This document shows positions 1 to 64,000 of a DNA stretch of 64,000 nt, piece by piece (the first letter of the stretch is position 1; each line of letters starts with the position of its first letter). This stretch comes from Actinomycetospora sp. TBRC 11914. Its GTDB lineage: Bacteria > Actinomycetota > Actinomycetes > Mycobacteriales > Pseudonocardiaceae. The notes beneath the pieces were generated by a model. It saw only the letters and a program-made list of their open reading frames with translations, was not told the DNA's origin and did no database searches. The position numbers and the translations under genes are program-made. The stretch is taken from assembly GCF_012933465.1 (NCBI RefSeq), contig NZ_JABBND010000014.1:1-64000 (forward strand). The letters are read 5' to 3'.

Positions 1-1
1 G

Positions 2-2848
2 ACGGGCTCCGGGCCCCGTCCGGCGGCCCCGCCGACCGGCTCGGGCCCGCGCCCGGCGAACGGCGCGCCGACCACCGGGGTCCGCCCGTCGGGTCCGGCG
101 CCCGCCCCGACCGGCGCCGCCACGAACGGCGCCCCCGTGGCCGCGAAGCCCGACACGTCCGCCGCCGGCGACGCAGCGAAGCCGACCACCGGCACCACGG
201 GCCCGGCCGCGAAGCCCGGTGCCCGCGCCACGGTGCCGCCCGCCCGCACGGTCGACGGCACCGCCATCGGCCCGGCGATCGACCCGCTCGACGACGAGGA
301 CGAGCACGACGACGAGGGCACCACCCGCACCAGGTCCCGCGCGGCCACGACGAGGACGAGCGCCACCACGCGGCGCAGCGGCGTCCCGCAGTCCGCGCAG
401 ACCCGCGCCGAGCGCCGGGCCGCCGGGCGCACCGGGCTCTCCCGCGCCGCGGGCCGCGGCCGCACGGCCGGCAAGCCGGGGAGCACGCCGACCCGCGCGT
501 CGACCCGCGGCGGCGCCCGCCGCGGCGCGGCGCGCGAGCGCGACGCCCGCCCGACGCCGCCCCGCGGCCGGATCGCGACCGCCGTCGCCGCGCTCGTCGT
601 CGCCGTCGCCGCGAAGGTGCGGCACTGGCCGGGTGGCGAGCGCCTCGTCGCGGCCGGGCACTGGGTCGACGGCCACGTCCAGGCCTACCTCGACGGCAAG
701 GACCCGGCCTCGCTCACCGCCTCGGCGTGGCTCTGGCGCCGCCGTCGCCGCGCCGGCTACGCCCTGCTGGCGTCGGCGATCGGCGCCCCGCTGCTGACCT
801 TCGTCCTCGGCTGGCTGTTCATCCCGGTTCCCAACGCCGACGCCGCGGTGGAGAGCCAGCTCAACACCGTCTCGTTCTCCGACGGCAGCGTGCTCGCCCG
901 CGTCGCCCCCGGCGAGCAGGGCAACCGGCAGAAGGTGTCGATCAACCAGATCCCGCTGTCCGTCCAGCACGCCGTGCTGTCCGCGGAGGACCGGACCTTC
1001 TACACCAACTCCGGGTTCGACGTCGGCGGCATCCTGCACGCCGCGTTCAAGCAGGTCACCGGCGGTGCGGGCGGGGGCTCGACGATCACGCAGCAGTACG
1101 TCAAGAACGCCATGGTCGGCGACGAGCACTCCTACTTCCGCAAGTTCCGCGAGCTGATCATCTCCGCGAAGATCACGCAGGAGTACTCGAAGGACCAGGT
1201 GCTCGAGGACTACCTCAACAGCATCTACCTCGGCCGGGGCGCCTACGGCATCCAGGCGGCGTCGCAGGCGTACTTCAACAAGAACGTCGACCAGCTGACG
1301 CCGGCCGAGGGCGCGATGATCGCGGGCCTCATCCAGGCGCCGTCGCAGTGGGATCCGGCGGTCAACCTCGACGGCTCCCAGCGGCGCTGGAACTACGTCA
1401 TGGACGGCATGGTCTCGTCGGGCTGGCTCTCCCCGGCCCAGCGCAGCGCCGCGAGGTTCCCGGCCACCGCGCCGCCCCGCAAGACCGTCAACGGCGTCCC
1501 CGACGACGACCGCGGCCACATCTACTCGGCGGTCAAGGACGAGCTGCGCTCGCTGGGCATCGACGAGGACGCGCTCGTCACCGAGGGCCTCCAGATCCAG
1601 ACGACGATCGACCCGAAGGCCCAGCAGGACGCGGTCGACGCGGTCCACGACGAGATGAAGGGCAAGCCGGCGAACCTGCGCACGGCGGCGGTGTCGGTCG
1701 ACCCGCGCACCGGCGACGTCCTCGCCTACTACGGCGGCGACAACGGCTCCGGGCTGGACTACGCCCAGGTCTCGAAGCAGGCCGGCTCCACGTTCAAGCC
1801 GTTCGTCATGCTCGCCGCCCTGCAGCACGATCCGCCGATCGGGATCAGCACGCAGTTCGACGGCCAGCAGGTGCCCGGCAAGACGGTCCGCAACGTGGAG
1901 GGCGCGGACTGCAGCAACTGCTCGCTCAAGCGGGCCATGACGCTGTCGAACAACGTCGTGTTCACCGCGCTGGGCAACGAGGTCGGGCCGCAGGCCGTGG
2001 CGAACGCCGCCCACCAGGCCGGGATCTCGGCGAAGCTCGACGACCCGAACAGCGGCATCGCGCTGGGCAACGTCGAGGTGACCCCGATGGAGATGGCGGG
2101 CGCCTACGCGACGTTCGCCGACGACGGCGTCTACCACAAGCCGCACCTCGTCCAGAAGGTCACGACGGCGAGCGGCGAGGTCCTCTACGACCACGCCGCC
2201 GACCAGGGCGAGCAGCGCATCGACCCCAAGGTGGCCCGCAACGTCACCGAGGCGATGAGCGACGTCCCGACCTACGACGGCGCCTCCCTCTCCGGCGGGC
2301 GCGCGGCGGTCGGCAAGACCGGGACGGTGCAGTCGCACATCGAGAACCAGAACAACGACGCCTGGATGGTCGGCTACACGCCGTCGGTGGTCGCCTCGGT
2401 CTGGGTCGGCACGGACGACAACACGCCGATCCAGTACGACGACGGCAAGCCGATCTACGGCCACGGGATCCCGAGCGACATCTGGCAGTCGTTCATGGAC
2501 AACGCCACCCAGGGCACCCCGAAGCAGACGTTCGGCCCGTTCGTGCCCGTCGCGGGCACCGACCCGGGCGAGACGGCCAGCGGCGAGGGCGAGCAGGCGG
2601 GGACGACGTCCGCGTCCCCGACCAGCACCTCGAAGCCCTCGAAGAAGGCGGACTCGCCGACCCCGCCGAGCGGAAGCGCCGCCCCGGCGCCCGCCCCGGA
2701 GCCCGCGCAGCAGCCCGCCCAGGGCGCCGCGCCGGCCGCCCCGGCCGCCCCGGCCGCGCCGGCCGCACAGGACCCCGCGGCGGCGCAGCCGGCTCAGCCC
2801 GCGCAGCAGGCGCCCGCCGAGCAGCAGCAGGAGCCCGCCACCGAGTGA
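2..2848 (+). CDS. Class A penicillin-binding protein (transglycosylase/transpeptidase), 5' end probably outside window
   Basis: Bifunctional peptidoglycan synthase that polymerises and cross-links glycan strands outside the membrane. Counting from the first usable start (GTG at 137) there is a long basic, Pro/Ala-rich cytoplasmic tail, one membrane segment near residues 205-227, a GT51 transglycosylase domain (EDRTFYTN near 283, GGSTITQQY near 315) and a transpeptidase domain with the serine motif STFK near 550, SNN near 603 and KTG near 729. The C-terminal 100 residues are a Pro/Ala/Gln-rich extracellular tail. The frame is open to the left edge with the same composition, so the true start probably lies upstream and the entry is treated as partial. 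The family is certain; the exact PonA-type paralogue is not. Confidence 0.93.
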   Translation, partial: TGSGPRPAAPPTGSGPRPANGAPTTGVRPSGPAPAPTGAATNGAPVAAKPDTSAAGDAAKPTTGTTGPAAKPGARATVPPARTVDGTAIGPAIDPLDDEDEHDDEGTTRTRSRAATTRTSATTRRSGVPQSAQTRAERRAAGRTGLSRAAGRGRTAGKPGSTPTRASTRGGARRGAARERDARPTPPRGRIATAVAALVVAVAAKVRHWPGGERLVAAGHWVDGHVQAYLDGKDPASLTASAWLWRRRRRAGYALLASAIGAPLLTFVLGWLFIPVPNADAAVESQLNTVSFSDGSVLARVAPGEQGNRQKVSINQIPLSVQHAVLSAEDRTFYTNSGFDVGGILHAAFKQVTGGAGGGSTITQQYVKNAMVGDEHSYFRKFRELIISAKITQEYSKDQVLEDYLNSIYLGRGAYGIQAASQAYFNKNVDQLTPAEGAMIAGLIQAPSQWDPAVNLDGSQRRWNYVMDGMVSSGWLSPAQRSAARFPATAPPRKTVNGVPDDDRGHIYSAVKDELRSLGIDEDALVTEGLQIQTTIDPKAQQDAVDAVHDEMKGKPANLRTAAVSVDPRTGDVLAYYGGDNGSGLDYAQVSKQAGSTFKPFVMLAALQHDPPIGISTQFDGQQVPGKTVRNVEGADCSNCSLKRAMTLSNNVVFTALGNEVGPQAVANAAHQAGISAKLDDPNSGIALGNVEVTPMEMAGAYATFADDGVYHKPHLVQKVTTASGEVLYDHAADQGEQRIDPKVARNVTEAMSDVPTYDGASLSGGRAAVGKTGTVQSHIENQNNDAWMVGYTPSVVASVWVGTDDNTPIQYDDGKPIYGHGIPSDIWQSFMDNATQGTPKQTFGPFVPVAGTDPGETASGEGEQAGTTSASPTSTSKPSKKADSPTPPSGSAAPAPAPEPAQQPAQGAAPAAPAAPAAPAAQDPAAAQPAQPAQQAPAEQQQEPATE

Positions 2849-2854
2849 GGCGGC

Positions 2855-3304
2855 TCAGCCCGCCGTCGTGAAGTCGGCGAAGTCGAACCCCGGTGAGACG
2901 ACGCAGCTCACCAGCACCGCGCCGTCGTCGGGACCTCCTCCGCGCGGCGCCGCCCGCTGCCAGTGACCGCCGGGCACCAGCAGCGCGGGCCGCTCGTCCG
3001 CCGTCGTCCCGGGTCCGAGGACGAGGGCCGTGCCCGGCTCGGCCGGGGCGTCGCCGTCGCCGCCGAGCCACAGCGACAGCGTCGCGCCGCGGTGCCAGAA
3101 CCACAGCTCGTCGGAGCGCACCCGGTGCCACACCGACTCCTCGCCCGGGCCGAGGACGTAGTGGATCGCCGTCGCCGTGGGGCGGGTACCGCCGTAGCCG
3201 GGGGGCTCGACGGTGGTGCCGGCCTCCCAGACGCGGCGGTACCAGCCGCCCTCGGGGTGCGGCGCGAGGTCGAGTGCCGCGGCGAGGCCGGGCGGCGTGC
3301 TCAT
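2855..3304 (-). CDS. Cupin-fold protein, DUF985 type
   Basis: A 149-residue single-domain protein. It opens with LDLAPHPEGGWYRRVW, typical of the DUF985 cupin family, and carries cupin-like stretches such as WHRVRSDELWFWHRG, whose histidines may bind a metal. The reaction is unknown for most members. The ATG overlaps the TGA of the upstream PPOX-family gene by four bases (ATGA), so the two are translationally coupled and form a two-gene unit. It converges on the PBP gene with only six bases between the stops. Confidence 0.8.
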   Translation of the reverse strand: MSTPPGLAAALDLAPHPEGGWYRRVWEAGTTVEPPGYGGTRPTATAIHYVLGPGEESVWHRVRSDELWFWHRGATLSLWLGGDGDAPAEPGTALVLGPGTTADERPALLVPGGHWQRAAPRGGGPDDGAVLVSCVVSPGFDFADFTTAG

Positions 3305-3738
3305 CCCGCGATGTCCAGCGCGGCGACGACCTTCGTCGGGACGATCCGCACGACGAGCTCCCCGGGGACGCCGTTGCGCTTCCCGTACTCCTCGGCGCGG
3401 TCCGCGCCCATGTAGCGGCCGCCGAGCTCGGTGGCGGTGCGCAGCAGCTCGTCGGGGTCGGAGGTCAGCGTCACCTCGCCCTGGACCTGCACGAACCCGT
3501 ACGGCGGCTCCTCGAGGTCGACGCAGAGGACGACGCGGGGGTCGCGGGCGAGGGCCCGGCCCTTGGCGGTGTCGGCGCCGGTGTTGAACACCAGCGTGGT
3601 GGCGTCGCCCTCGCCCTCGAGCAGGAACCAGATCGGCGCGACGAGGGGCCGGCCGTCGCGGGCGGTCCAGCCGAGCTTGCCGGTACGGGTGCCGTGGGAG
3701 AGGAAGGCGCGGACGTCGGGCTCCGAGAGGCTCGCCAT
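3301..3738 (-). CDS. PPOX-class (pyridoxamine-phosphate-oxidase fold) flavin/F420-dependent enzyme
   Basis: A 145-residue split-beta-barrel protein. GKLGWTARDGRPLVAPIWF near the N-terminus and the strand VLCVDLEEPPYGFVQVQGEV are typical of actinobacterial PPOX-class enzymes that bind F420 or FMN and act as small-molecule reductases or oxidases. The substrate cannot be read from sequence. I chose the ATG at 3738 (MASLSEPDV) over a TTG nine bases upstream because it gives the usual N-terminus; neither has a strong ribosome binding site. The stop overlaps the start of the downstream cupin gene. Confidence 0.75.
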   Translation of the reverse strand: MASLSEPDVRAFLSHGTRTGKLGWTARDGRPLVAPIWFLLEGEGDATTLVFNTGADTAKGRALARDPRVVLCVDLEEPPYGFVQVQGEVTLTSDPDELLRTATELGGRYMGADRAEEYGKRNGVPGELVVRIVPTKVVAALDIAG

Positions 3739-3762
3739 GCCCGTCAAGGGTAGGGGAGTGGA

Positions 3763-4266
3763 TCAGGACGAGGGGCCGAGCGCGGCCGCGAGCCGGCCCA
3801 TCGCGGCCCGCACGGTGGTCAGCGCGCCGATGCAGGAGTTCGCGTCCAGCGGCACCGTCGGGCCGGTGCCGGGGCAGCCGCGGCCGACGAAGTCGTCGTG
3901 CGCCGCGCCCACCGCGGCGGCGGCACCCGTGACGGCGGCGTCGTTCGGCAGCACGCTCGCCGCGGTGCGCGAGGTGGAGGCGGCCTCCTCGACCCACCGG
4001 CCGCACCGCGGCCAGACCGCGCGGGTGTCGGGGGACGCGTAGCAGGGGTCGGCCAGCGCGAGCGTCAGCTTGGCCCGGGCGGAGGCCGGGGTGCGGGCCT
4101 CGACGTCGGGTCCCTGCGCGGCCGAGTTGTCGGTGGCCTGCCCGGAGGGGACCTCGGCCGGGCTGCCGCCGCCGCAGGCCGCGAGCAGGACGGCGACCAG
4201 CACGGTCAGGACGAGGCCGCCCACCGTCCTCCCCGGGCGCCGTCGCCCGCCGTCACTGCTGCGCAC
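3763..4266 (-). CDS. Predicted lipoprotein, function unknown
   Basis: A 167-residue protein with basic N-terminus (RRRPGRTVGG), a hydrophobic stretch and the lipobox LLAAC, so it is probably lipid-anchored on the outer face of the membrane. The mature part is Ala-rich and contains four further cysteines (LADPCYAS, WPRCGRW, GRGCPG, NSCIGA), which could form two disulfides. I do not recognise the family. It is codirectional with mobA, whose stop lies 12 bases upstream of its start, so the two may share a transcript. Confidence 0.7.
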   Translation of the reverse strand: MRSSDGGRRRPGRTVGGLVLTVLVAVLLAACGGGSPAEVPSGQATDNSAAQGPDVEARTPASARAKLTLALADPCYASPDTRAVWPRCGRWVEEAASTSRTAASVLPNDAAVTGAAAAVGAAHDDFVGRGCPGTGPTVPLDANSCIGALTTVRAAMGRLAAALGPSS

Positions 4267-4278
4267 GGGTGCACGGTG

Positions 4279-4923
4279 TCACGACGGCGGCCGGCCCGCC
4301 CACCGGGCCAGCGCGGCGTACTCCTCGGGCGTGTCGGCGTCGCGGAGCGCGTCGAGGTCCGGGTCGGCGGCGCGCAGCGCGGGGTCGGCGAGGAGGTCGT
4401 CGGCGGTGAGCTCGCGGACGACGCTCGCCGCGAACAGGTCGCCCGGGCGCCGGGCACCGGCCTCGAGCAGGGTGGCCGCGCGGTCGCCCAGGGCCGTGAC
4501 GTAGGCCGCCGCGAGGGGCTGGCGGTGGTCGTGGACCACCGGGAGGGCCACCTCGGCGTCGCCGAGCGCGGCGAGCACCGCGGTGACGTAGGCGGGGTGG
4601 AGCAGGGGCAGGTCGACGGAGGTGACGAACGCCGTCGGGGCGCCGGCCGCCGCGGCCGCCCGCAGCCCCGTCGCGAGGCCCTGCAGCGGGCCGCGACCGG
4701 GCGCGTCGTCCGCGACCGCGACGACGCCGTCCACCGACCGGGGGGCGCCGGCCGGACCGACGACGACCACAGGGCCCGGCACCGCGCCGCGGACCACGCC
4801 CACGACGTGCTCGAGGAGCGTGGTGTCGCCCCAGCGCAGCAGGGCCTTGTCGGTCCCCATGCGCCGCGAGCGGCCGCCGGCGAGGACGACGGCCGCGGCA
4901 CCCGGTGACGTCTCGTGGGACAC
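4279..4923 (-). CDS. mobA: Molybdenum cofactor guanylyltransferase MobA-like nucleotidyltransferase
   Basis: A 214-residue GT-A-fold nucleotidyltransferase. The N-terminal signature LAGGRSRRMGTDKALL is the NTP-binding motif of MobA, which attaches GMP to molybdopterin. A later VTSVDLPLLHP stretch matches the metal-binding Asp region (D-x-P in MobA). The start is the GTG at 4923 (SHETSPGAAAVVLAGG); the longer open frame upstream is non-coding. No other molybdopterin gene is in the window, so the Moco role rests on the family assignment. MobA-like CTP or UTP transferases acting on other substrates are the main alternative. Confidence 0.8.
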   Translation of the reverse strand: MSHETSPGAAAVVLAGGRSRRMGTDKALLRWGDTTLLEHVVGVVRGAVPGPVVVVGPAGAPRSVDGVVAVADDAPGRGPLQGLATGLRAAAAAGAPTAFVTSVDLPLLHPAYVTAVLAALGDAEVALPVVHDHRQPLAAAYVTALGDRAATLLEAGARRPGDLFAASVVRELTADDLLADPALRAADPDLDALRDADTPEEYAALARWAGRPPS

Positions 4924-5013
4924 AGCCCCGATTGTTGCGCGCGCATTGCGTCTACCCCGCCTGTGACGAGGTTCCAGCACCGGATCTCGACGGCGTACGG
5001 AGGGAACAGCACC

Positions 5014-5259
5014 GTGACCAGCAGGGACTCCGCGGAGCGGAGCCGCTCGAGCGAGCCGGCCGACGCGCGCCGCGGCCACATCGCCCCGACTCCGTCCGAC
5101 GCCGACGAGGCCCGCGCCGACCGCGAGATGGCGGACGCGGAGCGGGCGGTCGCCCAGGGGGCGGCCAGCGAGGAGCAGGCCGCGCTCGTCGGCAAGATCT
5201 CCGACGCGCGGACCCACGAGGAGCGGCGCAGGCTCTGGATAGGTGGCTTGGCCTCGTGA
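5014..5259 (+). CDS. Small charged protein of unknown function, 3' end in palindromic repeat
   Basis: An 81-residue, Arg/Asp/Glu/Ala-rich soluble protein, probably helical (ADREMADAERAVAQG). A good ribosome binding site (GGAGGG at 4999-5004, nine bases before the GTG) supports the start. The last residues (WIGGLAS) and the TGA are encoded by the palindromic element beginning at 5240, so the C-terminus was apparently redefined when that element arrived. It is divergent from mobA. I do not recognise the family. Confidence 0.55.
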   Translation: MTSRDSAERSRSSEPADARRGHIAPTPSDADEARADREMADAERAVAQGAASEEQAALVGKISDARTHEERRRLWIGGLAS

Positions 5260-5312
5260 GCACAAAGTGTCGCTATAACGACACTTTCTGCTCACGAGCG
5301 CGTAGCGCACCT
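5240..5312. repeat. Family A palindromic element, copy 1
   Basis: A 73-bp imperfect palindrome beginning TAGGTGGC and ending GCACCT. The inner arms CGTGAGCACAAAGTGTCG and its near-complement surround a TATA-like centre. Two further copies are at 10604-10676 and 28959-29029. It supplies the stop codon of the preceding small gene. Confidence 0.85.
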
Positions 5313-5509
5313 GGACGGCACAGCTGACCGTCGTCGCGTGGGCTCCCACGGCTCTCGGGCGAGCCCTGACGGTCCACTCGGCGACGCATGGGTGATCGCG
5401 CTGTTCGAGTGGACACTCGTGGCTGTCTCGGGAGCCCTGCAGGCCCACTCGGCCGCCGCCACCCCGACGAGGTCTCCGTCGGCCCTCCTGCATAGGGGAC
5501 GGAGACGTC

Positions 5510-6115
5510 CTATGGCGCGTACTCGCGGGCCGCGGCCCACAGCGTCCTGACGGCGAACTGTCCCGTCGGTTCGTCTACCACGGCGGCGTCGGCGACAAGG
5601 TCGTCCACCCGCTGTTCGAAGAGCGACCCGGACTGCCGGTGGTCGAGGTCCTCGGTCCGAACGAGACGCCAACCGCGCGTCGCGTAGTAGTCGCGGAGGC
5701 CGTCCGACGTCTTCCAGGTGTCGAGCCGGAGCACGCGGACCCCCTGGCTGGCGGCGTAGTGCCGGGCCCAGTCGAGCAGCTGGTTGCCCAGCTCCTGGCC
5801 CTTCAGGTCGACGTCGGTGGCCAGCTTGGACACGTACAGCGCGGGGACCCGCCGCTCGTCCTCCGACCAGAAGTCCCGGTCGGGGTCGGTGCTCACCGTG
5901 ATGGTCCCGAGGATCCGGCCGTTGTCGCCGTCCACGAGGACTCGGACGTGGCCTCGCCGGATGAGGTAGCAGAGCAGGTGGCGCCACTCCCGCACGGAGG
6001 CCCACTGATCGCTGAACTTGGTCTCCCACAACCACGCGCGACGCCCCTCGAGGATCGCCATGATCGCATCGATGTCCTGCTCGGTGGCGCGTCGGACCAG
6101 GTGCGGGGTGCTCAT
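5510..6115 (-). CDS. GNAT-family N-acetyltransferase
   Basis: A 201-residue GNAT protein that probably moves an acetyl group from acetyl-CoA to an amine. The central part VPALYVSKLATDVDLKGQ followed by LGNQLLDWA corresponds to GNAT motif A, and the C-terminal DGLRDYYATRGWRLVRTE to motif B. The start ATG (STPHLVRRAT) overlaps the stop of the upstream GntR gene (ATGA), so it is co-translated with that regulator. Base composition of the pair is less GC-extreme than the flanks. GntR plus GNAT next to a translocase fragment is a setting I associate with actinomycete integrative elements. The acceptor is unknown. Confidence 0.8.
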   Translation of the reverse strand: MSTPHLVRRATEQDIDAIMAILEGRRAWLWETKFSDQWASVREWRHLLCYLIRRGHVRVLVDGDNGRILGTITVSTDPDRDFWSEDERRVPALYVSKLATDVDLKGQELGNQLLDWARHYAASQGVRVLRLDTWKTSDGLRDYYATRGWRLVRTEDLDHRQSGSLFEQRVDDLVADAAVVDEPTGQFAVRTLWAAAREYAP

Positions 6116-6861
6116 GAGCCGACCTCGTAACTGACGTTCCAGCGGTCCGACGGGAGCACGGACGCCAGGACACGCATCGGCAGACCGTCTTCTGTGTAGC
6201 TCACCCGGGTATGCGCGATCACCGACACACCGGGAGCGATGTCGAGCTGCTCGACCTCGTGGTTGTGGGCTCGTCGGCACTCGATGCGGTCGCGGTGGCG
6301 GTGCATCTCGAGGTCGAGATCCTTGAGGACGTGGCGCGCGCCCGTGCTGATGTCGGCGGGACTGGCCAGGGGTGACCCGGCGACGAGGTCATACGGATAG
6401 AACGAGTCCGAGACCATGTAGGGCACGCCATCGATGCTCCGCAGCCGCCGTCGGGCGAGCACAGGTGCACCGTCCTCGAGGTCCAGCCCGGGCGGGACGT
6501 CGCGCGCGCCGGCGAGCACGGTCTCGACGCGGATGCTCTGGGAAGGCTTTCCGCCTTGGTCGCGGACGAGGGCGAAGAAGGCGTCCTCGAGACGCAGATC
6601 CTTCTCCCAGTCGGTCATCGGCATGACGTATCGCCGCGGACGGTGGACGTAGGTGCCCTTTGACGGGACCGAGCGGAGATAGCCGTCGGTGTGCAGCAGG
6701 GCGAGGGCGTCCCGCACGACCTGCAGGGAGACGGCCCACTGCTCCGCCAGCTCCGCGCGCTTGGGGAGCTGGTCACCGTCCTGCAGTTCGCCCGTGTCGA
6801 TCTTCTCGGCGTACTCCGCGGCGATGCGCTGATAGGCGGGCGACGCGAAGTCGCGTGCCAT
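6112..6861 (-). CDS. GntR-family regulator with UTRA domain (HutC/KorSA-like)
   Basis: A 249-residue regulator. The N-terminal winged helix (YQRIAAEYAEKIDTGELQDG, then LAEQWAVSLQVVRDALALL) is classical GntR, and the remainder, including YMVSDSFYPYDL and the late VIAHTRVSYTEDGLPMRVL, is the ligand-binding UTRA fold. The ATG at 6861 is preceded by AGGTGG with five-base spacing; a GTG three codons upstream overlaps that site and is rejected. Perfect TTGGACATGTCCAA and related palindromes lie just upstream and are the probable operator, implying autoregulation. KorSA-type regulators of integrative elements are the closest class I can suggest. Confidence 0.85.
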   Translation of the reverse strand: MARDFASPAYQRIAAEYAEKIDTGELQDGDQLPKRAELAEQWAVSLQVVRDALALLHTDGYLRSVPSKGTYVHRPRRYVMPMTDWEKDLRLEDAFFALVRDQGGKPSQSIRVETVLAGARDVPPGLDLEDGAPVLARRRLRSIDGVPYMVSDSFYPYDLVAGSPLASPADISTGARHVLKDLDLEMHRHRDRIECRRAHNHEVEQLDIAPGVSVIAHTRVSYTEDGLPMRVLASVLPSDRWNVSYEVGS

Positions 6862-6880
6862 GCCGACCACCTTTCATCGC

Positions 6881-6967
6881 TTGGACATGTCCAATGTACG
6901 GAGAGCGCTTGCGCGCCTACCGAGCGGGGTGCGACTCTTCCCTTGGACGTCCAAAGGACATGTCCAA
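6881..6967. promoter_or_regulatory. Operator cluster for the adjacent GntR regulator
   Basis: Three related palindromes: TTGGACATGTCCAA at 6881-6894, TTGGACGTCCAA at 6943-6954 and GGACATGTCC at 6956-6965. They lie directly upstream of the GntR start, so autoregulation and control of a rightward promoter are both likely. The region between here and 7178 holds no convincing gene. Confidence 0.65.
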
Positions 6968-7090
6968 GCTATGGGAGAGGTTCTACCTGACCTCTCTGCG
7001 TGTCAAGGTCAACGTCGACCGCGGTGCGCGCCGCTCTGCCTTCTCGTCCGTCCCCGGATGGCTCACGTCCGACGCATGTGCCGGAAAGGG

Positions 7091-7123
7091 ACGGCGGGCT
7101 GGTCTCGCACACCAGCCCGCCGT
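7091..7123 (+). terminator. Strong hairpin, probable terminator
   Basis: A perfect 13-bp stem (ACGGCGGGCTGGT with its complement) around a 7-base loop, without a T-tract. It lies between the operator cluster and the translocase fragment, so it would stop a rightward transcript starting at the operators. Strand is inferred from that context. Confidence 0.45.
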
Positions 7124-7178
7124 CGCCGAGCCGTCCCCAGTGGCCTGCAGCCATCGAAAGGACCAGCTCGGATGAACA

Positions 7179-7832
7179 GTGTGTCACCGTCGCGCCCCGA
7201 CCGTCACCGCCTGTGCGGGTGCGGTCACTCGGCCGTTCGCGGCTCGGGTGCTCCCGCGCCCCGCCGTCTCCGTCCCCCGGCTCCCTGTGCGCTCGGGGGT
7301 GGTCCGGGTGCGTGAGCCCTTCGGGCGGTGGGCCCCCGCCCCACTTCCTCCGGTCCCCAGCTCGCGGGACCTTCGCGAGTACCGGCTGGAGGAGACCGCT
7401 CTCAAGCACCAGATCCGCTGGATCTGGAACGAGTTCTGCTCCGGTGTCGAGCTGACCCACCGGATCGTCCCGACCGGCTACGGCACGCGTGAGCCCCCGC
7501 GTCTCGGGAACATCACCCTCGGTCCACCGACGCGTTTCAATGTCGAGCTCCGTCCCGGCCAGCTGGTACAGGACCTCCTCGCCGTCGGTGATCGACTGGC
7601 GGCGGCCTATCTCGTGGACGACGTCGACGTCTGGCCGCTCGCGGAACGCTGGGTCAAGATCGAACTCGTGGAGTACGGGATCGACGACCCGCGGAACCAC
7701 ACGACGCCGATCGACCCGCCGCGCCGGTCCGGACCCCGTCGGGACGAGGTCCGCACGTCGGGCCGCCACTGGCCGCGGCGGGAGCGGCGCGAGCGGCGGG
7801 GGACGACCGGTGACCAGCAGGTCGGCCCCTGA
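7179..7832 (+). pseudogene. Probable remnant of an FtsK/SpoIIIE (TraSA-like) translocase, N-terminal part only
   Basis: The frame is convincing only from about 7310 to 7690. The stretch ITLGPPTRFNVELRPGQL followed by QDLLAVGDRLAAA resembles the N-terminal segment that precedes the ATPase in FtsK/TraSA-type transfer proteins of actinomycete integrative elements. No Walker motif follows; after about 7690 the frame runs into low-complexity sequence and stops, so the motor domain is missing. The start is unresolved: GTG at 7179 and GTG at 7309 are in frame, while an ATG at 7172 with a decent ribosome binding site is in another frame, which would fit a frameshift. The family call rests on remembered pattern similarity. 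Confidence 0.4.
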
Positions 7833-7845
7833 CCGAGCCCACGGT

Positions 7846-8805
7846 CTAGAGCGCCAGGGTCAGGACCACCGGGAGCGTCACCGCGGAGTCCGCGGTCGTC
7901 AGCACGACGACCGCGGTGCTCTCCCGGTACCAGGTCCGGTACTGCGCGGTGAGGACGAAGACCGTCGCCGCGTCCGGCAGCGCCGCCATCACCACGAGCA
8001 CCGCCGCCCACGGGGCGGGCACCGCGAACAGCCGCACCGCGCCGACCGCGAGCGCGGGCATGGCGACCAGCTTCACCAGGGTGCAGCCGAGGATCGTCGT
8101 CACCCGCGTGCGCCCGGCCCGCAGTGCGGGCAGCGCGGCGCGCAGCAGGATGCCCAGCGCGAGCAGGCCGCCCGGGGCGGCCATGTCCCCGACGAGCCCG
8201 ACCGTGGTCGACACCGGGCCGGGCAGCGGCACCCGGAGCGCCGCCACGAGGACGCCCAGGACGATCGCGATCACCACCGGGTTGCCGAGCACCCGGCGGG
8301 CCAGCGTCAGCGCGAGGGAGCCGGCGGTCGGGTGCCCGTCGGTGCGGTCGTGGTCGACCAGCGTCGCCACGACGAGGAACACCGACACCGCCAGCGCCGT
8401 GTGCAGCGTCGAGACCAACGACGCCGCGAGCGCCGACGCCGGGCCGAGCACCGCCGTCGTCAGCGGGATGCCCATGTAGCCGACGTTGCCCCACCCGGCG
8501 ACGAGCCCGACCGCGTTCGCCTCCCGGCCCGCCACGCGACCGAGCAGCGCGACGCCCACCCCGAGCAGGTAGGCGACCACCAGCAGCCCGACCGCGACGG
8601 CGAGGGCGGAGGTCGGGACGCCGGCGGAGAGGTCGGACGTGGCCACCGAGTGGAAGATGAGCGCGGGGAGCGCGAGGTAGTACACGACGTCGTTGAGCAC
8701 GGCCGCCGCCTGCTCGCCGAAGCGCTCCGACCGGGACAGCAGCACCCCGAGCAGGACCAGGGCGAAGACGGGGCCGATCTGGGCCAGGAGGGTCGTGAAC
8801 GCCAC
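7846..8805 (-). CDS. AEC-family (auxin efflux carrier-like) transporter
   Basis: A 319-residue membrane protein with about ten hydrophobic segments in two halves, the layout of bile/arsenite/riboflavin-type (AEC) carriers. PVFALVLLGVLLSR at the N-terminus and GWGNVGYMGIPL in the middle are the conserved N-terminal and GNxGxxGxPL-type motifs of the family, which exports organic acids or similar small anions by proton exchange. The substrate is not readable. It is divergent from fhs with about 100 bp between the starts, which may include promoters for both. Confidence 0.88.
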   Translation of the reverse strand: MAFTTLLAQIGPVFALVLLGVLLSRSERFGEQAAAVLNDVVYYLALPALIFHSVATSDLSAGVPTSALAVAVGLLVVAYLLGVGVALLGRVAGREANAVGLVAGWGNVGYMGIPLTTAVLGPASALAASLVSTLHTALAVSVFLVVATLVDHDRTDGHPTAGSLALTLARRVLGNPVVIAIVLGVLVAALRVPLPGPVSTTVGLVGDMAAPGGLLALGILLRAALPALRAGRTRVTTILGCTLVKLVAMPALAVGAVRLFAVPAPWAAVLVVMAALPDAATVFVLTAQYRTWYRESTAVVVLTTADSAVTLPVVLTLAL

Positions 8806-8908
8806 GGGCCGCCATCATGCGGGTCCGCACCGTCACGGGACCCGTAGCGTGTGCAACGACTCCCCTTCGCATCGACGGGAGCGGCGGGTTCTGCTTGTCT
8901 GATCCGCC

Positions 8909-10606
8909 ATGAGCATCCCGTCCGACCTCGAGATCGCGCAGAAGGCGACGCTGAAGCCGCTGGACGACATCGCCGCGGCCATGGACCTGCCTCCCCACCT
9001 GCTGGAGATGCACGGGCGGGACGTCGCCAAGATCGAGCTGGACGCCATCGACGTGATGGCCGACCGACCGACGGCCAAGTACGTGGTGGTGACGGCGATC
9101 ACACCGACGCCGTTGGGCGAGGGCAAGACGACGACGACGGTCGGGCTCGGCCAGGCGTTCTCCCACATCGGGAAGCGGGGCGTCGTCGCGATCCGCCAGC
9201 CGTCGATGGGCCCGACGTTCGGGATCAAGGGCGGCGCGGCCGGCGGGGGCTGGTCGCAGGTCGTCCCGATGGAGAAGTTCAACCTCCACCTCACCGGCGA
9301 CTTCCACGCCGTCACCAGCGCCCACAACATGCTCTCGGCGGTGCTGGACAACCACCTCTACCAGGGCAACGCCGCCGGCCTGGACCCGTACCGGGTGACG
9401 TGGCGGCGGGTGCTCGACGTCAACGACCGGGCCCTGCGCAATGTCGTCACCGGGCTCGGCGGGCGCATGGACGGCGTCCCGCGCGAGTCCGGCTTCGACA
9501 TCACCTCGGCGAGCGAGGTCATGGCGCTCCTCGCGCTGTCGAACTCGCTGGAGGACATGCGCGCCCGGCTCGGGCGGATCGTCGTCGGGTACACGCGTGA
9601 CGGCGACGCGGTGACCGCCGAGGACATCCACGGCGCCGGGGCGATGGCGGCGCTGATGCGCGATGCCCTCAAGCCCAACCTCATGCAGACCCTCGAGAAC
9701 ACGCCGGTGCTGGTGCACGCGGGGCCGTTCGGGAACATCGCGACCGGCAACTCCTCGATCGTCGCCGACCGCATCGGCGTCCACTGCGGCGACTACCTCG
9801 TCACCGAGGCCGGGTTCGGCGCCGACATGGGTGCCGAGCGCTTCTTCAACATCAAGTGCCGCACCTCGGGGATGACGCCCGACGCGGCCGTCGTCGTCGC
9901 GACCGTGCGGGCGCTGAAGGCGCACAGCGGCAACCACCGGATCGTCGCGGGCAAGGAGCTGCCGCCGGCGCTGCTCGAGGAGAACCCCGACGAGGTCCAC
10001 GCCGGCGGGGCGAACCTGCGCAAGCAGATCGAGAACATGCGGATCCACGGTGTCTCGCCGGTGGTGTGCATCAACGCGTTCCCCACCGACCACCCCTCCG
10101 AGCACCGGGCGATCCGCGAGATCGGCGAGTCGATGGGCGCGCGGGTCGCGGTGTCGACCCACTTCACCGACGGGGGTGCGGGCGGCACCGAGCTCGCGGA
10201 GGCCGTCGCGGAGGCGGCGGACGAGCCCGGCGACTTCCGGTTCCTCTACGCCGACGACGCCCCGCTGCGCGAGAAGATCGAGGCGGTCGCGACGAAGGTC
10301 TACGGCGCCGACGGCGTCGACTACGCCCCGGCCGCCAACTCCTCGATCGACCTCTACGAGCGCAACGGCTTCTCGAACCTGCCGGTGTGCATCGCGAAGA
10401 CCCACCTGTCGATCTCGTCCGACCCGTCGCTGCTCGGGGCGCCGACCGGCTGGCGGATGCCGGTGCGCGAGGTGCGGGCGTCGGTTGGGGCCGGGTTCGT
10501 CTACCCGATCTGCGGCGACATGCGGACGATGCCGGGCCTGGGCAAGAACCCGGCCGCCCACCACATCGACGTGGAGCCCGACGGGACGATCGTGGGGCTG
10601 TTCTAG
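8909..10606 (+). CDS. fhs: Formate-tetrahydrofolate ligase
   Basis: A 565-residue cytoplasmic enzyme that makes 10-formyl-tetrahydrofolate from formate, THF and ATP. Length and sequence match the family throughout: P-loop TPLGEGKTTTTVGLGQ near residue 66, RQPSMGPTFGIKGGAAGGG, and the C-terminal YPICGDMRTMPGLG. It sits upstream of a cyclodeaminase/cyclohydrolase-like gene, which fits one-carbon interconversion. The TAG stop is also the first three bases of a family A palindromic element. Formate would have to come from elsewhere, as no formate-producing gene is seen nearby. Confidence 0.97.
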   Translation: MSIPSDLEIAQKATLKPLDDIAAAMDLPPHLLEMHGRDVAKIELDAIDVMADRPTAKYVVVTAITPTPLGEGKTTTTVGLGQAFSHIGKRGVVAIRQPSMGPTFGIKGGAAGGGWSQVVPMEKFNLHLTGDFHAVTSAHNMLSAVLDNHLYQGNAAGLDPYRVTWRRVLDVNDRALRNVVTGLGGRMDGVPRESGFDITSASEVMALLALSNSLEDMRARLGRIVVGYTRDGDAVTAEDIHGAGAMAALMRDALKPNLMQTLENTPVLVHAGPFGNIATGNSSIVADRIGVHCGDYLVTEAGFGADMGAERFFNIKCRTSGMTPDAAVVVATVRALKAHSGNHRIVAGKELPPALLEENPDEVHAGGANLRKQIENMRIHGVSPVVCINAFPTDHPSEHRAIREIGESMGARVAVSTHFTDGGAGGTELAEAVAEAADEPGDFRFLYADDAPLREKIEAVATKVYGADGVDYAPAANSSIDLYERNGFSNLPVCIAKTHLSISSDPSLLGAPTGWRMPVREVRASVGAGFVYPICGDMRTMPGLGKNPAAHHIDVEPDGTIVGLF

Positions 10607-10676
10607 GTGGCCTACGGCCCTGTGAGCACTAAATGTCGGTATAGCGACATTTTGTGCTCACGTGCCGGAGGCACCT
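10604..10676. repeat. Family A palindromic element, copy 2
   Basis: A 73-bp copy beginning at the TAG stop of fhs and ending GCACCT just before the next start. Inner arms GTGAGCACTAAATGTCG and its near-complement. The ribosome binding site of the downstream gene (GGAG at 10667-10670) lies inside its right arm, so the element forms the entire fhs-cyclodeaminase junction and could act as a partial terminator or processing site. Confidence 0.85.
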
Positions 10677-10677
10677 C

Positions 10678-11256
10678 GTGAGCCGGCCGCTCGGCGAGGT
10701 GCCGCTGGGGACGCTCGCGGAGGCGCTCGCGTCGCGCGGGCCCGGTCCGGCGGCGGGTTCGACGGCGGCCGCCACGACGGCGCTCGCGGCCGGGCTCGCC
10801 GGGAAGGTCGCCCGCGGGGCCGCCCGGACCGACCCGGCGGCGCTCGACCTCGCCCACGAGCTCGACGGCCTCCGGACGAGGGCGCTCACCCTCGCCGACG
10901 ACGACGTGGCCGCGTTCTCCGGCTTCCTCGCCGCCCGGAAGGCCCCGGGCGGGGCCGCCGCGGCCACCGAGGCGATCGTCCAGGTGCCGATGGACGTCCT
11001 CGCCGCCGCCTGCCGCGTCGCCGAGATCGCCGCGGCGCTGGCCGAGCACGGCCCCGACGCGCTCACCGGCGACGCCGTCACCGCGGCACTGCTCGCGGCG
11101 GCTGCCGCCGAGTCGGCGTCCGCGCTGGTCGGGGCGAACATCGCCGACACCGGCGAGGTGGTGGGCGGGCTCGACGGCTGGGGCGACCCGCGGGTCGAGG
11201 ACGCCGAGGAACGCGCGGGGGAGGCCCGCCGGCTCGCCGAGAGGGCGGCGTTCTGA
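10678..11256 (+). CDS. Cyclodeaminase/cyclohydrolase family protein (FTCD_C/FchA-like)
   Basis: A 192-residue all-helical protein. GTLAEALASRGPGPAAGSTAA is the family's N-terminal signature and the Ala-rich helices match the formiminotetrahydrofolate cyclodeaminase/methenyl-THF cyclohydrolase fold. Next to fhs, the best inferred role is interconversion of 10-formyl- and 5,10-methenyl-THF. The GTG start at 10678 follows GGAG with seven-base spacing, both sequences lying in or next to the palindromic element. The stop is two bases before the asparaginase start, so the two are probably co-translated. Confidence 0.85.
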   Translation: MSRPLGEVPLGTLAEALASRGPGPAAGSTAAATTALAAGLAGKVARGAARTDPAALDLAHELDGLRTRALTLADDDVAAFSGFLAARKAPGGAAAATEAIVQVPMDVLAAACRVAEIAAALAEHGPDALTGDAVTAALLAAAAAESASALVGANIADTGEVVGGLDGWGDPRVEDAEERAGEARRLAERAAF

Positions 11257-11258
11257 CG

Positions 11259-12227
11259 GTGGCTGTTCCCGAGGGGTCGGTCGTCGTCGAGGTGACCCGA
11301 GGCGACGTCGTCGAGTCGGTGCACGCGGTCTCGCTGGTGGTGCTCGCCCCCGACGGGTCCGTGGTCACCACGGCGGGGGACGTCGACCGGCCGGTGTACG
11401 GGCGCTCGTCGCTCAAGCCCGCACAGGCGGTGGCCGTGCTCGAGGCCGGCGCCGACCTCACCGACACCGAGATCGCCCTGGCCGCCGGCTCGCACTCCGG
11501 CGAGCCCGGGCACCTCGACGCGGTCGCCGCGCTGCTCGCCCGCCACGGGCTCGCGCCCGACGCCCTGCGCTGCGTCCCCGACCTCCCCCTCGACGCGGCC
11601 GCCGCGCGCGAGTACCTCGCCGCCGGCCGGAGCCCGACCCCGCTCGCCATGAACTGCTCCGGCAAGCACGCCGCCATGCTGGTCGCGGCCGGCGGCGACC
11701 CGGCCTACCTCGACCCGGCGCACCCGTTGCAGCGCGCGTGCCGCGACGCGGTCGCCGCCCTCGCCGGTCCGGTCCTGGCCGCGAGCACCGACGGCTGCGG
11801 CGCGCCCGCCTTCGCGACGACGCTCACCGACCTGGCCCGGCTGCCCTGGTCGGTCGCCCACGCCGACCCGACGACGACGGCGGGCCGGGTCGCCGCGGCG
11901 ATGCGGGCCCACCCGTGGCTCGTGGCCGGCACCGGGCGGCTGGACACCGTGCTCATGGCGGAGCTGCCGGGCACGCTCGCCAAGGTGGGGGCCGAGGGGG
12001 TGCTCGTCGCCGCGCTGCCCGACGGGTCCGCCGTCGCGGTCAAGGTCGACGACGGCCACCCCCGTGCCGTGGGGCCCGTGCTCCTCGACGTGCTCGCCGC
12101 GGCCCACCTCCCGGTGCCGGCCGCCGTGGCCGAGGTGGCCGCGCCGGTCGTCGTCGGGGGCGGGCGGCCGGTCGGGCGACTCCGGACACGCCTCGTGGCC
12201 GGGAAGTCCGCCGACACGGGGGAGTGA
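11259..12227 (+). CDS. Asparaginase-II-type amidohydrolase
   Basis: A 322-residue protein of the actinobacterial asparaginase II family (Rhizobium-type, unrelated to E. coli AnsB). Characteristic segments are DRPVYGRSSLKPAQAVAVLE, AGSHSGEPGHLDAV and MNCSGKHAAML, which carry the Ser and Lys residues conserved in the family. It would hydrolyse L-asparagine, or a related amide, in the cytoplasm. The start is the GTG at 11259, two bases after the cyclodeaminase stop. The link to the folate genes is positional only. Confidence 0.85.
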   Translation: MAVPEGSVVVEVTRGDVVESVHAVSLVVLAPDGSVVTTAGDVDRPVYGRSSLKPAQAVAVLEAGADLTDTEIALAAGSHSGEPGHLDAVAALLARHGLAPDALRCVPDLPLDAAAAREYLAAGRSPTPLAMNCSGKHAAMLVAAGGDPAYLDPAHPLQRACRDAVAALAGPVLAASTDGCGAPAFATTLTDLARLPWSVAHADPTTTAGRVAAAMRAHPWLVAGTGRLDTVLMAELPGTLAKVGAEGVLVAALPDGSAVAVKVDDGHPRAVGPVLLDVLAAAHLPVPAAVAEVAAPVVVGGGRPVGRLRTRLVAGKSADTGE

Positions 12228-12348
12228 CGTCACCAAACGTGTCGGTAGGGTGCCGTCGGACGGGCGATCACTGTGTGGGAGCCTGACCCTCCTGCGTCAC
12301 CCCCGGTCGAGCGGCTCCCGCCGCCTCGCCCCTCCGTGAGGAGCCCGC

Positions 12349-12927
12349 ATGCCCGTCTGTCTGGTCGCGGCCCCCGATGCCGACACCGGGGAGCGGGTGG
12401 CCCACGCCGTCGAGGCCGGCTTCGAGCAGGTCCGCTGCGTCGACCTCGCCGACCTCGTCGCGACCGTCGCCCGCGAGCTGCCCGACCTCGTCGTCGTGGC
12501 GGCCGACGTGACGGCGTCCGGGGCGCCGGGCGGGGCGTGGACCGCGATCGTGGAGGCGGTGCGGGAGGCGGCCCCGGACCTCGCGGTGCTCGTGGCGGGC
12601 CCGCCCGACATCGGACGCGAGGGGGAGCACCGGCTCGCCGCCGCCGCGCTGGACCTCGGGGCGCGGGGCTTCCTGCGCTCCGGCGAGCAGGTCGGCCCCC
12701 GGCCCTTCAGCGGCAGCGGCCGCCCGGTGACCGCGGAGCTGTCCCGCCGCGAGCTCGACGTCCTGCTGGGAATGACCGAGGGTCTGTCGAACTCGGAGAT
12801 CGCCGCGGCCCTCGAGCTCGCCGAGGACACCGTCAAGACCCACGCCCGGCGGCTGTTCCGCAAGCTCGGCGCGGGCGACCGCGCGGACGCCGTCGCCCGC
12901 GGCTTCCGCCAGGGGATCCTCCGCTGA
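12349..12927 (+). CDS. LuxR/NarL-type response-regulator-like transcription factor
   Basis: A 192-residue protein. The C-terminus (LSRRELDVLLGMTEGLSNSE through DTVKTHARRLFRKLGAGDR) is a standard LuxR helix-turn-helix. The N-terminal 120 residues look like a receiver fold (CLVAAPDADTGERVAHAVE) but I cannot identify the usual acidic pocket and phospho-acceptor Asp with confidence, so it may be an atypical regulator. No kinase gene is adjacent. A possible -10 element (TAGGGT, 12246-12251) lies about 100 bp upstream. It stands between the folate genes and the cobalamin riboswitch. Confidence 0.82.
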   Translation: MPVCLVAAPDADTGERVAHAVEAGFEQVRCVDLADLVATVARELPDLVVVAADVTASGAPGGAWTAIVEAVREAAPDLAVLVAGPPDIGREGEHRLAAAALDLGARGFLRSGEQVGPRPFSGSGRPVTAELSRRELDVLLGMTEGLSNSEIAAALELAEDTVKTHARRLFRKLGAGDRADAVARGFRQGILR

Positions 12928-12971
12928 CCCGCGCCGCCCCCGGCCGGGGGTGGCGTCGGCGACGTTGACCG

Positions 12972-13150
12972 GGAGAGGCGCCGTGTGGTGCCCTCTGCGA
13001 TCGACGGATGTGGAGGAAGCCGGTGCGAGTCCGGCGCGGTCCCGCCACTGTCACCGGGGAGCGGACCCCACGCATGGCCACGGCCGGGAGACCGGCGGGA
13101 AGGCCGGGGCGAGCAGCGATCCGGGAGCCAGGAGACTCCGGCCGTCGCGA
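12972..13150 (+). promoter_or_regulatory. Cobalamin (B12) riboswitch
   Basis: The leader carries the conserved B12-riboswitch core GGAAGCCGGTGCGAGTCCGG followed by a CCGCCACTGT-type segment, and about 100 bases later the GAGCCAGGAGACT box. Flanking pairing segments are present (GGCGCC/GGTGCC near 12978-12992). It precedes a cobamide operon, so cobalamin binding should shut the operon down. Edges are approximate. Confidence 0.93.
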
Positions 13151-13218
13151 GGTACCGCCGCGCGGCCCGACCCGGGCCGGCGGGTCGATCGGGCGAGGAA
13201 CCCGAGGAAGGTCCTGCG

Positions 13219-13587
13219 ATGCCGCACGTGCCCCATCCCGGCTCCGGGCCGCGCGCCCTGCGCCGCCGGCCCGGCTGCCCCCGCCGAGGGACGCCCGCCC
13301 GCGACCGCCTGCTCGCCGACCTGCGCTCGGCGCTCGCGGCCGCCTGGGTCGCCGAGGACCGTCTGCCGCTCGAGCACCTCGGCGCGGGACCCGTCCACTC
13401 GCGCGACGACGTCGCGGCGCGCCTGGACCAGCTCGCCCACGAGCTCTGCGAGCGCATGGACGCCGAGGGCTGGGACCCCGGCGCGGCCCCGCTCGCCGTG
13501 ACGTCCGTGCTGGCCGCGTCCGTCCCCGCGGCGGAGGCCCTGCTGCTGCGCGCCGCCGGTCCCGGCCGCGCGCGGGAGGTGTGGTGA
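13219..13587 (+). CDS. Unknown protein, first gene of the riboswitch-controlled cobamide operon
   Basis: A 122-residue soluble protein starting at an ATG preceded by GAGGAAGG. The first 25 residues are Pro/Arg-rich and the remainder is an Ala-rich, probably helical domain (LLADLRSALAAAWVAEDRL; ARLDQLAHELCERMDAEG). I do not recognise it. Its stop overlaps the start of cobC (GTGA), and it is the first gene behind the B12 riboswitch, so a role in cobamide synthesis, salvage or cobalt handling is likely but only inferred from position. Confidence 0.7.
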   Translation: MPHVPHPGSGPRALRRRPGCPRRGTPARDRLLADLRSALAAAWVAEDRLPLEHLGAGPVHSRDDVAARLDQLAHELCERMDAEGWDPGAAPLAVTSVLAASVPAAEALLLRAAGPGRAREVW

Positions 13588-14633
13588 CGGCCGCTCCCAC
13601 CACGGGTCCGGCCGCCGACGTCGACCTCGCCCACCACGGCGACGCCGAGGTCGGGCCGGGCCTGGTCGACCTCGCCGTCAACGTCCGGGCCGGGACCCCG
13701 CCGGCCTGGCTCGCGGCCCGCCTGGCGGAGTCGATGGGCCGGCTGGCCGCCTACCCCGACGCCACCGCGGCGCGCGCCGCGGCAGCCGCCGCCCACGGCC
13801 GGAGCCCCGCCGAGGTGTGGCCGGTCGCCGGGGTCGCCGAGGCGTTCGTCCTGCTCGCCCGCGCCCTGCGGCCGCGTCGGGCCGTCGTCGTGCACCCGCA
13901 GTTCACCGAGCCCGAGGCCGCGCTGCGGGCCGCCGGCCACGCCGTCGAGCGGGTCGTGCTCGACGGGGCGTTCACCCTCGACCCGGACCGGGTGCCCGCC
14001 GACGCCGACCTCGTCGTCGTCGGCAACCCCACCAACCCGACCTCGGTGCTGCACCCGGCCGCGACGCTCGCGGCGCTCGCGCGGCCGGGTCGCGTGCTGG
14101 TCGTCGACGAGGCGTTCGCCGACACCGTGCCCGGCGAGCCGGAGTCGCTCGCGGCCCGCGGTGACCTGCCCGGCCTCGTCGTGCTGCGCAGCCTCACCAA
14201 GACCTGGGGGCTCGCCGGGCTGCGGGTGGGCTACGTCCTGGCCGCGCCGGAGCTCGTGGCGCGGCTGGCCGCCGCGGCGCCGCCCTGGTCGGTGTCCACC
14301 CCGGCGCTGGCCGCGATCACCGCGTGCACGACGGCGGGTGCGCGGGCGGAGGCGGAGGCGGCGGCCCGGTCGCTGGCCGCCGACCGGGCGCACCTGGTCG
14401 GCGCGCTCGCCGGGCTCCCGGGCGTCGAGGTGCGCGGCGACCCGGCGTCGAGCTTCCTGCTGCTGCGCACCCCCGGCCGCGACGACGTGCGCGGGCTGCT
14501 GCGCGGGCGGGGCTGGGCGGTGCGGCGCGGGGACACGTTCCCGGGTCTCGACGGCGAGCACGTCCGCGTGGCCGTCCGGGACCGGACGACCTCGGACGCG
14601 TTCGTGGTGGCCCTGGCGGGGGTGCTGCGGTGA
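13584..14633 (+). CDS. cobC: CobC/CobD-like PLP-dependent aminotransferase-fold enzyme (Rv2231c type)
   Basis: A 349-residue fold-type I PLP protein. The PLP lysine lies in SLTKTWGLAGLRVGY, with VVVGNPTNPTS and VLVVDEAFADT before it. Enzymes of this type act like L-threonine-O-3-phosphate decarboxylase and supply the aminopropanol linker of cobalamin. The start GTG at 13584 overlaps the preceding stop (an adjacent GTG at 13581 is also in frame). The stop overlaps the bluB-cobT start, which makes a translationally coupled set under the riboswitch. Confidence 0.88.
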   Translation: MTAAPTTGPAADVDLAHHGDAEVGPGLVDLAVNVRAGTPPAWLAARLAESMGRLAAYPDATAARAAAAAAHGRSPAEVWPVAGVAEAFVLLARALRPRRAVVVHPQFTEPEAALRAAGHAVERVVLDGAFTLDPDRVPADADLVVVGNPTNPTSVLHPAATLAALARPGRVLVVDEAFADTVPGEPESLAARGDLPGLVVLRSLTKTWGLAGLRVGYVLAAPELVARLAAAAPPWSVSTPALAAITACTTAGARAEAEAAARSLAADRAHLVGALAGLPGVEVRGDPASSFLLLRTPGRDDVRGLLRGRGWAVRRGDTFPGLDGEHVRVAVRDRTTSDAFVVALAGVLR

Positions 14634-16525
14634 CCGGCCCCCGGGAGACGGCTCTCGAACCGGGCGACGCCGCGGCCCTGCACCGTGTCCTGGCGGCCCG
14701 CCGCGACGTCCGGACCGGGTTCACCGACGACCCCGTCGACGACGCCGTGCTGCGCCGGGTGCTCGCCGCCGCCCACACCGCCCCGAGCGTCGGCTTCTCA
14801 CAGCCGTGGGACTTCCTCGTGCTGCGCGACGCCGCGCTCCGCGCCGAGCTGGCGTCGCTGGCCGCCGACCAGCGCGCGGCGTTCGCGGCGTCGCTGCCGG
14901 CGGCCCGGGCGCGCGCCTTCGCCGGGCTGAAGGTGGAGGCGATCCGGGAGGCGCCGCTCGGCGTCGTCGTGACCTGCGATCCGACGCGCGGCGGGCGGCA
15001 CGTGCTCGGCCGCGCGACGCAGCCGCGGATGGCGGCGCACTCGGTGGCCGGGGCGGTGCAGAACCTGTGGCTCGCCGCACGGGCGGAGGGCCTCGGCGTC
15101 GGGTGGGTCAGTTTCTTCCGCGAGCGGGAGCTGGCGGCGCTGCTGGGCGAGCGGGTCGGGATGCCGCAGCACCTCGAGATCGTCGCCTACCTCTGTCTCG
15201 GGCACGTGTCGGCGTTCGCCGCCGAGCCCGAGCTCCAATCCGCCGGCTGGGCCCGGCGCCGACCGCTGGAGTGGGCCGTGCACACCGACACCTGGGGCAA
15301 CCACGACGGCGGCGACGCCCTCGACGCGGCGGTCGACGCCTGCGCCGGGATCGCCGTGGCCGAGGGGGAGGCCGCGGCGCGCGAGCGGCTCACGCGCATG
15401 ACGGTGCCGCCGGGCGCGCTCGGGCTCCTCGCCGAGGTCGGGGTGCGGCTCGCGGGGCTCGCGGGCGCGTGCCCGCCGCCCGTCCCCGAGCCCGCCGTCG
15501 TCGCGGTGTTCGCCGGCGACCACGGGGTGCACGCCCGCGGCGTGACCCCGTGGCCGCAGGAGGTGACCCACCAGATGGTCGCCAACTTCCTCGCCGGCGG
15601 CGCCGCGGTGAACGCCTTCGCCCGCCAGGTCGGGGCGGAGGTCGTCGTCGTCGACGTCGGGGTGGCGGCTCCGCTCGATCCCGCCCCGGGGCTCCTGCCG
15701 CGCAAGGTGCGGCCCGGGACCGCCGACATGACCGCGGGCCCGGCGATGTCGCGGGACGAGGCCCGTGCCGCGGTGGTGGCCGGCGTCGAGGTCGCGCGCG
15801 ATCTGGTGGCGGCGGGCAACCGACTGCTCGTCACCGGCGACATGGGGATCGCGAACACCACCGCGTCGGCCGCGCTGGTGTGCGCCTTCACCGGGGCGTC
15901 GCCCGAGGACGTGACCGGTCGCGGCACGGGCATCGACGACGCGATGCTCGCCCACAAGACGGCCGTCGTCCGGGAGGCGCTGGCGCTGCACGGTCTGCTG
16001 CCGTCGGATGCGAGCGAGGGTGCCCTTCGGTCGCCTAGATCGAGCGATGGTGCCCCTCGCTCGGAACCCGGCGCTCCGGCGGATTCCGGCGGTGGGCGCC
16101 CGTCGGCGGCTAGAGCGAGCGATGGTGCCCTTCGCTCGGAGCTGCCGGCCGACGCCGACCCGCTCGGCGCGCTCGCCGCGGTCGGCGGGCTCGAGATCGC
16201 CGGCATCGCGGGGCTGCTCCTGGGCGGGGCGGCGCTGCGCACGCCCGTCGTCGTCGACGGCGTCGTGGCCGGTGCGGCGGCCCTCGTCGCGGCGGCGATG
16301 GCCCCGACTGCGTCACACGCGTGGCTGGCGGGGCACCGATCCGTGGAGCCTGCCCATACCCTGGCGTTGACCCACCTGGGGCTGGAGCCCCTGCTCGATC
16401 TCGGGCTGCGGGTCGGCGAAGGGACCGGAGCCCTCCTGGCGGCTCCGTTGGTCGCCGCCGCGGCGCGGGCGCTCGGCGAGGTCGCGACCTTCGATGCCGC
16501 GGGGGTCGCGAGCAAGGACGTCTGA
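14630..16525 (+). CDS. BluB-CobT fusion: DMB synthase plus nicotinate-nucleotide:DMB phosphoribosyltransferase
   Basis: A 631-residue bifunctional enzyme for the lower ligand of B12. Residues 1-215 are BluB (nitroreductase fold; RRDVRTGFTDDPVDD, TAPSVGFSQPWDFLVLRD), which cannibalises FMN to make 5,6-dimethylbenzimidazole. Residues 225-631 are CobT (AVFAGDHGVHARGVTPWP, TGDMGIANTTASAAL), which activates it to alpha-ribazole phosphate. Between ALHGLLP and DPLGALAAVGGLEIAG there is a roughly 43-residue Ser/Gly/Arg/Pro-rich insert (about 461-504) encoded by copies of a palindromic repeat found elsewhere in intergenic DNA. The frame stays open through it. The start overlaps the cobC stop. Confidence 0.92.
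   Translation: MTGPRETALEPGDAAALHRVLAARRDVRTGFTDDPVDDAVLRRVLAAAHTAPSVGFSQPWDFLVLRDAALRAELASLAADQRAAFAASLPAARARAFAGLKVEAIREAPLGVVVTCDPTRGGRHVLGRATQPRMAAHSVAGAVQNLWLAARAEGLGVGWVSFFRERELAALLGERVGMPQHLEIVAYLCLGHVSAFAAEPELQSAGWARRRPLEWAVHTDTWGNHDGGDALDAAVDACAGIAVAEGEAAARERLTRMTVPPGALGLLAEVGVRLAGLAGACPPPVPEPAVVAVFAGDHGVHARGVTPWPQEVTHQMVANFLAGGAAVNAFARQVGAEVVVVDVGVAAPLDPAPGLLPRKVRPGTADMTAGPAMSRDEARAAVVAGVEVARDLVAAGNRLLVTGDMGIANTTASAALVCAFTGASPEDVTGRGTGIDDAMLAHKTAVVREALALHGLLPSDASEGALRSPRSSDGAPRSEPGAPADSGGGRPSAARASDGALRSELPADADPLGALAAVGGLEIAGIAGLLLGGAALRTPVVVDGVVAGAAALVAAAMAPTASHAWLAGHRSVEPAHTLALTHLGLEPLLDLGLRVGEGTGALLAAPLVAAAARALGEVATFDAAGVASKDV
16011..16140. repeat. Family B palindromic repeats inside the CobT coding region
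   Basis: Related units CGAGCGAGGGTGCCCTTCGG, CGAGCGATGGTGCCCCTCGC and CGAGCGATGGTGCCCTTCGC lie within 130 bp, with TAGA-containing spacers read out of frame. The same unit forms the hairpin at 41725-41777 downstream of another gene. The insertion is in frame and adds about 43 residues. Confidence 0.8.
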
Positions 16526-16558
16526 GCACGACCACCACCTCCGGAAGGACGCCGCACC

Positions 16559-17770
16559 GTGAGCTCGGCGAGCACGCTCTACCCCGTCGGTCTCGACCTG
16601 CGCGACCGCCGGGTCGTCGTCGTGGGCGGCGGCTCGGTCGCGCAGCGCCGGGTGGCCGGTCTGCTCGAGGTCGGCGCCGACGTCGTCGTCGTGAGCCCCG
16701 CGGTGACCACCGCGCTCGAGGCCGTCGCGGACTCCCGCGAGATCACCTGGGAGGCCCGGGAGTACGCGGCGGGCGACCTCGACGCGGCCTGGTACGTCGT
16801 CGCGGCGACGAGCTCGCCGGAGGTCAACGCCGCCGTCGCCGCCGCCGCCGAGGAGCGCCGCGTCTTCTGCGTGCGGGCCGACGCCGCCGACGAGGGCACC
16901 GCCGTGACTCCGGCCGTCGGGCGGTACGACGACGTGACGGTCGGGGTGCTCGGCGGCGGCGACCCCCGGCGCGCCAGCGGGGTGCGCGACGGCGTCGTCG
17001 AGGCGCTGCGCACCGGCACGCTGGCCGACCGGCGCCACCGGGCCGTCAACCCGGGCGTGACCCTCGTCGGCGGCGGCCCCGGCGACCCCGGCCTCATCAC
17101 GGTGCGCGGCCGGCAGGCGCTGGCGCAGGCCGACGTCGTCGTGACCGACCGGCTCGCCCCCCAGCGGCTGCTCGAGGAGCTCCCGCCAGACGTCACCGTC
17201 ATCGACGCCTCGAAGCTGCCCCGCGGCCGGTACATGAGCCAGGACACGATCAACGCGGTGCTCGTCGACGAGGCGAGGGCCGGGAACCGGGTCGTGCGGC
17301 TCAAGGGCGGCGACCCGTTCGTCTTCGGCCGCGGCTACGAGGAGATCCAGGCGTGCGCGGCGGCCGGCGTCCCGGTCGACGTCGTGCCCGGCGTCACCAG
17401 CGCGATCTCCGTGCCGGCCTTCGCGGGGGTGCCGGTGACCCACCGCGGGGTGACCCACGAGTTCGTCGTCGTCTCCGGGCACCTGCCGCCCGGGCACGCG
17501 GAGTCGCTGGTCGACTGGGCGGCGCTCGGCCGGCTGACCGGCACGATCGTGCTGCTCATGGCGGTGGAGAACATCGGGCTGATCGCCGAGGCGCTCGTCG
17601 CCGGCGGCCGGGACCCCGAGACGCCGGCCGTGGCCGTCCAGGAGGGCGGGCTGCCGGGCGAGCGGACGGCCCGGTCCACGCTGGCCAAGCTGCCCGGGGC
17701 GATCGCCGACGCCGGGGTGCGGCCGCCCGCCGTCGTCGTGGTCGGGGAGGTCGCGGGCTTCGCCGGCTAG
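16559..17770 (+). CDS. cobA: Siroheme synthase-type fusion: precorrin-2 dehydrogenase plus uroporphyrinogen-III methyltransferase
   Basis: A 403-residue fusion. The N-terminal 150 residues form a Met8/CysG-N NAD-binding domain (LRDRRVVVVGGGSVAQRRV) that oxidises precorrin-2. The C-terminal part is the SAM-dependent uroporphyrinogen-III C-methyltransferase (TLVGGGPGDPGLITVRG, LKGGDPFVFGRGYEE). It makes precorrin-2/sirohydrochlorin for siroheme and B12. The GTG start follows GGAAGGA with ten-base spacing, 33 bp after bluB-cobT, so it may belong to the B12-controlled transcript. The last four bases overlap the convergent DUF1707 gene. The domain order matches CysG, without evidence here for the ferrochelatase activity. 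Confidence 0.92.
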   Translation: MSSASTLYPVGLDLRDRRVVVVGGGSVAQRRVAGLLEVGADVVVVSPAVTTALEAVADSREITWEAREYAAGDLDAAWYVVAATSSPEVNAAVAAAAEERRVFCVRADAADEGTAVTPAVGRYDDVTVGVLGGGDPRRASGVRDGVVEALRTGTLADRRHRAVNPGVTLVGGGPGDPGLITVRGRQALAQADVVVTDRLAPQRLLEELPPDVTVIDASKLPRGRYMSQDTINAVLVDEARAGNRVVRLKGGDPFVFGRGYEEIQACAAAGVPVDVVPGVTSAISVPAFAGVPVTHRGVTHEFVVVSGHLPPGHAESLVDWAALGRLTGTIVLLMAVENIGLIAEALVAGGRDPETPAVAVQEGGLPGERTARSTLAKLPGAIADAGVRPPAVVVVGEVAGFAG

Positions 17771-18447
17771 TCGTCGTGGTGGTGGCGGGGCTGGTCGCGG
17801 GCGTCGTCGCGGGCCTGGTCGGCCGCCGCCTCGCTCGCCGTCTGCACCTGGATGCTGCCGAAGGCGCCGCGAGCGGACACCTGCAGCTGCGGCGCCCCGG
17901 CCGGGACGGCGGCACAGGCCGTGTCGCAGTCGGTGCTGCCGAAGACGGTGGTGCCCGACGTCGTCACGTGGGTGCCGTCGGGGACGACGACCTTCGTGGA
18001 GCCGAACAGCACCCCCACCGACACCGACGGCTCGCCGGGCGCGACCTGCACGGTCCGGCTGCCGAACATCGCCGCGCCCTGGCCCGCGGTGGCGACCCCG
18101 GGCGCGACGATCGCCACGACGGCGATCACCACCGCCGCCAGCAGCCCGCCGCGGAGTCCCCGACGACGACGGTCGTGCAGCTCGGGTGCCCGGGTGTCCT
18201 CGTGCCAGGCCGGCGCGGGCGCGGCCGTCGTCGGGGTGTCGTCGGGCTCCGGTGGGGCGGTCCCGTCGGGCAGGTCGGCCACCAGCGGCGCCAGCTCGCT
18301 GCGGAAGCGGGCGGCGTACGCGGCCTTCACGCGCTCGTCGTACTCGACCAGGGTGATCATCCCGGCGTCGTGGGCGGCGCGGAGCCGGTCGTCGGTCTCG
18401 CGCCGTTCCCGGTCGCCGATCCGCAGCTCGCCGCTCTCCGCCCCCAC
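17767..18447 (-). CDS. DUF1707 membrane protein with LiaF-like C-terminus
   Basis: A 226-residue protein. Residues 5-60 (LRIGDRERRETDDRLRAAH, VEYDERVKAAYAARFRSEL) are the SHOCT-like DUF1707 domain, followed by a charged linker and one membrane segment near 98-116. The remainder contains beta-repeat stretches such as AMFGSRTVQV, VLFGSTKVVV and TVFGSTDCDT, as in LiaF/YvqF-type envelope proteins. The type is common in actinobacteria and associated with envelope stress, but its function is not established. The tail is His/Asp-rich (RHHHDD). Confidence 0.8.
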   Translation of the reverse strand: MGAESGELRIGDRERRETDDRLRAAHDAGMITLVEYDERVKAAYAARFRSELAPLVADLPDGTAPPEPDDTPTTAAPAPAWHEDTRAPELHDRRRRGLRGGLLAAVVIAVVAIVAPGVATAGQGAAMFGSRTVQVAPGEPSVSVGVLFGSTKVVVPDGTHVTTSGTTVFGSTDCDTACAAVPAGAPQLQVSARGAFGSIQVQTASEAAADQARDDARDQPRHHHDD

Positions 18448-18451
18448 GGGG

Positions 18452-19315
18452 TCATCCTGACGCGCGGGCCTGTTCCTGGCGAGTGGCCGGGGCCCGTTGG
18501 CACGAGGGGCACCACCAGACCTCCCGGGCGAGCGGCGCCCCGGTGGCGGGACGGAACCGGACCAGCGTCCCGCAGCGGCGGCACGGCCGGTTCGAGCGGC
18601 CGGTCACCCAGTGGTTCTCGCCGCGGCGCTTCACCCCGGTCGTCGTCATGCCCGTGCCGTGCTCGAGGCTGTGCGTGATCATCCGGCGGCCGAGAGCGAG
18701 CAGCGGCTCGAGCTCGACGTCGCCGACGGGCGTCCACGGCCAGCATCCCCGCAGGAAGCACAGCTCGACGGCCCAGAGGTTGCCGAAGCCGGCCACGCCG
18801 CGCTGGTCGAGCAGGGCCTCGACGAGCGGGCGTGACGGGTCGCGCCGCAGCCGGCGCAGCGCGTCGTCGTCGTCGAACGCCGCCTGGGTCGCGGTGGGCT
18901 GCCCGGCGAGGACGTCCGGTCCCAGGTGCCCGACGACGCGGTGCTCGTCGCGGGTCTCGAGCAGCTCGAGCACCGGGACGCCGAGCCCGACGAGCGAGAC
19001 CCCGCTGTCGAGGGTCAGCGCGGCACGGAGCGTGGGGAGCAGGTGGCGGGGCAGCGCGGGGCGGCCGTCGTCGCGGTGCTTGCGGATCAGGGTCCAGGAG
19101 CCGTCCATGCGCAGGTGGCTGTGCAGCGTGAGCCGCCGCCCGTCGCGCTCGAGCCGGGTGAGCAGGTGCTTGCCGTGGGCGCGGGTCTCGGCGAGGCGGG
19201 CGCCGCGGAGGTCGGCGCCGGCGACGGCGGGGTGGCGCAGGTCGGCGCGGACGACCGTCGCGCCGGCCAGCGTGTCCAGCCGCGCGGCGGTCCGGTGCAC
19301 GGCGTCACCCTCCAC
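18452..19315 (-). CDS. Fpg/Nei-family DNA glycosylase-like protein without the N-terminal proline
   Basis: A 287-residue protein homologous along its length to actinobacterial Nei2: HGKHLLTRLERDGR, HSHLRMDGSW, LLDQRGVAGFGNLWAVELCF and a C-terminal zinc finger (CRRCG and CPSC). Active family members begin MPEGDxV and use Pro2 as the nucleophile. Here the only usable start (GTG at 19315) gives MEGDAVHRTAARL, so Glu is kept and Pro is missing. Either the protein has lost glycosylase/lyase chemistry or a short indel at the 5' end has altered it. It is separated from the upstream Hsp70-like gene by a hairpin. Confidence 0.8.
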   Translation of the reverse strand: MEGDAVHRTAARLDTLAGATVVRADLRHPAVAGADLRGARLAETRAHGKHLLTRLERDGRRLTLHSHLRMDGSWTLIRKHRDDGRPALPRHLLPTLRAALTLDSGVSLVGLGVPVLELLETRDEHRVVGHLGPDVLAGQPTATQAAFDDDDALRRLRRDPSRPLVEALLDQRGVAGFGNLWAVELCFLRGCWPWTPVGDVELEPLLALGRRMITHSLEHGTGMTTTGVKRRGENHWVTGRSNRPCRRCGTLVRFRPATGAPLAREVWWCPSCQRAPATRQEQARASG

Positions 19316-19352
19316 GGAGTCCGGTGTACCCGCCGATCGCGTGGGTGTGGAT

Positions 19353-19372
19353 TTCCGGACGTCCAGTGTCTG
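19353..19372 (+). repeat. Family D 20-bp repeat, copy 1
   Basis: TTCCGGACGTCCAGTGTCTG, an exact reverse complement of 39717-39736. It overlaps the left arm of the hairpin at 19365-19393. Confidence 0.6.
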
Positions 19373-19393
19373 CGATGCGACACCGCAGACACT
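19365..19393 (-). terminator. Hairpin between Hsp70-like gene and nei-like gene
   Basis: A perfect 10-bp stem (AGTGTCTGCG and its complement) with a 9-base loop, six bases after the stop of the leftward Hsp70-like gene. A probable terminator or processing site for the P450/Hsp70-like transcript. Confidence 0.5.
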
Positions 19394-19398
19394 CTGCC

Positions 19399-20565
19399 CT
19401 ACCGGCCCAGACCCGCCCGCGCCGCCGCCCACGCCGCCGCGCCGCACACCTGTCCCGTCGGGGCCGCGGCGCCCGGGTCGTCCGCCGCCGCGAGCGGGCA
19501 CCCGGTGCGGGCCGCCAGCCAGTCGCGCACCCCGGGCAGCGACGCGACGCCGCCCCGCACGAGCAGCGGCGGCCGGCCCGCGTCCGCGCCGTCGAGCAGC
19601 TCGACGACGGCGGCCCCCACCTGCTCGAGCGCGGGCGCGAACAGCGGGCCGAGGTCGGCGTGGGTCAGCCGCACGACGCCGGGCGCGGGGTGCTCGGGCG
19701 CCAGCACCGGGACCCCGACGTCGGCCGCGCCCTCGCCGCCGAGCCGGGACTTGGCGTCGTGCACGCCGCGGCGCAGCCAGAACCACGCGCGGTGGGCCTC
19801 GACGTCGCTGGAGAACCGGATCCGCTCGGCGAGCGCCGCCGGGGCGCGGTCGAGCACCAGCTGGGTCAGCGCGTCGTCGAGGGCCTCCGCCCCGACCTCG
19901 AGCATCCGCGCGGGCACGCCCTCGCGCAGCGTCGCCACGGTCGTCGCCGGGTCGGGCGCCTCCCGGTCGACGAGCGCGATCTCGGTGCCGCCCCCGCCGA
20001 GGTCCACGACGACGACGGGTCCGCTCCCGCCGAGCCGGATCGCCGCGGCCTCCGGGGCGGCGAGCAGCGCCAGGTCGACCTCACCGCCGCCGTCGACGGC
20101 CCGCAGCGCCGAGCGCCCCGCGGCCCGCAGCGCCGCCGGCCCGGTGGCGGGGTCGGACCACGACGCCGGGTGGAGCAGCGCGAGCACGGTCGGCGCGGTG
20201 CCGCGGCGGCCGGCCTCGGCCTGCAGGACGCGCGCGACGAGCGCGGTGGCGACGTTGACCGCCGTCGTCGGCCGCGGCCACGTCGCGAGCAGCGGGTCGT
20301 CGGGGCCGCCGGTCGCCGCGGCCAGGAAGGAGCGCCCGCGCAGGACGGCGGCCTGGGGCTCGGCGTGCGCGGCGTCGAGGGCCGGCCGCCCGGCGAGCAC
20401 GGTGCCGTCGTCGCGGGAGAGCACGACCGAGGGGAGCGTGACCTCGCCGTCGACCCGCACCGTGGTCACCCGGGTCCAGCCGTCGGTGGGGTCGACGTCG
20501 GCCGTCGCGCCCGTCGTCGTCGAGGTGCCGTGGTCGACGGCCAGCACCCACCGCGGGTCTCCCAT
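19399..20565 (-). CDS. Short Hsp70/actin-fold ATPase
   Basis: A 388-residue protein with the nucleotide-binding domain of the Hsp70/actin superfamily: phosphate-1 loop AVDHGTSTTTG at the N-terminus, phosphate-2 loop VVVVDLGGGGTEIALVDRE near residue 185, and a C-terminal adenosine-type motif (LLVRGGVASLPGVRDWL). There is no substrate-binding domain, unlike DnaK, so it is one of the orphan Hsp70-like proteins common in actinobacteria. No function is established. It follows the P450 gene by 29 bp on the same strand and is probably cotranscribed. Confidence 0.8.
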   Translation of the reverse strand: MGDPRWVLAVDHGTSTTTGATADVDPTDGWTRVTTVRVDGEVTLPSVVLSRDDGTVLAGRPALDAAHAEPQAAVLRGRSFLAAATGGPDDPLLATWPRPTTAVNVATALVARVLQAEAGRRGTAPTVLALLHPASWSDPATGPAALRAAGRSALRAVDGGGEVDLALLAAPEAAAIRLGGSGPVVVVDLGGGGTEIALVDREAPDPATTVATLREGVPARMLEVGAEALDDALTQLVLDRAPAALAERIRFSSDVEAHRAWFWLRRGVHDAKSRLGGEGAADVGVPVLAPEHPAPGVVRLTHADLGPLFAPALEQVGAAVVELLDGADAGRPPLLVRGGVASLPGVRDWLAARTGCPLAAADDPGAAAPTGQVCGAAAWAAARAGLGR

Positions 20566-20594
20566 GGGCGCACACCCTAGGGCCGCCGAACGGC

Positions 20595-21806
20595 CTAGGG
20601 GCGCAGCCGCACGGGCAGGGCGGCGAGGGCGTGGATCAGCACGCTCCGGCGGTGGACGACGTCGGCGAGCGCGACGGCGGGCTGCAGGTCGCCGAACCGG
20701 TCGAGGAGCGTCCCGAGCGCCACCTCGCCCTCGAGGCGGGCCAGCGACGCGCCGAGGCAGAAGTGGATGCCGTGGCCGAAAGCCAGGTGCCCGGAGGTGT
20801 CGCGGTCGGCGTCGTGGAGCTCCGGCGCGTCGAACCGGGCGGGGTCGCGGTTGGCGGCGGCGAGGGAGAGCGTCACGGTCGCGCCCGCGGGGATCACCAC
20901 GCCGCCGAGCTCGACGTCGGCCGCGGCGAACCGGGCGGGCGCGTTCGAGACCGGCGAGCCCCATCGCAGGAACTCCTCCACCAGCGGCGCGAGCGACTCG
21001 CCGGCGCGGCGGGTGGCGACCGCGCGGGCCCGCAGGTCGGGGTCGCGCAGCAGCGCGAACACGCTGTTGGCGACGAGGTTCGCCGTCGTCTCGTGGCCCG
21101 CGATCAGCAGGATCATGCCCATCCCGACGATCTCCTCGTCGGTGAGCCGGTCGCCCTCGTCGGAGGCGGTGACGAGGCCGGAGAGCAGGGCGTCGTCGGG
21201 CTCGGCGCGCTTGGCCCCGACGAGCTCGGCGAGGTAGGCCGCGAGGCTCGTCGACGCCTGCTGCTTGGCCTCCTGCGGCGAATTGTCGATCATCGTGTTC
21301 GACCAGTGCGCGAACGCCTCGCGGTCGACCGGCGGGACGCCGAGGAGCTCGCAGATCACCGCCATCGGCAGCGGGACGGCGTAGGTCGCGACGAGGTCGA
21401 CCGGCTCGTCGGGCGGCAGCGCGTCGAGCAGCGTCGTCGCGATCTGGGAGATCCGCGGGCGCAGCGCGGCGACCCGCCGGACCGTGAACGCCTGCACGAC
21501 GAGCTTGCGGAGCCGGGTGTGCACCGGTGGGTCGTTCAGCAGCAGCATGTGCCCCGTCGGACCGGGGATGAGCGGCTCGGCCGGGCGCTCGGCCTCCGGG
21601 AGCAGCGCGCGGGGGTCCTTGGCCAGGCGGGGGTCGGTGAAGGCCGCGCGGACGTCGTCGTAGCGGGTGACCAGCCACGTCGAGCCGCCCTCGGGGAGGT
21701 CGACCTCGCGGACCGGGGCGATCTCGCGGAGCCGGGCGAGGGTGGCGTGGGGGTCCACCCAGTAGTCGTCGGTGAAGACGGGCCCGGTCGTGAGGTCGGC
21801 GGTCAC
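20595..21806 (-). CDS. Cytochrome P450
   Basis: A 403-residue soluble bacterial P450. I-helix motif AGHETT, K-helix E-x-x-R within EEFLRW, and the heme ligand in FGHGIHFCLGASLARLEG are all present, so it should be an active monooxygenase. I chose the GTG at 21806 (TADLTTGPVFTDDYWVDPH), which gives the usual N-terminus; the frame extends upstream without family-like sequence. The substrate is unknown, and no ferredoxin or reductase is adjacent. It lies downstream of an SDR and a monooxygenase but is separated from them by a strong hairpin. Confidence 0.93.
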   Translation of the reverse strand: MTADLTTGPVFTDDYWVDPHATLARLREIAPVREVDLPEGGSTWLVTRYDDVRAAFTDPRLAKDPRALLPEAERPAEPLIPGPTGHMLLLNDPPVHTRLRKLVVQAFTVRRVAALRPRISQIATTLLDALPPDEPVDLVATYAVPLPMAVICELLGVPPVDREAFAHWSNTMIDNSPQEAKQQASTSLAAYLAELVGAKRAEPDDALLSGLVTASDEGDRLTDEEIVGMGMILLIAGHETTANLVANSVFALLRDPDLRARAVATRRAGESLAPLVEEFLRWGSPVSNAPARFAAADVELGGVVIPAGATVTLSLAAANRDPARFDAPELHDADRDTSGHLAFGHGIHFCLGASLARLEGEVALGTLLDRFGDLQPAVALADVVHRRSVLIHALAALPVRLRP

Positions 21807-21905
21807 GACGTCGAGTGTGGCAGCGGCCGGGTGGGCCCGGGGTGATTTCGGTGAGGGTTCGTTCACTGAGCGCACCCTCGGCGTCGGGTCGGTCGCCCCG
21901 CGCTC

Positions 21906-21957
21906 GCACGAACGGCCGGTTCGTGACCCTTTAAGGGCACGAACCGGCCGTTCGTGC
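21906..21957 (-). terminator. Very long hairpin terminator downstream of the SDR gene
   Basis: A 20-bp perfect stem (GCACGAACGGCCGGTTCGTG with its complement) enclosing a second short CCCTT/AAGGG stem, with one bulged base. It lies 16 bases past the SDR stop on the minus strand and upstream of the P450 start, so it should insulate the P450 unit. Confidence 0.7.
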
Positions 21958-21972
21958 GTCCGGGTGGCGGGC

Positions 21973-22857
21973 TCAGCCCTTCGGCTCGCCCATCCCGACC
22001 GACGTCGCCCCGAACGTCCGGCCCGTCTTGCGGAACTGCTCCTCGAGCTGGGGGACCATCGTCTTCGCCTGCGCGAGGATCGGGAGGTCGCCGAGCCACG
22101 AGAAGGTGATCGGGCGCAGCGCGGCGATCAGCCCGACCGACTTCGGCACGAACACCCGCCGCTTGCGCTTCGCGATGCCCGCGAGGAACGCCGCGGCGCA
22201 GTCCTCCACCGAGCTCAGCGCGCCGAGCGGGCCGGGCATCTTGCGCAGGGTGTCCTCGAAGGTCGACGAGTCGGCCTTGACGTCGCGGACGAGGTCGGTG
22301 TCGATCCAGCCCATGTGCGCGGTGCCGACGTCGACGCCGCGGTAGGCGAGCTCGAAGCGCAGCGCGTTGCCGTAATGCTCCACGCCGGCCTTCGAGCCGC
22401 AGTACGCGGCCATCCCCGGCAGCGCGGTGAACGCGGCCAGCGAGGACACGAGCAGGTAGTAGCCGCGCCGCTTCGCAACCTCCGCGACGGTCGCCGACAC
22501 CGTCCGCGACACCCCGATGAGGTTGACCTCCATGACGCGCGCGACGACGTCGGCCGGGCTCTCGGCGACGGTGCCGTGGTTGGCGATCCCGGCGTTCGCG
22601 ATCACGACGTCGATCCCGCCGAGCTCGCCGACGGTGTGCTTCACGGCGGCGTCGAGGGACTGCTGGTCGGTGACGTCGCACGTCGCCCACGTATGTTGCG
22701 GGCCCAGCTCGCCCGCGATGCGCTCGAGACGCTCGGGCTCGAGCCCGAGCAGCGCGACGCGGGCCCCCTTCGCGGCCGCCTGCCGGGCCGTCTCCTCCCC
22801 GATGCCGCGGGCGGCGCCGGTGATGAGGACGACCTTGCCGCTGATGTCGTAGGCCAT
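21973..22857 (-). CDS. Short-chain dehydrogenase/reductase
   Basis: A 294-residue SDR. It has the cofactor motif TGAARGIG near residue 13, NAG (VVIANAGIANHG), a serine in LVSSLAAF and the catalytic Y-x-x-x-K in AAYCGSKAG. The long C-terminal region (VFVPKSVGLIAALRPITF) matches SDRs that accompany Baeyer-Villiger monooxygenases in ketone and steroid catabolic loci. It follows the monooxygenase by 13 bp and is probably the second gene of a TetR-controlled pair. NAD or NADP preference is not determined. Confidence 0.9.
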   Translation of the reverse strand: MAYDISGKVVLITGAARGIGEETARQAAAKGARVALLGLEPERLERIAGELGPQHTWATCDVTDQQSLDAAVKHTVGELGGIDVVIANAGIANHGTVAESPADVVARVMEVNLIGVSRTVSATVAEVAKRRGYYLLVSSLAAFTALPGMAAYCGSKAGVEHYGNALRFELAYRGVDVGTAHMGWIDTDLVRDVKADSSTFEDTLRKMPGPLGALSSVEDCAAAFLAGIAKRKRRVFVPKSVGLIAALRPITFSWLGDLPILAQAKTMVPQLEEQFRKTGRTFGATSVGMGEPKG

Positions 22858-22870
22858 GGCGGAGCTCCTC

Positions 22871-24388
22871 TCAGGTCCGCGCGTGCGCGGGGGTGATGAC
22901 GTACTCGTCGGGCTTCATCTGCTTGCACCGCCGGTGGAACGGCATGGTGAAGGTGGGCCATAGCGCGGAGTTGTGGCCGTGGCCGTCCAGGTACCAGCTG
23001 GAGCACCCGCCGTCGACCCACACGGTGCCCTCGGTCAGGCGCTGCATCTCGGCGACGAACCGGTCCTGGGAGTCCTGCCGCGGCTCGACGGCGCCCACCG
23101 ACGACGTCCGCAGCCGGCGCAGCACGTCCATGACCAGGTTGATCTGCGACTCGATCATGAAGACGACCGAGTTGTGCCCCAGCCCGGTGTTCGGCCCGAG
23201 CAGCGTGAACAGGTTCGGGAAGCCGGCGATCATCGTGCCGTTGTGGGCGAACATGGTGTCGCCCCAGTGCTCGGCGAGGCTGCGCCCGTCGCGGCCGAAC
23301 ACCCGGTGGCTGATCGGCAGGTCGCTGATCGCGAACCCGGTGCCGGCGATGATGGTGTCGACCTCGTGCTCGGTGCCGTCCCCGGTGACCACCGCGTGCG
23401 GCCGGACCTCGGTGATGCGGTCGGTGACGACCTCGACGTTCGGCCGGTCCAGCGCGGGCAGGTAGGTGTTGGACAGCAGGATGCGCTTGCAGCCCATCGA
23501 GTAGTCCGGCGTGATCTTCTCGCGCAGCGCGGGGTCGGTGACCTGGGTGCGCATGTGCTTCTCGGCGAGCTTCGCGGCCTTCGCCATCCGCTTCGGGTCC
23601 TTGAACCCGAACACGAAGGTCTCGCGGCCCCAGTAGATGCCCTCGCGCAGGAGCCGCTGCAGCGCCGGGACGCGGCGGAACGCCCACTTCTCGAGGCGGG
23701 TGAAGGCGCGGTCGCGGCGCGGCATGATCCACGGGGGCGTGCGCTGGAAGACGGTCAGCTGCCCGACGACGGGCGCGATCTCCGGCACGAACTGGATGGC
23801 CGACGCGCCGGTGCCGATCACCGCGACGCGGCGGCCCCGCAGGTCGAGGTCGTGGCGCCACGTGGCGGAGTGGAACCGCTCGCCGGCGAAGTCCTCGAGC
23901 CCGGGGACATCGGGCCAGGACGGGTCGGAGAGGGCGCCGGAGCCGAGGACGACGGCGTCGGCGGTCCAGGTGCCCTGACTCGTCGTGACGGTCCAGCGCT
24001 GGTCGTCGGTGGACCAGCGGACCTCGAGGACCTCGTGGTGGTTGCGGGTGAAGCGGTCGATGCCGTACTCGGCCGAGACCCGCCGGAGGTACGCGTGGAT
24101 CTCCGGCTGGGCCGAGAACGAGCGGCTCCAGTCGGGGTTCGGGGCGAACGAGAACGAGTAGAGGTGGCTCGGCACGTCGCAGGCACAGCCCGGGTAGGAG
24201 TTGTCGCGCCAGGTGCCGCCGACGTCGCCGTGGCGCTCGAAGACCAGGAAGTCCTCGACGCCGGCCTGGCGCAGCCGGATCGCCGTGCCGAGCCCGGAGA
24301 AACCGTTCCCGACGATCGCCACCGACAGGTGGGGGACGTCCTCCCCGGCACGGTCGGCGCTGGGCGGGCTCGCGGTCTCGGTGGACAT
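22871..24388 (-). CDS. Flavin monooxygenase, Baeyer-Villiger type
   Basis: A 505-residue class B flavoprotein monooxygenase. It has an FAD Rossmann motif (VAIVGNGFSGLG near 25-36), the Baeyer-Villiger fingerprint F-x-G-x-x-x-H-x-x-x-W in FAGERFHSATW, and a second Rossmann motif (VAVIGTGASAIQ) for NADPH. It would oxygenate a ketone to an ester or lactone. The ATG at 24388 has a GGAGG site seven bases upstream. It is divergent from a TetR gene, and both promoters are covered by two inverted repeats, so substrate-induced derepression is likely. The substrate is unknown. Confidence 0.92.
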   Translation of the reverse strand: MSTETASPPSADRAGEDVPHLSVAIVGNGFSGLGTAIRLRQAGVEDFLVFERHGDVGGTWRDNSYPGCACDVPSHLYSFSFAPNPDWSRSFSAQPEIHAYLRRVSAEYGIDRFTRNHHEVLEVRWSTDDQRWTVTTSQGTWTADAVVLGSGALSDPSWPDVPGLEDFAGERFHSATWRHDLDLRGRRVAVIGTGASAIQFVPEIAPVVGQLTVFQRTPPWIMPRRDRAFTRLEKWAFRRVPALQRLLREGIYWGRETFVFGFKDPKRMAKAAKLAEKHMRTQVTDPALREKITPDYSMGCKRILLSNTYLPALDRPNVEVVTDRITEVRPHAVVTGDGTEHEVDTIIAGTGFAISDLPISHRVFGRDGRSLAEHWGDTMFAHNGTMIAGFPNLFTLLGPNTGLGHNSVVFMIESQINLVMDVLRRLRTSSVGAVEPRQDSQDRFVAEMQRLTEGTVWVDGGCSSWYLDGHGHNSALWPTFTMPFHRRCKQMKPDEYVITPAHART

Positions 24389-24409
24389 GGTCGCGCCTCC
24401 TCTGGGGTT

Positions 24410-24460
24410 GGTACGACTACGTACCGACTGCCCGGAGAGCATGGTACGAGGTGGTACCAT
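24410..24460. promoter_or_regulatory. Two TetR operators between monooxygenase and regulator
   Basis: GGTACG-4-CGTACC at 24410-24425 and ATGGTAC-6-GTACCAT at 24441-24460. Both are clean inverted repeats sharing the GGTAC core and lie in the 78-bp divergent region, consistent with control of both genes by the TetR protein. Confidence 0.75.
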
Positions 24461-24466
24461 AGGCCA

Positions 24467-25174
24467 GTGACTGTGAGCGCACACACTCCGGGTGGCGACG
24501 GACCCCCGGTCGTGGCGGCGATCCGCGGCGGTGCGGGCGCCGCGCTGGCCCCGGCGGACCACCGCCAGCGCCTCCTGGTCGCGATGGCCGAGCTGCTCGC
24601 CGAGCAGGGCTACGCGAGCGTGACCGTGACCGACGTCGTGGCCCGGGCCCGGGTGTCCAAGCGGACCTTCTACCAGCACTTCTCCGATCGCGAGGAGTGC
24701 CTCCTGGCGACCTACCGCGTCGTCGCCGAGGGTCCGCTGCACCTCATCGCGGAGGCCGCAGGGTCCGTCGCCGGGCAGGGCCTGCCGCTGCGCGAGGAGG
24801 TCGCGGCCCTCACCGGCGCCTACCTGGCGGCGATGGCGGAGCACCCGCTGCTCACCCGCGCGATGCTCACCGAGCCCGGCTCGACCGGCCCGGCGGGCCG
24901 CCGGGCCCGCCGCGAGGTGCTCCGGCGGTTCGCCGACCAGCTCGTGGCGCTCGCGTCCGGCGTCGGGGGGCGCTCCGGGGCCCGGGCGCTGTCGCCGGAG
25001 CTGGCGCAGGCGCTCGTCGGGGGGATCAACGAGCTCGTGCTCGCCGCGGTGGAGTCGGCCGACCGCGAGGAGGTCGCCGCCGCCCGGATCGCCGAGGAGA
25101 TCCTCGGGCTGCGCGACACGGTGACCGAGCTGGCGGTGGCCGTGCTCGCCCGGCAGGACCGACGCGTCCCGTGA
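24467..25174 (+). CDS. TetR-family regulator
   Basis: A 235-residue repressor with the N-terminal helix-turn-helix SVTVTDVVARARVSKRTFYQ and an all-helical ligand-binding remainder. The start GTG at 24467 has no ribosome binding site and lies seven bases after a possible -10 (TACCAT), which overlaps the second operator; the mRNA may be leaderless and strongly autorepressed. It is divergent from the Baeyer-Villiger monooxygenase and most likely controls it. The stop overlaps a perfect palindrome, CCCGTGATCACGGG (25168-25181). Confidence 0.88.
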   Translation: MTVSAHTPGGDGPPVVAAIRGGAGAALAPADHRQRLLVAMAELLAEQGYASVTVTDVVARARVSKRTFYQHFSDREECLLATYRVVAEGPLHLIAEAAGSVAGQGLPLREEVAALTGAYLAAMAEHPLLTRAMLTEPGSTGPAGRRARREVLRRFADQLVALASGVGGRSGARALSPELAQALVGGINELVLAAVESADREEVAAARIAEEILGLRDTVTELAVAVLARQDRRVP

Positions 25175-25285
25175 TCACGGGTACGTCAGGCGCCCCGGGT
25201 CGCCGTCGGGCCTGCCCTCGGTGCTCCTGATCACGGGAACCCGGTCCGCGATGGCAGCGACGGACCATCGCTGACACCGCCCCCC

Positions 25286-25399
25286 TCAGCGCTGCCGCGA
25301 GAACAGGATCGCGAGCGCGGTGCAGCCGACGACGATCAGGATGATCGGCAGCACCGAGATGACCGAGTCGGCGTCGATGGCCGCGAGCAGCAGATCCAC
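25286..25399 (-). CDS. 37-residue single-pass membrane peptide
   Basis: GTG at 25399, ten bases after the transporter stop on the same strand, with a GAGGGG-type site in front. The peptide has an N-terminal acidic end (MDLLLAAIDADS), one hydrophobic segment (VLPIILIVVGCTALAILF) and a basic end (SRQR). Size, position and topology look like a small membrane protein cotranscribed with the transporter. There is no homology evidence. Confidence 0.45.
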   Translation of the reverse strand: MDLLLAAIDADSVISVLPIILIVVGCTALAILFSRQR

Positions 25400-25409
25400 G
25401 GGGCGCCCC

Positions 25410-26297
25410 TCAGCCCCAGGCGGGGGTGGGCATCCCCGCGCGGTCGTCGCGCAGCACCGCGGCCGACTGCCGGGTGATCACGACGGTGCCCAGGACGACG
25501 ACGGCGGCCGCGACCACCTCCCCGACGAGGTCCGCGGGCCCGGCGGCGACGCGCTCCCCGAGCACGAGCACCCCGAGCAGGACCGCGACCGCGGGGTCGG
25601 TGGTGCCGATGACCGCGTTGACCGGCGCGTTCAGCCGTCCGAGGTGCAGCGCGCGCTGGGAGAGCGCCCAGCCGCAGAGCGAGGTCACGACGGCCCCGGC
25701 CGCGTACCAGGTCGTCAGCGCGGCGACGAGGCCCGGCTCGCGCAGCGCGGTGGAGAACAGGGTGGCGGTCAGGCCGTAGAAGCCGCCGGTGGCGAGGGCG
25801 AGTAGCGCCGCCCGCGTCGGCTCGCCCCACGACACCGCCCGCAGCCCGACGGCGCCCAGCACCCCGGCGACCACCGCCACCCCGAACAGGGGCAGGAAGG
25901 CGGGTGCCGGCGGGACGGCCGGGGCCTGCGGCCGGGCGATCGCGAGGAAGGCCGTCAGGCCGACGACGCACGCCGCCGAGGCCCCGAGCAGGCGGCGGTC
26001 GAGCCGCCGGCGGGCCAGCCGGGCCGAGGCGATCGTCCCGAACACCAGCCCGGTGACGAGCACCGGCTGGACGAGCGCGACCGGGCCGATGTGCAGCGCG
26101 AACGCGTAGGAGAGCCAGCCCGCCCCGATGACGGCCTGCCCGGTCCACCAGCGCCGACGGCGCAGCACCCGCACCAGCAGCGTGCGCGTCGAGTCCGGCT
26201 CGTCGATCTCCTGGCCCGCACGCTGCTGCAGCACCGTGCCGGTGGCGATCCCGCACGCCCCGAGCAGCGCCGCCAGCAGCGCGATGGCCGGGGTCAC
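25410..26297 (-). CDS. DMT-superfamily (EamA/NIPA-like) transporter
   Basis: A 295-residue membrane protein with about nine hydrophobic segments arranged as two repeats. ALLAALLGACGIATGTVLQQRA at the N-terminus (quoted with gaps: ALLAALLGACG, GTVLQQRA) and NAVIGTTDPAVAVLLGVLV near the C-terminus are typical of actinobacterial DMT proteins related to NIPA-like carriers. The substrate is unknown. The GTG start overlaps the TGA of the upstream glycosyltransferase (GTGA), so the two are co-translated, which suggests a lipid or envelope context. Confidence 0.8.
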   Translation of the reverse strand: MTPAIALLAALLGACGIATGTVLQQRAGQEIDEPDSTRTLLVRVLRRRRWWTGQAVIGAGWLSYAFALHIGPVALVQPVLVTGLVFGTIASARLARRRLDRRLLGASAACVVGLTAFLAIARPQAPAVPPAPAFLPLFGVAVVAGVLGAVGLRAVSWGEPTRAALLALATGGFYGLTATLFSTALREPGLVAALTTWYAAGAVVTSLCGWALSQRALHLGRLNAPVNAVIGTTDPAVAVLLGVLVLGERVAAGPADLVGEVVAAAVVVLGTVVITRQSAAVLRDDRAGMPTPAWG

Positions 26298-27517
26298 CGG
26301 ACGCTCCCCACCAGGCGCGGGGGGAGCTCGTCGTCGGGACCCGCGACGGCGGGCTCCTCGACCGGGACGGGGGCGGGCAGGCCGAGGACCGCGGCGAGGT
26401 CGACGCGGGCGTGGCGGGCCGACCAGCGGGCCGCGCGGGCGTGGGCGGCGGCCAGGGCGGCCGGGTCGGCGATCCAGGAGCGCAGCAGCGCGGTCAGCTG
26501 ACGCGGGCGGCGGCAGGTCCGGGCGAGCCCGGCCGCGCCGAGCAGGCGGGCGGAGTCCCGCCCGTGCCCGGGCAGCGGCTGGTGGATGACCAGGGTCCGC
26601 CCGCACGCCAGGGCCTCCTGCGCCGTCGCCCCGCCGGAGTTGTTCACGACGACGTCGGCGGCGGCGAGCAGCGTCGGCACGTCGTCCACCCACCCGGGCA
26701 CCCGCAGCCGCTCGCCCGCGCGCATCCGGGCGCGCAGGGCCTTCAGCCGGGTACGCGCCCGCTCGTCTCGCCCGCAGAGGGCGACGACGTGGCAGCGCGG
26801 GTCCGCGGCGAGGGCCGCGCGCACCGCGCCGGCGACCCCGCCGAGCCCGAGCGAGCCCGCCGTCACGACCACCACCAGCGCATCCTCCGGCAGCCCGAGC
26901 CCCCGGCGTGCCGCGCGGGCCTCGTCGTCGCCGACCGGGCCGAAGGGGGCGCCGACCAGCGGCGACCGGACCGTGACGTGGGCGCCCGGGTCCATCCGGC
27001 GGGTCGGCTCGCGGGCGAGGTCGTCCAGGACGAGGTACTCGTCGACGCCGGGGTAGGTCCAGTACGCGTGCGGCGCGAAGTCGCAGACGGCGGCGACGAT
27101 CCGCGCGTCGAGCAGACCGCGGCGGCGCAGCCAGGCGAGTCCGGCGGTCGCGAGCTGGTGGGTGGAGACGACGACGTCGGTCGGCCCGCCCGCGAGGTCG
27201 GCGCGCAGGGCGCGGGCGACCCACGCCCCCATGACCTCCCGGTAGAACCAGCGCACCAGTCGCGAGTGCGTGACCGCGGCGTACCAGCCCTCCTGCAGCA
27301 GCGGGGTCCACTGCACCGCGAACTCGAACAGCCACCGGAACACTGGCCCGGAGCCGTGGCCCATGCGGGCGAACGCCTCGGCCACCCGGATGTCGCAGTC
27401 CGGCCGGTCGCGGGTGACGGTCGTGTGCACGGCGCGCGCGACCGCCTCGTGTCCCTGACCGATGTCGCCCGAGACGATGAGGACCCGGGCGGCCCGGTCG
27501 TTCTGCGGCCTCGTCAC
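26294..27517 (-). CDS. MGDG-synthase/MurG-like glycosyltransferase (GT28 type)
   Basis: A 407-residue GT-B enzyme. The N-terminal VLIVSGDIGQGHEAVARAV carries the GxGH motif of MGDG-synthase-type glycosyltransferases, and the C-terminal domain has VVNNSGGATAQEALACG and HQPLPGHGRD, the sugar-nucleotide-binding region. It would glycosylate a diacylglycerol or polyprenyl lipid on the inner membrane face. The start is GTG at 27517. A paralogue of the same architecture starts 257 bp away in the opposite direction. Confidence 0.85.
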   Translation of the reverse strand: MTRPQNDRAARVLIVSGDIGQGHEAVARAVHTTVTRDRPDCDIRVAEAFARMGHGSGPVFRWLFEFAVQWTPLLQEGWYAAVTHSRLVRWFYREVMGAWVARALRADLAGGPTDVVVSTHQLATAGLAWLRRRGLLDARIVAAVCDFAPHAYWTYPGVDEYLVLDDLAREPTRRMDPGAHVTVRSPLVGAPFGPVGDDEARAARRGLGLPEDALVVVVTAGSLGLGGVAGAVRAALAADPRCHVVALCGRDERARTRLKALRARMRAGERLRVPGWVDDVPTLLAAADVVVNNSGGATAQEALACGRTLVIHQPLPGHGRDSARLLGAAGLARTCRRPRQLTALLRSWIADPAALAAAHARAARWSARHARVDLAAVLGLPAPVPVEEPAVAGPDDELPPRLVGSVR

Positions 27518-27773
27518 GAGTGCCAGTCTCCCGATCCGGCTCCCGGCGCACCCGTCCGGGTGTGTTGTTCACGCTCCGGGGAGCCACCGTTCACCCCCGC
27601 ACGGAGGCTTCGGCCGCCCTTCACCCGCGCCTCGTCGGCGCGCCCGAGCGCACCCCCGATCATGACTCCCAGTAGGTTCACGGGCGGGTCACGGCCTCCG
27701 GGCGTCGATGGACGACGTGGAACCAACCCGTGCCCGTCGGACGTCCTCACGCCCGAGAGGAGCCCCGCGACCG

Positions 27774-28961
27774 ATGACCGCACTCGGCGTCCCGAGGTCG
27801 ATACGCCCCCGGAAGCGCCCCGGTGCGCGTGCCGCCGACCCCGGTGCTCCGGCCCGGACCGGCACCGGCCGCTCCCCGCGGGTGGTCGTGCTCACGGCCC
27901 GCGTCGGCGCCGGCCACGACCGCCCGGCCTACGAGCTGGCGGCCCGGCTGCGCGCCCGCGGCGCGGTGGCCGAGGTGCACGACTACCTCGACGCGCTGCC
28001 GCGGTTCGGCCAGGTGATCATCGGCGACGGCTACGGCGTCGTCGTCAACCGGATGCCGCGGTTCTTCGACTGGCTCTTCCACGCGCTCGAGCACCGGGGG
28101 CTCGTGCGCTGGATCATCCTGACCTTCCTGATGCTCTCCGAGCGCACCGTGCGGCGCTGGACCCGCGACGCCGACGTCGTCGTCTCCACGTTCCCGCTCT
28201 CGTGCCAGACGCTGGGCCGGATGCGGGGCGCCGGCCACATCGACGTGCCCGTGGTCAGCTACCTCACCGACCCGGCACCGCACCGGATGTGGCTGCACCC
28301 GGGCGTCGACGTGCACCTGTCCGTGACCAGCGCCTGCGCCGACGCCGCCGACGAGGTCTACGGCGTGGCCGTGCGCCCGGCGGGCCCGCTCGTGGACCCG
28401 CGCTTCTCGCGCGCCCACACCGACGCCGACCGCGCCGCCACCCGCCGCGAGCTCGGCCTGGGCGACGACGAGACGGCGGTGCTGATCAGCGCGGGCTCGC
28501 TCGGGCTCGGCGACGTACCCGCGCTCGTCGACGCCGCGCTCACCAGCCCGGCCGCCCACGTGCTCGTCCTGTGCGGGCGCAACGCCGACCTGCGCGAGCA
28601 GCTCGACGCGCGGGAGCGGGTCACCGCGCTCGGCTGGCGCGACGACGTCCCGGCGCTGATGGCCGCGGCCGACGTCCTGCTGCACAACGCCGGCGGATTG
28701 TCGGTGACCGAGGCGCTGGTGGCCAACCTCCCGGCGGTCACCTACCACCCGATCCCCGGGCACGGGCGCGCCAACGCGACGGTGCTCGCCGAGGCCGGGC
28801 TGGCCCCGTGGCCGGAGACGCCGGCCGGGCTGGCCACGGTGCTCGACGGCATCGGGTCCACGTCGCCGCTCTCGCCGTGGCCGGCGACCCCCGAGGGCGA
28901 CGTCGCGGCCATCGTGCTCGAGCTCGCCGCCGAGGAGCGCCAGGCGGTGCCCGCCGCATAG
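27774..28961 (+). CDS. MGDG-synthase/MurG-like glycosyltransferase, paralogue of the divergent gene
   Basis: A 395-residue GT-B enzyme. VVVLTARVGAGHDRPAYEL holds the GxGH motif, and LLHNAGGLSVTEALVANLP and YHPIPGHGRANA form the donor-binding region, matching the neighbouring paralogue segment by segment. I chose the ATG at 27774, preceded by GAGAGGAG; an ATG at 27708 is also in frame but lacks a site. The TAG stop is the first three bases of a family A element. It may make a glycolipid or a precursor related to its divergent twin. Confidence 0.85.
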   Translation: MTALGVPRSIRPRKRPGARAADPGAPARTGTGRSPRVVVLTARVGAGHDRPAYELAARLRARGAVAEVHDYLDALPRFGQVIIGDGYGVVVNRMPRFFDWLFHALEHRGLVRWIILTFLMLSERTVRRWTRDADVVVSTFPLSCQTLGRMRGAGHIDVPVVSYLTDPAPHRMWLHPGVDVHLSVTSACADAADEVYGVAVRPAGPLVDPRFSRAHTDADRAATRRELGLGDDETAVLISAGSLGLGDVPALVDAALTSPAAHVLVLCGRNADLREQLDARERVTALGWRDDVPALMAAADVLLHNAGGLSVTEALVANLPAVTYHPIPGHGRANATVLAEAGLAPWPETPAGLATVLDGIGSTSPLSPWPATPEGDVAAIVLELAAEERQAVPAA

Positions 28962-29029
28962 GTGGCCTTCGGCCCCGTGAGCACAAAGTGTCGCTATACC
29001 GGCACTTTCTGCTCACGAGCGAAGCACCT
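28959..29029. repeat. Family A palindromic element, copy 3
   Basis: A 71-bp copy that forms the whole junction between two convergent genes. It begins at the TAG stop of the rightward glycosyltransferase, and its inner arm contains the TGA stop of the leftward LLM gene (29013-29015). Inner arms CGTGAGCACAAAGTGTCG and near-complement. Confidence 0.85.
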
Positions 29030-29876
29030 CTGACGCCACCCAGTGCGCCACCCCGTCCGGCCACGGCGCCGGGAGCCCGAGGGTGACGTGGGTGAACCCG
29101 GCGTCGAGGGCCTCGGTGATCGCCGTCCGCGTGGCGCCGGGCTCGTCGTAGGAGACGGGCAGGTGGATCGAGCGGGTGATCGACGCCGGGTCGCGGCCGA
29201 TCTCGGCGCAGTAGCGGTCGAGCAGGGCGCTGCGCTGCCGGACGTCGTCGAGGTCGCCGCCGGGGATGTTCCAGACGTCGGCGTGCTTCGCGACCACCCG
29301 CAGCGTCGAGGCCGCCCGGCCCCCGATGGTGATCGGCGGGTGCGGGCGCTGCACCGGCTTCGGGTTGCCGAAGGCTCCGTGCACCGCGACGTGCCGGCCC
29401 TCGACGTCGAACGGCTGGTCCGAGGTCCACAGCCGGCGGATCACCGTGCACGACTCGTCCAGGGCCTCCACCGAGTCCCCGAAGTCGTGGTAGGGCAGGC
29501 CGTGGGCCTCGTACTCCCGGCGCGCCCACGGGATGCTCGGCCGGGACCCGGCCCCGATCCCGAACTCGAGCCGGCCGCCGGACACGTGGTCCACCGTCGT
29601 CGCGATCTTGGCCAGCAGCGCCGGCGGCCGGATCCGGTTGCTGGTGACCAGCAGCCCGAGGCGGAGCCGCTCGGTCTGCGCCGCGAGGGCGGACAACAGC
29701 GTCCAGCCCTCGAGGATCGGCCCGTCGAGCGGACCGCCGATGGGCAGGAGGTGGTCGAAGAGCCAGGCGTGGTCGATCGCCCCGACCGCGTCGGCCTCGC
29801 GCCAGACGCGCAGGACGTCGTCGTAGGCGACCTGCTGGGGCGCGGTCACGATCCCGAAGCTGGGCCGGATCGTCAT
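29013..29876 (-). CDS. LLM-class (luciferase-like) flavin/F420-dependent oxidoreductase
   Basis: A 287-residue TIM-barrel protein. AIDHAWLFDHLLPIGG, ERLRLGLLVTSNRIRPPALL and RLEFGIGAGSR are the standard strand and loop motifs of F420-dependent LLM enzymes. The substrate is unknown. The ATG at 29876 has GGGAGG seven bases upstream; an ATG six codons earlier is less likely. It is divergent from a TetR gene with two operators between them. Its last residues (EVLRS) and stop are encoded within the family A element. Confidence 0.88.
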   Translation of the reverse strand: MTIRPSFGIVTAPQQVAYDDVLRVWREADAVGAIDHAWLFDHLLPIGGPLDGPILEGWTLLSALAAQTERLRLGLLVTSNRIRPPALLAKIATTVDHVSGGRLEFGIGAGSRPSIPWARREYEAHGLPYHDFGDSVEALDESCTVIRRLWTSDQPFDVEGRHVAVHGAFGNPKPVQRPHPPITIGGRAASTLRVVAKHADVWNIPGGDLDDVRQRSALLDRYCAEIGRDPASITRSIHLPVSYDEPGATRTAITEALDAGFTHVTLGLPAPWPDGVAHWVASEVLRS

Positions 29877-29909
29877 GGTGGGGTCCTCCCGCATGGCAGG
29901 ATGTAAAGA

Positions 29910-29948
29910 CGGAACGTGGTTCCGCCAACCATACGGAACCTGGTTCCG
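29910..29948. promoter_or_regulatory. Paired TetR operators
   Basis: CGGAAC-GTG-GTTCCG at 29910-29924 and CGGAAC-CTG-GTTCCG at 29934-29948, two identical-arm inverted repeats with centres 24 bp apart in the divergent LLM/TetR region. Confidence 0.8.
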
Positions 29949-29971
29949 GTTGTCGACGAGCGAGGTGGACC

Positions 29972-30562
29972 GTGGTGGAGACCGGCACGACGGACGCGGC
30001 GGCGGCCGACCCGCCCCGCCGCCGCGCCGACGCCCGCCGCAACGCCGAGGCCCTGCTCGACGCGGCCGCGGCGGCCTTCGTCGCCGCCGGCGTCGACGCG
30101 CCGGTGCGCGACATCGCCGCGCGGGCCGGGGTCGGCGTGGGCACCGTCTACCGCCACTTCCCGACGCGGGCCGACCTCGTCGTCGCGGTCTACCGCCACC
30201 AGGTCGAGGCGTGCGTCGCCGCCGGGACGACGTGCCGCGCCGAGGCCGACTCCGCCTACGACGCCCTGGTCCGCTGGATCGACGGCTTCGTCGACTTCCT
30301 CGTGACCAAGCACGGGCTGGCCGCGGCCCTGCGTGGCGACGACGGCCGGTTCGAGGCCCTCCACGCGTGGTTCCTCGAGCGGCTCGTCCCGGTCTGCGGC
30401 GAGCTCCTCGCCGAGGCCGCGGCCGCCGGCGAGGTCCGCGACGACGTGGCCGGCCTCGAGCTCATGCGCGGCGTCGGGAACCTCTGCGTCGGCGCCGGGG
30501 ACGCCGGTTACGACGCCCGGCGCCTCGTCGGCATCCTGCTCGCGGGCCTCAGGACTGGATGA
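29972..30562 (+). CDS. TetR-family regulator
   Basis: A 196-residue repressor. The helix-turn-helix VRDIAARAGVGVGTVYRHFP is followed by a C-terminal domain (YDALVRWIDGFVDFLVTKHG) typical of TetR proteins with the SbtR-like fold. The GTG start at 29972 follows a GAGGTGG-type site. Two 15-bp operators lie between it and the divergent LLM oxidoreductase, which is the likely target along with itself. Its last 14 bases overlap the convergent beta-propeller gene. Confidence 0.88.
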   Translation: MVETGTTDAAAADPPRRRADARRNAEALLDAAAAAFVAAGVDAPVRDIAARAGVGVGTVYRHFPTRADLVVAVYRHQVEACVAAGTTCRAEADSAYDALVRWIDGFVDFLVTKHGLAAALRGDDGRFEALHAWFLERLVPVCGELLAEAAAAGEVRDDVAGLELMRGVGNLCVGAGDAGYDARRLVGILLAGLRTG

Positions 30563-31670
30563 CCTGCACGACCCCGCCGGTCACGCCGGCGACGAAGAGC
30601 CGGCCGGTGGTCGGGTCGACGCCGAGCGTGTAGGGGTTCTGCACCGTCGGGAAGCGCTCGACCTCCCGGGGCTGGGGGGTCGTCATGTCGTAGCCGACCA
30701 CGGTGTTCGTCCCCGAGGACGCGACCCACAGCCGGTCGCGGGCCGCGTCGTAGGCGATGCCGTACGGCCCGCCGGGCTGGGGGAGCGCGCCGACCTGGGT
30801 CGGCGGTCCGGACGGGTTCGGCTGGAAGACCAGGACCTGGTTGCCGCGCGTGTCCGTCGCGATCATCCGGCCGTGCCGGTCCGCCACCAGGTGGGTCGGG
30901 CCCGCGCCCGCCGGGACCTGTCCGAGGATCCGCAGCGCCTCGGCGTCGTAGGTGGTCAGCGTGTTCTTGCGGACGTCGATGAGCCCGACGATGTTCCCGA
31001 CGGGCGCGAGGCCCGCCGGCTGCACCGCGTCGGTGAACACCTTGGCCACCTGGTCGCCGCGCACGGCCGAGACGGTGCCGCCGAGCTCGTCGGCGGTGAA
31101 GACGGTGCCGTTGGCGGCCTGGGTGGCGTCGTGCGGGACCGTCCCGACGAACAGCGGCGGCGCCGCCTGCCCGCCGGGCAGCGACACCCGCACGAGCGAG
31201 TTCGCGCTCTCCACGGGGACGAGGACCGGCCCGCCGGGCGCGGCGAGCTGCAGGTGGCGCACGAAGCCCGGCAGCGGGGTGCGGGTGCGGACGGCGCCGG
31301 TGTCGGCGTCGAGCAGCACGAGGCTGTTCGGGTTCCGGGTGGCGACGGCCACGGTGCGGGTGACCGGGTCGACGACCACGCCTTCGGGGGCCGAGCCGAC
31401 CGGGATCTGCCGGCCCGGCGGCGGGACCGCCGGCGCCGGCGCGGACTGGGGCTCGGCGGCGAGGGGCAGCCCCTGCGTCGGGGGCCGGGTGCCCTCCGTG
31501 GGCGCGCCGGGCGGGAGCAGGCCCGTCGTCGGGGTCGGCGCACCGGCCGTCGGCGAGGGGGCCGTCGTCGGGGTCGCGGCGGGCGGCGGCTCGTTGCTGC
31601 ACGCGGCGAGGCCGACGGCCGCGGCGGCGAGGCCGGCCGCGAGGAGGACGCGTGCTCGGCGTCGAGGCAT
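30549..31670 (-). CDS. Secreted lipoprotein with YVTN-type beta-propeller
   Basis: A 373-residue protein with signal peptide and lipobox (VGLAAC), a Pro/Thr-rich linker, then repeated beta-blades such as GVVVDPVTRTVAVATRNPN, GIAYDAARDRLWVASSGTN and LGVDPTTGRLFVAG. These match the YVTN/NHL-type propellers found on cell surfaces. Probably anchored outside the membrane, with a binding or scaffolding role; the ligand is unknown. It converges with the TetR gene, overlapping by 14 bases. Confidence 0.82.
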   Translation of the reverse strand: MPRRRARVLLAAGLAAAAVGLAACSNEPPPAATPTTAPSPTAGAPTPTTGLLPPGAPTEGTRPPTQGLPLAAEPQSAPAPAVPPPGRQIPVGSAPEGVVVDPVTRTVAVATRNPNSLVLLDADTGAVRTRTPLPGFVRHLQLAAPGGPVLVPVESANSLVRVSLPGGQAAPPLFVGTVPHDATQAANGTVFTADELGGTVSAVRGDQVAKVFTDAVQPAGLAPVGNIVGLIDVRKNTLTTYDAEALRILGQVPAGAGPTHLVADRHGRMIATDTRGNQVLVFQPNPSGPPTQVGALPQPGGPYGIAYDAARDRLWVASSGTNTVVGYDMTTPQPREVERFPTVQNPYTLGVDPTTGRLFVAGVTGGVVQVIQS

Positions 31671-31836
31671 GGCCGGAGTATCCCGGTGGTCCGGGTGCCG
31701 CGCTCTCCGGCCGGTCCACCCGGGGGGCCCGGACGCGGCGGCGCGCCGGGCGTGGCACCGTCGCGGGGAGAACCCGCCGGCGGCGGACGACCGGATCCCC
31801 GACCACCGCCGCCCCGCCGGCCGTCAGGAGGACGAC

Positions 31837-32064
31837 ATGGCCACGACCACGCTCTCGGTCCCCGAGATCCACTGCGACCACTGCCGCGCCGCCATCGAGG
31901 GCGCGCTGTCCCCGATCGACGGCGTCGAGGGCGTCGACGTCGACCTCGAGGCACGCGTCGTCCGCGTGGACCACGACGACGAGCTCGCGCTCGGCTCGGT
32001 CGTCGAGGCGATCGAGGACCAGGGCTACGACGTGCCGGGCCGCGAGGCCTACATGCGGGCCTGA
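31837..32064 (+). CDS. Heavy-metal-associated domain protein (CopZ-like copper chaperone)
   Basis: A 75-residue ferredoxin-like protein with the metal site CDHC in VPEIHCDHCRAAIEGAL. Such proteins carry Cu(I), usually to a P-type ATPase. None is in the window, so its partner is elsewhere. The ATG has a strong CAGGAGG site. It converges with ku at a one-base gap. Confidence 0.88.
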   Translation: MATTTLSVPEIHCDHCRAAIEGALSPIDGVEGVDVDLEARVVRVDHDDELALGSVVEAIEDQGYDVPGREAYMRA

Positions 32065-32065
32065 G

Positions 32066-33130
32066 CTACGCGGTCCGGCTCGCCTTCTCGTCGCTCTCGT
32101 CGTCGGCCTTCTTGCGGCGCGAGCGCGACGAGGACCCGGACGTCCCCGTCTTCTTCGTGCCCGACGAGCCCTTCTCGGCCGGGGCCTTCCCGCTCTTCGA
32201 CGACGAGCTCTTCTTCCGCGTGGACGAGCCCGCCGACCCGGACGCGGTCTCCTCGGCGGGCGCCTCGGCGTCGCCCGCGGGCTCCGGAGGGGCCTCGTCG
32301 GAGGTCTTCTCCTCGGAGGCCTTGCTGTCGGAGGCCTTGCCGTCGGAGGCCTTGCCGCCGGCCGCCTCGACCGAGCGGCGCAGCGCGGTGAGCAGGTCGG
32401 TCATGTCGTCGGTGTCCTCGGCCGCGGTCTCCTCCGGCGCCGGACGGCCGCCGCCGTGCTCGCGCTTGTACTCGATGAGCTCGCCGACGGCCTTGCGGTA
32501 GTCGTCCTCGAACTCGCCGACCTCGAACTCGCCGGAGAGCGAGTCGATGAGCGAGGACGCCATCGCCATCTCCTGCGGGCGGACCTCGACGTCGTTCTCG
32601 AGCACCGGGAAGTCGGCGTCGCGGACCTCGTCGGGCCAGAGCATCGTCTGCAGCACGATCGCGTTGTCGCGGACCCGCAGCAGGGCGAGGGTCTCGCGCT
32701 GGCGCAGCGCCACCTTCACCAGCGCCATCCGGTCGGTCTCGCGCAGCGCCTCGCGCAGCAGCGAGTAGGGCTTGAGCGCCTTGTTCTCCGGCTCGAGGTA
32801 GTAGCTCTTGTCGAGCAGCAGCGGGTCGACCTGCTCGGCCGGGACGAACTGCACGACGTCGATCTCGTGGCCGGTCGCGGTGGGCAGCGACGCGAGGTCG
32901 TCGTCGGTCAGCATGATCAGCTGGCCGTCGTCGGTCTCGTAGCCCTTCGCGATCTCGGAGTAGGCGACCTCCTCGCCGCACACCGAGCAGGTCCGCTTCT
33001 GGCGGATGCGCCCGCCGTCGACCTCGTGCACCTGGTGGAAGCGGATGTCGTGGTTCGACGTGGCGGCGTAGAGCCGTACGGGCACGTTGACCAGCCCGAA
33101 CGACACGGCGCCGTTCCAGATCGCGCGCAT
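32066..33130 (-). CDS. ku: Bacterial Ku protein (non-homologous end joining)
   Basis: A 354-residue homodimeric DNA-end-binding protein. The Ku core spans about residues 1-250 (MRAIWNGAVSFGLVNVPVRL, YETDDGQLIMLTDDDL, YLEPENKALKPYSLLREAL). The last 100 residues are a Ser/Lys/Glu-rich low-complexity tail ending in a basic cluster (RSRRKKADDE), the kind of extension that lets bacterial Ku thread along DNA and recruit LigD. No ligD is in the window, but a ligase-like protein lacking the catalytic lysine is divergently transcribed 181 bp away. Confidence 0.95.
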   Translation of the reverse strand: MRAIWNGAVSFGLVNVPVRLYAATSNHDIRFHQVHEVDGGRIRQKRTCSVCGEEVAYSEIAKGYETDDGQLIMLTDDDLASLPTATGHEIDVVQFVPAEQVDPLLLDKSYYLEPENKALKPYSLLREALRETDRMALVKVALRQRETLALLRVRDNAIVLQTMLWPDEVRDADFPVLENDVEVRPQEMAMASSLIDSLSGEFEVGEFEDDYRKAVGELIEYKREHGGGRPAPEETAAEDTDDMTDLLTALRRSVEAAGGKASDGKASDSKASEEKTSDEAPPEPAGDAEAPAEETASGSAGSSTRKKSSSSKSGKAPAEKGSSGTKKTGTSGSSSRSRRKKADDESDEKASRTA

Positions 33131-33311
33131 CGCGCGGCTCCCCTCGCTCCGCCGCCCGTCACCCGACGTGACGGCACATTCCACCCCAGGATGCCCCACA
33201 TGCGTCCCGCGCCACAGGATGCGCGGGCCGGACACGCGATCCCGGCGCGGCGCGCGACACGCCGGGGGACGTCGCGACGGTGCTGTCGGGGGTGCAGGGC
33301 ACGATGTCGGC

Positions 33312-34136
33312 ATGCAGGGTGTCGGTGAGCGCAGCGCCGGGATCGTGCCGATGCAGCCGGTGCCCGGCCGGCTCCCGGTGGGGGAGCAGTGGAGCTACGA
33401 GGTCGACTGGAGCGGCATCCGCCTGCTCGCCGACGTCGACCAGGGGACGCTGTGCCTGCGCACCCTCGAGGGCGACGACGTGACGGCGCGGTTCCCGGAG
33501 TTCGCGGGCCTGGCCGACGTCGTGGCCGACGGGCTCTTCGACGGCGAGGCGGTGCTGCTCGACGCCGGACAGCCGTCCTCGCTCGCGCTCTTCGACCGGC
33601 TGCGCCGGGCCGATCCGCGCAAGGCCCGCTCCCTCGCGCGGGAACGGCCCGCGATCTTCATGGTCTACGACGTGCTGCGCCTCTACGGCGTCCCGCTCAC
33701 CGAGCGCCCGCTCGACGAGCGCCGGGCCACCCTCGGGCGGCTCTCGCTCGACGAGGTCGGCCGCATCCAGGTCTCGCCGGTGTACGACGACGGGGTGGCG
33801 CTGCTGGCCGGCGTGCGGGAGCAGGGGCTCCCCGGGGTCATGGCCCGGCGGCGCGACACGGGTCACGACGCCGGGTCCCCCGAGGACTGGGTGCGGGTGG
33901 TGGCGGGGGTCGACGCGTTCGACACCGCGCCCACCGCCCCCGTGACCGACCTCCCGGTCACCGACCTCCCCGTCGCCGACCGTCCCGAGCCGCCGCCCGC
34001 GGGGCCCGCGCTCTCCGCGCTCGCCCCGCCGCTGCCCGGGCTGCCGGCGCCGCCGGACCCGTCGTCGGGAAGCGGGAGACCGTCGGCGCGGGGGCGCCAC
34101 AGCCGGGACGAGGACGACGCCCCCGGCCTGTGGTGA
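33312..34136 (+). CDS. Degenerate ATP-dependent DNA-ligase-like protein (catalytic lysine absent)
   Basis: A 274-residue protein resembling the adenylation domain of LigC/LigD. Motif I, normally E-x-K-x-D-G, reads EVDWSG (residues 30-35), so the adenylated lysine is Asp. The motif III region FDGEAVLLD keeps Glu79; motif IIIa is recognisable (FMVYDVLRLYG); motif IV reads LPGVMARRR, with Arg in place of the lysine. There is no OB-fold, and the last 70 residues are Pro-rich. It cannot ligate by the known mechanism. The divergent ku gene suggests a DNA-end-related role. It shares the WSG change with the fusion protein at 45084. Confidence 0.7.
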   Translation: MQGVGERSAGIVPMQPVPGRLPVGEQWSYEVDWSGIRLLADVDQGTLCLRTLEGDDVTARFPEFAGLADVVADGLFDGEAVLLDAGQPSSLALFDRLRRADPRKARSLARERPAIFMVYDVLRLYGVPLTERPLDERRATLGRLSLDEVGRIQVSPVYDDGVALLAGVREQGLPGVMARRRDTGHDAGSPEDWVRVVAGVDAFDTAPTAPVTDLPVTDLPVADRPEPPPAGPALSALAPPLPGLPAPPDPSSGSGRPSARGRHSRDEDDAPGLW

Positions 34137-34139
34137 GGC

Positions 34140-34802
34140 TCAGCCCGCCGTGCGGGTGAGCAGGCCGGCGAGGAGCAGCGCGACCAGCTCGCGCACCGCG
34201 GCGGTGAAGTCCAGGCGCATCGCCGCGAGGTCCGGGTCCCGCTCGTAGGCCGCGAGCATCGCCGCCGACGGCTGGCACGCCGTCCACGCGGCACCCGCGC
34301 ACAGCAGGGCCGCCCCGGCCGCGTGCATCGCGGCCTCGTCGTCGATCTCGGGGACGTGGCGACGCACGGTCGCGGCGAGCTCCCGGGCGGCCGCCAGGGA
34401 CGCGTGCTTGTGGCGGACGGCGAGCTCGGTGGAGACGTTGCGCTCGAGCACCGCGGCCTGGGCGCCCAGCAGGTCGCAGAGGACCGGGCGCTCGGCCAGC
34501 GTGGTCGCGACCGCGTCGGCGAACCCGTCGGCCCGCTCCGTCGCCGGGCCCGTGCCCACCGGACGGTCGGCCAGCGCGGCGAGCCACTCCCGGGTGCGGA
34601 CGTGGAGGAGGTCGAGCAGCGCCGCCTCGCGGGACTCGACGTAGCGGAGCACGTTGGACTTCGCGAGCCCGACCCGCCGGCTGATCTCGTTGAGGCTGAC
34701 CTGGGCGACCGGCATCTCGGTGAGCATCCCCGCGGTCGTCTCCAGGATCGCCCGCCGCCGCTCCTCGCGCTGGGAGTCGCTGCGCGCGCGCCGGAAGGTC
34801 AT
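34140..34802 (-). CDS. TetR-family regulator
   Basis: A 220-residue repressor with helix-turn-helix VSLNEISRRVGLAKSNVLRY. That form (KSNVLRYVESRE) is typical of the TetR subgroup beside short-chain dehydrogenases. It is divergent from an SDR, and three 17-bp operators separate the two starts, so it very probably represses both genes. It converges on the pseudo-ligase gene with three bases between stops. Confidence 0.88.
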   Translation of the reverse strand: MTFRRARSDSQREERRRAILETTAGMLTEMPVAQVSLNEISRRVGLAKSNVLRYVESREAALLDLLHVRTREWLAALADRPVGTGPATERADGFADAVATTLAERPVLCDLLGAQAAVLERNVSTELAVRHKHASLAAARELAATVRRHVPEIDDEAAMHAAGAALLCAGAAWTACQPSAAMLAAYERDPDLAAMRLDFTAAVRELVALLLAGLLTRTAG

Positions 34803-34814
34803 GCGCCACAGATT

Positions 34815-34887
34815 ACGGACCGGCGGTCCGTTGCGAACAGACCGGCGGTCCGTTAGCGTCGGTCGCAGCAACAGACCGCCGGTCTGT
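34815..34887. promoter_or_regulatory. Three tandem TetR operators
   Basis: ACGGACC-GGC-GGTCCGT at 34815-34831, ACAGACC-GGC-GGTCCGT at 34837-34853 and ACAGACC-GCC-GGTCTGT at 34871-34887. The third is fully symmetric. Spacings differ (22 and 34 bp centre to centre), so one set may serve each divergent promoter. Confidence 0.85.
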
Positions 34888-34908
34888 AACGCTCCATGGG
34901 AGGCAGTC

Positions 34909-35841
34909 GTGTACGAGGTTCCCGACCAGACCGGACGCACCGCCGTCGTCACCGGCGCCAACAGCGGGACCGGCAAGGAGGCGGCTGCCCGGCTCGCCGC
35001 CGCCGGAGCGCGGGTGGTGCTGGCCGTCCGGACGCCGGAGAAGGGCGAGGCGGCGCGGGTCGAGATCCTCCGCCGGGCGCCCGGCGCCGACCTCGAGGTC
35101 CGCCGCCTCGACCTGGCCGACCAGGCGTCCGTGCGGGGGTTCGCGGACGGGCTGCTCGCCGAGGGCCGCCCGCTCGACCTGCTCGTCAACAACGCCGGCG
35201 TCATGGCCGTGCCCGACCAGCACCTCACCGTCGACGGCTTCGAGCTGCAGATGGCCTCGAACGCCCTCGGCCCGCTCGCGCTGACGGTGCGGCTGCTGCC
35301 CCTGCTGCTCACCGCACCGGGAGCCCGGGTGGCCACGATGTCCAGCGGCGCGGCGTTCATCGGGCGCGTCGACCCGGCCCGGCTCGCGGTCCCGCGGCGC
35401 TACTCGCCGGCGCGGGCGTACGGCGCGTCGAAGCTCGCCGACCTACTGCTCACCCGCCACCTCGCCCGCCTCGCCGACGAGCGCGGCTGGGACCTGCGCA
35501 GCACCGCCGCCCACCCCGGGTACACGCAGACGAACCTGCAGACCAGCGGTCCGGGGCTCGGCCGCGACACCCCGCGACGCTTCCAGCCCCGGTTCCTCGA
35601 GGGGCTGCTCCCCTCGCAGCAGGTCGACACCGGGACCGAGCCGCTGCTCGTGGCGGCCACCGACCCGGCCGCGGAGAACGGCGGCTACTGGGGCCCGACG
35701 GGGCGGTTCGGGCTGGTCGGGGAGACCGGGCGGGCCCGGCTGCCGCGCGCGGCCCGGGACGCCGACCTCGCGGCGCGGTTCTGGACGGCGGCGGAGGAGC
35801 TGACCGGCGTGTCGGTCCCCGAGGGTGCCACGGCGGCGTGA
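34909..35841 (+). CDS. Short-chain dehydrogenase/reductase, retinol-dehydrogenase-like
   Basis: A 310-residue SDR with cofactor motif TGANSGTGKEAA, NNAG (LLVNNAGVMA), and Y-x-x-x-K in ARAYGASKLADL. The C-terminal region (HPGYTQTNLQTSGP) is as in actinobacterial retinol-dehydrogenase-like or protochlorophyllide-reductase-like SDRs. The GTG start follows GGGAGG. The physiological substrate is unknown. It is controlled, by inference, by the divergent TetR protein. Confidence 0.9.
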   Translation: MYEVPDQTGRTAVVTGANSGTGKEAAARLAAAGARVVLAVRTPEKGEAARVEILRRAPGADLEVRRLDLADQASVRGFADGLLAEGRPLDLLVNNAGVMAVPDQHLTVDGFELQMASNALGPLALTVRLLPLLLTAPGARVATMSSGAAFIGRVDPARLAVPRRYSPARAYGASKLADLLLTRHLARLADERGWDLRSTAAHPGYTQTNLQTSGPGLGRDTPRRFQPRFLEGLLPSQQVDTGTEPLLVAATDPAAENGGYWGPTGRFGLVGETGRARLPRAARDADLAARFWTAAEELTGVSVPEGATAA

Positions 35842-35856
35842 CGGTGCGCCGGGGTC

Positions 35857-35908
35857 CTGCGCGAGGGGACCCCTCGGTCGGATAGAGCGGCCGAATCCTC
35901 CCCTCGCG
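35857..35908. repeat. 52-bp direct repeat, copy 1
   Basis: Begins CTGCGCGAGGGGACCCCTCG and ends TCCCCTCGCG, so each copy also has self-complementary ends (GCGAGGGGA with TCCCCTCGC). The second copy, differing at two positions, is at 35931-35982. It occupies the SDR/tyrA convergent junction and resembles family B units. Confidence 0.8.
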
Positions 35909-35930
35909 TCACCCGCGGGTCCGCTGCCTT

Positions 35931-35982
35931 CTGCGCGAGGGGACCCCTCGGTCGGATAGAGCGACCGCATCCTCCCCTCGCG
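35931..35982. repeat. 52-bp direct repeat, copy 2
   Basis: Matches 35857-35908 at 50 of 52 positions by eye; start-to-start spacing is 74 bp. Each copy can fold into a hairpin and could contribute to bidirectional termination between the convergent SDR and tyrA genes. Confidence 0.8.
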
Positions 35983-36018
35983 GCGGTACCGGCGGCCGCG
36001 GCGGAACCGGGAGCGGCG

Positions 36019-37047
36019 TCAGTCCTCGTCCGGCGCCGCCGCCTCCAGCGCCTCGCTCGTCCAGCCGATGATCCGGCCCCCGCTGCGACCGAGCTCGCGC
36101 ATCGCCTCGAGGTGCTCGGCGGGGACCCCGGTGAGGTCGATCCGCACCTCGCGGCGGTCCATCCGCGCGGCGTCCAGGGAGGCCCGCCCGTCGTGGCCCG
36201 CGGTCAGCGTGGCGAGCAGCCCCCCGGTGGATGCCAGCGAGCCGCGGGCGGCGCCGAGCCGGCCCAGGGCGTCGTCGAGCGCGGCGAGCAGCGCGTCCCG
36301 GTTGCCCTCGCACATCGCGGCGGTGAGCTCGGGGCGGGTCGCCGCCACCCGCGTCCCGTCCGCGAACGAGCCCGCCGCGAGGGCGAGCGCCAGCTCCCCG
36401 CCGTCGGCGCCGACCGCCGCGAGGACCGCGGCCAGCAGGTGGGGCAGGTGGGAGATGCGGGCGACGGCGACGTCGTGCTCGTCGGAGGCGGCCGGGACGA
36501 CGGTCGCCCCGCACGCCAGCGCGAGCGCGACGACGTCGGTCCACACCTCGAGGTCGGTGTCGTCGTCGGTCGCGACCACCCACACCTTGTCGTGGAAGAG
36601 CTGCAGCGAGCCGGCGTCCCACCCGGAGAACTCGGTGCCGGTCATCGGGTGCCCGCCGACGAAGCGCGCGCCCGGGGCGCGGCGCCCGACGGCGTCGGTG
36701 ACCGGCTCCTTCACGCTGGTCACGTCGGTGAGCCGGCACTCCGGCGCCTCGCGCCCGACGACGGCCAGGACGTCGTCCATCGCCGTCAGCGGCACCGCGA
36801 CGACGACGAGCGCGTCGGTCGCGGCGGCCCGGCGCACCGCGGACGCGACGTCGTCGGCGACGTCGTAGCCGTCGGCGCGGGCCTTCTCGGCGGTCGTCGT
36901 CGAGGCCGACGCCCCCCACGCGTCGCGCCCGGCGTCGGTCGCGGCGCGCAGCACCGACCCGCCGATCAGCCCGAGTCCGAGCACGCACACGGGCCGCTGC
37001 AGCGCGGCGGCCAGGACGGCGCCGCTGTCCACCTCCGGAGTCCCCAC
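36019..37047 (-). CDS. tyrA: Prephenate dehydrogenase
   Basis: A 342-residue enzyme of tyrosine synthesis that oxidatively decarboxylates prephenate with NAD(P). It has VCVLGLGLIGGSVLRA at the N-terminus for nucleotide binding, TDVTSVKEPVTDAV, FVGGHPMTGTEFSGW (the substrate-binding region) and an all-helical dimerisation domain. The start is uncertain: the GTG at 37047 gives a compact N-terminus behind a possible -10 (TACGCT), whereas the GTG at 37104 adds 19 residues. Neither has a good ribosome binding site. Confidence 0.92.
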   Translation of the reverse strand: MGTPEVDSGAVLAAALQRPVCVLGLGLIGGSVLRAATDAGRDAWGASASTTTAEKARADGYDVADDVASAVRRAAATDALVVVAVPLTAMDDVLAVVGREAPECRLTDVTSVKEPVTDAVGRRAPGARFVGGHPMTGTEFSGWDAGSLQLFHDKVWVVATDDDTDLEVWTDVVALALACGATVVPAASDEHDVAVARISHLPHLLAAVLAAVGADGGELALALAAGSFADGTRVAATRPELTAAMCEGNRDALLAALDDALGRLGAARGSLASTGGLLATLTAGHDGRASLDAARMDRREVRIDLTGVPAEHLEAMRELGRSGGRIIGWTSEALEAAAPDED

Positions 37048-37122
37048 GACGCCGGAGCGTAGGACGACACGGACGGGTGACGACGATTCGCCCGTGTGCG
37101 CCACCGCGCGGGACCGGCCGCG

Positions 37123-38394
37123 TCAGGACGCGCGCAGCGACTCCAGCGCGTAGCCGGCGTAGAGCGCGACGCCCGCGACCATCGCGTCCTCGTCGAACAC
37201 GACGCGGTTCGAGTGGTTCGGCGGCGCCGCCGACGGCTCGCTGCCGCGCGGGCACGCCCCGAGGAACGCGAGGGCTCCGGGCACCCGGGAGAGCACGTAC
37301 GAGAAGTCCTCGGAGCCCATGATCGGGTCGGGCATCGGCTCGACGAACCGCGAGCCCAGCACGGAGCGGCCGACGTCGGCCACCCGCTCGGCCACGGCCG
37401 CGTCGTTCACCGTCACCGGGTAGCCGCGGTCGATCTCCACGCTCGCCGTGCAGCCGTACGCGTCGGCGATCCCCGCGCACACTCGGTGCAGCTCGGCGAG
37501 CAGCGTCTCGCGGGAGGTCTCGGAGAGGGTGCGCACGGTGCCCTCGAGCACCGCGGTCTCGGGGATGACGTTGGTGGTGGTGCCGGCGGTCAGGTGGGCG
37601 ATGGTGAGCACCGCGGGCTCGAACGCGCTCACCCGCCGGGTCGTCATGGTGTGCAGCGCGCCGACCATCGCCGCCGCCGCGGGCACCGGGTCCAGCGCGT
37701 CGTGCGGCGCCGACGCGTGGCCCCCGGCGCCGTGGACGGTCACCGTGAAGTCGTCCGACGAGGCCATGATCGAGTCGGCGCGGGTCTGCAGCGTGCCCGA
37801 GGCCAGCCGCGAGGTGACGTGCAGGGCCATCGCCGACGCGGGCCGGCTGCCGCCGACCTCGAGCAGGCCCTCGGAGAGCATCGCGAGCGCCCCGTGCTTC
37901 GACTCCTCGCCGGGCTGGAACATGAACACGACGGTGCCGGCGAGCCGCTCCCGGCGGCCCGCGAGCAGGCGCGCGGCCGAGGCGAGCATCGCGGTGTGCA
38001 GGTCGTGCCCGCAGGCGTGCATCGCGCCGTCGACGAGCGAGGCGCACTCGACGCCGCTCTCCTCCTGCAGCGGGAGCGCGTCCATGTCGGCGCGCAGCAG
38101 CACCGTCGGGCCCGGGTGGTTGCCGGCCAGCGTGGCGACGACGGAGCTCGAGGAGCGCCCGGTGGTCAGGGTCAGCGGCAGGTCGCGCAGCACGGCCAGC
38201 ACCGCCGCCTGGGTGGTGGGCAGGTCGAGCCCGAGCTCGGGGTGGCGGTGAAGCGTCCGGCGCAGCGCGATGGTGTCGGGCTGCAGCGCCCGGGCCTCCG
38301 CCAGCAGCGCCCGTTCGGGCGCACGGTGTGCGGCCCTTCGGCCACCCGTGGCACGGGCCGAACGGCCGCTGCGGGTCTCCGGGGACGTGCTCAC
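37123..38394 (-). CDS. M20-family amidohydrolase (hippurate hydrolase/IAA-amino-acid hydrolase type)
   Basis: A 423-residue metallo-amidohydrolase of the M20D group. Metal- and catalysis-linked motifs include MHACGHDLHTAML, FQPGEESKHGALAM, GAGGHASAPHDALDPV and the C-terminal DPIMGSEDFSYVL. It would cleave N-acyl amino acids or related amides in the cytoplasm; the acyl and amino groups are unknown. The GTG start at 38394 is the best available; the frame continues upstream without family-like sequence. It lies upstream of tyrA on the same strand. Confidence 0.88.
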   Translation of the reverse strand: MSTSPETRSGRSARATGGRRAAHRAPERALLAEARALQPDTIALRRTLHRHPELGLDLPTTQAAVLAVLRDLPLTLTTGRSSSSVVATLAGNHPGPTVLLRADMDALPLQEESGVECASLVDGAMHACGHDLHTAMLASAARLLAGRRERLAGTVVFMFQPGEESKHGALAMLSEGLLEVGGSRPASAMALHVTSRLASGTLQTRADSIMASSDDFTVTVHGAGGHASAPHDALDPVPAAAAMVGALHTMTTRRVSAFEPAVLTIAHLTAGTTTNVIPETAVLEGTVRTLSETSRETLLAELHRVCAGIADAYGCTASVEIDRGYPVTVNDAAVAERVADVGRSVLGSRFVEPMPDPIMGSEDFSYVLSRVPGALAFLGACPRGSEPSAAPPNHSNRVVFDEDAMVAGVALYAGYALESLRAS

Positions 38395-38517
38395 TCCCGT
38401 GATCCTGCACCCCCGGCCCCGGGTGGGCGACCGCCCGGCGCGCGGAAGGTGTCGATTCGGTGCGTGCCCCGCCAACTCCCTTTCCGACGTGGGCTCCACG
38501 CACCTACCGTGGTCGCC

Positions 38518-39066
38518 ATGGCTGGGCAGGGCGCGCAGGCCGCGCCACGCGGTGGGTCCAAGGGCGGACCCGGCACCGTCGTGCCGCTCGATGGCTGGGC
38601 GGTCGCGGTGACGCGGGAGGAAGGGCGGTGGCGCGCGGTCTCGATGGACCGCGCCGCGCTGGCCGACCTCGACTCGGCCATCACCGCGCTGCGGGGGCTG
38701 CGCTCCACCGGTGCGGTGCTCGGGCTCCTCGACGTCGACGACGAGTTCTTCGTGCTGGTGCGCCCGGTCCCCGGCGGGGTGGCGCTGCTCCTCTCCGACG
38801 CGGTGGCCGCCCTGGACTACGACGTCGCGGCCGACGTCCTCGATCTGCTGCGCCTCGACGTGCCCGAGGAGGACGAGGTCGACGACGACCCGTGGCCCGA
38901 GGGCGACCTGGGCATGCTCGCGGACCTCGGCGTGCCGGCCGACGAGCTCGCCGTCCTGGTCGACGAGATCGACCTCTACCCGGACGAGCAGCTCACCGCG
39001 ATCGCCCGGCGCTGCGGGTTCGCCGACGAGCTCGCGAAGATCGTGGAGACCGCGCCTGCGTCCTGA
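38518..39066 (+). CDS. tRNA adenosine deaminase-associated protein
   Basis: A 182-residue acidic protein of the actinobacterial family encoded directly upstream of tadA. VPLDGWAVAVTREEGRWRA opens the conserved part, and the C-terminal half is rich in Asp/Glu (VPEEDEVDDDPW). The biochemical role is unknown. Its stop is about where the tadA reading frame begins, so the pair is tightly coupled. The ATG at 38518 is the natural start. Confidence 0.85.
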   Translation: MAGQGAQAAPRGGSKGGPGTVVPLDGWAVAVTREEGRWRAVSMDRAALADLDSAITALRGLRSTGAVLGLLDVDDEFFVLVRPVPGGVALLLSDAVAALDYDVAADVLDLLRLDVPEEDEVDDDPWPEGDLGMLADLGVPADELAVLVDEIDLYPDEQLTAIARRCGFADELAKIVETAPAS

Positions 39067-39550
39067 GTCGCTGGTCGCCCGGGCGCTCGAGGTGGCGGCC
39101 GGGACGCACCCCGACGACGTGCCGGTGGGCGCCGTCGTCGTCGACGCCGCCGGGCGGGAGCTGGCCGCCGCCACCAACGCCCGCGAGGCCACCGGCGACC
39201 CCACGGCGCACGCCGAGGTCCTGGCGCTGCGCGCGGCCGCGGCAGTCCAGCAAGGGGAGCACGCCGACAGGGGGTGGCGGCTGACCGGCTGCACGCTGGC
39301 GGTGACCCTCGAGCCCTGCACGATGTGCGCGGGCGCTGCGGTGCTCGCGCGGGTCGACCGCATCGTGTTCGGGGCCTGGGAGCCGCGGACCGGGGCGGTG
39401 GGCTCGCTGTGGGACGTGGTCCGCGACCGGCGCCTCACCCACCGTCCGGAGGTGCTCGGCGGGGTGTGCGAGCCGGAGTGCGCGGAGCTGCTCCTGGCGT
39501 GGTTCCGCAGCGGCCGGGGGGGTCGCGGCGGCGAGGAGCGGCTTCCGTAG
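39056..39550 (+). CDS. tadA: tRNA-specific adenosine deaminase TadA
   Basis: A 164-residue (from 39056) zinc deaminase that converts A34 to inosine in tRNA-Arg(ACG). It has the zinc/catalytic motif HAE (GDPTAHAEVLALRA) and P-C-x-x-C in LEPCTMCAGAAVL. No ATG, GTG or TTG is available in frame where the family normally begins (RPESLVARALEVAAG). The options are CTG at 39056, overlapping the upstream stop, or GTG at 39092, which would remove part of the first helix. I list CTG 39056 as the better guess; the start is unresolved. Confidence 0.85.
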   Translation: MRPESLVARALEVAAGTHPDDVPVGAVVVDAAGRELAAATNAREATGDPTAHAEVLALRAAAAVQQGEHADRGWRLTGCTLAVTLEPCTMCAGAAVLARVDRIVFGAWEPRTGAVGSLWDVVRDRRLTHRPEVLGGVCEPECAELLLAWFRSGRGGRGGEERLP

Positions 39551-39560
39551 GATTGCTCCC

Positions 39561-39649
39561 GGTAGCGTGTCCGAGCGGCCAAAGGAGCACGCCTCGAAAG
39601 CGTGTGTGGGTTCTGCCCACCGTGGGTTCGAATCCCACCGCTACCGCCA
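39561..39649 (+). tRNA. tRNA-Ser (anticodon CGA)
   Basis: Acceptor stem GGTAGCG/CGCTACC, anticodon loop CTCGAAA (CGA, reading UCG), long class II variable arm, T-loop GGGTTCGAATCCC and encoded CCA. A strong hairpin follows six bases later. Confidence 0.97.
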
Positions 39650-39654
39650 CCCAC

Positions 39655-39692
39655 CGACGCCGGGCCTCCCCCAGGGGAAGCGCCCGGCGTCG
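39655..39692 (+). terminator. Terminator of tRNA-Ser(CGA)
   Basis: An 11-bp perfect stem (CGACGCCGGGC with its complement) plus an inner CTCCCC/GGGGAAG pairing, without a long T-tract. Immediately downstream of the tRNA. Confidence 0.75.
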
Positions 39693-39716
39693 TCGTCTGT
39701 CAGGAAAGCCACTTTC

Positions 39717-39736
39717 CAGACACTGGACGTCCGGAA
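39717..39736 (-). repeat. Family D 20-bp repeat, copy 2
   Basis: Exact reverse complement of 19353-19372, 20 kb away, here just past the stop of an acyl-CoA dehydrogenase gene on the minus strand. It contains the palindrome GGACGTCC. Confidence 0.6.
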
Positions 39737-39744
39737 CGCGGCGT

Positions 39745-40890
39745 TCACGGACCCGCGGCCACCGCCCGCTCGCCGAGCAGCTGCAGCGTCGCCTCCGGGG
39801 TGAGCGGGTGGAACGGCCCGCCCCGCACGTCGCGGTAGGCCCGCTCCAGGCGCCCGCGGAAGAACCCCGCGCCGCCGGCGACCTCCAGCGCGGTGTCGAC
39901 GACCGCGCGGGCCTCGAGCGCCGCGTGCCGCTTCGCGGTCATGACGGCGGCCAGGGTCGTCTCGTCGGCGGCCGGGTCCTCGCCCACGTCGGCGAGCGCC
40001 CCGTGCAGCGCCCACCGGGCGGTCGCGAGCCGCGCCGTCATCTCGCCGACCGCCCGCACGGCCGCCGGCGCCCGGTCCCGGCGCGCGGCGAGCAGCCGGG
40101 TGGCCTCGGCGCACGCCCCCCGGGCCACGCCGAGGTAGGCGGCACCCCCGACGAGGGCGAAGTGCATCGCGGCGACCAGCAGCGGGCCGGTGAGCACGCC
40201 GTACGGCCGTGTCCCGGTGACCGCGGCGGCCGGGACGAACACGTCGTCGAACACGACGTCGTGGCTCGCGGTGCCGCGCATGCCGAGGGTGTCCCAGGTC
40301 TCGACGATCGAGACGCCGGACCCGCCCAGCGGCACCCCGGCGTGCAGCACCGTGGCGCCGGGCCCCGGCTCGCCCACCACGGCCGACGTCGAGATCACCC
40401 CGGCGACGGGGGCCTGGCTGCAGAACGTCTTGCGGCCCCGTAGCCGGTAGCCGCCCTCGACCTCGACGGCGGTCGTGGTCGGGCAGACCCAGTCCGAGCC
40501 GCCGCTGGTGGCCATGACCAGGCCGTCGTCGGCGACGCGGCGCAGGGCGCGCTCGGCGTCGGGGGCGCCGCGGCGCAGCCGCCACCGCTGCACCAGGGTC
40601 AGGTAGAGGTGCATGGTCGCGGCGAGCGCGGCCGCCCCGGACCAGGTGCCGAGCCGCTCCTGGGCGAGCAGGACCTGGCGGATGTCGGCGCCGAGCCCAC
40701 CGAGCTCGCGGGGGACGGCGAGGCGGAGGTAGCCGTTCTCGTGCATGCGGGCGTAGGCCTCGACGACGAACGTGGCGTCGCGGTCGTGGTCGGCCTCGGT
40801 GGGCGCGGCGGCGCGCCCGACGTCGTCGGCGAGGGCGAGGACGTCGTCGTCGGTCGGGGTGGGTGCGGTCAGGGTCGCGGTGGTCGTCAT
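39745..40890 (-). CDS. Acyl-CoA dehydrogenase-family flavoenzyme
   Basis: A 381-residue protein with the acyl-CoA dehydrogenase fold: LGTWSGAAALAATMHLYL, MATSGGSDWVCPTT and TWDTLGMRGTASHDVVFDDV match the middle-domain flavin and substrate regions. The C-terminal helical domain lacks the classical Y-E-G-T-N motif, so it could be a DszC/group-D-like monooxygenase relative and not a beta-oxidation enzyme. The start is ATG 40890. It is divergent from an HxlR regulator 72 bp away, which probably controls it. Confidence 0.8.
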   Translation of the reverse strand: MTTTATLTAPTPTDDDVLALADDVGRAAAPTEADHDRDATFVVEAYARMHENGYLRLAVPRELGGLGADIRQVLLAQERLGTWSGAAALAATMHLYLTLVQRWRLRRGAPDAERALRRVADDGLVMATSGGSDWVCPTTTAVEVEGGYRLRGRKTFCSQAPVAGVISTSAVVGEPGPGATVLHAGVPLGGSGVSIVETWDTLGMRGTASHDVVFDDVFVPAAAVTGTRPYGVLTGPLLVAAMHFALVGGAAYLGVARGACAEATRLLAARRDRAPAAVRAVGEMTARLATARWALHGALADVGEDPAADETTLAAVMTAKRHAALEARAVVDTALEVAGGAGFFRGRLERAYRDVRGGPFHPLTPEATLQLLGERAVAAGP

Positions 40891-40962
40891 GCTCCGTAGC
40901 GTCTTGGTATCGACGACCCGCGCATAGTTCTCAAAATGAACCGCCTGGGGCACCGTCGGGGG

Positions 40963-41652
40963 ATGTCTCGCTACGGTCAGTACTGCCCGATCACCCGCGC
41001 GCTGGAGATCCTCGGGGACCGCTGGACCCTGCTCGTCGTGCGGGACCTGCTCGTCGGGGCGACGCGCTTCAACGAGCTCGCCCGCGGACTGCCCGGCATG
41101 TCCCGCGGCCTGCTCTCCAAACGCCTCGCCCACCTCGAGCGGCACGGGCTCGTCGAGCGCGTCGAGGACGGGTACCGCCCGACCACGGCCGGGGAGGAGC
41201 TGCGCGGCATCGTCTTCGGGCTCGGGGAGTGGGGCGCCCGGTGGGCGTTCGGCGAACCGCGACCGGACGAGCTCGACCCCACGGTGCTGATGTGGTGGAT
41301 CCGCGGCGGCATCGACCCCGCCCCGTTCGGTCGCCCGCGCGTGGTGCTGCACGTGCGCGTGCCCGACGGCCGCCGGACCCGCTACTGGTTCGTGGTCCTG
41401 CCGCACGACGTCTCGCTGTGCTTCACCGACCCGGGCCACGAGCCCGACGTCGTCCTCGACGCGCCGCTGGGCGTGCTCTACCAGTTCTGGCTCGGCCGTC
41501 TCGACCTGCTCGCGGCCGCCCGGGAGGGGCTGGTCAGCCTCACCGGCCGCCGTGCGGTCCTGGAGCGGCTGCCCGAGGCGCTGCGGCTCAGCCCCGTCGC
41601 GTCCTACGTGCGGGAGGCGCGCGACGGTGCCGGTGTGCCGGTCCCGTCCTGA
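40963..41652 (+). CDS. HxlR-family winged-helix regulator with C-terminal SCP2-like domain
   Basis: A 229-residue regulator. CPITRALEILGDRWTLLVVR, FNELARGLPGMSRGLLSKRL and LVERVEDGYRPTTAGEELR make the HxlR DNA-binding domain; the second half (about residues 115-215) resembles the SCP2-like ligand domain often appended to it. I chose the ATG at 40963 (MSRYGQYCPITR) over an ATG 27 bases earlier, which lies in the promoter region. It is divergent from an acyl-CoA dehydrogenase-family gene. The TGA stop lies at the edge of a family B repeat. Confidence 0.85.
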   Translation: MSRYGQYCPITRALEILGDRWTLLVVRDLLVGATRFNELARGLPGMSRGLLSKRLAHLERHGLVERVEDGYRPTTAGEELRGIVFGLGEWGARWAFGEPRPDELDPTVLMWWIRGGIDPAPFGRPRVVLHVRVPDGRRTRYWFVVLPHDVSLCFTDPGHEPDVVLDAPLGVLYQFWLGRLDLLAAAREGLVSLTGRRAVLERLPEALRLSPVASYVREARDGAGVPVPS

Positions 41653-41777
41653 GCGAAGGGCGCCCTCGCTCGGTAGAGCCGTCGGTGGGCGCCCCATGCC
41701 GGAACGGCGCGCCCCGCCCCGGAACGAGCGAGGGGCACCATCGCTCGAGTAGATCGACCGATGGTGCCCCTCGCTCG
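41651..41777. repeat. Family B palindromic repeats at an HxlR/MftD convergent junction
   Basis: Unit GAGCGAAGGGCGCCCTCGCTC at 41651-41671 (described as GAGCGA, AGGGCGCCC, TCGCTC) touches the HxlR stop. Then a 19-bp perfect inverted repeat (CGAGCGAGGGGCACCATCG at 41725-41743 with its complement at 41759-41777) encloses a 15-base loop. The unit is the same as the one inserted in CobT. A short GGGACC run follows. Confidence 0.85.
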
Positions 41778-41803
41778 GGACCGGGACCGGGACCGGGACC
41801 GGG

Positions 41804-42985
41804 TCAGGCGACCCCGGCCTGCCGCGTGAAGCCGGCCGGGATGAGCAGGTCCTCCGGCGCGAGGTCCTGGACCGAGCCCTTGCCCAGCCCGAGCAGCCCG
41901 GAGTCGACGCCGGCGCGCAGGATGTCCAGGACGTTGCCCACGCCCTCCTCGCCGGCCGCGGCCAGGCCCCACAGGTAGGCGCGGCCGATCGCGACGGCCT
42001 TCGCGCCGAGCGCGAGCGCCTTGACCACGTCCGAGCCGCGCCGGATCCCGCCGTCCATGATCACCTCGACGTCGCGGCCGACCGCCTCGACGATCCCGGG
42101 CAGCACCCGGATCGGGGCCGGGGTGGAGTCGAGGTTGTTGCCGCCGTGGTTGGAGACCTGGATGGCGGTGGCGCCGGCGTCCACGGCGCGCTTGGCATCG
42201 TCGACGCGGGTGATGCCCTTGACGCAGAACGGGGAGTCCGTCCCCCACTGCTCGCGCAGCCACGCGACGTCGGCCCACGACGGCGGCTCGGTGAACATCC
42301 ACTGCCCGTAGGCGCCGAAGAAGGTGGGCGGCTCGGTGCCGTCCACCGGGATGTTCGGCACCGTCAGGTCCGGGATCTTCCCGCTGCGCAGGAACTCCAG
42401 GCCCCAGCGCGGCCGGGAGACGCCCTCGGGGACGTACTTCAGGATCGTCTTCCAGTCCATCTTCTCCGGGATCGACGGGCTGCCCCAGTCGCGGCCGTGG
42501 GAGAACGACCAGTCCAGGGTGACGATCAGGCCCTTCGCGCCGGCCCGCTTGGCGCGCTCGGCCCGCGCGGCCAGGGTCTCCCGGTCGCCCACCCAGTACA
42601 TCTGGAAGAACGTCTGGTCGTTCGCCGCGCACACGTCCTCGATCGAGCGGCTCGCGAACGACGACAGGCCCATCGCGGTGCCGCGCGAGGCGGCGGCCCG
42701 CGCGACCGCGACCTCGCCCTCGGGGTTGACCGCCTGCACCCCGGTCGGCGAGATCATCACGGGCATCGAGATCTCCTGGCCCATGATCGTCGTCGCCAGG
42801 GACCGCTCGTGGGGCAGATCCGCGACGTGCGGGGCGAACCCGAGCTCGCGGAACGCGCCGGTGTTGTCGTCGAGGGTCACCCCGGCCTCGCTGCCGGCCA
42901 CCAGCGCGCCGTACACCGACTTCGGCAACCGCCGCTTCGCGCGACGCTGGGCCTCCGCCACCGACTCGAACCACTGTCCTGCCAT
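41804..42985 (-). CDS. MftD-like FMN-dependent alpha-hydroxy-acid dehydrogenase family enzyme
   Basis: A 393-residue TIM-barrel flavoprotein. WFESVAEAQRRAKRRLPKSV, GLSSFASRSIEDV, LDWSFSHGRDWGSP and VSNHGGNNLDSTPAPIR closely follow MftD, which converts the tailored MftA tail into pre-mycofactocin. Catalytic His/Arg positions of the lactate-oxidase family (SNHGG, DGGIRRGSD) are present. No mftA, mftB, mftC, mftE or mftF is in the window, so it is either an orphan mftD or a paralogue acting on a small hydroxy acid. The ATG is at 42985. The gene stands alone between a repeat and a divergent sigma-factor gene. Confidence 0.82.
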   Translation of the reverse strand: MAGQWFESVAEAQRRAKRRLPKSVYGALVAGSEAGVTLDDNTGAFRELGFAPHVADLPHERSLATTIMGQEISMPVMISPTGVQAVNPEGEVAVARAAASRGTAMGLSSFASRSIEDVCAANDQTFFQMYWVGDRETLAARAERAKRAGAKGLIVTLDWSFSHGRDWGSPSIPEKMDWKTILKYVPEGVSRPRWGLEFLRSGKIPDLTVPNIPVDGTEPPTFFGAYGQWMFTEPPSWADVAWLREQWGTDSPFCVKGITRVDDAKRAVDAGATAIQVSNHGGNNLDSTPAPIRVLPGIVEAVGRDVEVIMDGGIRRGSDVVKALALGAKAVAIGRAYLWGLAAAGEEGVGNVLDILRAGVDSGLLGLGKGSVQDLAPEDLLIPAGFTRQAGVA

Positions 42986-43243
42986 GGGAGCGCTCCGCCC
43001 CTTCCTCGTCGGCGATGGATCGGGCCCGGACCTGCGACGCGCGCCGGCGCCGCGGTGACCCCTGTCGCAGCACCCTAGATGGGCCAGGTCACCCCCGCCC
43101 CCGCGTGAGCGGGCGGCCCCGTCCTCTCCGGGCGGAGGGGGCAGATCGGACGTCCGGACGGTCGAACCGGCCGCGCCCCGCGCCACGAAGGCCTGCACGT
43201 CTCCGCCGCGACCACCCGCGACGGGGAGAGGAGACCACGGACC

Positions 43244-43930
43244 ATGACCCCGCCGACCACCCCACGGACCGCGCCCCCGCGGCCCGCCGACGCGCCGGTG
43301 GCGCCGGACTCCGGGGCACCGGCCGGGGCGGCCCCGGACGCCGACGTCACCGACGCCGAGCTCGTGGCCCGGCTCGTGGGTCGCGACGCGGCGGCGCTGG
43401 ACGGTCTCTACTCGCGCCACGGCCGGGCCGCCTTCTCCCTGGCCCGCCGGATCTGCGCCGACGAGGGCCTCGCCGAGGACGTCGTGCAGGAGGTGTTCCT
43501 CGTGCTGTGGCGCGACCCGGGCCGCTACGACCGCACCCGGGGCACCGTCGTGAGCTGGCTGCTCACCCTCACCCACCACAAGGCCGTCGACGCGGTCCGC
43601 CGCGAGGCCACCCGCCGTCGTCACCACGTGCCCACCGAGGAGCCCGACGCGGCCCTCACCGCCGTGCAGCCCTCCGCCGACCGGGCGGCCCTCGGCTCGG
43701 TGATCGCCGAGCACGTCCGCGCGGCGCTGCACCACCTGCCCAGCGAGCAGCGCCAGGCGCTCGGGCTGGCGTACTACGGCGGCTACACGCAGCGCGAGGT
43801 CGCGTCGATCACCGGGGTGCCGATCGGCACGGTGAAGTCGCGGATGTTCACCGGCGTCGCGAAGCTGCGCGTCCTCCTCGCCCCGGTGCTCGGCACCTCC
43901 GGGCTCGAGCTGCTGGGCGACACGTGGTGA
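43244..43930 (+). CDS. ECF-type RNA polymerase sigma factor
   Basis: A 228-residue sigma factor. It has a Pro/Ala-rich 35-residue leader, region 2 (GLAEDVVQEVFLVLWRDPGRY), and region 4 (LPSEQRQALGLAYYGGYTQR, then EVASITGVPIGTVKSRMF). This matches the SigK-like ECF group, which is normally paired with an RskA-type membrane anti-sigma factor, as here. The ATG follows a GGAGAGGAG site. The next gene starts within its stop (GTGA). The preceding 257 bp (42986-43243) hold no other gene and must contain its promoter. Confidence 0.9.
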   Translation: MTPPTTPRTAPPRPADAPVAPDSGAPAGAAPDADVTDAELVARLVGRDAAALDGLYSRHGRAAFSLARRICADEGLAEDVVQEVFLVLWRDPGRYDRTRGTVVSWLLTLTHHKAVDAVRREATRRRHHVPTEEPDAALTAVQPSADRAALGSVIAEHVRAALHHLPSEQRQALGLAYYGGYTQREVASITGVPIGTVKSRMFTGVAKLRVLLAPVLGTSGLELLGDTW

Positions 43931-44784
43931 GCGCGCCGCACGAGGGGCCGGCGGAGCTGGCCGCCGAGGTCGTGGGCCGGGCCCTGCGCGCGCTCGAGCC
44001 CGACGAGGAGGGCCGCGTCGCCGAGCACCTGCGCGACTGCGCGGCCTGCCGGGCGCTCCTGGCCGAGACCCACGAGACCATGGCCGCGCTGGCGCACGCG
44101 CTGCCGCCGGTGGAGCCGCCCCCGGCGCTGCGCGCCCGGATCCTCACCGCCGCGGCGGCCGAGCCGGACCCGCCGGCGGACCGCCGCACCGATCCCCGGA
44201 CGCCGACGCCGAGCCCCGTCCCGCTCGACGAGGCCCCGCCGCCGACGCCGACCGCCCCGACCCCGGTCCCCTCCGACACACCGCCGCTCCTGCCCCGCCG
44301 GCGCGCCGCGGCCGTGCTGGCACTGGCGGCGGTCGTCGCCGCGATCGTGGTGTTCGCCGCGCGCGGCGCGGTCTCGCCCGGTCCCGCCGACCCCCGCGAG
44401 GCCGTGGCCCAGCGGGCCCAGCAGGTCGTGGCGAGCGCCGAGGCCCGGGACCCGTCGGTGCGCACGGCCTCCCTCATCGAGCCGGACAGCGGCACCGTCG
44501 CCGCGGTCGTCCTCGACGACGGGACCGGTCCGCGGGTGGTGCCCCTGGCGATGCCGGCGATCGGCAGCGGCCGCAGCTTCGTGCTCTGGCGGGTCGCCGG
44601 GAACGCCGCGACGGCCGTCGGCACCATGGACGCGAGCGGGAGCCTCACCCCGACGACGACGGGTCCTCCGACGACGGCGCCCGGGGCGCCGCAGGTCCGG
44701 CGCGCCTACGCGCTGTCGGCCGAGCCGGTGGGCACGGTGCCGACCCGCCCGTCCTCGGTGGTCGCGAGCGGGCCGCTGGTCTGA
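43927..44784 (+). CDS. Anti-sigma factor with zinc-binding N-domain and RskA-type C-domain
   Basis: A 285-residue single-pass membrane protein. H-x3-C-x2-C in HLRDCAACRALL near residue 40 is the zinc-associated anti-sigma motif. A Pro-rich linker, one membrane segment (AVLALAAVVAAIVVFAARG, about 135-153) and an extracytoplasmic RskA-like domain follow (VPLAMPAIGSGRSFVLWRV). It should hold the upstream ECF sigma factor inactive until the outer domain is cleaved or changed. The GTG start overlaps the sigma-factor stop. The following 299 bp (44785-45083) contain no recognisable gene. Confidence 0.88.
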   Translation: MSAPHEGPAELAAEVVGRALRALEPDEEGRVAEHLRDCAACRALLAETHETMAALAHALPPVEPPPALRARILTAAAAEPDPPADRRTDPRTPTPSPVPLDEAPPPTPTAPTPVPSDTPPLLPRRRAAAVLALAAVVAAIVVFAARGAVSPGPADPREAVAQRAQQVVASAEARDPSVRTASLIEPDSGTVAAVVLDDGTGPRVVPLAMPAIGSGRSFVLWRVAGNAATAVGTMDASGSLTPTTTGPPTTAPGAPQVRRAYALSAEPVGTVPTRPSSVVASGPLV

Positions 44785-45083
44785 GCGGGTCGGCCGGGCG
44801 ACCGGCCCGCCTCGGTCGTCCGGCGGTGCCGGGTGCCCTGCGGGTGGACGAGGCCCGCGGCAGCACGGCGGGCCAGCCGCTCGTCGCGTCCCGGCGGTGT
44901 CCGGCCGCAGCGGCGCCGTGGCGTGCGCGCCGGTTCACGGACGCTGTCGGCGGGTCTGGCTACCGTGGTCGTCGTCGGGTGGAGCCCGCGGCGCCGAGGC
45001 CCGCGACACCCCCCGACGCGACGAACGGCTGACCGCCGCGCCGGACCGGGCCGGCGCGGGCCGACGGAAGGAGGCGCGCGCCG

Positions 45084-46913
45084 ATGCCGACCGCACCTCT
45101 GCCCGCGCCCGACGCGGTCGCCCACGTCCCGGGCCCGCGCGGCCGTGCCCGCCCGATGCTCGCCTCGCCGGGGGAGCTGCCGCGGGGCGCCGGCTGGGCG
45201 TTCGAGTTCGTGTGGTCGGGCCTGCGCTGCCTGGCCCACTCGAGCGGCGGTGAGCTCCGCCTGCTCGACGCCGAGGGGCACGACGTCACGGCCGCGTTCC
45301 CCGAGCTCGCGATGCCCGCGGCGCCCGGGGTGGTGCTCGACGGGGTGGTGGTCGCGCTCGACGCCGTCCGCCGGCCCAGCCCCGCCCGGCTGCGCCGGCG
45401 CCGCCGGGTCGACACGCCCTCCCGCGCGCTGGTCGAGAGCACCCCGGTCTCGTTCTACGTGTTCGACGTCCTCGAGGTCGCCGGCCGCTCCACGGCGCGG
45501 ATGACCTACCGCGAGCGCCGCGAGCTGCTCGGCGAGATCGACCTGTCCGGGGGCCGCCGCCTGGTCGTGCCGCCGATGTTCACCGGGGTGCCGGCCGACG
45601 AGGTCGTGCGCACCGCCCGGAACTACGGCCTCGAGGGGGTCGTCGCCAAGCGCCTCGAGTCCACCTACCAGGGCGGCCGGCGCTCCCGGAGCTGGATCTC
45701 GGCGGTGATCACCCGCCCGCAGAACGTGGTGGTCGGGGGATGGCTCCCGCCGCGCGGCGGGGGACCGGGGGTCGGCTCGCTGCTGCTCGGCGTGCCGAGC
45801 GAGGGGACGCTGCGCTACGTCGGCCGCGTCAGCACCGGGGTCACCGCCGCGGCGCGGCGGGAGATCCTCGACGCCGCCCGCCACCTCCGGGCCCCGGTCA
45901 GCCCGTTCGACGCCCCGCTGCCCGCCGACGCGCAGGGTGCCGCGCACTGGCTCGCGCCGCGCCTGGTGGGCCAGGTCGAGCACCGGCGGTGGACGCCGAC
46001 CGGGCTGCTCGGCCGCCCGGTGTGGCGCGGACTGCGGGCCGGCACCCACCCGGCCACCGTCCAGGCGCCCGTCCTCGCGGCGCCGGTCGTCGCGTCGGAC
46101 CTCGCGCTCGACGACCTGGAGACCGTCGAGCGTCCCCGGGCCCGCGTCACGGGGCACCCCCGGGGCATGACGGGGCCGGGGGGCACGCCGGACGTGGCGG
46201 TGCCGCGCGTGGCCGAGGGGGTCCTCGGCCCGCCGACCACCCCGATCACCGCCCCGCCGGTCGAGGTGTCGCTGCCCGACGCCGAGGTCGAGGCCGCGCT
46301 GCGCTCGCGGTTCTCCGCGCACTTCGTGCACAACGCGCTGACCGCGATCGCCACCTACGTGCGGGTCGACCCGTCCCGCGCGCGGGAGCTCCTCACCGAG
46401 TTCGCCGACTTCACGCGCTACTCGTTCCGCGACGGCGACGCGGGCACCACGGTCGCGGAGGAGCTGGGCAACGCCCGGCGCTACCTCACCCTCGAGCAGG
46501 CCCGGTTCGGGTCGCGGCTGGCCGTCGAGGTGTCCGTCGCGCCCGAGGTCGAGCACGTCGTGCTGCCGCCGTTCGTGGTCTCGCCGCTGGTGGAGAACGC
46601 GGTGCGGCACGGCATCGAGCCGACGCCCGAGGGCGGGACGGTGCACGTCACGGCCACCGGCGTGGGCTCCGACTGCGTGATCACCGTGTCCGACGACGGC
46701 GCCGGGATGGGCCCGGAGGCCTCGCGGGCGGTCTCCCAGGTCGACGCGCGCCACGGCGGCATCCACGAGGTCACCCGCCGGCTGCACGCGGCCTTCGGCA
46801 CCTCGTGCGACCTGCACGTCGACTCCCGGCCGGGCAGCGGGACCTCGGTGCGGCTCCGGGTCCCCGCGCGCCACCGCGACGAGCCCGCGCCGAGCCGGTT
46901 GCTGGTCAGCTGA
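45084..46913 (+). CDS. Fusion of a degenerate DNA-ligase domain plus OB-fold to a LytS-type histidine kinase
   Basis: A 609-residue soluble protein in one unbroken frame. Residues 25-215 resemble the LigC/LigD adenylation domain: motif I reads FEFVWSGLR, with Val43 at the lysine position; motif III reads LDGVVVALD, with Val88 replacing Glu; motif IIIa FYVFDVLEVAGR and motif IV LEGVVAKR (184-190) are kept; motif V (WISAVITRP) lacks its lysines. Residues 220-320 are a well-conserved OB-fold (LRYVGRVSTG, WRGLRAG). After a linker, residues 400-605 are a LytS-type kinase: H-box SAHFVHNALTAIA (His413), N-box ENAVRHGIEP, G-box DDGAGMG. No membrane segment. No response regulator is adjacent. Confidence 0.85.
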   Translation: MPTAPLPAPDAVAHVPGPRGRARPMLASPGELPRGAGWAFEFVWSGLRCLAHSSGGELRLLDAEGHDVTAAFPELAMPAAPGVVLDGVVVALDAVRRPSPARLRRRRRVDTPSRALVESTPVSFYVFDVLEVAGRSTARMTYRERRELLGEIDLSGGRRLVVPPMFTGVPADEVVRTARNYGLEGVVAKRLESTYQGGRRSRSWISAVITRPQNVVVGGWLPPRGGGPGVGSLLLGVPSEGTLRYVGRVSTGVTAAARREILDAARHLRAPVSPFDAPLPADAQGAAHWLAPRLVGQVEHRRWTPTGLLGRPVWRGLRAGTHPATVQAPVLAAPVVASDLALDDLETVERPRARVTGHPRGMTGPGGTPDVAVPRVAEGVLGPPTTPITAPPVEVSLPDAEVEAALRSRFSAHFVHNALTAIATYVRVDPSRARELLTEFADFTRYSFRDGDAGTTVAEELGNARRYLTLEQARFGSRLAVEVSVAPEVEHVVLPPFVVSPLVENAVRHGIEPTPEGGTVHVTATGVGSDCVITVSDDGAGMGPEASRAVSQVDARHGGIHEVTRRLHAAFGTSCDLHVDSRPGSGTSVRLRVPARHRDEPAPSRLLVS

Positions 46914-46961
46914 CCCGCCGGGCGTCCTCCGGCCCACCGGGCCGGAGGAGCGCCCCGGCGC

Positions 46962-47243
46962 TCACTCGTCCGACTGCGCGCACCCGCCGTGGCCCGGGTC
47001 GCCGCCGAGGATCCCGGACAGGATCGGGACCTCGAGCCCGCAGGCCTGCACGGGGAGCAGGGTCGTGTGGTTGAGGATGCCGACGTCGCCGTGGTGGTCG
47101 TCGGAGTCCTGGCCGTCGGCGCGGGTGTGCGCCGAGGCCATCGGTGCCACGGCGGTCAGCGCGGCCGCCGAGAGCGCGAGGGCGGCGACGGGGGTGGCGG
47201 CGCGGCGACCGGACCACTGGCGCGGGGCGCGGTGCTTGGACAC
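46962..47243 (-). CDS. Small secreted chaplin-like protein
   Basis: A 93-residue protein with a signal peptide (cleavage probably after PMASA). The mature part of about 55 residues is His/Asp-rich, then GDVGILNHTTLLPVQACG and two cysteines 19 apart (QACGLEV, GGCAQ). The G...N...PVQ-CG...C order resembles a chaplin domain, the amphipathic surface proteins of filamentous actinobacteria, but the match is partial. The GTG start at 47243 has a GGGAGGA site. It converges on the kinase fusion gene. Confidence 0.7.
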   Translation of the reverse strand: MSKHRAPRQWSGRRAATPVAALALSAAALTAVAPMASAHTRADGQDSDDHHGDVGILNHTTLLPVQACGLEVPILSGILGGDPGHGGCAQSDE

Positions 47244-47498
47244 GGAGTTCCTCCCGGATGATCGGACCAGTGAGATCGACCGTTCGTCGCAGCAGCGATG
47301 CGACGAGCGGTGCAGGCGGAGCGTGCGCCCGCGGTGACGGGTGGGGCCACTGGGACGACTGATCACGCCCGGAAAAGGTGGTCCCGCTCGCGCCGGGTCA
47401 GGCGGTGAGGTACAAGGGCCGAACGGTCGCTCTGGTGCGACGAGCGGTTGAACGGACCGGGGCCGGCACGGGATCGGGCCGGCGGCGAGGATGGGGAC

Positions 47499-48290
47499 GT
47501 GCGCGTCCTCGCGGTCGACTGGTCGGGCGACGCCCGGGACGCGCGCCGCCGCATCCGGGTCGCCGAGGCGCGCCCGGGGCGGCTGCGCTCCGTCCGCGGC
47601 GGGCTCGACCGCGACGGCGTCGGGGACCTCCTGCTCGCGCTGCGGCAGGGGCCCACGCCCGCCGCCGTCGGGCTGGACTTCTCCTTCGGGCTCCCCGGGT
47701 GGTTCGCGCGGGCGCACGGCGCCGGCGACCTGCCGGGGACGTGGGCACTCGCGGCGGCCGACGGCGAGCGCTGGCTGCGGGAGTGTCCGCCACCGTTCTG
47801 GGGCCGCCCCGGTACCCGCCGGCCCGCCGACGACCCGGCCCGCCCGCTCCTGCGCCGCACCGAGCAGGAGGCGGGGGCGCAGGGCCTGCACCCGCTCTCG
47901 ACGTTCCAGGTGGGCGGGGCCGGCGCGGTCGGGACCGGATCGGTCCGGGGGATGGCGCTGCTCGCGCGGTGGCGGGCGGCCGGGATCGGGGTGTGGCCGC
48001 TCGACCCGGCCCCGGGGCCGGAGGGGGTGCTCGTCGTCGAGGTGTACCCGCGGGCGATGACCGGGCCGGTGGTGAAGTCCTCGGGCGCGGCGCGGGCGGC
48101 CCACGTCGCCGCCGACCCCCGCATCCCGGTGGAGCTGCGCGACGACGTGGCCGCCACCGAGGACGCCTTCGACGCCGCCCTGGCCGCGCTCGGGATGGCC
48201 GAGCACGTCGACGGGCCGGCGTCCCTGGGCGCGTCGGCCGACCCGACGGACCGGCTCGAGGGCCGGATGTGGCTGCCGCCTAGAGGGTGA
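47499..48290 (+). CDS. DUF429 protein (RNase H-like fold), function unknown
   Basis: A 263-residue protein starting RVLAVDWSGDARDA, where the DWSG motif marks the DUF429 family. Further conserved stretches are VGLDFSFGLPGWFAR, HPLSTFQVGGAGAVG and VEVYPRAMTGPVVKS. The acidic residues suggest a nuclease-like fold, but no activity is established. The GTG at 47499 is the start; the upstream 255 bp (47244-47498) carry no gene and share a TGCGACGAGCGG motif twice. Its last 11 bases overlap the convergent oxidoreductase gene. Confidence 0.78.
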   Translation: MRVLAVDWSGDARDARRRIRVAEARPGRLRSVRGGLDRDGVGDLLLALRQGPTPAAVGLDFSFGLPGWFARAHGAGDLPGTWALAAADGERWLRECPPPFWGRPGTRRPADDPARPLLRRTEQEAGAQGLHPLSTFQVGGAGAVGTGSVRGMALLARWRAAGIGVWPLDPAPGPEGVLVVEVYPRAMTGPVVKSSGAARAAHVAADPRIPVELRDDVAATEDAFDAALAALGMAEHVDGPASLGASADPTDRLEGRMWLPPRG

Positions 48291-49284
48291 GCGCGGCCTC
48301 GGAGAACGTCAGGCCCATCTGGTCGCCGGCCTCGGCCAGGATCCCCTGGACGGCCAGCGTGTCGTCGAGCGGCATGACGGCCGACTCGGTGCGGCCGGCC
48401 CGCAGGCAGGCGTTGACCTCGTCGATCTCGTGGGAGTAGCCGGCGCCGCGGGGCGGCAGCTCGATCGTCTCGCCGGGGTCGTCGGGGGAGCGGTGCACCA
48501 CGATCGTCGTGGGGTGGTGGAAGCGGGGCAGCACGTCGATCCACCCCGTGGTTCCGAAGATGCGCGCCTGCCCGGGCGACGGGCTGTGGAACGAGGTCTG
48601 GGCCGTGGCGAAGCGGCCGTCGTCCCACGCCAGCAGCAGCGCGTTCTCGGCGTCGACCCCGGTGGTCTCCTTCGAGGCCACGGCGTGGACCGCCGACGGG
48701 GTCCCGCCGAGGACCATCTGCGCGAACGACACCGGGTACACCGTCAGGTCGAGCAGCGCCCCGCCGCCGAGCTCGGGGGCGAAGAGCCGGTCGGAGGGGT
48801 CCACCTCGCGGACGGTCCCCAGGTCGGCCTGCACCGAGCGGACCTCGCCGATCTCCCCGGCCTCCCAGACCTCACGGGCCCGCACGATCGCGGGCTGGAA
48901 GCGGGTCCACATGGCCTCCATGGCGAAGACGCCGTGACGGCGGGCGGTGTCGACGACGCGCCAGGCCCCCGCCAGCGTCGCGGTGAAGGTCTTCTCCACC
49001 AGCACCGCCTTGCCCGCCTCGAGCGCCGCGACGGCGAGGTCGGCGTGCTGCGGGTGGGGCGTGGCGATGTAGACGACGTCGACGGCGTCGTCGTCGAGCA
49101 GCGCGCGGTACGAGCCGTGGGCGCGGGTCTCGCCGGTGCCGTGCTCGGCCGCGAACGCCTCGGCCCGCTCGGCCGAGCGGGACCCGACGGCGGCCAGCTC
49201 CGTGCCCTCGCTGCGGACCAGGTCGGCGGCGACGTTCGCGGCGATGCGTCCCGGCCCGGCGATCCCCCAGCGGATGGTCTGCAC
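48280..49284 (-). CDS. Gfo/Idh/MocA-family NAD(P)-dependent oxidoreductase
   Basis: A 334-residue protein. The Rossmann domain opens IRWGIAGPGRIAANVAADL, and VYIATPHPQHADLAVAALE leads into VLVEKTFTATL, which carries the lysine of the usual E-K-P motif. The C-terminal alpha/beta domain follows (FAPELGGGALLDLTVYPVS). The likely substrate is a sugar or cyclitol. I chose the GTG at 49284 because GGAAGG stands nine bases upstream; a GTG at 49293 is too close to that site. Confidence 0.88.
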   Translation of the reverse strand: MQTIRWGIAGPGRIAANVAADLVRSEGTELAAVGSRSAERAEAFAAEHGTGETRAHGSYRALLDDDAVDVVYIATPHPQHADLAVAALEAGKAVLVEKTFTATLAGAWRVVDTARRHGVFAMEAMWTRFQPAIVRAREVWEAGEIGEVRSVQADLGTVREVDPSDRLFAPELGGGALLDLTVYPVSFAQMVLGGTPSAVHAVASKETTGVDAENALLLAWDDGRFATAQTSFHSPSPGQARIFGTTGWIDVLPRFHHPTTIVVHRSPDDPGETIELPPRGAGYSHEIDEVNACLRAGRTESAVMPLDDTLAVQGILAEAGDQMGLTFSEAALTL

Positions 49285-49339
49285 GGCGCTCACCCTTCCA
49301 CGGGGCCGGCCGGGCCCGACGGCGAGGCTCCGGCCGCGA

Positions 49340-50131
49340 CTACAGCGAGCCCCCGAGCAGGTCGACGTCCCGCGCGGTCCCCGACACGACGAGCTTGCCG
49401 TCCTGCGCGTGGAGGTCGGTGGCGGTGATGGAGAAGGGCAGCGCGCCGGGGTCGACCCGCGCGGAGAAGCCGGAGAGCCGGCTGCGCAGCGCGCTCGACA
49501 CCGCACTCGGCACGGACCCGGAGTCACCGGCGTCCACGGCGATGTCCCGGCCGGAGAGCACGATCTGGCCGCCCGAGAGCCGGAACGTCGCGATGACCGA
49601 GGCGCGGACCGACTGCCCCAGCACCGTGGTGGTCGAGGTGAGCTGGACGGCCTGCGACGGGTCCACCCCGGACAGCGCCTTCTGGGCGGTCGAGCCCGTG
49701 GCCCGGCGGTCGTCGAGGGTCTGCTCGGTCACCGGTGCCACGGTCACGTCCGAGACGTGCAGCACCCGGGCGAGGTCCGCCGGGTCGACCTGGGCGCTCG
49801 CCGTCACCGTCCGCGCGGGGATCGAGCGCACGGTGCCGTCGATCAGCGACTGCGGCGGGAGCGTCACGTCGCCGAGGTCCGCGACCAGCGTGATGTCCTC
49901 GAGCTGCCGGTAGGGGATGTGCTCGGCGGTCAGCGTCACCGAGCCGTACTCGCCCGCGGCCGCCTGGGTGACGAACGGGAAGCCGTGGATGGCGACGTCG
50001 GGCTTGCTGCCGAGCTCGAGCCGGCTCTGGAGCTGTGTCGCCACCCGGTCCTCGGCGATCCACCGGGCGCCGAAGTCGACGCCGACGAGCAGCACGACGA
50101 GCACGGCCAGTGTGATCAGGAATCCCCGCAT
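49340..50131 (-). CDS. DUF2993 (LmeA-like) secreted or membrane-anchored protein
   Basis: A 263-residue protein with an N-terminal membrane segment (FLITLAVLVVLLVGVDF) that may serve as signal or anchor. It is followed by a DUF2993 domain (VAIHGFPFVTQAAAGEYGSV, LPPQSLIDGTVRSIPA). The mycobacterial member LmeA acts in mannan elongation of lipoglycans outside the membrane, so an envelope role is plausible. It is codirectional with the acyl-CoA dehydrogenase upstream but shows no functional link. Confidence 0.8.
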   Translation of the reverse strand: MRGFLITLAVLVVLLVGVDFGARWIAEDRVATQLQSRLELGSKPDVAIHGFPFVTQAAAGEYGSVTLTAEHIPYRQLEDITLVADLGDVTLPPQSLIDGTVRSIPARTVTASAQVDPADLARVLHVSDVTVAPVTEQTLDDRRATGSTAQKALSGVDPSQAVQLTSTTTVLGQSVRASVIATFRLSGGQIVLSGRDIAVDAGDSGSVPSAVSSALRSRLSGFSARVDPGALPFSITATDLHAQDGKLVVSGTARDVDLLGGSL

Positions 50132-50183
50132 CGGGGGACATCCTCGCCCACGCTGTGCTGCCGCCCCGCGCCCCCCGGGGCGG

Positions 50184-51347
50184 CTACCGCGCGAAGTGGC
50201 GGCTGATGACCAGGCGCTGGATCTGGTTGGTGCCCTCGAAGATCTGCATGATCTTGGCCTCGCGCATGTACCGCTCGACCGGGAAGTCGCGGGTGTAGCC
50301 GTACCCGCCGAACACCTGGACCGCGTTGGTGGTCACGGCCATGGCGGCGTCGGTCGCGACGAGCTTGGCCACGCTGGCCTGCCGGCTGTAGGGCACGCCG
50401 GCGTCCCGACGGCGGGCGGCGTCGAGGTAGGTGGCTCGCGCGGAGTCGACGGCGGCGGCCATGTCGGCGAGCAGGAAGCCGAGTCCCTGGTGGTCGACGA
50501 TCTTCCGGCCGAAGGTCTCCCGCTCGTTGGCGTAGTCGACGGCGGCGTCGAGCGCGGCCTGGGCGAGCCCGACCGCGCACGCGGCGATCCCGAGGCGCCC
50601 GCTGTCGAGGGCGGCGAACGCGATCGAGAGGCCCTGGCCCTCCTCACCGATCAGCCGGTCGGCCTCCAGGACCGCTCCGTCCCAGGTGGCGCTCGTGGTG
50701 GGGATCCCGTGCAGCCCCATCTTCTCCTCGGGCTTCCCGAAGGTCAGGCCCTCGGCCTGCCCGGGCGCGAGGAAGCAGGAGATGCCGCGGCTGCCCCCGC
50801 GGGTCGCGGCGTCTCCCGCCTCGCCGGTGCGGGCGAAGAGCGCGTAGAAGTCGGCCTTGCCGCCGTGGGTGATCCAGGCCTTCTCGCCGGTGACCCGGTA
50901 GCCCTCCTCGGAGCGCTCCGCCCGGCACCGCAGCGCCGCGGCGTCCGACCCGGCCTGCGGCTCGGAGAGGCTGTACCCGCCGATCAGCTCGCCGGCGAGC
51001 ATCCGCGGCAGCCACCGCGCCTGCTGCTCGGCGCTGCCGAAGGTGGCCACCGGGAAGCACGCCAGGCCGTGCACCGAGACGGCGACCGCGACGGCCGCCC
51101 AGCGCGCGGCGAGCTCCTCGAGCACCTGCAGGTAGACCTCGTAGGGCTGGCCGCCGCCGCCGTGCTCCTCGGGGTAGGGCAGGCCGAGCAGCCCCGTCTC
51201 GCCGAGCGTGGTGAACAGGCCCTCGGGATAGGTCTCGGAGCGCTCGTGGTCGTCCACGCGGGTCGCCAGCTCCTTGTCGGCGACCTCGCGCGTCAGCTCG
51301 ACGAGGGCCCGCGCCTCGTCGGTGGGCAGGAGACGGTCGACCGCCAT
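50184..51347 (-). CDS. Acyl-CoA dehydrogenase
   Basis: A 387-residue classical acyl-CoA dehydrogenase. GGYSLSEPQAGSDAAAL and TGEKAWITHGGKADFYALF bind FAD and substrate, and the C-terminal MQIFEGTNQIQRLVI holds the catalytic Glu. Close in type to short/medium-chain or branched-chain enzymes of fatty-acid or amino-acid catabolism; electrons would go to ETF. The ATG is at 51347. It is divergent from a TetR gene across a 21-mer-type inverted repeat, so it is very likely repressed by that protein. Confidence 0.93.
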   Translation of the reverse strand: MAVDRLLPTDEARALVELTREVADKELATRVDDHERSETYPEGLFTTLGETGLLGLPYPEEHGGGGQPYEVYLQVLEELAARWAAVAVAVSVHGLACFPVATFGSAEQQARWLPRMLAGELIGGYSLSEPQAGSDAAALRCRAERSEEGYRVTGEKAWITHGGKADFYALFARTGEAGDAATRGGSRGISCFLAPGQAEGLTFGKPEEKMGLHGIPTTSATWDGAVLEADRLIGEEGQGLSIAFAALDSGRLGIAACAVGLAQAALDAAVDYANERETFGRKIVDHQGLGFLLADMAAAVDSARATYLDAARRRDAGVPYSRQASVAKLVATDAAMAVTTNAVQVFGGYGYTRDFPVERYMREAKIMQIFEGTNQIQRLVISRHFAR

Positions 51348-51357
51348 GATGCTCCCT

Positions 51358-51389
51358 ATCGGTACTCAAAACGGAACGTGAGTACCGAT
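51358..51389. promoter_or_regulatory. TetR operator between acyl-CoA dehydrogenase and its regulator
   Basis: A perfect inverted repeat with 11-bp arms, ATCGGTACTCA and TGAGTACCGAT, around a 10-bp spacer. It sits ten bases before the dehydrogenase start and upstream of the TetR -10 box. Confidence 0.85.
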
Positions 51390-51408
51390 GAGAGTAGCCG
51401 TCGCGCGG

Positions 51409-51414
51409 TATGAT
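51409..51414 (+). promoter_or_regulatory. -10 box of the TetR gene, probably leaderless transcript
   Basis: TATGAT ends seven bases before the GTG at 51421, so transcription would start at or next to the start codon. No ribosome binding site is visible. Confidence 0.6.
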
Positions 51415-51420
51415 CGCCAG

Positions 51421-52035
51421 GTGACGACGGCCGGGACACCGACGGGCTCCGTCGGTCCGGGTGGCCCGGTCCGCCGCGGGGCGGCCCGGCGCGACGAGCT
51501 GTTCGACGCGCTGGTGGAGCTGCTGCTCGCCGAGGGCTTCAGCGGCTTCACCCTCGACGACGTCGCGGCCCGCCTGCGCTGCTCGAAGCGCACCCTCTAC
51601 GGGCTGGCCGGCTCGAAGGAGCAGCTGGTGACGGCGGCCGTGGTCCGGTTCTTCCGGTCGGCGACGAGCCGCGTGGAGGCCGCCGTCGCGACCCGCACCG
51701 ACCCCGCGGACCAGCTCGCGGCCTACCTGCGGGCGGTCGCCGCCGAGCTCGCGCCGGCCTCGGCGCGGTTCTTCGAGGACCTGGCGTCGTTCCCGCCTGC
51801 CGCGGAGATCTACGAGCGGAACACCCGGGCGGCGGCCGGCCGGGTGCGGGAGATCATCGCCGAGGGCGTCGCGTCGGGGGCGTTCCGCGACGTGCACGTG
51901 TCCTTCGCCGCCGAGGTGATCGCCTCGACGATGGAGGCCATCCAGCAGCGGCGGATCGCGGCGACGACGGGCCTGGCCGACGCCGAGGCCTACGAGCAGC
52001 TCGCGACGCTGCTGGTGAGCGGGCTGCGGTCCTGA
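51421..52035 (+). CDS. TetR-family regulator
   Basis: A 204-residue repressor. The helix-turn-helix FTLDDVAARLRCSKRTLYGL is followed by a helical effector domain (FFEDLASFPPAAEIYERN). The GTG at 51421 is preferred over an ATG at 51388, which lies inside the operator. A near-consensus TATGAT box fits a leaderless mRNA. It is divergent from the acyl-CoA dehydrogenase, its likely target; the effector may be an acyl-CoA, as in FadR/KstR-like TetR proteins, but that is inference. Confidence 0.88.
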   Translation: MTTAGTPTGSVGPGGPVRRGAARRDELFDALVELLLAEGFSGFTLDDVAARLRCSKRTLYGLAGSKEQLVTAAVVRFFRSATSRVEAAVATRTDPADQLAAYLRAVAAELAPASARFFEDLASFPPAAEIYERNTRAAAGRVREIIAEGVASGAFRDVHVSFAAEVIASTMEAIQQRRIAATTGLADAEAYEQLATLLVSGLRS

Positions 52036-52048
52036 GACCCCTCACCGT

Positions 52049-52101
52049 GCAAGCGAAGCGTCGTTGCTTGCATCCAGTGGCAGGAAAGCCGCGTCGTCGC
52101 G
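52049..52101. repeat. Family C repeat, copy 1
   Basis: Contains AGCGAAGCGTCGTTGCTTGC, then CATCCAGTGGCAGGAAAG; about 45 of 53 positions match 60171-60223. The GCAAGC/GCTTGC ends of the first part are self-complementary. It lies between a TetR gene and a convergent methyltransferase gene. Confidence 0.8.
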
Positions 52102-52108
52102 AGCCCGC

Positions 52109-52669
52109 TCAGCGCTTCCGCGCGGTGAACCGCAGCCGACCCTCGGCCACCCGCACCTCCGGGTCGTCGTCGAACCCGACCGCCGCCAGCCGCGCGGGCA
52201 GCGTCGCCGGGTCGACCACCACCATCGTGTCGCCGACGTGCAGCAGCCGGAAGCGCACGCTCGGCTGCGAGTCGACGCCGTGGAACAGGCCGCCGGGGCG
52301 GACCACGCGGCACGCCTCGGCGAACAGCACGTCCTGCAGCGCCGGTGACGGCACGTGGTGGAGCATCGTGAAGCAGACGACCGCGGAGAACCGGCCGTCC
52401 TCGAACGGCAGCGCGGTGCCGTCGCCGTGCACGATCGTCGCCCGCCCCGCGTACGCGGCCCGCAGCCGGGACGCCGAGGCCTCGTCGACCTCCACCGCCG
52501 TCAGCCGCGGCACCCGGTCGACCAGCACCGCCGTCGTCGCGCCGTAGCCCGGCCCGATCTCGAGGACGTCGTCGCCGAGGTCGAGTCCGGCGAGGTCGTC
52601 GGCCAGGAGGCGCGCGACCTTCTCGGCCCACCCCGCCGAGCTGCAGAGACGACGGTGCATCAGGTTCAT
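52109..52669 (-). CDS. SAM-dependent methyltransferase (class I)
   Basis: A 186-residue protein with motif I VLEIGPGYGATTAVLVDRV, the acidic end of strand 2 (LTAVEVDEAS), GDGTALPFEDGRFSAVVCF and the post-motif RVVRPGGLFHGVDSQ. The substrate is unknown. The start is the ATG at 52669 (MNLMHRRLCSS), the N-terminus usual for this small actinobacterial group; the longer frame adds 16 unrelated residues. No clear ribosome binding site. Confidence 0.85.
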   Translation of the reverse strand: MNLMHRRLCSSAGWAEKVARLLADDLAGLDLGDDVLEIGPGYGATTAVLVDRVPRLTAVEVDEASASRLRAAYAGRATIVHGDGTALPFEDGRFSAVVCFTMLHHVPSPALQDVLFAEACRVVRPGGLFHGVDSQPSVRFRLLHVGDTMVVVDPATLPARLAAVGFDDDPEVRVAEGRLRFTARKR

Positions 52670-52838
52670 GGGCACGCCCGGAGACGATGCCGTGTCGGCC
52701 CCGCTGAGGGAACGCACAGCCCGCGTCGATCGTCATCGGGGCCGGACAGGGTGATCACAGGACCGGCCCAGCCGCGGCCCGCAGAGTTCTCCTCGTCGCC
52801 GCGGGACCGCGGCGAGACCCCCGACGAAGGAGGCTCCC

Positions 52839-52940
52839 ATGGCCATCCCCCGCCCGCTCCCGTCCCGCCGTCCGGTCCAGGTCCGCAAGCCGGCCAAGCC
52901 GGCCCGCAAGACCTGCCAGCCGCAGCGCCCCGGCCGCTGA
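52839..52940 (+). CDS. 33-residue Pro/Arg/Lys-rich protein with very strong ribosome binding site
   Basis: AAGGAGG at 52827-52833 stands five bases before ATG 52839, a near-ideal site. The product is 33 residues, very basic, Pro-rich, with one Cys (RKPAKPARKTCQPQRP) and no hydrophobic segment. A strong hairpin follows 11 bases after the stop, so it is an independent, well-translated unit between two larger genes. Its function is unknown; nucleic-acid or ribosome binding is a guess from charge. Confidence 0.65.
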   Translation: MAIPRPLPSRRPVQVRKPAKPARKTCQPQRPGR

Positions 52941-52950
52941 CCCACCTCGC

Positions 52951-52995
52951 CGTCGCGGGCCCGGTCCCCCTCCCTCGGGGGCCGGGCCCGCGACG
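52951..52995 (+). terminator. Terminator after the 33-codon gene
   Basis: A 14-bp perfect stem (CGTCGCGGGCCCGG with its complement), extended by CCCCC/GGGGG around a five- to six-base loop. One of the strongest hairpins in the window; no T-tract. Confidence 0.75.
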
Positions 52996-53027
52996 CGCGG
53001 ACCGCTTTCGGTGAGGAGGACGCCCCG

Positions 53028-54959
53028 ATGCCGGTGACGACGACCGGTCCCCTGGTCGCGGTCGGCGAGGAACCCGGCGACGAGGCCGAGAGCCCGACGC
53101 CGTGGCTGTCGGTCCGCGAGGTGCTCGCGCGGTTCGGGCCGTTCGTGCGCCCCGACCGCGGGCGGCTGCTCGCGGCCCTGGCGCTGCTCGCCGCCGCCGC
53201 GGGGTGCGACACGGGCGTCGTCGTCACCTTCTCGAGCCTCGTCGACGACGCCGTCGCGAGCGGCTCGACCTCCTCGATCTGGGGCGTCGCGGCGCTCTGG
53301 GCCGGGCTCACGCTCGTCGGGGGCCTGTTCACCGCGGCCGGCGGCGCGCTGCTGGTCCGCGCGGCCGAACGGGTCGTCTACCGGCTGCGCGAGGCGACGT
53401 TCGCCCACCTGCAGCGTCTCGGGCCCACGTTCCACTCCCGGCACTCCTCCGGCGACCTCGTCGCCCGGCTGACCAGCGACGTCGACGACGTCGAGGCGCT
53501 CGTCTCCTCGGGCCTGGTCACCACGGTCGTCGCGATCGGGACGGCGCTGTGCTTCACCGTCGCGGCGTTCGTCGTGCGCTGGCAGCTGGCGCTGGTGGTG
53601 CTCGCCCTCATGCCGCTGCTGTGGCTGGCGACCCGCATCGCGAACCGCCGGACCAAGGCCGCCGCCCGGGTCGAGCGGCACGCGGCCGGCCGCGTGGGCG
53701 CCGTCGTCGCGCAGTCGCTGGCGAACCTCCCGCTCGTGCAGGCCTACGGCACCGAGGCCGTCGAATCGGCGCGGCTGGCCCGTCACGGCGAGCGCTGGCG
53801 GGCGGCGCGCGTGCGCTCCGGCCTGATCTCGACGGTCTACCAGCCGGTCACCGGGCTGCTGGAGGGCTTCGGGGTGCTCGCCGTGCTCGTGGTGGGTGCG
53901 CTGCTGATCACCTCCGGGCAGCTCACCATCGGCGGCCTCGTCGGCTTCGCGGCGTTCCTCGGCTACCTCTACCCGCCGCTGTCCCAGCTCGGCGAGCTGA
54001 ACCTGCTGGTGACGGCGGCCGTCGCGAGCTCCGAGCGCCTCGCGGAGATCCTGGACGCGCGCCCCGACGTCACCGACCGCTCGGGGGCGGTCGACGCGCC
54101 CGCCCGCCGGGGCCGCCTCGAGCTGCGCGGGGTCGGCTTCACCTATCCCGACGGCGGCGGCGCCGGGGTGTCCGGGATCGACCTCACCGTCTCCCCCGGC
54201 GAGCTCGTGCTCGTCACCGGCGCGAGCGGGGCGGGCAAGTCGACGCTGACGCGGCTGCTGCTGCGGTTCTTCGACCCCGGACGGGGGGCGATCCTGCTCG
54301 ACGGCGTCGACCTGCGGGACCGCACGCTCGCCGCGGTCCGCCGCAGCGTCACCCTCCTGCCCCAGGAGCCGATGCTCTTCGACGGCACGGTCGCCGAGAA
54401 CATCGCCTACGGCACCGCGGACGCCACCCCGCTGCGGATCGGGGAGGCCGCGCGGGCCGCGAGCGCGGAGGACTTCGTGCTGCGGCTGCCCGACGGGTAC
54501 CGCACCCGCCTCGGCGAGGACGGCGTGTCGCTCTCCGGCGGCCAGCGCCAGCGGCTCGCGATCGCCCGGGCGCTGCTGCGGGGCAGCCCGGTGCTGGTGC
54601 TCGACGAGCCGACGACCGGGCTCGACGGCCCGACGGCGGGTGCGGTCCTGGGCCCGCTGCGGTTGCTCGCGCAGGGCCGCACGACCCTGCTGATCAGCCA
54701 CGACCTGCGCATGGCCCCGTTCGCGGACCGCATCGTCGTGCTCGACGGCGGGCGCGTGGCCGCCGTCGGGACCCACGAGGAGCTCTACCGGTCCTCGGGG
54801 GCCTACCACCGGCTGTGGGCCGCACAGCACCCCACGCGGGCCGCGGCGCCGTCGGCCCCGGCCCTGCCGGCCGGTCGGCACGCGGCCCGGCCGGGGACCC
54901 GGCCCGTCGTCGACCGCCGGGCCCGCGCCACCGCTCGACCCTCGGGAGGACCGCGATGA
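53028..54959 (+). CDS. ABC exporter half-transporter (fused membrane and ATPase domains)
   Basis: A 643-residue protein. The N-terminal six-helix type IV ABC membrane domain spans about residues 35-330 (TFHSRHSSGDLVARLTSDVD). The ATPase follows, with Walker A TGASGAGKSTLTRLL near 403, Q-loop LLPQEPMLFDGTVAENIAYG, signature LSGGQRQRLAIARALL and Walker B VLVLDEPTTG. It should dimerise, with itself or a partner, and export a lipid, drug or peptide. The start ATG has GAGGAGG upstream. The stop overlaps the next gene's ATG. The substrate is not indicated by context. Confidence 0.93.
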   Translation: MPVTTTGPLVAVGEEPGDEAESPTPWLSVREVLARFGPFVRPDRGRLLAALALLAAAAGCDTGVVVTFSSLVDDAVASGSTSSIWGVAALWAGLTLVGGLFTAAGGALLVRAAERVVYRLREATFAHLQRLGPTFHSRHSSGDLVARLTSDVDDVEALVSSGLVTTVVAIGTALCFTVAAFVVRWQLALVVLALMPLLWLATRIANRRTKAAARVERHAAGRVGAVVAQSLANLPLVQAYGTEAVESARLARHGERWRAARVRSGLISTVYQPVTGLLEGFGVLAVLVVGALLITSGQLTIGGLVGFAAFLGYLYPPLSQLGELNLLVTAAVASSERLAEILDARPDVTDRSGAVDAPARRGRLELRGVGFTYPDGGGAGVSGIDLTVSPGELVLVTGASGAGKSTLTRLLLRFFDPGRGAILLDGVDLRDRTLAAVRRSVTLLPQEPMLFDGTVAENIAYGTADATPLRIGEAARAASAEDFVLRLPDGYRTRLGEDGVSLSGGQRQRLAIARALLRGSPVLVLDEPTTGLDGPTAGAVLGPLRLLAQGRTTLLISHDLRMAPFADRIVVLDGGRVAAVGTHEELYRSSGAYHRLWAAQHPTRAAAPSAPALPAGRHAARPGTRPVVDRRARATARPSGGPR

Positions 54960-55465
54960 CGATCACCACCGGCCGGCACCGGCGCGAGCCGGGTCCGTGG
55001 GACGACGGGGACGTCTGGCTCGACCCCCACACCTCGCCCCTCGCCGTGTACGCCGACCGGGACCTGCCGTTCGCGCCGCTCGCGGTGCAGCGTGACCGGG
55101 GTGCGGTGCGGCCGCCGGAGCCCGCCGCCGAGTCGGACCCGTGGGCGTCGCGGCCCGCGCCGGCACGCACCGTCGCGCCGGCACGCGCCGTCGCTCCGTC
55201 ACGCACCGCCGTGCCGGCCCGCGCCGTCGTGACAGCGCCGCCGCCGTCGGCCGCGGTCGTCCCGTCGGTGGAGGTCGTCCCGGCGCCGCGGGCTGCCGCG
55301 TTCGCCGTCGCGGCCTGGCGACGGAACGCCCTCGCGGTGCTCGGGCTGGCCGCGGCGCTCGTCGTCGTGGTCGTGGTGCTGGCGGTGACGCTCGGCGGGC
55401 CGTCGGGCGGGGCGGGGCCGCTGCCGGGACCCGGCGTCGTCGGCCCGGGGATCGCCGGCCGGTAG
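54956..55465 (+). CDS. Membrane protein of unknown function, coupled to the ABC exporter
   Basis: A 169-residue protein. The polar N-terminus has TGRHRREPGPWDDGDVW, the middle is Ala/Pro/Arg repeats (PARTVAPARAVAPSRTAVP), and there is one membrane segment near 126-147 (ALAVLGLAAALVVVVVVLAV), then a short Gly/Pro-rich tail. The ATG overlaps the exporter stop (ATGA) and has GGGAGGA, so it is co-translated with it. I do not recognise the family; an accessory role in the exporter is an inference from coupling. Confidence 0.7.
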   Translation: MTITTGRHRREPGPWDDGDVWLDPHTSPLAVYADRDLPFAPLAVQRDRGAVRPPEPAAESDPWASRPAPARTVAPARAVAPSRTAVPARAVVTAPPPSAAVVPSVEVVPAPRAAAFAVAAWRRNALAVLGLAAALVVVVVVLAVTLGGPSGGAGPLPGPGVVGPGIAGR

Positions 55466-55502
55466 GGCTCAGCCGGCCGCGACCACCCCCGGGGAACACG
55501 AA

Positions 55503-55532
55503 CGCCGGGCCCGTCACGTGGCGGGCCCGGCG
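55503..55532 (-). terminator. Terminator of tRNA-Ser(GGA)
   Basis: An 11-bp perfect stem (CGCCGGGCCCG with its complement) around TCACGTGG, 10 bases past the 3' end of the leftward tRNA gene. Confidence 0.7.
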
Positions 55533-55542
55533 TCGAGGGGGG

Positions 55543-55630
55543 TGGCGGAGGATACGGGATTCGAACCCGTGAGGGTGTTACCCCAACACGATTTCCAATC
55601 GTGCGCCTTAGGCCGCTCGGCCAATCCTCC
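55543..55630 (-). tRNA. tRNA-Ser (anticodon GGA)
   Basis: On the minus strand: acceptor stem GGAGGAT/ATCCTCC, D-arm GGCCGAGCGGCC, anticodon loop TTGGAAA (GGA, reading UCC/UCU), long variable arm, T-loop GGGTTCGAATCCC and encoded CCA. Confidence 0.97.
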
Positions 55631-55728
55631 GCGGGAGAGAGTACAGGCCCGGGTCGTTCCGACCGCCAGGTGGAGGGGCCGCCCCCACCCCATGGGAGCG
55701 CCGATGCCGGACCGGTACATTGGGCACC

Positions 55729-55814
55729 GGACCCCGCGCGGCGTCCATCCTGTGAACTCCCCCAGGGCCGGAAGGCAGCAAGGGTAAGCGGGCTCTGGCG
55801 GGTGCGCGGGGTCC
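55729..55814 (+). ncRNA. ffs: Small signal recognition particle RNA (4.5S)
   Basis: Contains the conserved SRP domain IV: CCCCCAGGGCCGGAAGGCAG, then CAAGGG. The ends pair as GGACCCCGCGC with GCGCGGGGTCC. A pyrimidine-rich run follows. It lies upstream of dnaX, as in many actinobacteria. Ends are placed by the terminal stem and may be a few bases off. Confidence 0.93.
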
Positions 55815-55921
55815 CCTTCTCTCTCCCCTCCCCGGCCGTGTGGAGGCGGGCCCACGCCGTCGGACCCCCCGCGTAGCCTCGGCGCCGTGGCGGGGACTTC
55901 TTCAGCAGCGGGGCCGGGCCG

Positions 55922-58237
55922 ATGAGTCTGGCGCTCTACCGCAGGTACCGGCCGGGCACGTTCGCCGAGGTCGTCGGGCAGGAGCACGTCACCGAGCCGC
56001 TGCGCACGGCGCTGTCGGCCGGCCGCATCAACCACGCCTACCTCTTCTCCGGGCCGCGCGGCTGCGGGAAGACCTCGAGCGCGCGGATCATGGCGCGCTC
56101 GCTCAACTGCGAGCAGGGCCCCACACCCGACCCGTGCGGCGTCTGCGAGTCGTGCATCGCCCTGGCGCCGAACGGGCCCGGGTCGCTCGACGTCACCGAG
56201 ATGGACGCCGCCAGCCACAACGGCGTGGACGACGCGCGGGAGCTGCGCGACCGCGCACACTTCGCGCCGGTCAGCTCGCGCTACCGCGTCTTCATCATCG
56301 ACGAGGCCCACATGGTGACCACGGCGGCGTTCAACGCGCTGCTCAAGGTCGTCGAGGAGCCGCCCGAGCACCTCATCTTCGTCTTCGCGACCACCGAGCC
56401 GGACAAGGTGCTGCCGACCATCCGGTCGCGCACCCACCACTACCCGTTCCGGCTGCTGCCGCCCAGCACGCTGCGCGGCCTGCTCGAGCGGATCTGCGCC
56501 GAGGAGGGGGTGTCGGTCGAGCCGGCCGTCTACCCGCTGGTGGTGCGCGCGGGCGGCGGGTCGGCGCGTGACTCGCTCTCGGTGCTCGACCAGCTGCTCG
56601 CCGGCGCGGACCACCAGGGCGTCACGTACGCGCGGGCGGTCGGGCTGCTGGGGGTCACCGACGTCGCGATCCTCGACGACGTCGTCGACGCCCTCGGCGC
56701 GCAGGACGGCGCGGCGGTGTTCGGCGCGGTCGACCGGCTCGTCGAGGCGGGGCACGACCCCCGACGCTTCGCGGCCGATCTACTGCAGCGGCTGCGGGAC
56801 CTCATCCTCGTGCAGGCGGTCCCCGACGCGGCCGAGAAGAACCTGGTCGACGTCCCCGCCGACGAGCTCGAGCGCATGGTCGACCAGGCCCAGCGGCTCG
56901 GCCCGGCCGCGCTGGCCCGCCACGCGGAGCTCGTGCACACCGCGCTGACCGAGATGCGCGGGGCCACCGCCCCGCGGCTGCTGCTCGAGCTGGTGTGCGC
57001 GCGGATGCTGCTGCCGGCCGCGTCGGCGTCCGACGCGGCCCTCGTGCAGCGCCTCGAGGGCGTCGAGCGGCGGTTGCAGGCGGGTGCGACGGCGGGTGCG
57101 GGCGGTCCGCTCGCGCCGGGCGCCGGCCCAGCCGTCCCCGAGGAGGGCGGCGAGCCCCGCTTCCGTCGGCCCTCGCAGCGGCGGGAGGACGACGGCGCGC
57201 CGGCGCCCGCCACCCGGAGCGGCGACGGCGAGCACGCCCCGCCCGCCGACGCCCCGCCCGCCGACGTCCAGCCCGCCGATGCCCTGGACGCCACCGTCCA
57301 GCCGCCCACCGACCGCCCGACCGCCACGGTGGAGGCGCCGCGCGCCCCGGAACGCCGGCCCCGCGAGGACGCGCCCGCGGCCCCGGAACGTCCCGCGCCG
57401 CCGCGGCCGGCCCCGGAGCCGGCCGCCCCCGCCGCGGCGGAGGAGCCGGCGCCCGCCGCGGCCGCGCCGGGTGCGATGGACGCGGCCGGGCTGCGCCGGG
57501 TGTGGTCGGAGGTCATGAACGCGGTGCGCGAGTCGAGCAAGCCCACGCACGCGCTCCTGCTCAACGCCACCGTGGCCGCCGTCGAGGGCACCACGGTCAC
57601 CCTGGCCATGCCGACCCCGCCGCTGGCCAAGCAGCTCTCCCAGCCCAACCGCGCGGGCCACGTCACCACCGCGCTGGGCCGGGTGCTGTCGGGGGAGTGG
57701 GCGCTGCGGGCCGTCGACGCCGAGGGCCACCAGCCGGGCGGCGCCGGCCCCGCGGGCGACGGGCGCGGGCGGGGCGGCCCGGCTCCGGCGGCCCCGTCCC
57801 GGGCGCAGAGCCCGTCCCGGGGCTCGTCCCCGCAGGGGCAGCCGGCCGCCCAGGGAGCCGGTGCGCAGCGCGGGGCGCGGGAGCCGTCGGGGTCGTCCGA
57901 GCGGTCGGCGGACCCCGAGCCGGGCGCACCCGCGGGGCGTCCGCAGTTCCAGCGCCCGAGCGCCCGGCAGGCCGGGGGTGCGGAGCGGGCCGCCGGCGGA
58001 CGTCCGCCGGAACCCCCCGCAGGCCGCGGGGCGCCGCGACCGGCGGCCGCGCCCGCCGACATCCCGCCGCCCCCGGAACCTCCCGACGAGGAGGAGGTCA
58101 CCGAGGAGGACATGTACGCCGAGGCCCACGCCGACCCGGGCTCCGGCGAGGCCGTCACCCGTCGCGACCCGGACGACATCGTCATGGAGCTGCTCACCCA
58201 GCAGCTCGGCGCCCGGCGGGTCGACGGCGGCCGGTGA
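55922..58237 (+). CDS. dnaX: DNA polymerase III subunits gamma and tau
   Basis: A 771-residue clamp-loader ATPase. RRYRPGTFAEVVGQEHV opens the AAA+ domain, followed by Walker A GPRGCGKTSSARI near 43, a zinc module (PCGVCESC), Walker B IIDEAHMVTTAAFNALLK and sensor 1 VFATTEPDKVLPTIRSRT. Residues from about 370 are the long Pro/Ala/Glu-rich linker of actinobacterial DnaX, with the folded C-terminal tau segment (AAGLRRVWSEVMNAVRESSK) near 520-600 and another disordered tail. I see no clear slippery-site frameshift signal for gamma. The gene lies directly downstream of the SRP RNA. Confidence 0.97.
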   Translation: MSLALYRRYRPGTFAEVVGQEHVTEPLRTALSAGRINHAYLFSGPRGCGKTSSARIMARSLNCEQGPTPDPCGVCESCIALAPNGPGSLDVTEMDAASHNGVDDARELRDRAHFAPVSSRYRVFIIDEAHMVTTAAFNALLKVVEEPPEHLIFVFATTEPDKVLPTIRSRTHHYPFRLLPPSTLRGLLERICAEEGVSVEPAVYPLVVRAGGGSARDSLSVLDQLLAGADHQGVTYARAVGLLGVTDVAILDDVVDALGAQDGAAVFGAVDRLVEAGHDPRRFAADLLQRLRDLILVQAVPDAAEKNLVDVPADELERMVDQAQRLGPAALARHAELVHTALTEMRGATAPRLLLELVCARMLLPAASASDAALVQRLEGVERRLQAGATAGAGGPLAPGAGPAVPEEGGEPRFRRPSQRREDDGAPAPATRSGDGEHAPPADAPPADVQPADALDATVQPPTDRPTATVEAPRAPERRPREDAPAAPERPAPPRPAPEPAAPAAAEEPAPAAAAPGAMDAAGLRRVWSEVMNAVRESSKPTHALLLNATVAAVEGTTVTLAMPTPPLAKQLSQPNRAGHVTTALGRVLSGEWALRAVDAEGHQPGGAGPAGDGRGRGGPAPAAPSRAQSPSRGSSPQGQPAAQGAGAQRGAREPSGSSERSADPEPGAPAGRPQFQRPSARQAGGAERAAGGRPPEPPAGRGAPRPAAAPADIPPPPEPPDEEEVTEEDMYAEAHADPGSGEAVTRRDPDDIVMELLTQQLGARRVDGGR

Positions 58238-58306
58238 TCACCAGCACCTGGGGCAGGTCCGGGGCGGCGTGATCCTGCGCCACGTGCCCCTCGGCGGACG
58301 GCGGGG

Positions 58307-60142
58307 TCAGCCGAGGACGCGGCCCAGGAAGTCGATGGCCCGCGGGTAGGCGTCGAGCCGGTTGGCGCGCTTCGCGAGGCCGTGGCCCTCGTCGTCGTAG
58401 ACCACCAGCTCGACCTCGACGCCGTTGTCCCGCACCGCCGCGGCCACCTGCTCGGCCTCGGAGAGCGGGACCCGCGGGTCGTTGCGGCCGTGGATGACGA
58501 ACAGCGGCGCCCGCACGTCGGAGATGCGGCTCAGCGGCGAGGCCGACTCGAGGAACTCCCGGTCGCGCTCGAGCGAGCCGTACTCCCGCTCCCGGTGGGC
58601 CCGCCGGTACGGCGAGGTGTTCTCCAGGAACGTCACCAGCGAGGAGATCCCGACGATGTCGACGCCCGCGGCCCAGCGCTCCGGCTGGAACGCGACCCCG
58701 GCGAGCACCATGTAGCCGCCGTACGACCCGCCCCACAGGGCCGAGCGCGCGGGGTCGAGCCCGAGCGCGGGCAGGTGGTCGTGGATCGCGGCGAGGTCGG
58801 CGACCGAGTCGAGCCGGCGCTCGACGTCGTCGAGGGAGTACCAGCGCTTCCCGTAGCCGACCGACCCGCGCACGTTCGGCACCAGCACGGTGTGCCCCTG
58901 CGCGGTGAGCGCCTGCACGATCGGGGAGAACGAGCGCACCGACTGGCCCTCGGGGCCGCCGTGGACGATGAGCACGGTGGAGCCCGTGGGCGCACGCCCT
59001 TCCCCCGTCGCTCCGCTCGCCCCGGAAGGGGCGTAGACGAAGCACGGCACCGTCTCGCCGTCCGGAGTGGGGACCCCGACGCTGGTCGGCGTCACCAGCT
59101 CGAGGCCCTCGAGGTCGCCGGCCGACGACGCTGCCGTGCCGGTGCGCCCGGTCGTGGCGTCGACGAGGACGACGTCGGCCGGGGTCGTCGGCGAGGTCCA
59201 GGTCAGGGCCAGGCCCTGCGAGTCCGCCGACCAGCGGGGCAGCGTGAGGAAGTCCCCCACCCCGACGCCCGGCGTCACCACGTCGACGCGGTGCTCCCCG
59301 GTGGCCGCGTCGTGGATCGCGAGCCGGGAGGCGCCGTCGTCGTCGGTGACGACGAGCAGCAGCCGGCCGTCGGGGGAGAGGCGGCCGGTGACGTCGTGGG
59401 CGTCGTCGGTGACGAGCCAGGTCAGCGCGCCGGTGTCCGGGTCGAGGCGGGCGAGCCCGGTGAGGTCCCGGCCGGAGTTCGTGGTGACCACCGCGGCCGA
59501 CGAGTCGGGGAACCACTGCAGCCCGGCGTAGATCGCCGGCTCCTCGGCGGAGGTGACCTCGCGGGTCTCGGCCCCGGCGAGCAGCAGGACCTGTGAGCTC
59601 ATCGCCGGGATCCCGGGGCGGGTCATCAGCGCCCGCGAGCCGTCCGGGGCGACCGCGGCGCCCCCGACCATCCCGCCGCCGTCGTAGAGCACCGTCTCCG
59701 CGCCCGTCGCGATCTCGCGCAGCACGAGGTCGAAGTCGACGCCGTTGCGCCGGTTGGTGGCGTAGACGATCCGGCCGTCCTCGAGGACCTCGGCGAGGGA
59801 GTGGATGTGCTCCGGGTCGCGCACGAGGGGCTCGAGGCCGTCCTCGCCGAGCGGGTCCCCCACCTCGTCGGGACGCAGCAGCGAGAGCTGGGCGCGCTCG
59901 TCGCCGCCGGAGTCGTGGGAGACGACGACGGTGCGCGGCGAGACGCCCTTGAGGTAGCGCCCGGAGCAGGCCCCGGGCAGCGCGGTGAGCGTGTGTCGCG
60001 TGCCGTCCGGGTGCAGTTCCACGAGCTGCACGGAGCCGGAGGTGTCGTCCCCGGCGAGGACGCGCCCGTCGGGCTCGACGTCGAACGCGCGCCAGGTACG
60101 GGCGGAGAGCAGGCGGTGGACGAGGTCGGCGGTGTCGCTCAC
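58307..60142 (-). CDS. S9-family (prolyl oligopeptidase-like) serine peptidase
   Basis: A 611-residue protein. The N-terminal beta-propeller spans about 20-370 ([20 protein letters not shown]), followed by an alpha/beta-hydrolase domain. Catalytic residues are Ser in GGSYGGYM, Asp in HGRNDPRVP and His in [10 protein letters not shown]. It is probably a cytoplasmic acylaminoacyl- or dipeptidyl-type peptidase. The start is GTG 60142 ([16 protein letters not shown]); the ATG at 60196 lies inside a family C repeat and is rejected. It converges on dnaX and is divergent from ebfC. Confidence 0.9.
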
Positions 60143-60170
60143 GGACGCCACTCTGCCCCACGTCCCGGCA

Positions 60171-60223
60171 TGCCAGCGAAGCGTCGTTGCTTTCATCCAG
60201 TGGCAGGAAAGGCCCGTCGTCGC
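60171..60223. repeat. Family C repeat, copy 2
   Basis: Second copy of the 53-bp element at 52049-52101, with the shared core AGCGAAGCGTCGTTGCTT, then CATCCAGTGGCAGGAAAG. Here it occupies the divergent S9 peptidase/ebfC region. Confidence 0.8.
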
Positions 60224-60254
60224 CCGGGTCGGACGTCGACGTGCCGAGACGTCC

Positions 60255-60260
60255 TACCCT
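60255..60260 (+). promoter_or_regulatory. -10 box of ebfC, probably leaderless
   Basis: TACCCT six bases before the GTG at 60267; no ribosome binding site. Confidence 0.45.
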
Positions 60261-60266
60261 GGGGGC

Positions 60267-60629
60267 GTGCAGCCAGGACAGCCGGACATGCCCGACATGG
60301 GCGCCCTCCTCCAGCAGGCCCAGGCCATGCAGGAGCAGCTCATGACCGCCCAGGCCGAGCTCGCGGAGACGGAGGTGACCGGCCAGGCCGGCAACGGCCT
60401 CGTCACGGTCACCCAGACCGCCGCCGGCGAGGTCCGCGGCATCACGATCGACCCGAAGGTGGTCGATCCCGAGGACGTCGACACGCTCCAGGACCTCATC
60501 CTGGGCGCCCTGGCGGCCGCGGCCGACAACGCCGCGCAGCTGCAGGCCGAGAAGATGGGGCCGCTCGCGGGCGGGCTGGACATGGGGGGCCCGGGAGGCG
60601 GGCTCGGTGGCCCGCAGCTGGGGGCCTAG
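60267..60629 (+). CDS. YbaB/EbfC-family nucleoid-associated protein
   Basis: A 120-residue DNA-binding dimer. The helix [20 protein letters not shown] and the core [20 protein letters not shown] match YbaB/EbfC, followed by a Gly/Pro-rich tail. The protein coats DNA and is almost always encoded between dnaX and recR, as here (with an inserted convergent peptidase gene on the left). The GTG at 60267 seems leaderless. recR follows 30 bp later and is probably cotranscribed. Confidence 0.93.
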
Positions 60630-60659
60630 GTAGGGCCGGAGCGACGGGATAGGTGAGCG

Positions 60660-61286
60660 GTGTTCGAGGGCCCGGTCCAGGACCTGATCGACGAGCTCGG
60701 CCGGCTCCCCGGGATCGGCCCGAAGAGCGCCCAGCGCCTGGCCTTCCACCTCCTCGCCGCCGAGGAGGCCGACATCACGCGCCTGCAGGACGCGCTGGCC
60801 CGGGTGAAGGCCGGGGTCGTGTTCTGCGAGGTGTGCGGCAACGTCAGCGAGAAGCCCCGCTGCCGCATCTGCTCGGACGCGCGCCGCGACGCCACGCTGG
60901 TGTGCGTCGTCGAGGAGCCCAAGGACGTCATGGCGGTGGAGCGGACCCGCGAGTTCCGCGGCCGCTACCACGTGCTGGGCGGCGCGCTCGACCCGATGGG
61001 CGGGATCGGGCCCGACCAGCTCCGCGTCCGGGAACTGCTCCGCCGCATCGGCGGCCAGGCGACCGAGGGCGGCGAGCAGGAGCCCGAGATCGCCGAGGTC
61101 ATCCTCGCGATGGACCCGAACACCGAGGGCGAGGCGACCGCGACCTACCTCGTCCGCCTGCTCCGCGACTTCCCCGGGCTCACCGTCACCAAGCTGGCCA
61201 GCGGCCTGCCCATGGGCGGGGACCTCGAGTTCGCCGATGAGCTGACCCTCGGCCGCGCCCTCGCCGGGCGGCGCGGCGCGCTGTGA
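60660..61286 (+). CDS. recR: Recombination protein RecR
   Basis: A 208-residue ring-forming protein of the RecFOR pathway. It has the N-terminal HhH ([17 protein letters not shown]), a four-cysteine zinc finger (FCEVCGN, CRIC), and a Toprim domain ([30 protein letters not shown]) and the C-terminal [18 protein letters not shown]. The GTG start follows AGGTGAG. It converges with leuA across a near-perfect palindrome. Confidence 0.97.
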
Positions 61287-61296
61287 CCTGACGGTC

Positions 61297-61336
61297 CTGT
61301 GCGTGCGTTCCCGTGTCTGGACACGGGAACGCACGC
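61297..61336. terminator. Bidirectional terminator between recR and leuA
   Basis: A 19-bp perfect stem, GTGCGTGCGTTCCCGTGTC and its complement, around a two-base centre. It lies 10 bases after the recR stop and 9 after the leuA stop. Confidence 0.8.
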
Positions 61337-61345
61337 ACGAGCGCG

Positions 61346-63448
<2,103 letters not shown>

Positions 63449-63450
63449 TC

Positions 63451-63804
63451 ATGTCGCAGGACACGGACACCGGTCAGCAGCGTCGCTCCTCCACCGGCCA
63501 GGACATGCGGGCGCTCGCGAGCAAGTCCTTGACGCTCGCCGCCTCGGTGATCCGCATCCTGACGGTCATCTTCGCGGCGATCCTGGTCATCCACGTGGTG
63601 CTGACGGTGGCCTCGGCCAACCCGACCAACGGCATCACGACGTTCTTCGCGAGCGCGGCGAACAACCTGACGCTCGGGATCGGCGACCTCTTCCTGCCGG
63701 CCAACGAGTCGCTCAAGGTGATCCTCAACTACGGCCTCGCCGCCGTGGTCTGGTTGATCATCGGCGTGATCATCGCCCGCATCCTCAACGCGCTCGCCCC
63801 CTGA
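63451..63804 (+). CDS. Small membrane protein of unknown function
   Basis: A 117-residue protein. The N-terminal polar 25 residues (QDTDTGQQRRSSTGQD) are followed by a hydrophobic helix (VIRILTVIFAAILVIHVVLT), a loop with FFASAANNLTLGIGDLF, and a second helix (YGLAAVVWLIIGVIIARIL). Probably a two-pass inner-membrane protein. The ATG at 63451 is preferred over one at 63439, since a -10-like CATGAT lies seven bases before it. It lies between leuA and aspartate kinase; no function is known to me. Confidence 0.7.
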   Translation: MSQDTDTGQQRRSSTGQDMRALASKSLTLAASVIRILTVIFAAILVIHVVLTVASANPTNGITTFFASAANNLTLGIGDLFLPANESLKVILNYGLAAVVWLIIGVIIARILNALAP

Positions 63805-63925
63805 CACGGGGGCCGGACCACATCTCCCGGACCACCCCGGGGCGCTCGGTTAGGGTTGAGGACCGGTTCGGCACGCCGCCGGACCGAGGTCCCGTGGAAC
63901 CCCGAAGAGCCGGAGGTCGGTCGAG

Positions 63926-64000
63926 GTGGCGCTCGTCGTCCAGAAGTACGGCGGGTCGTCCGTCCAGTCCGCGGAGCGCATCAAGCGCGTGGCGGAACGG
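63926..64000 (+). CDS. ask: Aspartate kinase, N-terminus only (runs off window)
   Basis: The first 25 codons (VALVVQKYGGSSVQSAERIK) carry the KYGGSS motif of aspartokinase, which makes aspartyl phosphate for Lys, Met and Thr. The GTG at 63926 follows GGAGG by nine bases. A possible -10 (TAGGGT, 63851-63856) lies upstream. The rest is outside the window; in actinobacteria asd usually follows. Confidence 0.93.
   Translation, partial: MALVVQKYGGSSVQSAERIKRVAER

Follow-up and report, generated by a model that had tools for sequence, protein, structure and literature searches.

The window (the 64,000-nucleotide stretch of Actinomycetospora DNA analysed here) encodes a 609-residue protein in which a ligase-type domain, an OB-fold and a linker are joined to a soluble LytS-type histidine kinase. 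The ligase half has lost catalytic residues, both halves are under purifying selection, the ligase halves of the fusions form a single clade, and the gene is linked to ku in three of the four genera that carry it, the exception being the genus with most fusions. The reading we favour, tentatively and at somewhat less than an even chance, is that the fusion is a cytosolic signalling protein linked to non-homologous end joining (NHEJ), in which the dead ligase would serve as a docking or sensing input and breaks would be reported through His413 to a regulator. The gene and its parts are as follows:

45084..46913, + strand: pseudo-ligase/LytS-type histidine kinase fusion, 609 aa (ORF, Pfam, orthologues)
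45144..45713, + strand: LigD-type nucleotidyltransferase (adenylation) domain, residues 21-210, without motif I Lys, motif III Glu, motif V Lys and Arg63
45714..46073, + strand: ligase OB-fold domain, residues 211-330, with motif VI Asp (position 320) gone
46074..46268, + strand: variable linker, residues 331-395, weakly constrained (dN/dS, alignment)
46269..46523, + strand: DHp domain with phospho-acceptor His413, residues 396-480 (Pfam, alignment)
46524..46883, + strand: HATPase (CA) domain, residues 481-600, with N-box Asn505 and an intact G1 box

The frame opens with ATG, has AAGGAGG a short way ahead of it, and contains no internal stop. Its GC by codon position (0.78/0.57/0.985) is the signature of a real gene and is common to the ligase half, the linker and the kinase half. 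The frame described as unbroken in the original prediction is indeed intact, and so are those of 14 named orthologues, with no frameshift or stop between the halves in any of them; a fifteenth named orthologue (L039) ends at a contig edge, misses its N-terminal part and was dropped from the ligase tree and the motif table. Four Pfam matches, all exceeding the curated cut-offs, cover the protein: DNA_ligase_A_M (residues 35-205, 1.2e-18), DNA_ligase_A_C (residues 229-318, 5.7e-18), His_kinase, the LytS-type DHp (residues 405-479, 3.7e-15), and HATPase_c (residues 498-596, 6e-11). Among solved structures, the N-terminal half is nearest by sequence to the Mycobacterium tuberculosis LigD ligase domain, and the C-terminal half to histidine kinase 6swj. 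Structure prediction of the ligase half alone, from 25 alignment rows, gave a ligase fold (pLDDT 89), in line with the nucleotidyltransferase fold proposed earlier; the model was likened to LigD 1vs0 and to nick-bound LIG1 structures, and its closed form may be a bias of the predictor. A full-length prediction from 15 orthologues had a pLDDT of 49 and was left unused.

LytS-type kinases usually carry a membrane or GAF input domain. Neither is found in the fusion: its N-terminal Pfam matches are ligase domains only, and it contains no hydrophobic segment of membrane-helix grade (best 19-residue Kyte-Doolittle mean 1.63, compared with 2.86 in the paralogous LytS kinase). Together with the H-, N- and G1-boxes of the window protein (H413, PLVENAVRHG and DDGAGMG), this agrees with its earlier description as a soluble LytS-type kinase.

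Residue reading also bears out the catalytic losses first noticed in the window protein. Motif I reads EFVWSGLR, with V43 in place of Lys; motif III reads VLDGVVVA, with V88 in place of Glu; motif V reads WISAV, with S206 in place of Lys; and motif IV, EGVVAKR, is retained. According to one ligase paper (PMC6698739), the motif I Lys is the residue adenylated in ligases, the ribose is held by the motif III acid and the motif I Arg, and a motif V Lys is in contact with the alpha-phosphate. In the same paper, the adenine sits between an aromatic residue of motif IIIa and an aliphatic one of motif IV, a motif IV Lys touches its N1, and nicked DNA is contacted by another conserved Arg (R42 in ChlV-Lig).

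We aligned 37 fusions residue by residue, a minority of those recovered by profile search: the window, 14 named Actinomycetospora loci and 22 others (two from one genome), comprising 15 from Actinomycetospora including the window, 15 from genus g30, which we guess to be Pseudonocardia, and 7 from genera g14 and g45. Motif I Lys, motif III Glu and Arg63 are absent from all of them (0/37 each), motif V Lys survives in 2/37 and motif VI Asp (320) in 1/36. As a control, 20 active-type ligase relatives, 18 of them from the same family (Pseudonocardiaceae), hold motif I Lys, motif III Glu and Arg63 in 20/20, and the same 20 also hold motif IV Glu184, motif V Lys206 and motif VI Asp320. Left out of this comparison were L001, L003 and L056, in which motif I Lys and motif III Glu are present, as well as the LigD row L005 and the Ku-side pseudo-ligases. 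Because these motif residues are lost in the 37 fusions and kept in all 20 active relatives, ligase catalysis by the fusion is most unlikely. By the alignment, the Arg63 position would be the equivalent of the nick-contacting Arg, and because it is lost along with the motif V Lys, nick sensing through the old ligase active site is disfavoured.

The adenine-stacking Phe127 and the motif IV Lys189 are retained in 22/22 fusions outside g30 (15/15 Actinomycetospora, 7/7 g14/g45), so nucleotide binding without chemistry may still be possible in these genera; motif I Arg48 is retained in 36/37 fusions overall. The fusion could accordingly be imagined as an adenine-nucleotide sensor whose retained pocket reads AMP/ATP, NAD or adenylated nucleic acid and gates the kinase. 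Such a sensor would be in keeping with the state of g30, in which Phe127 and the kinase N-box Asn are gone together in 15/15 fusions, but this correlation possibly reflects one evolutionary event. The residues that hold phosphate and ribose, namely motif I Lys, III Glu, V Lys and VI Asp, are lost with the few exceptions counted above, and the linkage to ku would be left unexplained; we consider nucleotide sensing quite unlikely.

The kinase half differs among genera. His413 is kept in 37/37 fusions, a retention that points to a role in phosphoryl transfer rather than in dimerisation alone. The H-, N- and G1-boxes are complete in 15/15 Actinomycetospora fusions, the CA domain of this genus is constrained (dN/dS 0.22 and 0.09), and signalling by phosphorylation, as proposed from the window alone, is plausible there. 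By dN/dS the dead ligase domain is under purifying selection, as is the kinase, and the linker between them has values of 0.61 and 0.67 in two subgroups. The g14 and g45 fusions keep the N-box Asn in 7/7 and have gaps after G1 in 7/7. The g30 fusions lack the N-box Asn in 15/15, have a shortened C-terminal end in 14/15 and keep His413 in 15/15; judged by these features, the ATP-binding part of the g30 kinase is decayed. This combination would suit phosphotransferases fed by another kinase, with only the Actinomycetospora-type members acting as kinases, and the proposed role can be likened to that of the phosphotransferase Spo0B. No partner for such a transfer was identified, and the reading concerns g30, not the window protein; we regard it as improbable.

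A search profile built from 14 fusions matched 87 of 386 Pseudonocardiaceae genomes at E <1e-125. The fusion genera total 84/386 genomes, and both halves are covered in 83, which belong to four genera only: 17 to g1 (Actinomycetospora), 10 to g14, 54 to g30 and 2 to g45. The ligase part alone was matched in three g7 genomes and in the g30 genome G273. Within Actinomycetospora, a search with the window protein finds the fusion in 17/18 genomes, the lacking genome being 83% complete, and 15 named loci carry it, including that of Actinomycetospora chiangmaiensis. Homologues with the same fusion are thus present in dozens of genomes, so the objection that none exist fails. In a sample of 200 genomes from the order, some of them family members, matches at E up to 1e-100 span both halves in G000 and G289 only, a threshold that a more diverged fusion would escape, and these two genomes are Pseudonocardiaceae. 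A pattern scan of contigs returned the full fusion only from Actinomycetospora, overlooking the other genera, and sets no limit on distribution.

The lost catalytic residues, the decayed g30 kinase half and the single stop inside the matched stretch in 4/84 genomes (G195, G196, G285 and G322) might suggest a decaying relic or an assembly artefact. Against this stand the occurrence in 84 genomes and throughout all but one Actinomycetospora genome, purifying selection on both halves, and the intact frames of the window and 14 orthologues, which make it very improbable. An artefact or frame error is rejected by the unbroken frames and the wide occurrence.

In the ligase tree, 36 fusion ligase domains form one clade (96/100) within the LigD-type ligases, and the Ku-side pseudo-ligases form a second, separate dead clade (100/100). 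Genera g14 and g45 are sisters in this tree, and one g30 domain (L092) branches away from the others with weak support. The fusion kinase halves group in the kinase tree with the genome's ordinary LytS-type kinase and not with four more distant ones. There, the ordinary LytS kinase is placed next to the g14/g45 fusions, a weakly supported position (90/66), and the fusions are not recovered as one clade; given this weak placement, the kinase tree neither confirms nor excludes a single fusion event. We suppose that the chemistry of a LigD-type ligase domain disappeared, probably in a single loss older than the split of the present genera, and that the domain was retained as an input module.

Two genes upstream of the fusion bear on its relation to NHEJ:

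32066..33130, - strand: Ku, break-binding NHEJ protein (Pfam Ku 5.4e-51), with ATG at 33130, about 12 kb upstream of the fusion
33312..34136, + strand: second pseudo-ligase, adenylation domain only, divergent from Ku; the start ATG at 33312 is a guess

Motif I of the second pseudo-ligase reads EVDWSGIR, with Asp in place of Lys, and the protein lacks an OB domain. This short Ku-side type accounts for nine tree rows, eight of them from Actinomycetospora. Apart from the window, seven named Actinomycetospora loci show it, as does one g45 genome, where it adjoins ku.

Since ku is present in 20/20 fusion genomes and in 20/20 non-fusion genomes, its mere presence was rejected as evidence and only adjacency counts. 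In 10/10 g14 genomes with the fusion, ku comes immediately before it in the same orientation, with matched stretches ranging from a 7-base overlap to about 160 bases apart, and a fusion copy is convergent with ku in 2/2 g45 genomes. In one of the latter (G388, locus L088), pseudo-ligase, ku and fusion are consecutive; the profile match to this ku-side copy covers the ligase part only, and because its kinase half is matched only in pieces, the copy may be frameshifted. A second G388 copy (L105) has no ku within the 5 kb fetched. Because g14 and g45 are sister genera, their ku adjacency may be one event. In Actinomycetospora, ku, with the second pseudo-ligase beside it, lies 8-12 kb from the fusion in 5/5 genomes measured. 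For g30, no ku was found in the fetched fusion neighbourhoods; among 11 genomes examined, ku is at least 1.9 Mb from the fusion in the six with both on the same contig (6/6) and on another contig in the remaining five. The usual g30 neighbours (L074-L085, L093), named by eye, are a divergent helicase and, downstream, HAD hydrolase and GH65-like genes, a context that is conserved and unrelated to NHEJ.

The dead ligase module had been envisaged as a sensor for nicked or broken DNA. Its link to breaks gains from the ku adjacency in two other genera; nick sensing by the active site is the part that loses ground, with Arg63 and the motif V Lys gone. Adjacency to ku in g14 and g45 would also suit a brake or scaffold of NHEJ, in which the dead ligase either positions active ligases on ends held by Ku or competes with them there, the LytS part mainly dimerises and kinase activity is secondary. 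Intact-motif ligases co-occur in the fusion genomes G197, G192, G267, G279, G324, G004 and G011, and in g30 the DHp and ligase parts persist beside the decayed ATP-binding part. However, the His413 kept in 37/37 fusions would be superfluous for dimerisation alone, and the constraint on the Actinomycetospora CA domain also argues against a brake or scaffold, which we judge unlikely.

If the fusion is instead an NHEJ-linked signalling protein, as we prefer, the most likely docking site of its ligase half would be DNA ends held by Ku, or else the NHEJ complex. Two protomers docked across a break would bring their DHp helices together as a pair, altering the phosphorylation of His413, which in Actinomycetospora would be phosphorylated by ATP on the C-terminal domain, and the signal would pass to a response regulator, possibly the LytTR protein encoded close to the one other LytS-type kinase of the genome. 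What we infer in this scheme is that the protein docks on Ku or DNA, that breaks activate it, and which regulator it addresses. Counted against NHEJ signalling is g30, the genus with most fusions, which has an unlinked ku and has lost the N-box Asn in 15/15 fusions; also counted against it are the equal presence of ku in genomes without the fusion, the possibly single origin of the g14/g45 adjacency, the state of the two G388 copies, the loss of Arg63, the kinase tree, the absence of SOS boxes near the fusion and the lack of a recognised neighbouring regulator. No SOS-like box (GAACN4GTTC) was found in the window or in the scanned g14 loci, and where such boxes do occur, in five named Actinomycetospora loci and in both g45 loci, the fusion is >2 kb away.

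LytS-type kinases usually adjoin a LytTR response regulator. No response regulator was recognised among the 20 neighbouring proteins of the window, and the fusion's contig holds no LytTR gene. The window genome (97% complete) has two LytS-type kinases and two LytTR genes, both of the latter on other contigs. The other LytS-type kinase has a membrane-like segment and a core 56% identical to the fusion kinase; within 5 kb of it are a symporter-like gene and a LytTR gene whose start resembles a receiver (by eye). The second LytTR gene (L070 ~5950-7228, contig C31) has no evident receiver and lies beside an acyl-CoA-synthetase-like gene (by eye). The genome-wide search suggested at the outset thus did not yield an orphan LytTR partner, and the simplest guess is cross-talk of the fusion with the LytTR regulator near the other LytS kinase.

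Eukaryotic DNA-PK consists of Ku and a kinase, and a possible analogy lies in a kinase coupled to Ku at broken ends, a coupling that would have to be supposed for the fusion. On the most specific form of this idea, the fusion would be a Ku-coupled protein kinase whose dead ligase reads Ku-held ends and whose histidine kinase reports to transcription, a DNA-PK counterpart built from unrelated parts; we think this somewhat unlikely. Unlike in DNA-PK, the kinase fold is an unrelated one and the chemistry is that of histidine, not Ser/Thr.

Each half belongs to a known family, and soluble histidine kinases with an unusual input domain are an already known type; what appears to be new is a ku-linked kinase that has a pseudo-ligase for its input. 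With the M. tuberculosis LigD ligase domain (PDB 1vs0, 6nhz and 6nhx), the fusion shares the whole domain pair at 36-38% identity and the same predicted fold, but it has lost motif I Lys, III Glu, V Lys, VI Asp and Arg63, and is joined to a kinase instead of a polymerase or phosphoesterase domain. It has the H-, N- and G1-boxes in common with LytS-type sensor kinases (PF06580/HATPase_c), but lacks their membrane segment and a LytTR gene on the same contig, and carries a pseudo-ligase as input. Like the Ku-LigD NHEJ system, it has a LigD-type ligase domain and is ku-linked in three genera, though not in g30; unlike LigD, its ligase is, by its residues, catalytically dead.

We know of no kinase in bacterial NHEJ and of no description of a Ku-tied bacterial break-signalling kinase. 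Searched by terms, an NHEJ survey (PMC7719229) contains 'kinase' once, in the reference list, and neither 'fusion' nor 'inactive'. Among open-licence papers, none was found on a DNA ligase domain with a histidine kinase domain, or on Actinomycetospora and non-homologous end joining, and the pseudoligase literature, by title, yielded nothing on DNA ligases; within the literature searched, the initial impression that no system with this architecture has been described holds. If the signalling reading is true, a repair-enzyme fold became the input domain of a two-component kinase, and bacteria with NHEJ would possess a Ku-tied break-signalling kinase. The presence of the fusion in named soil actinobacteria makes the idea directly testable, and the protein offers a clear example of a repair pseudoenzyme for which closely related active enzymes can serve as controls.

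Other genes flank the fusion on the same strand:

43244..44784, + strand: sigma factor paired with an RskA-like anti-sigma factor, shortly before the fusion
47448..48290, + strand: 280-aa protein without a Pfam match, downstream of the fusion

The sigma/RskA-like pair, whose link to the fusion is at most putative, is a neighbour in most named Actinomycetospora loci. The 280-aa protein occurs in 15/15 named Actinomycetospora loci and has a weak PADLOC match (1.9e-07) to PDC-S44, a candidate defence family. Between it and the fusion, a small, apparently secreted protein (by eye) is encoded at 46962-47270, convergent with the fusion, and is found in 6/15 named loci. Elsewhere in the same genome (contig C62, L073 ~5650-7824), a LigD protein, in which the ligase domain is followed by phosphoesterase- and polymerase-like domains (by eye), has the motif I EFAWDGVR, with Ala in place of Lys and the motif III Glu kept; in L171, a relative within the genus, Thr replaces the motif I Lys.
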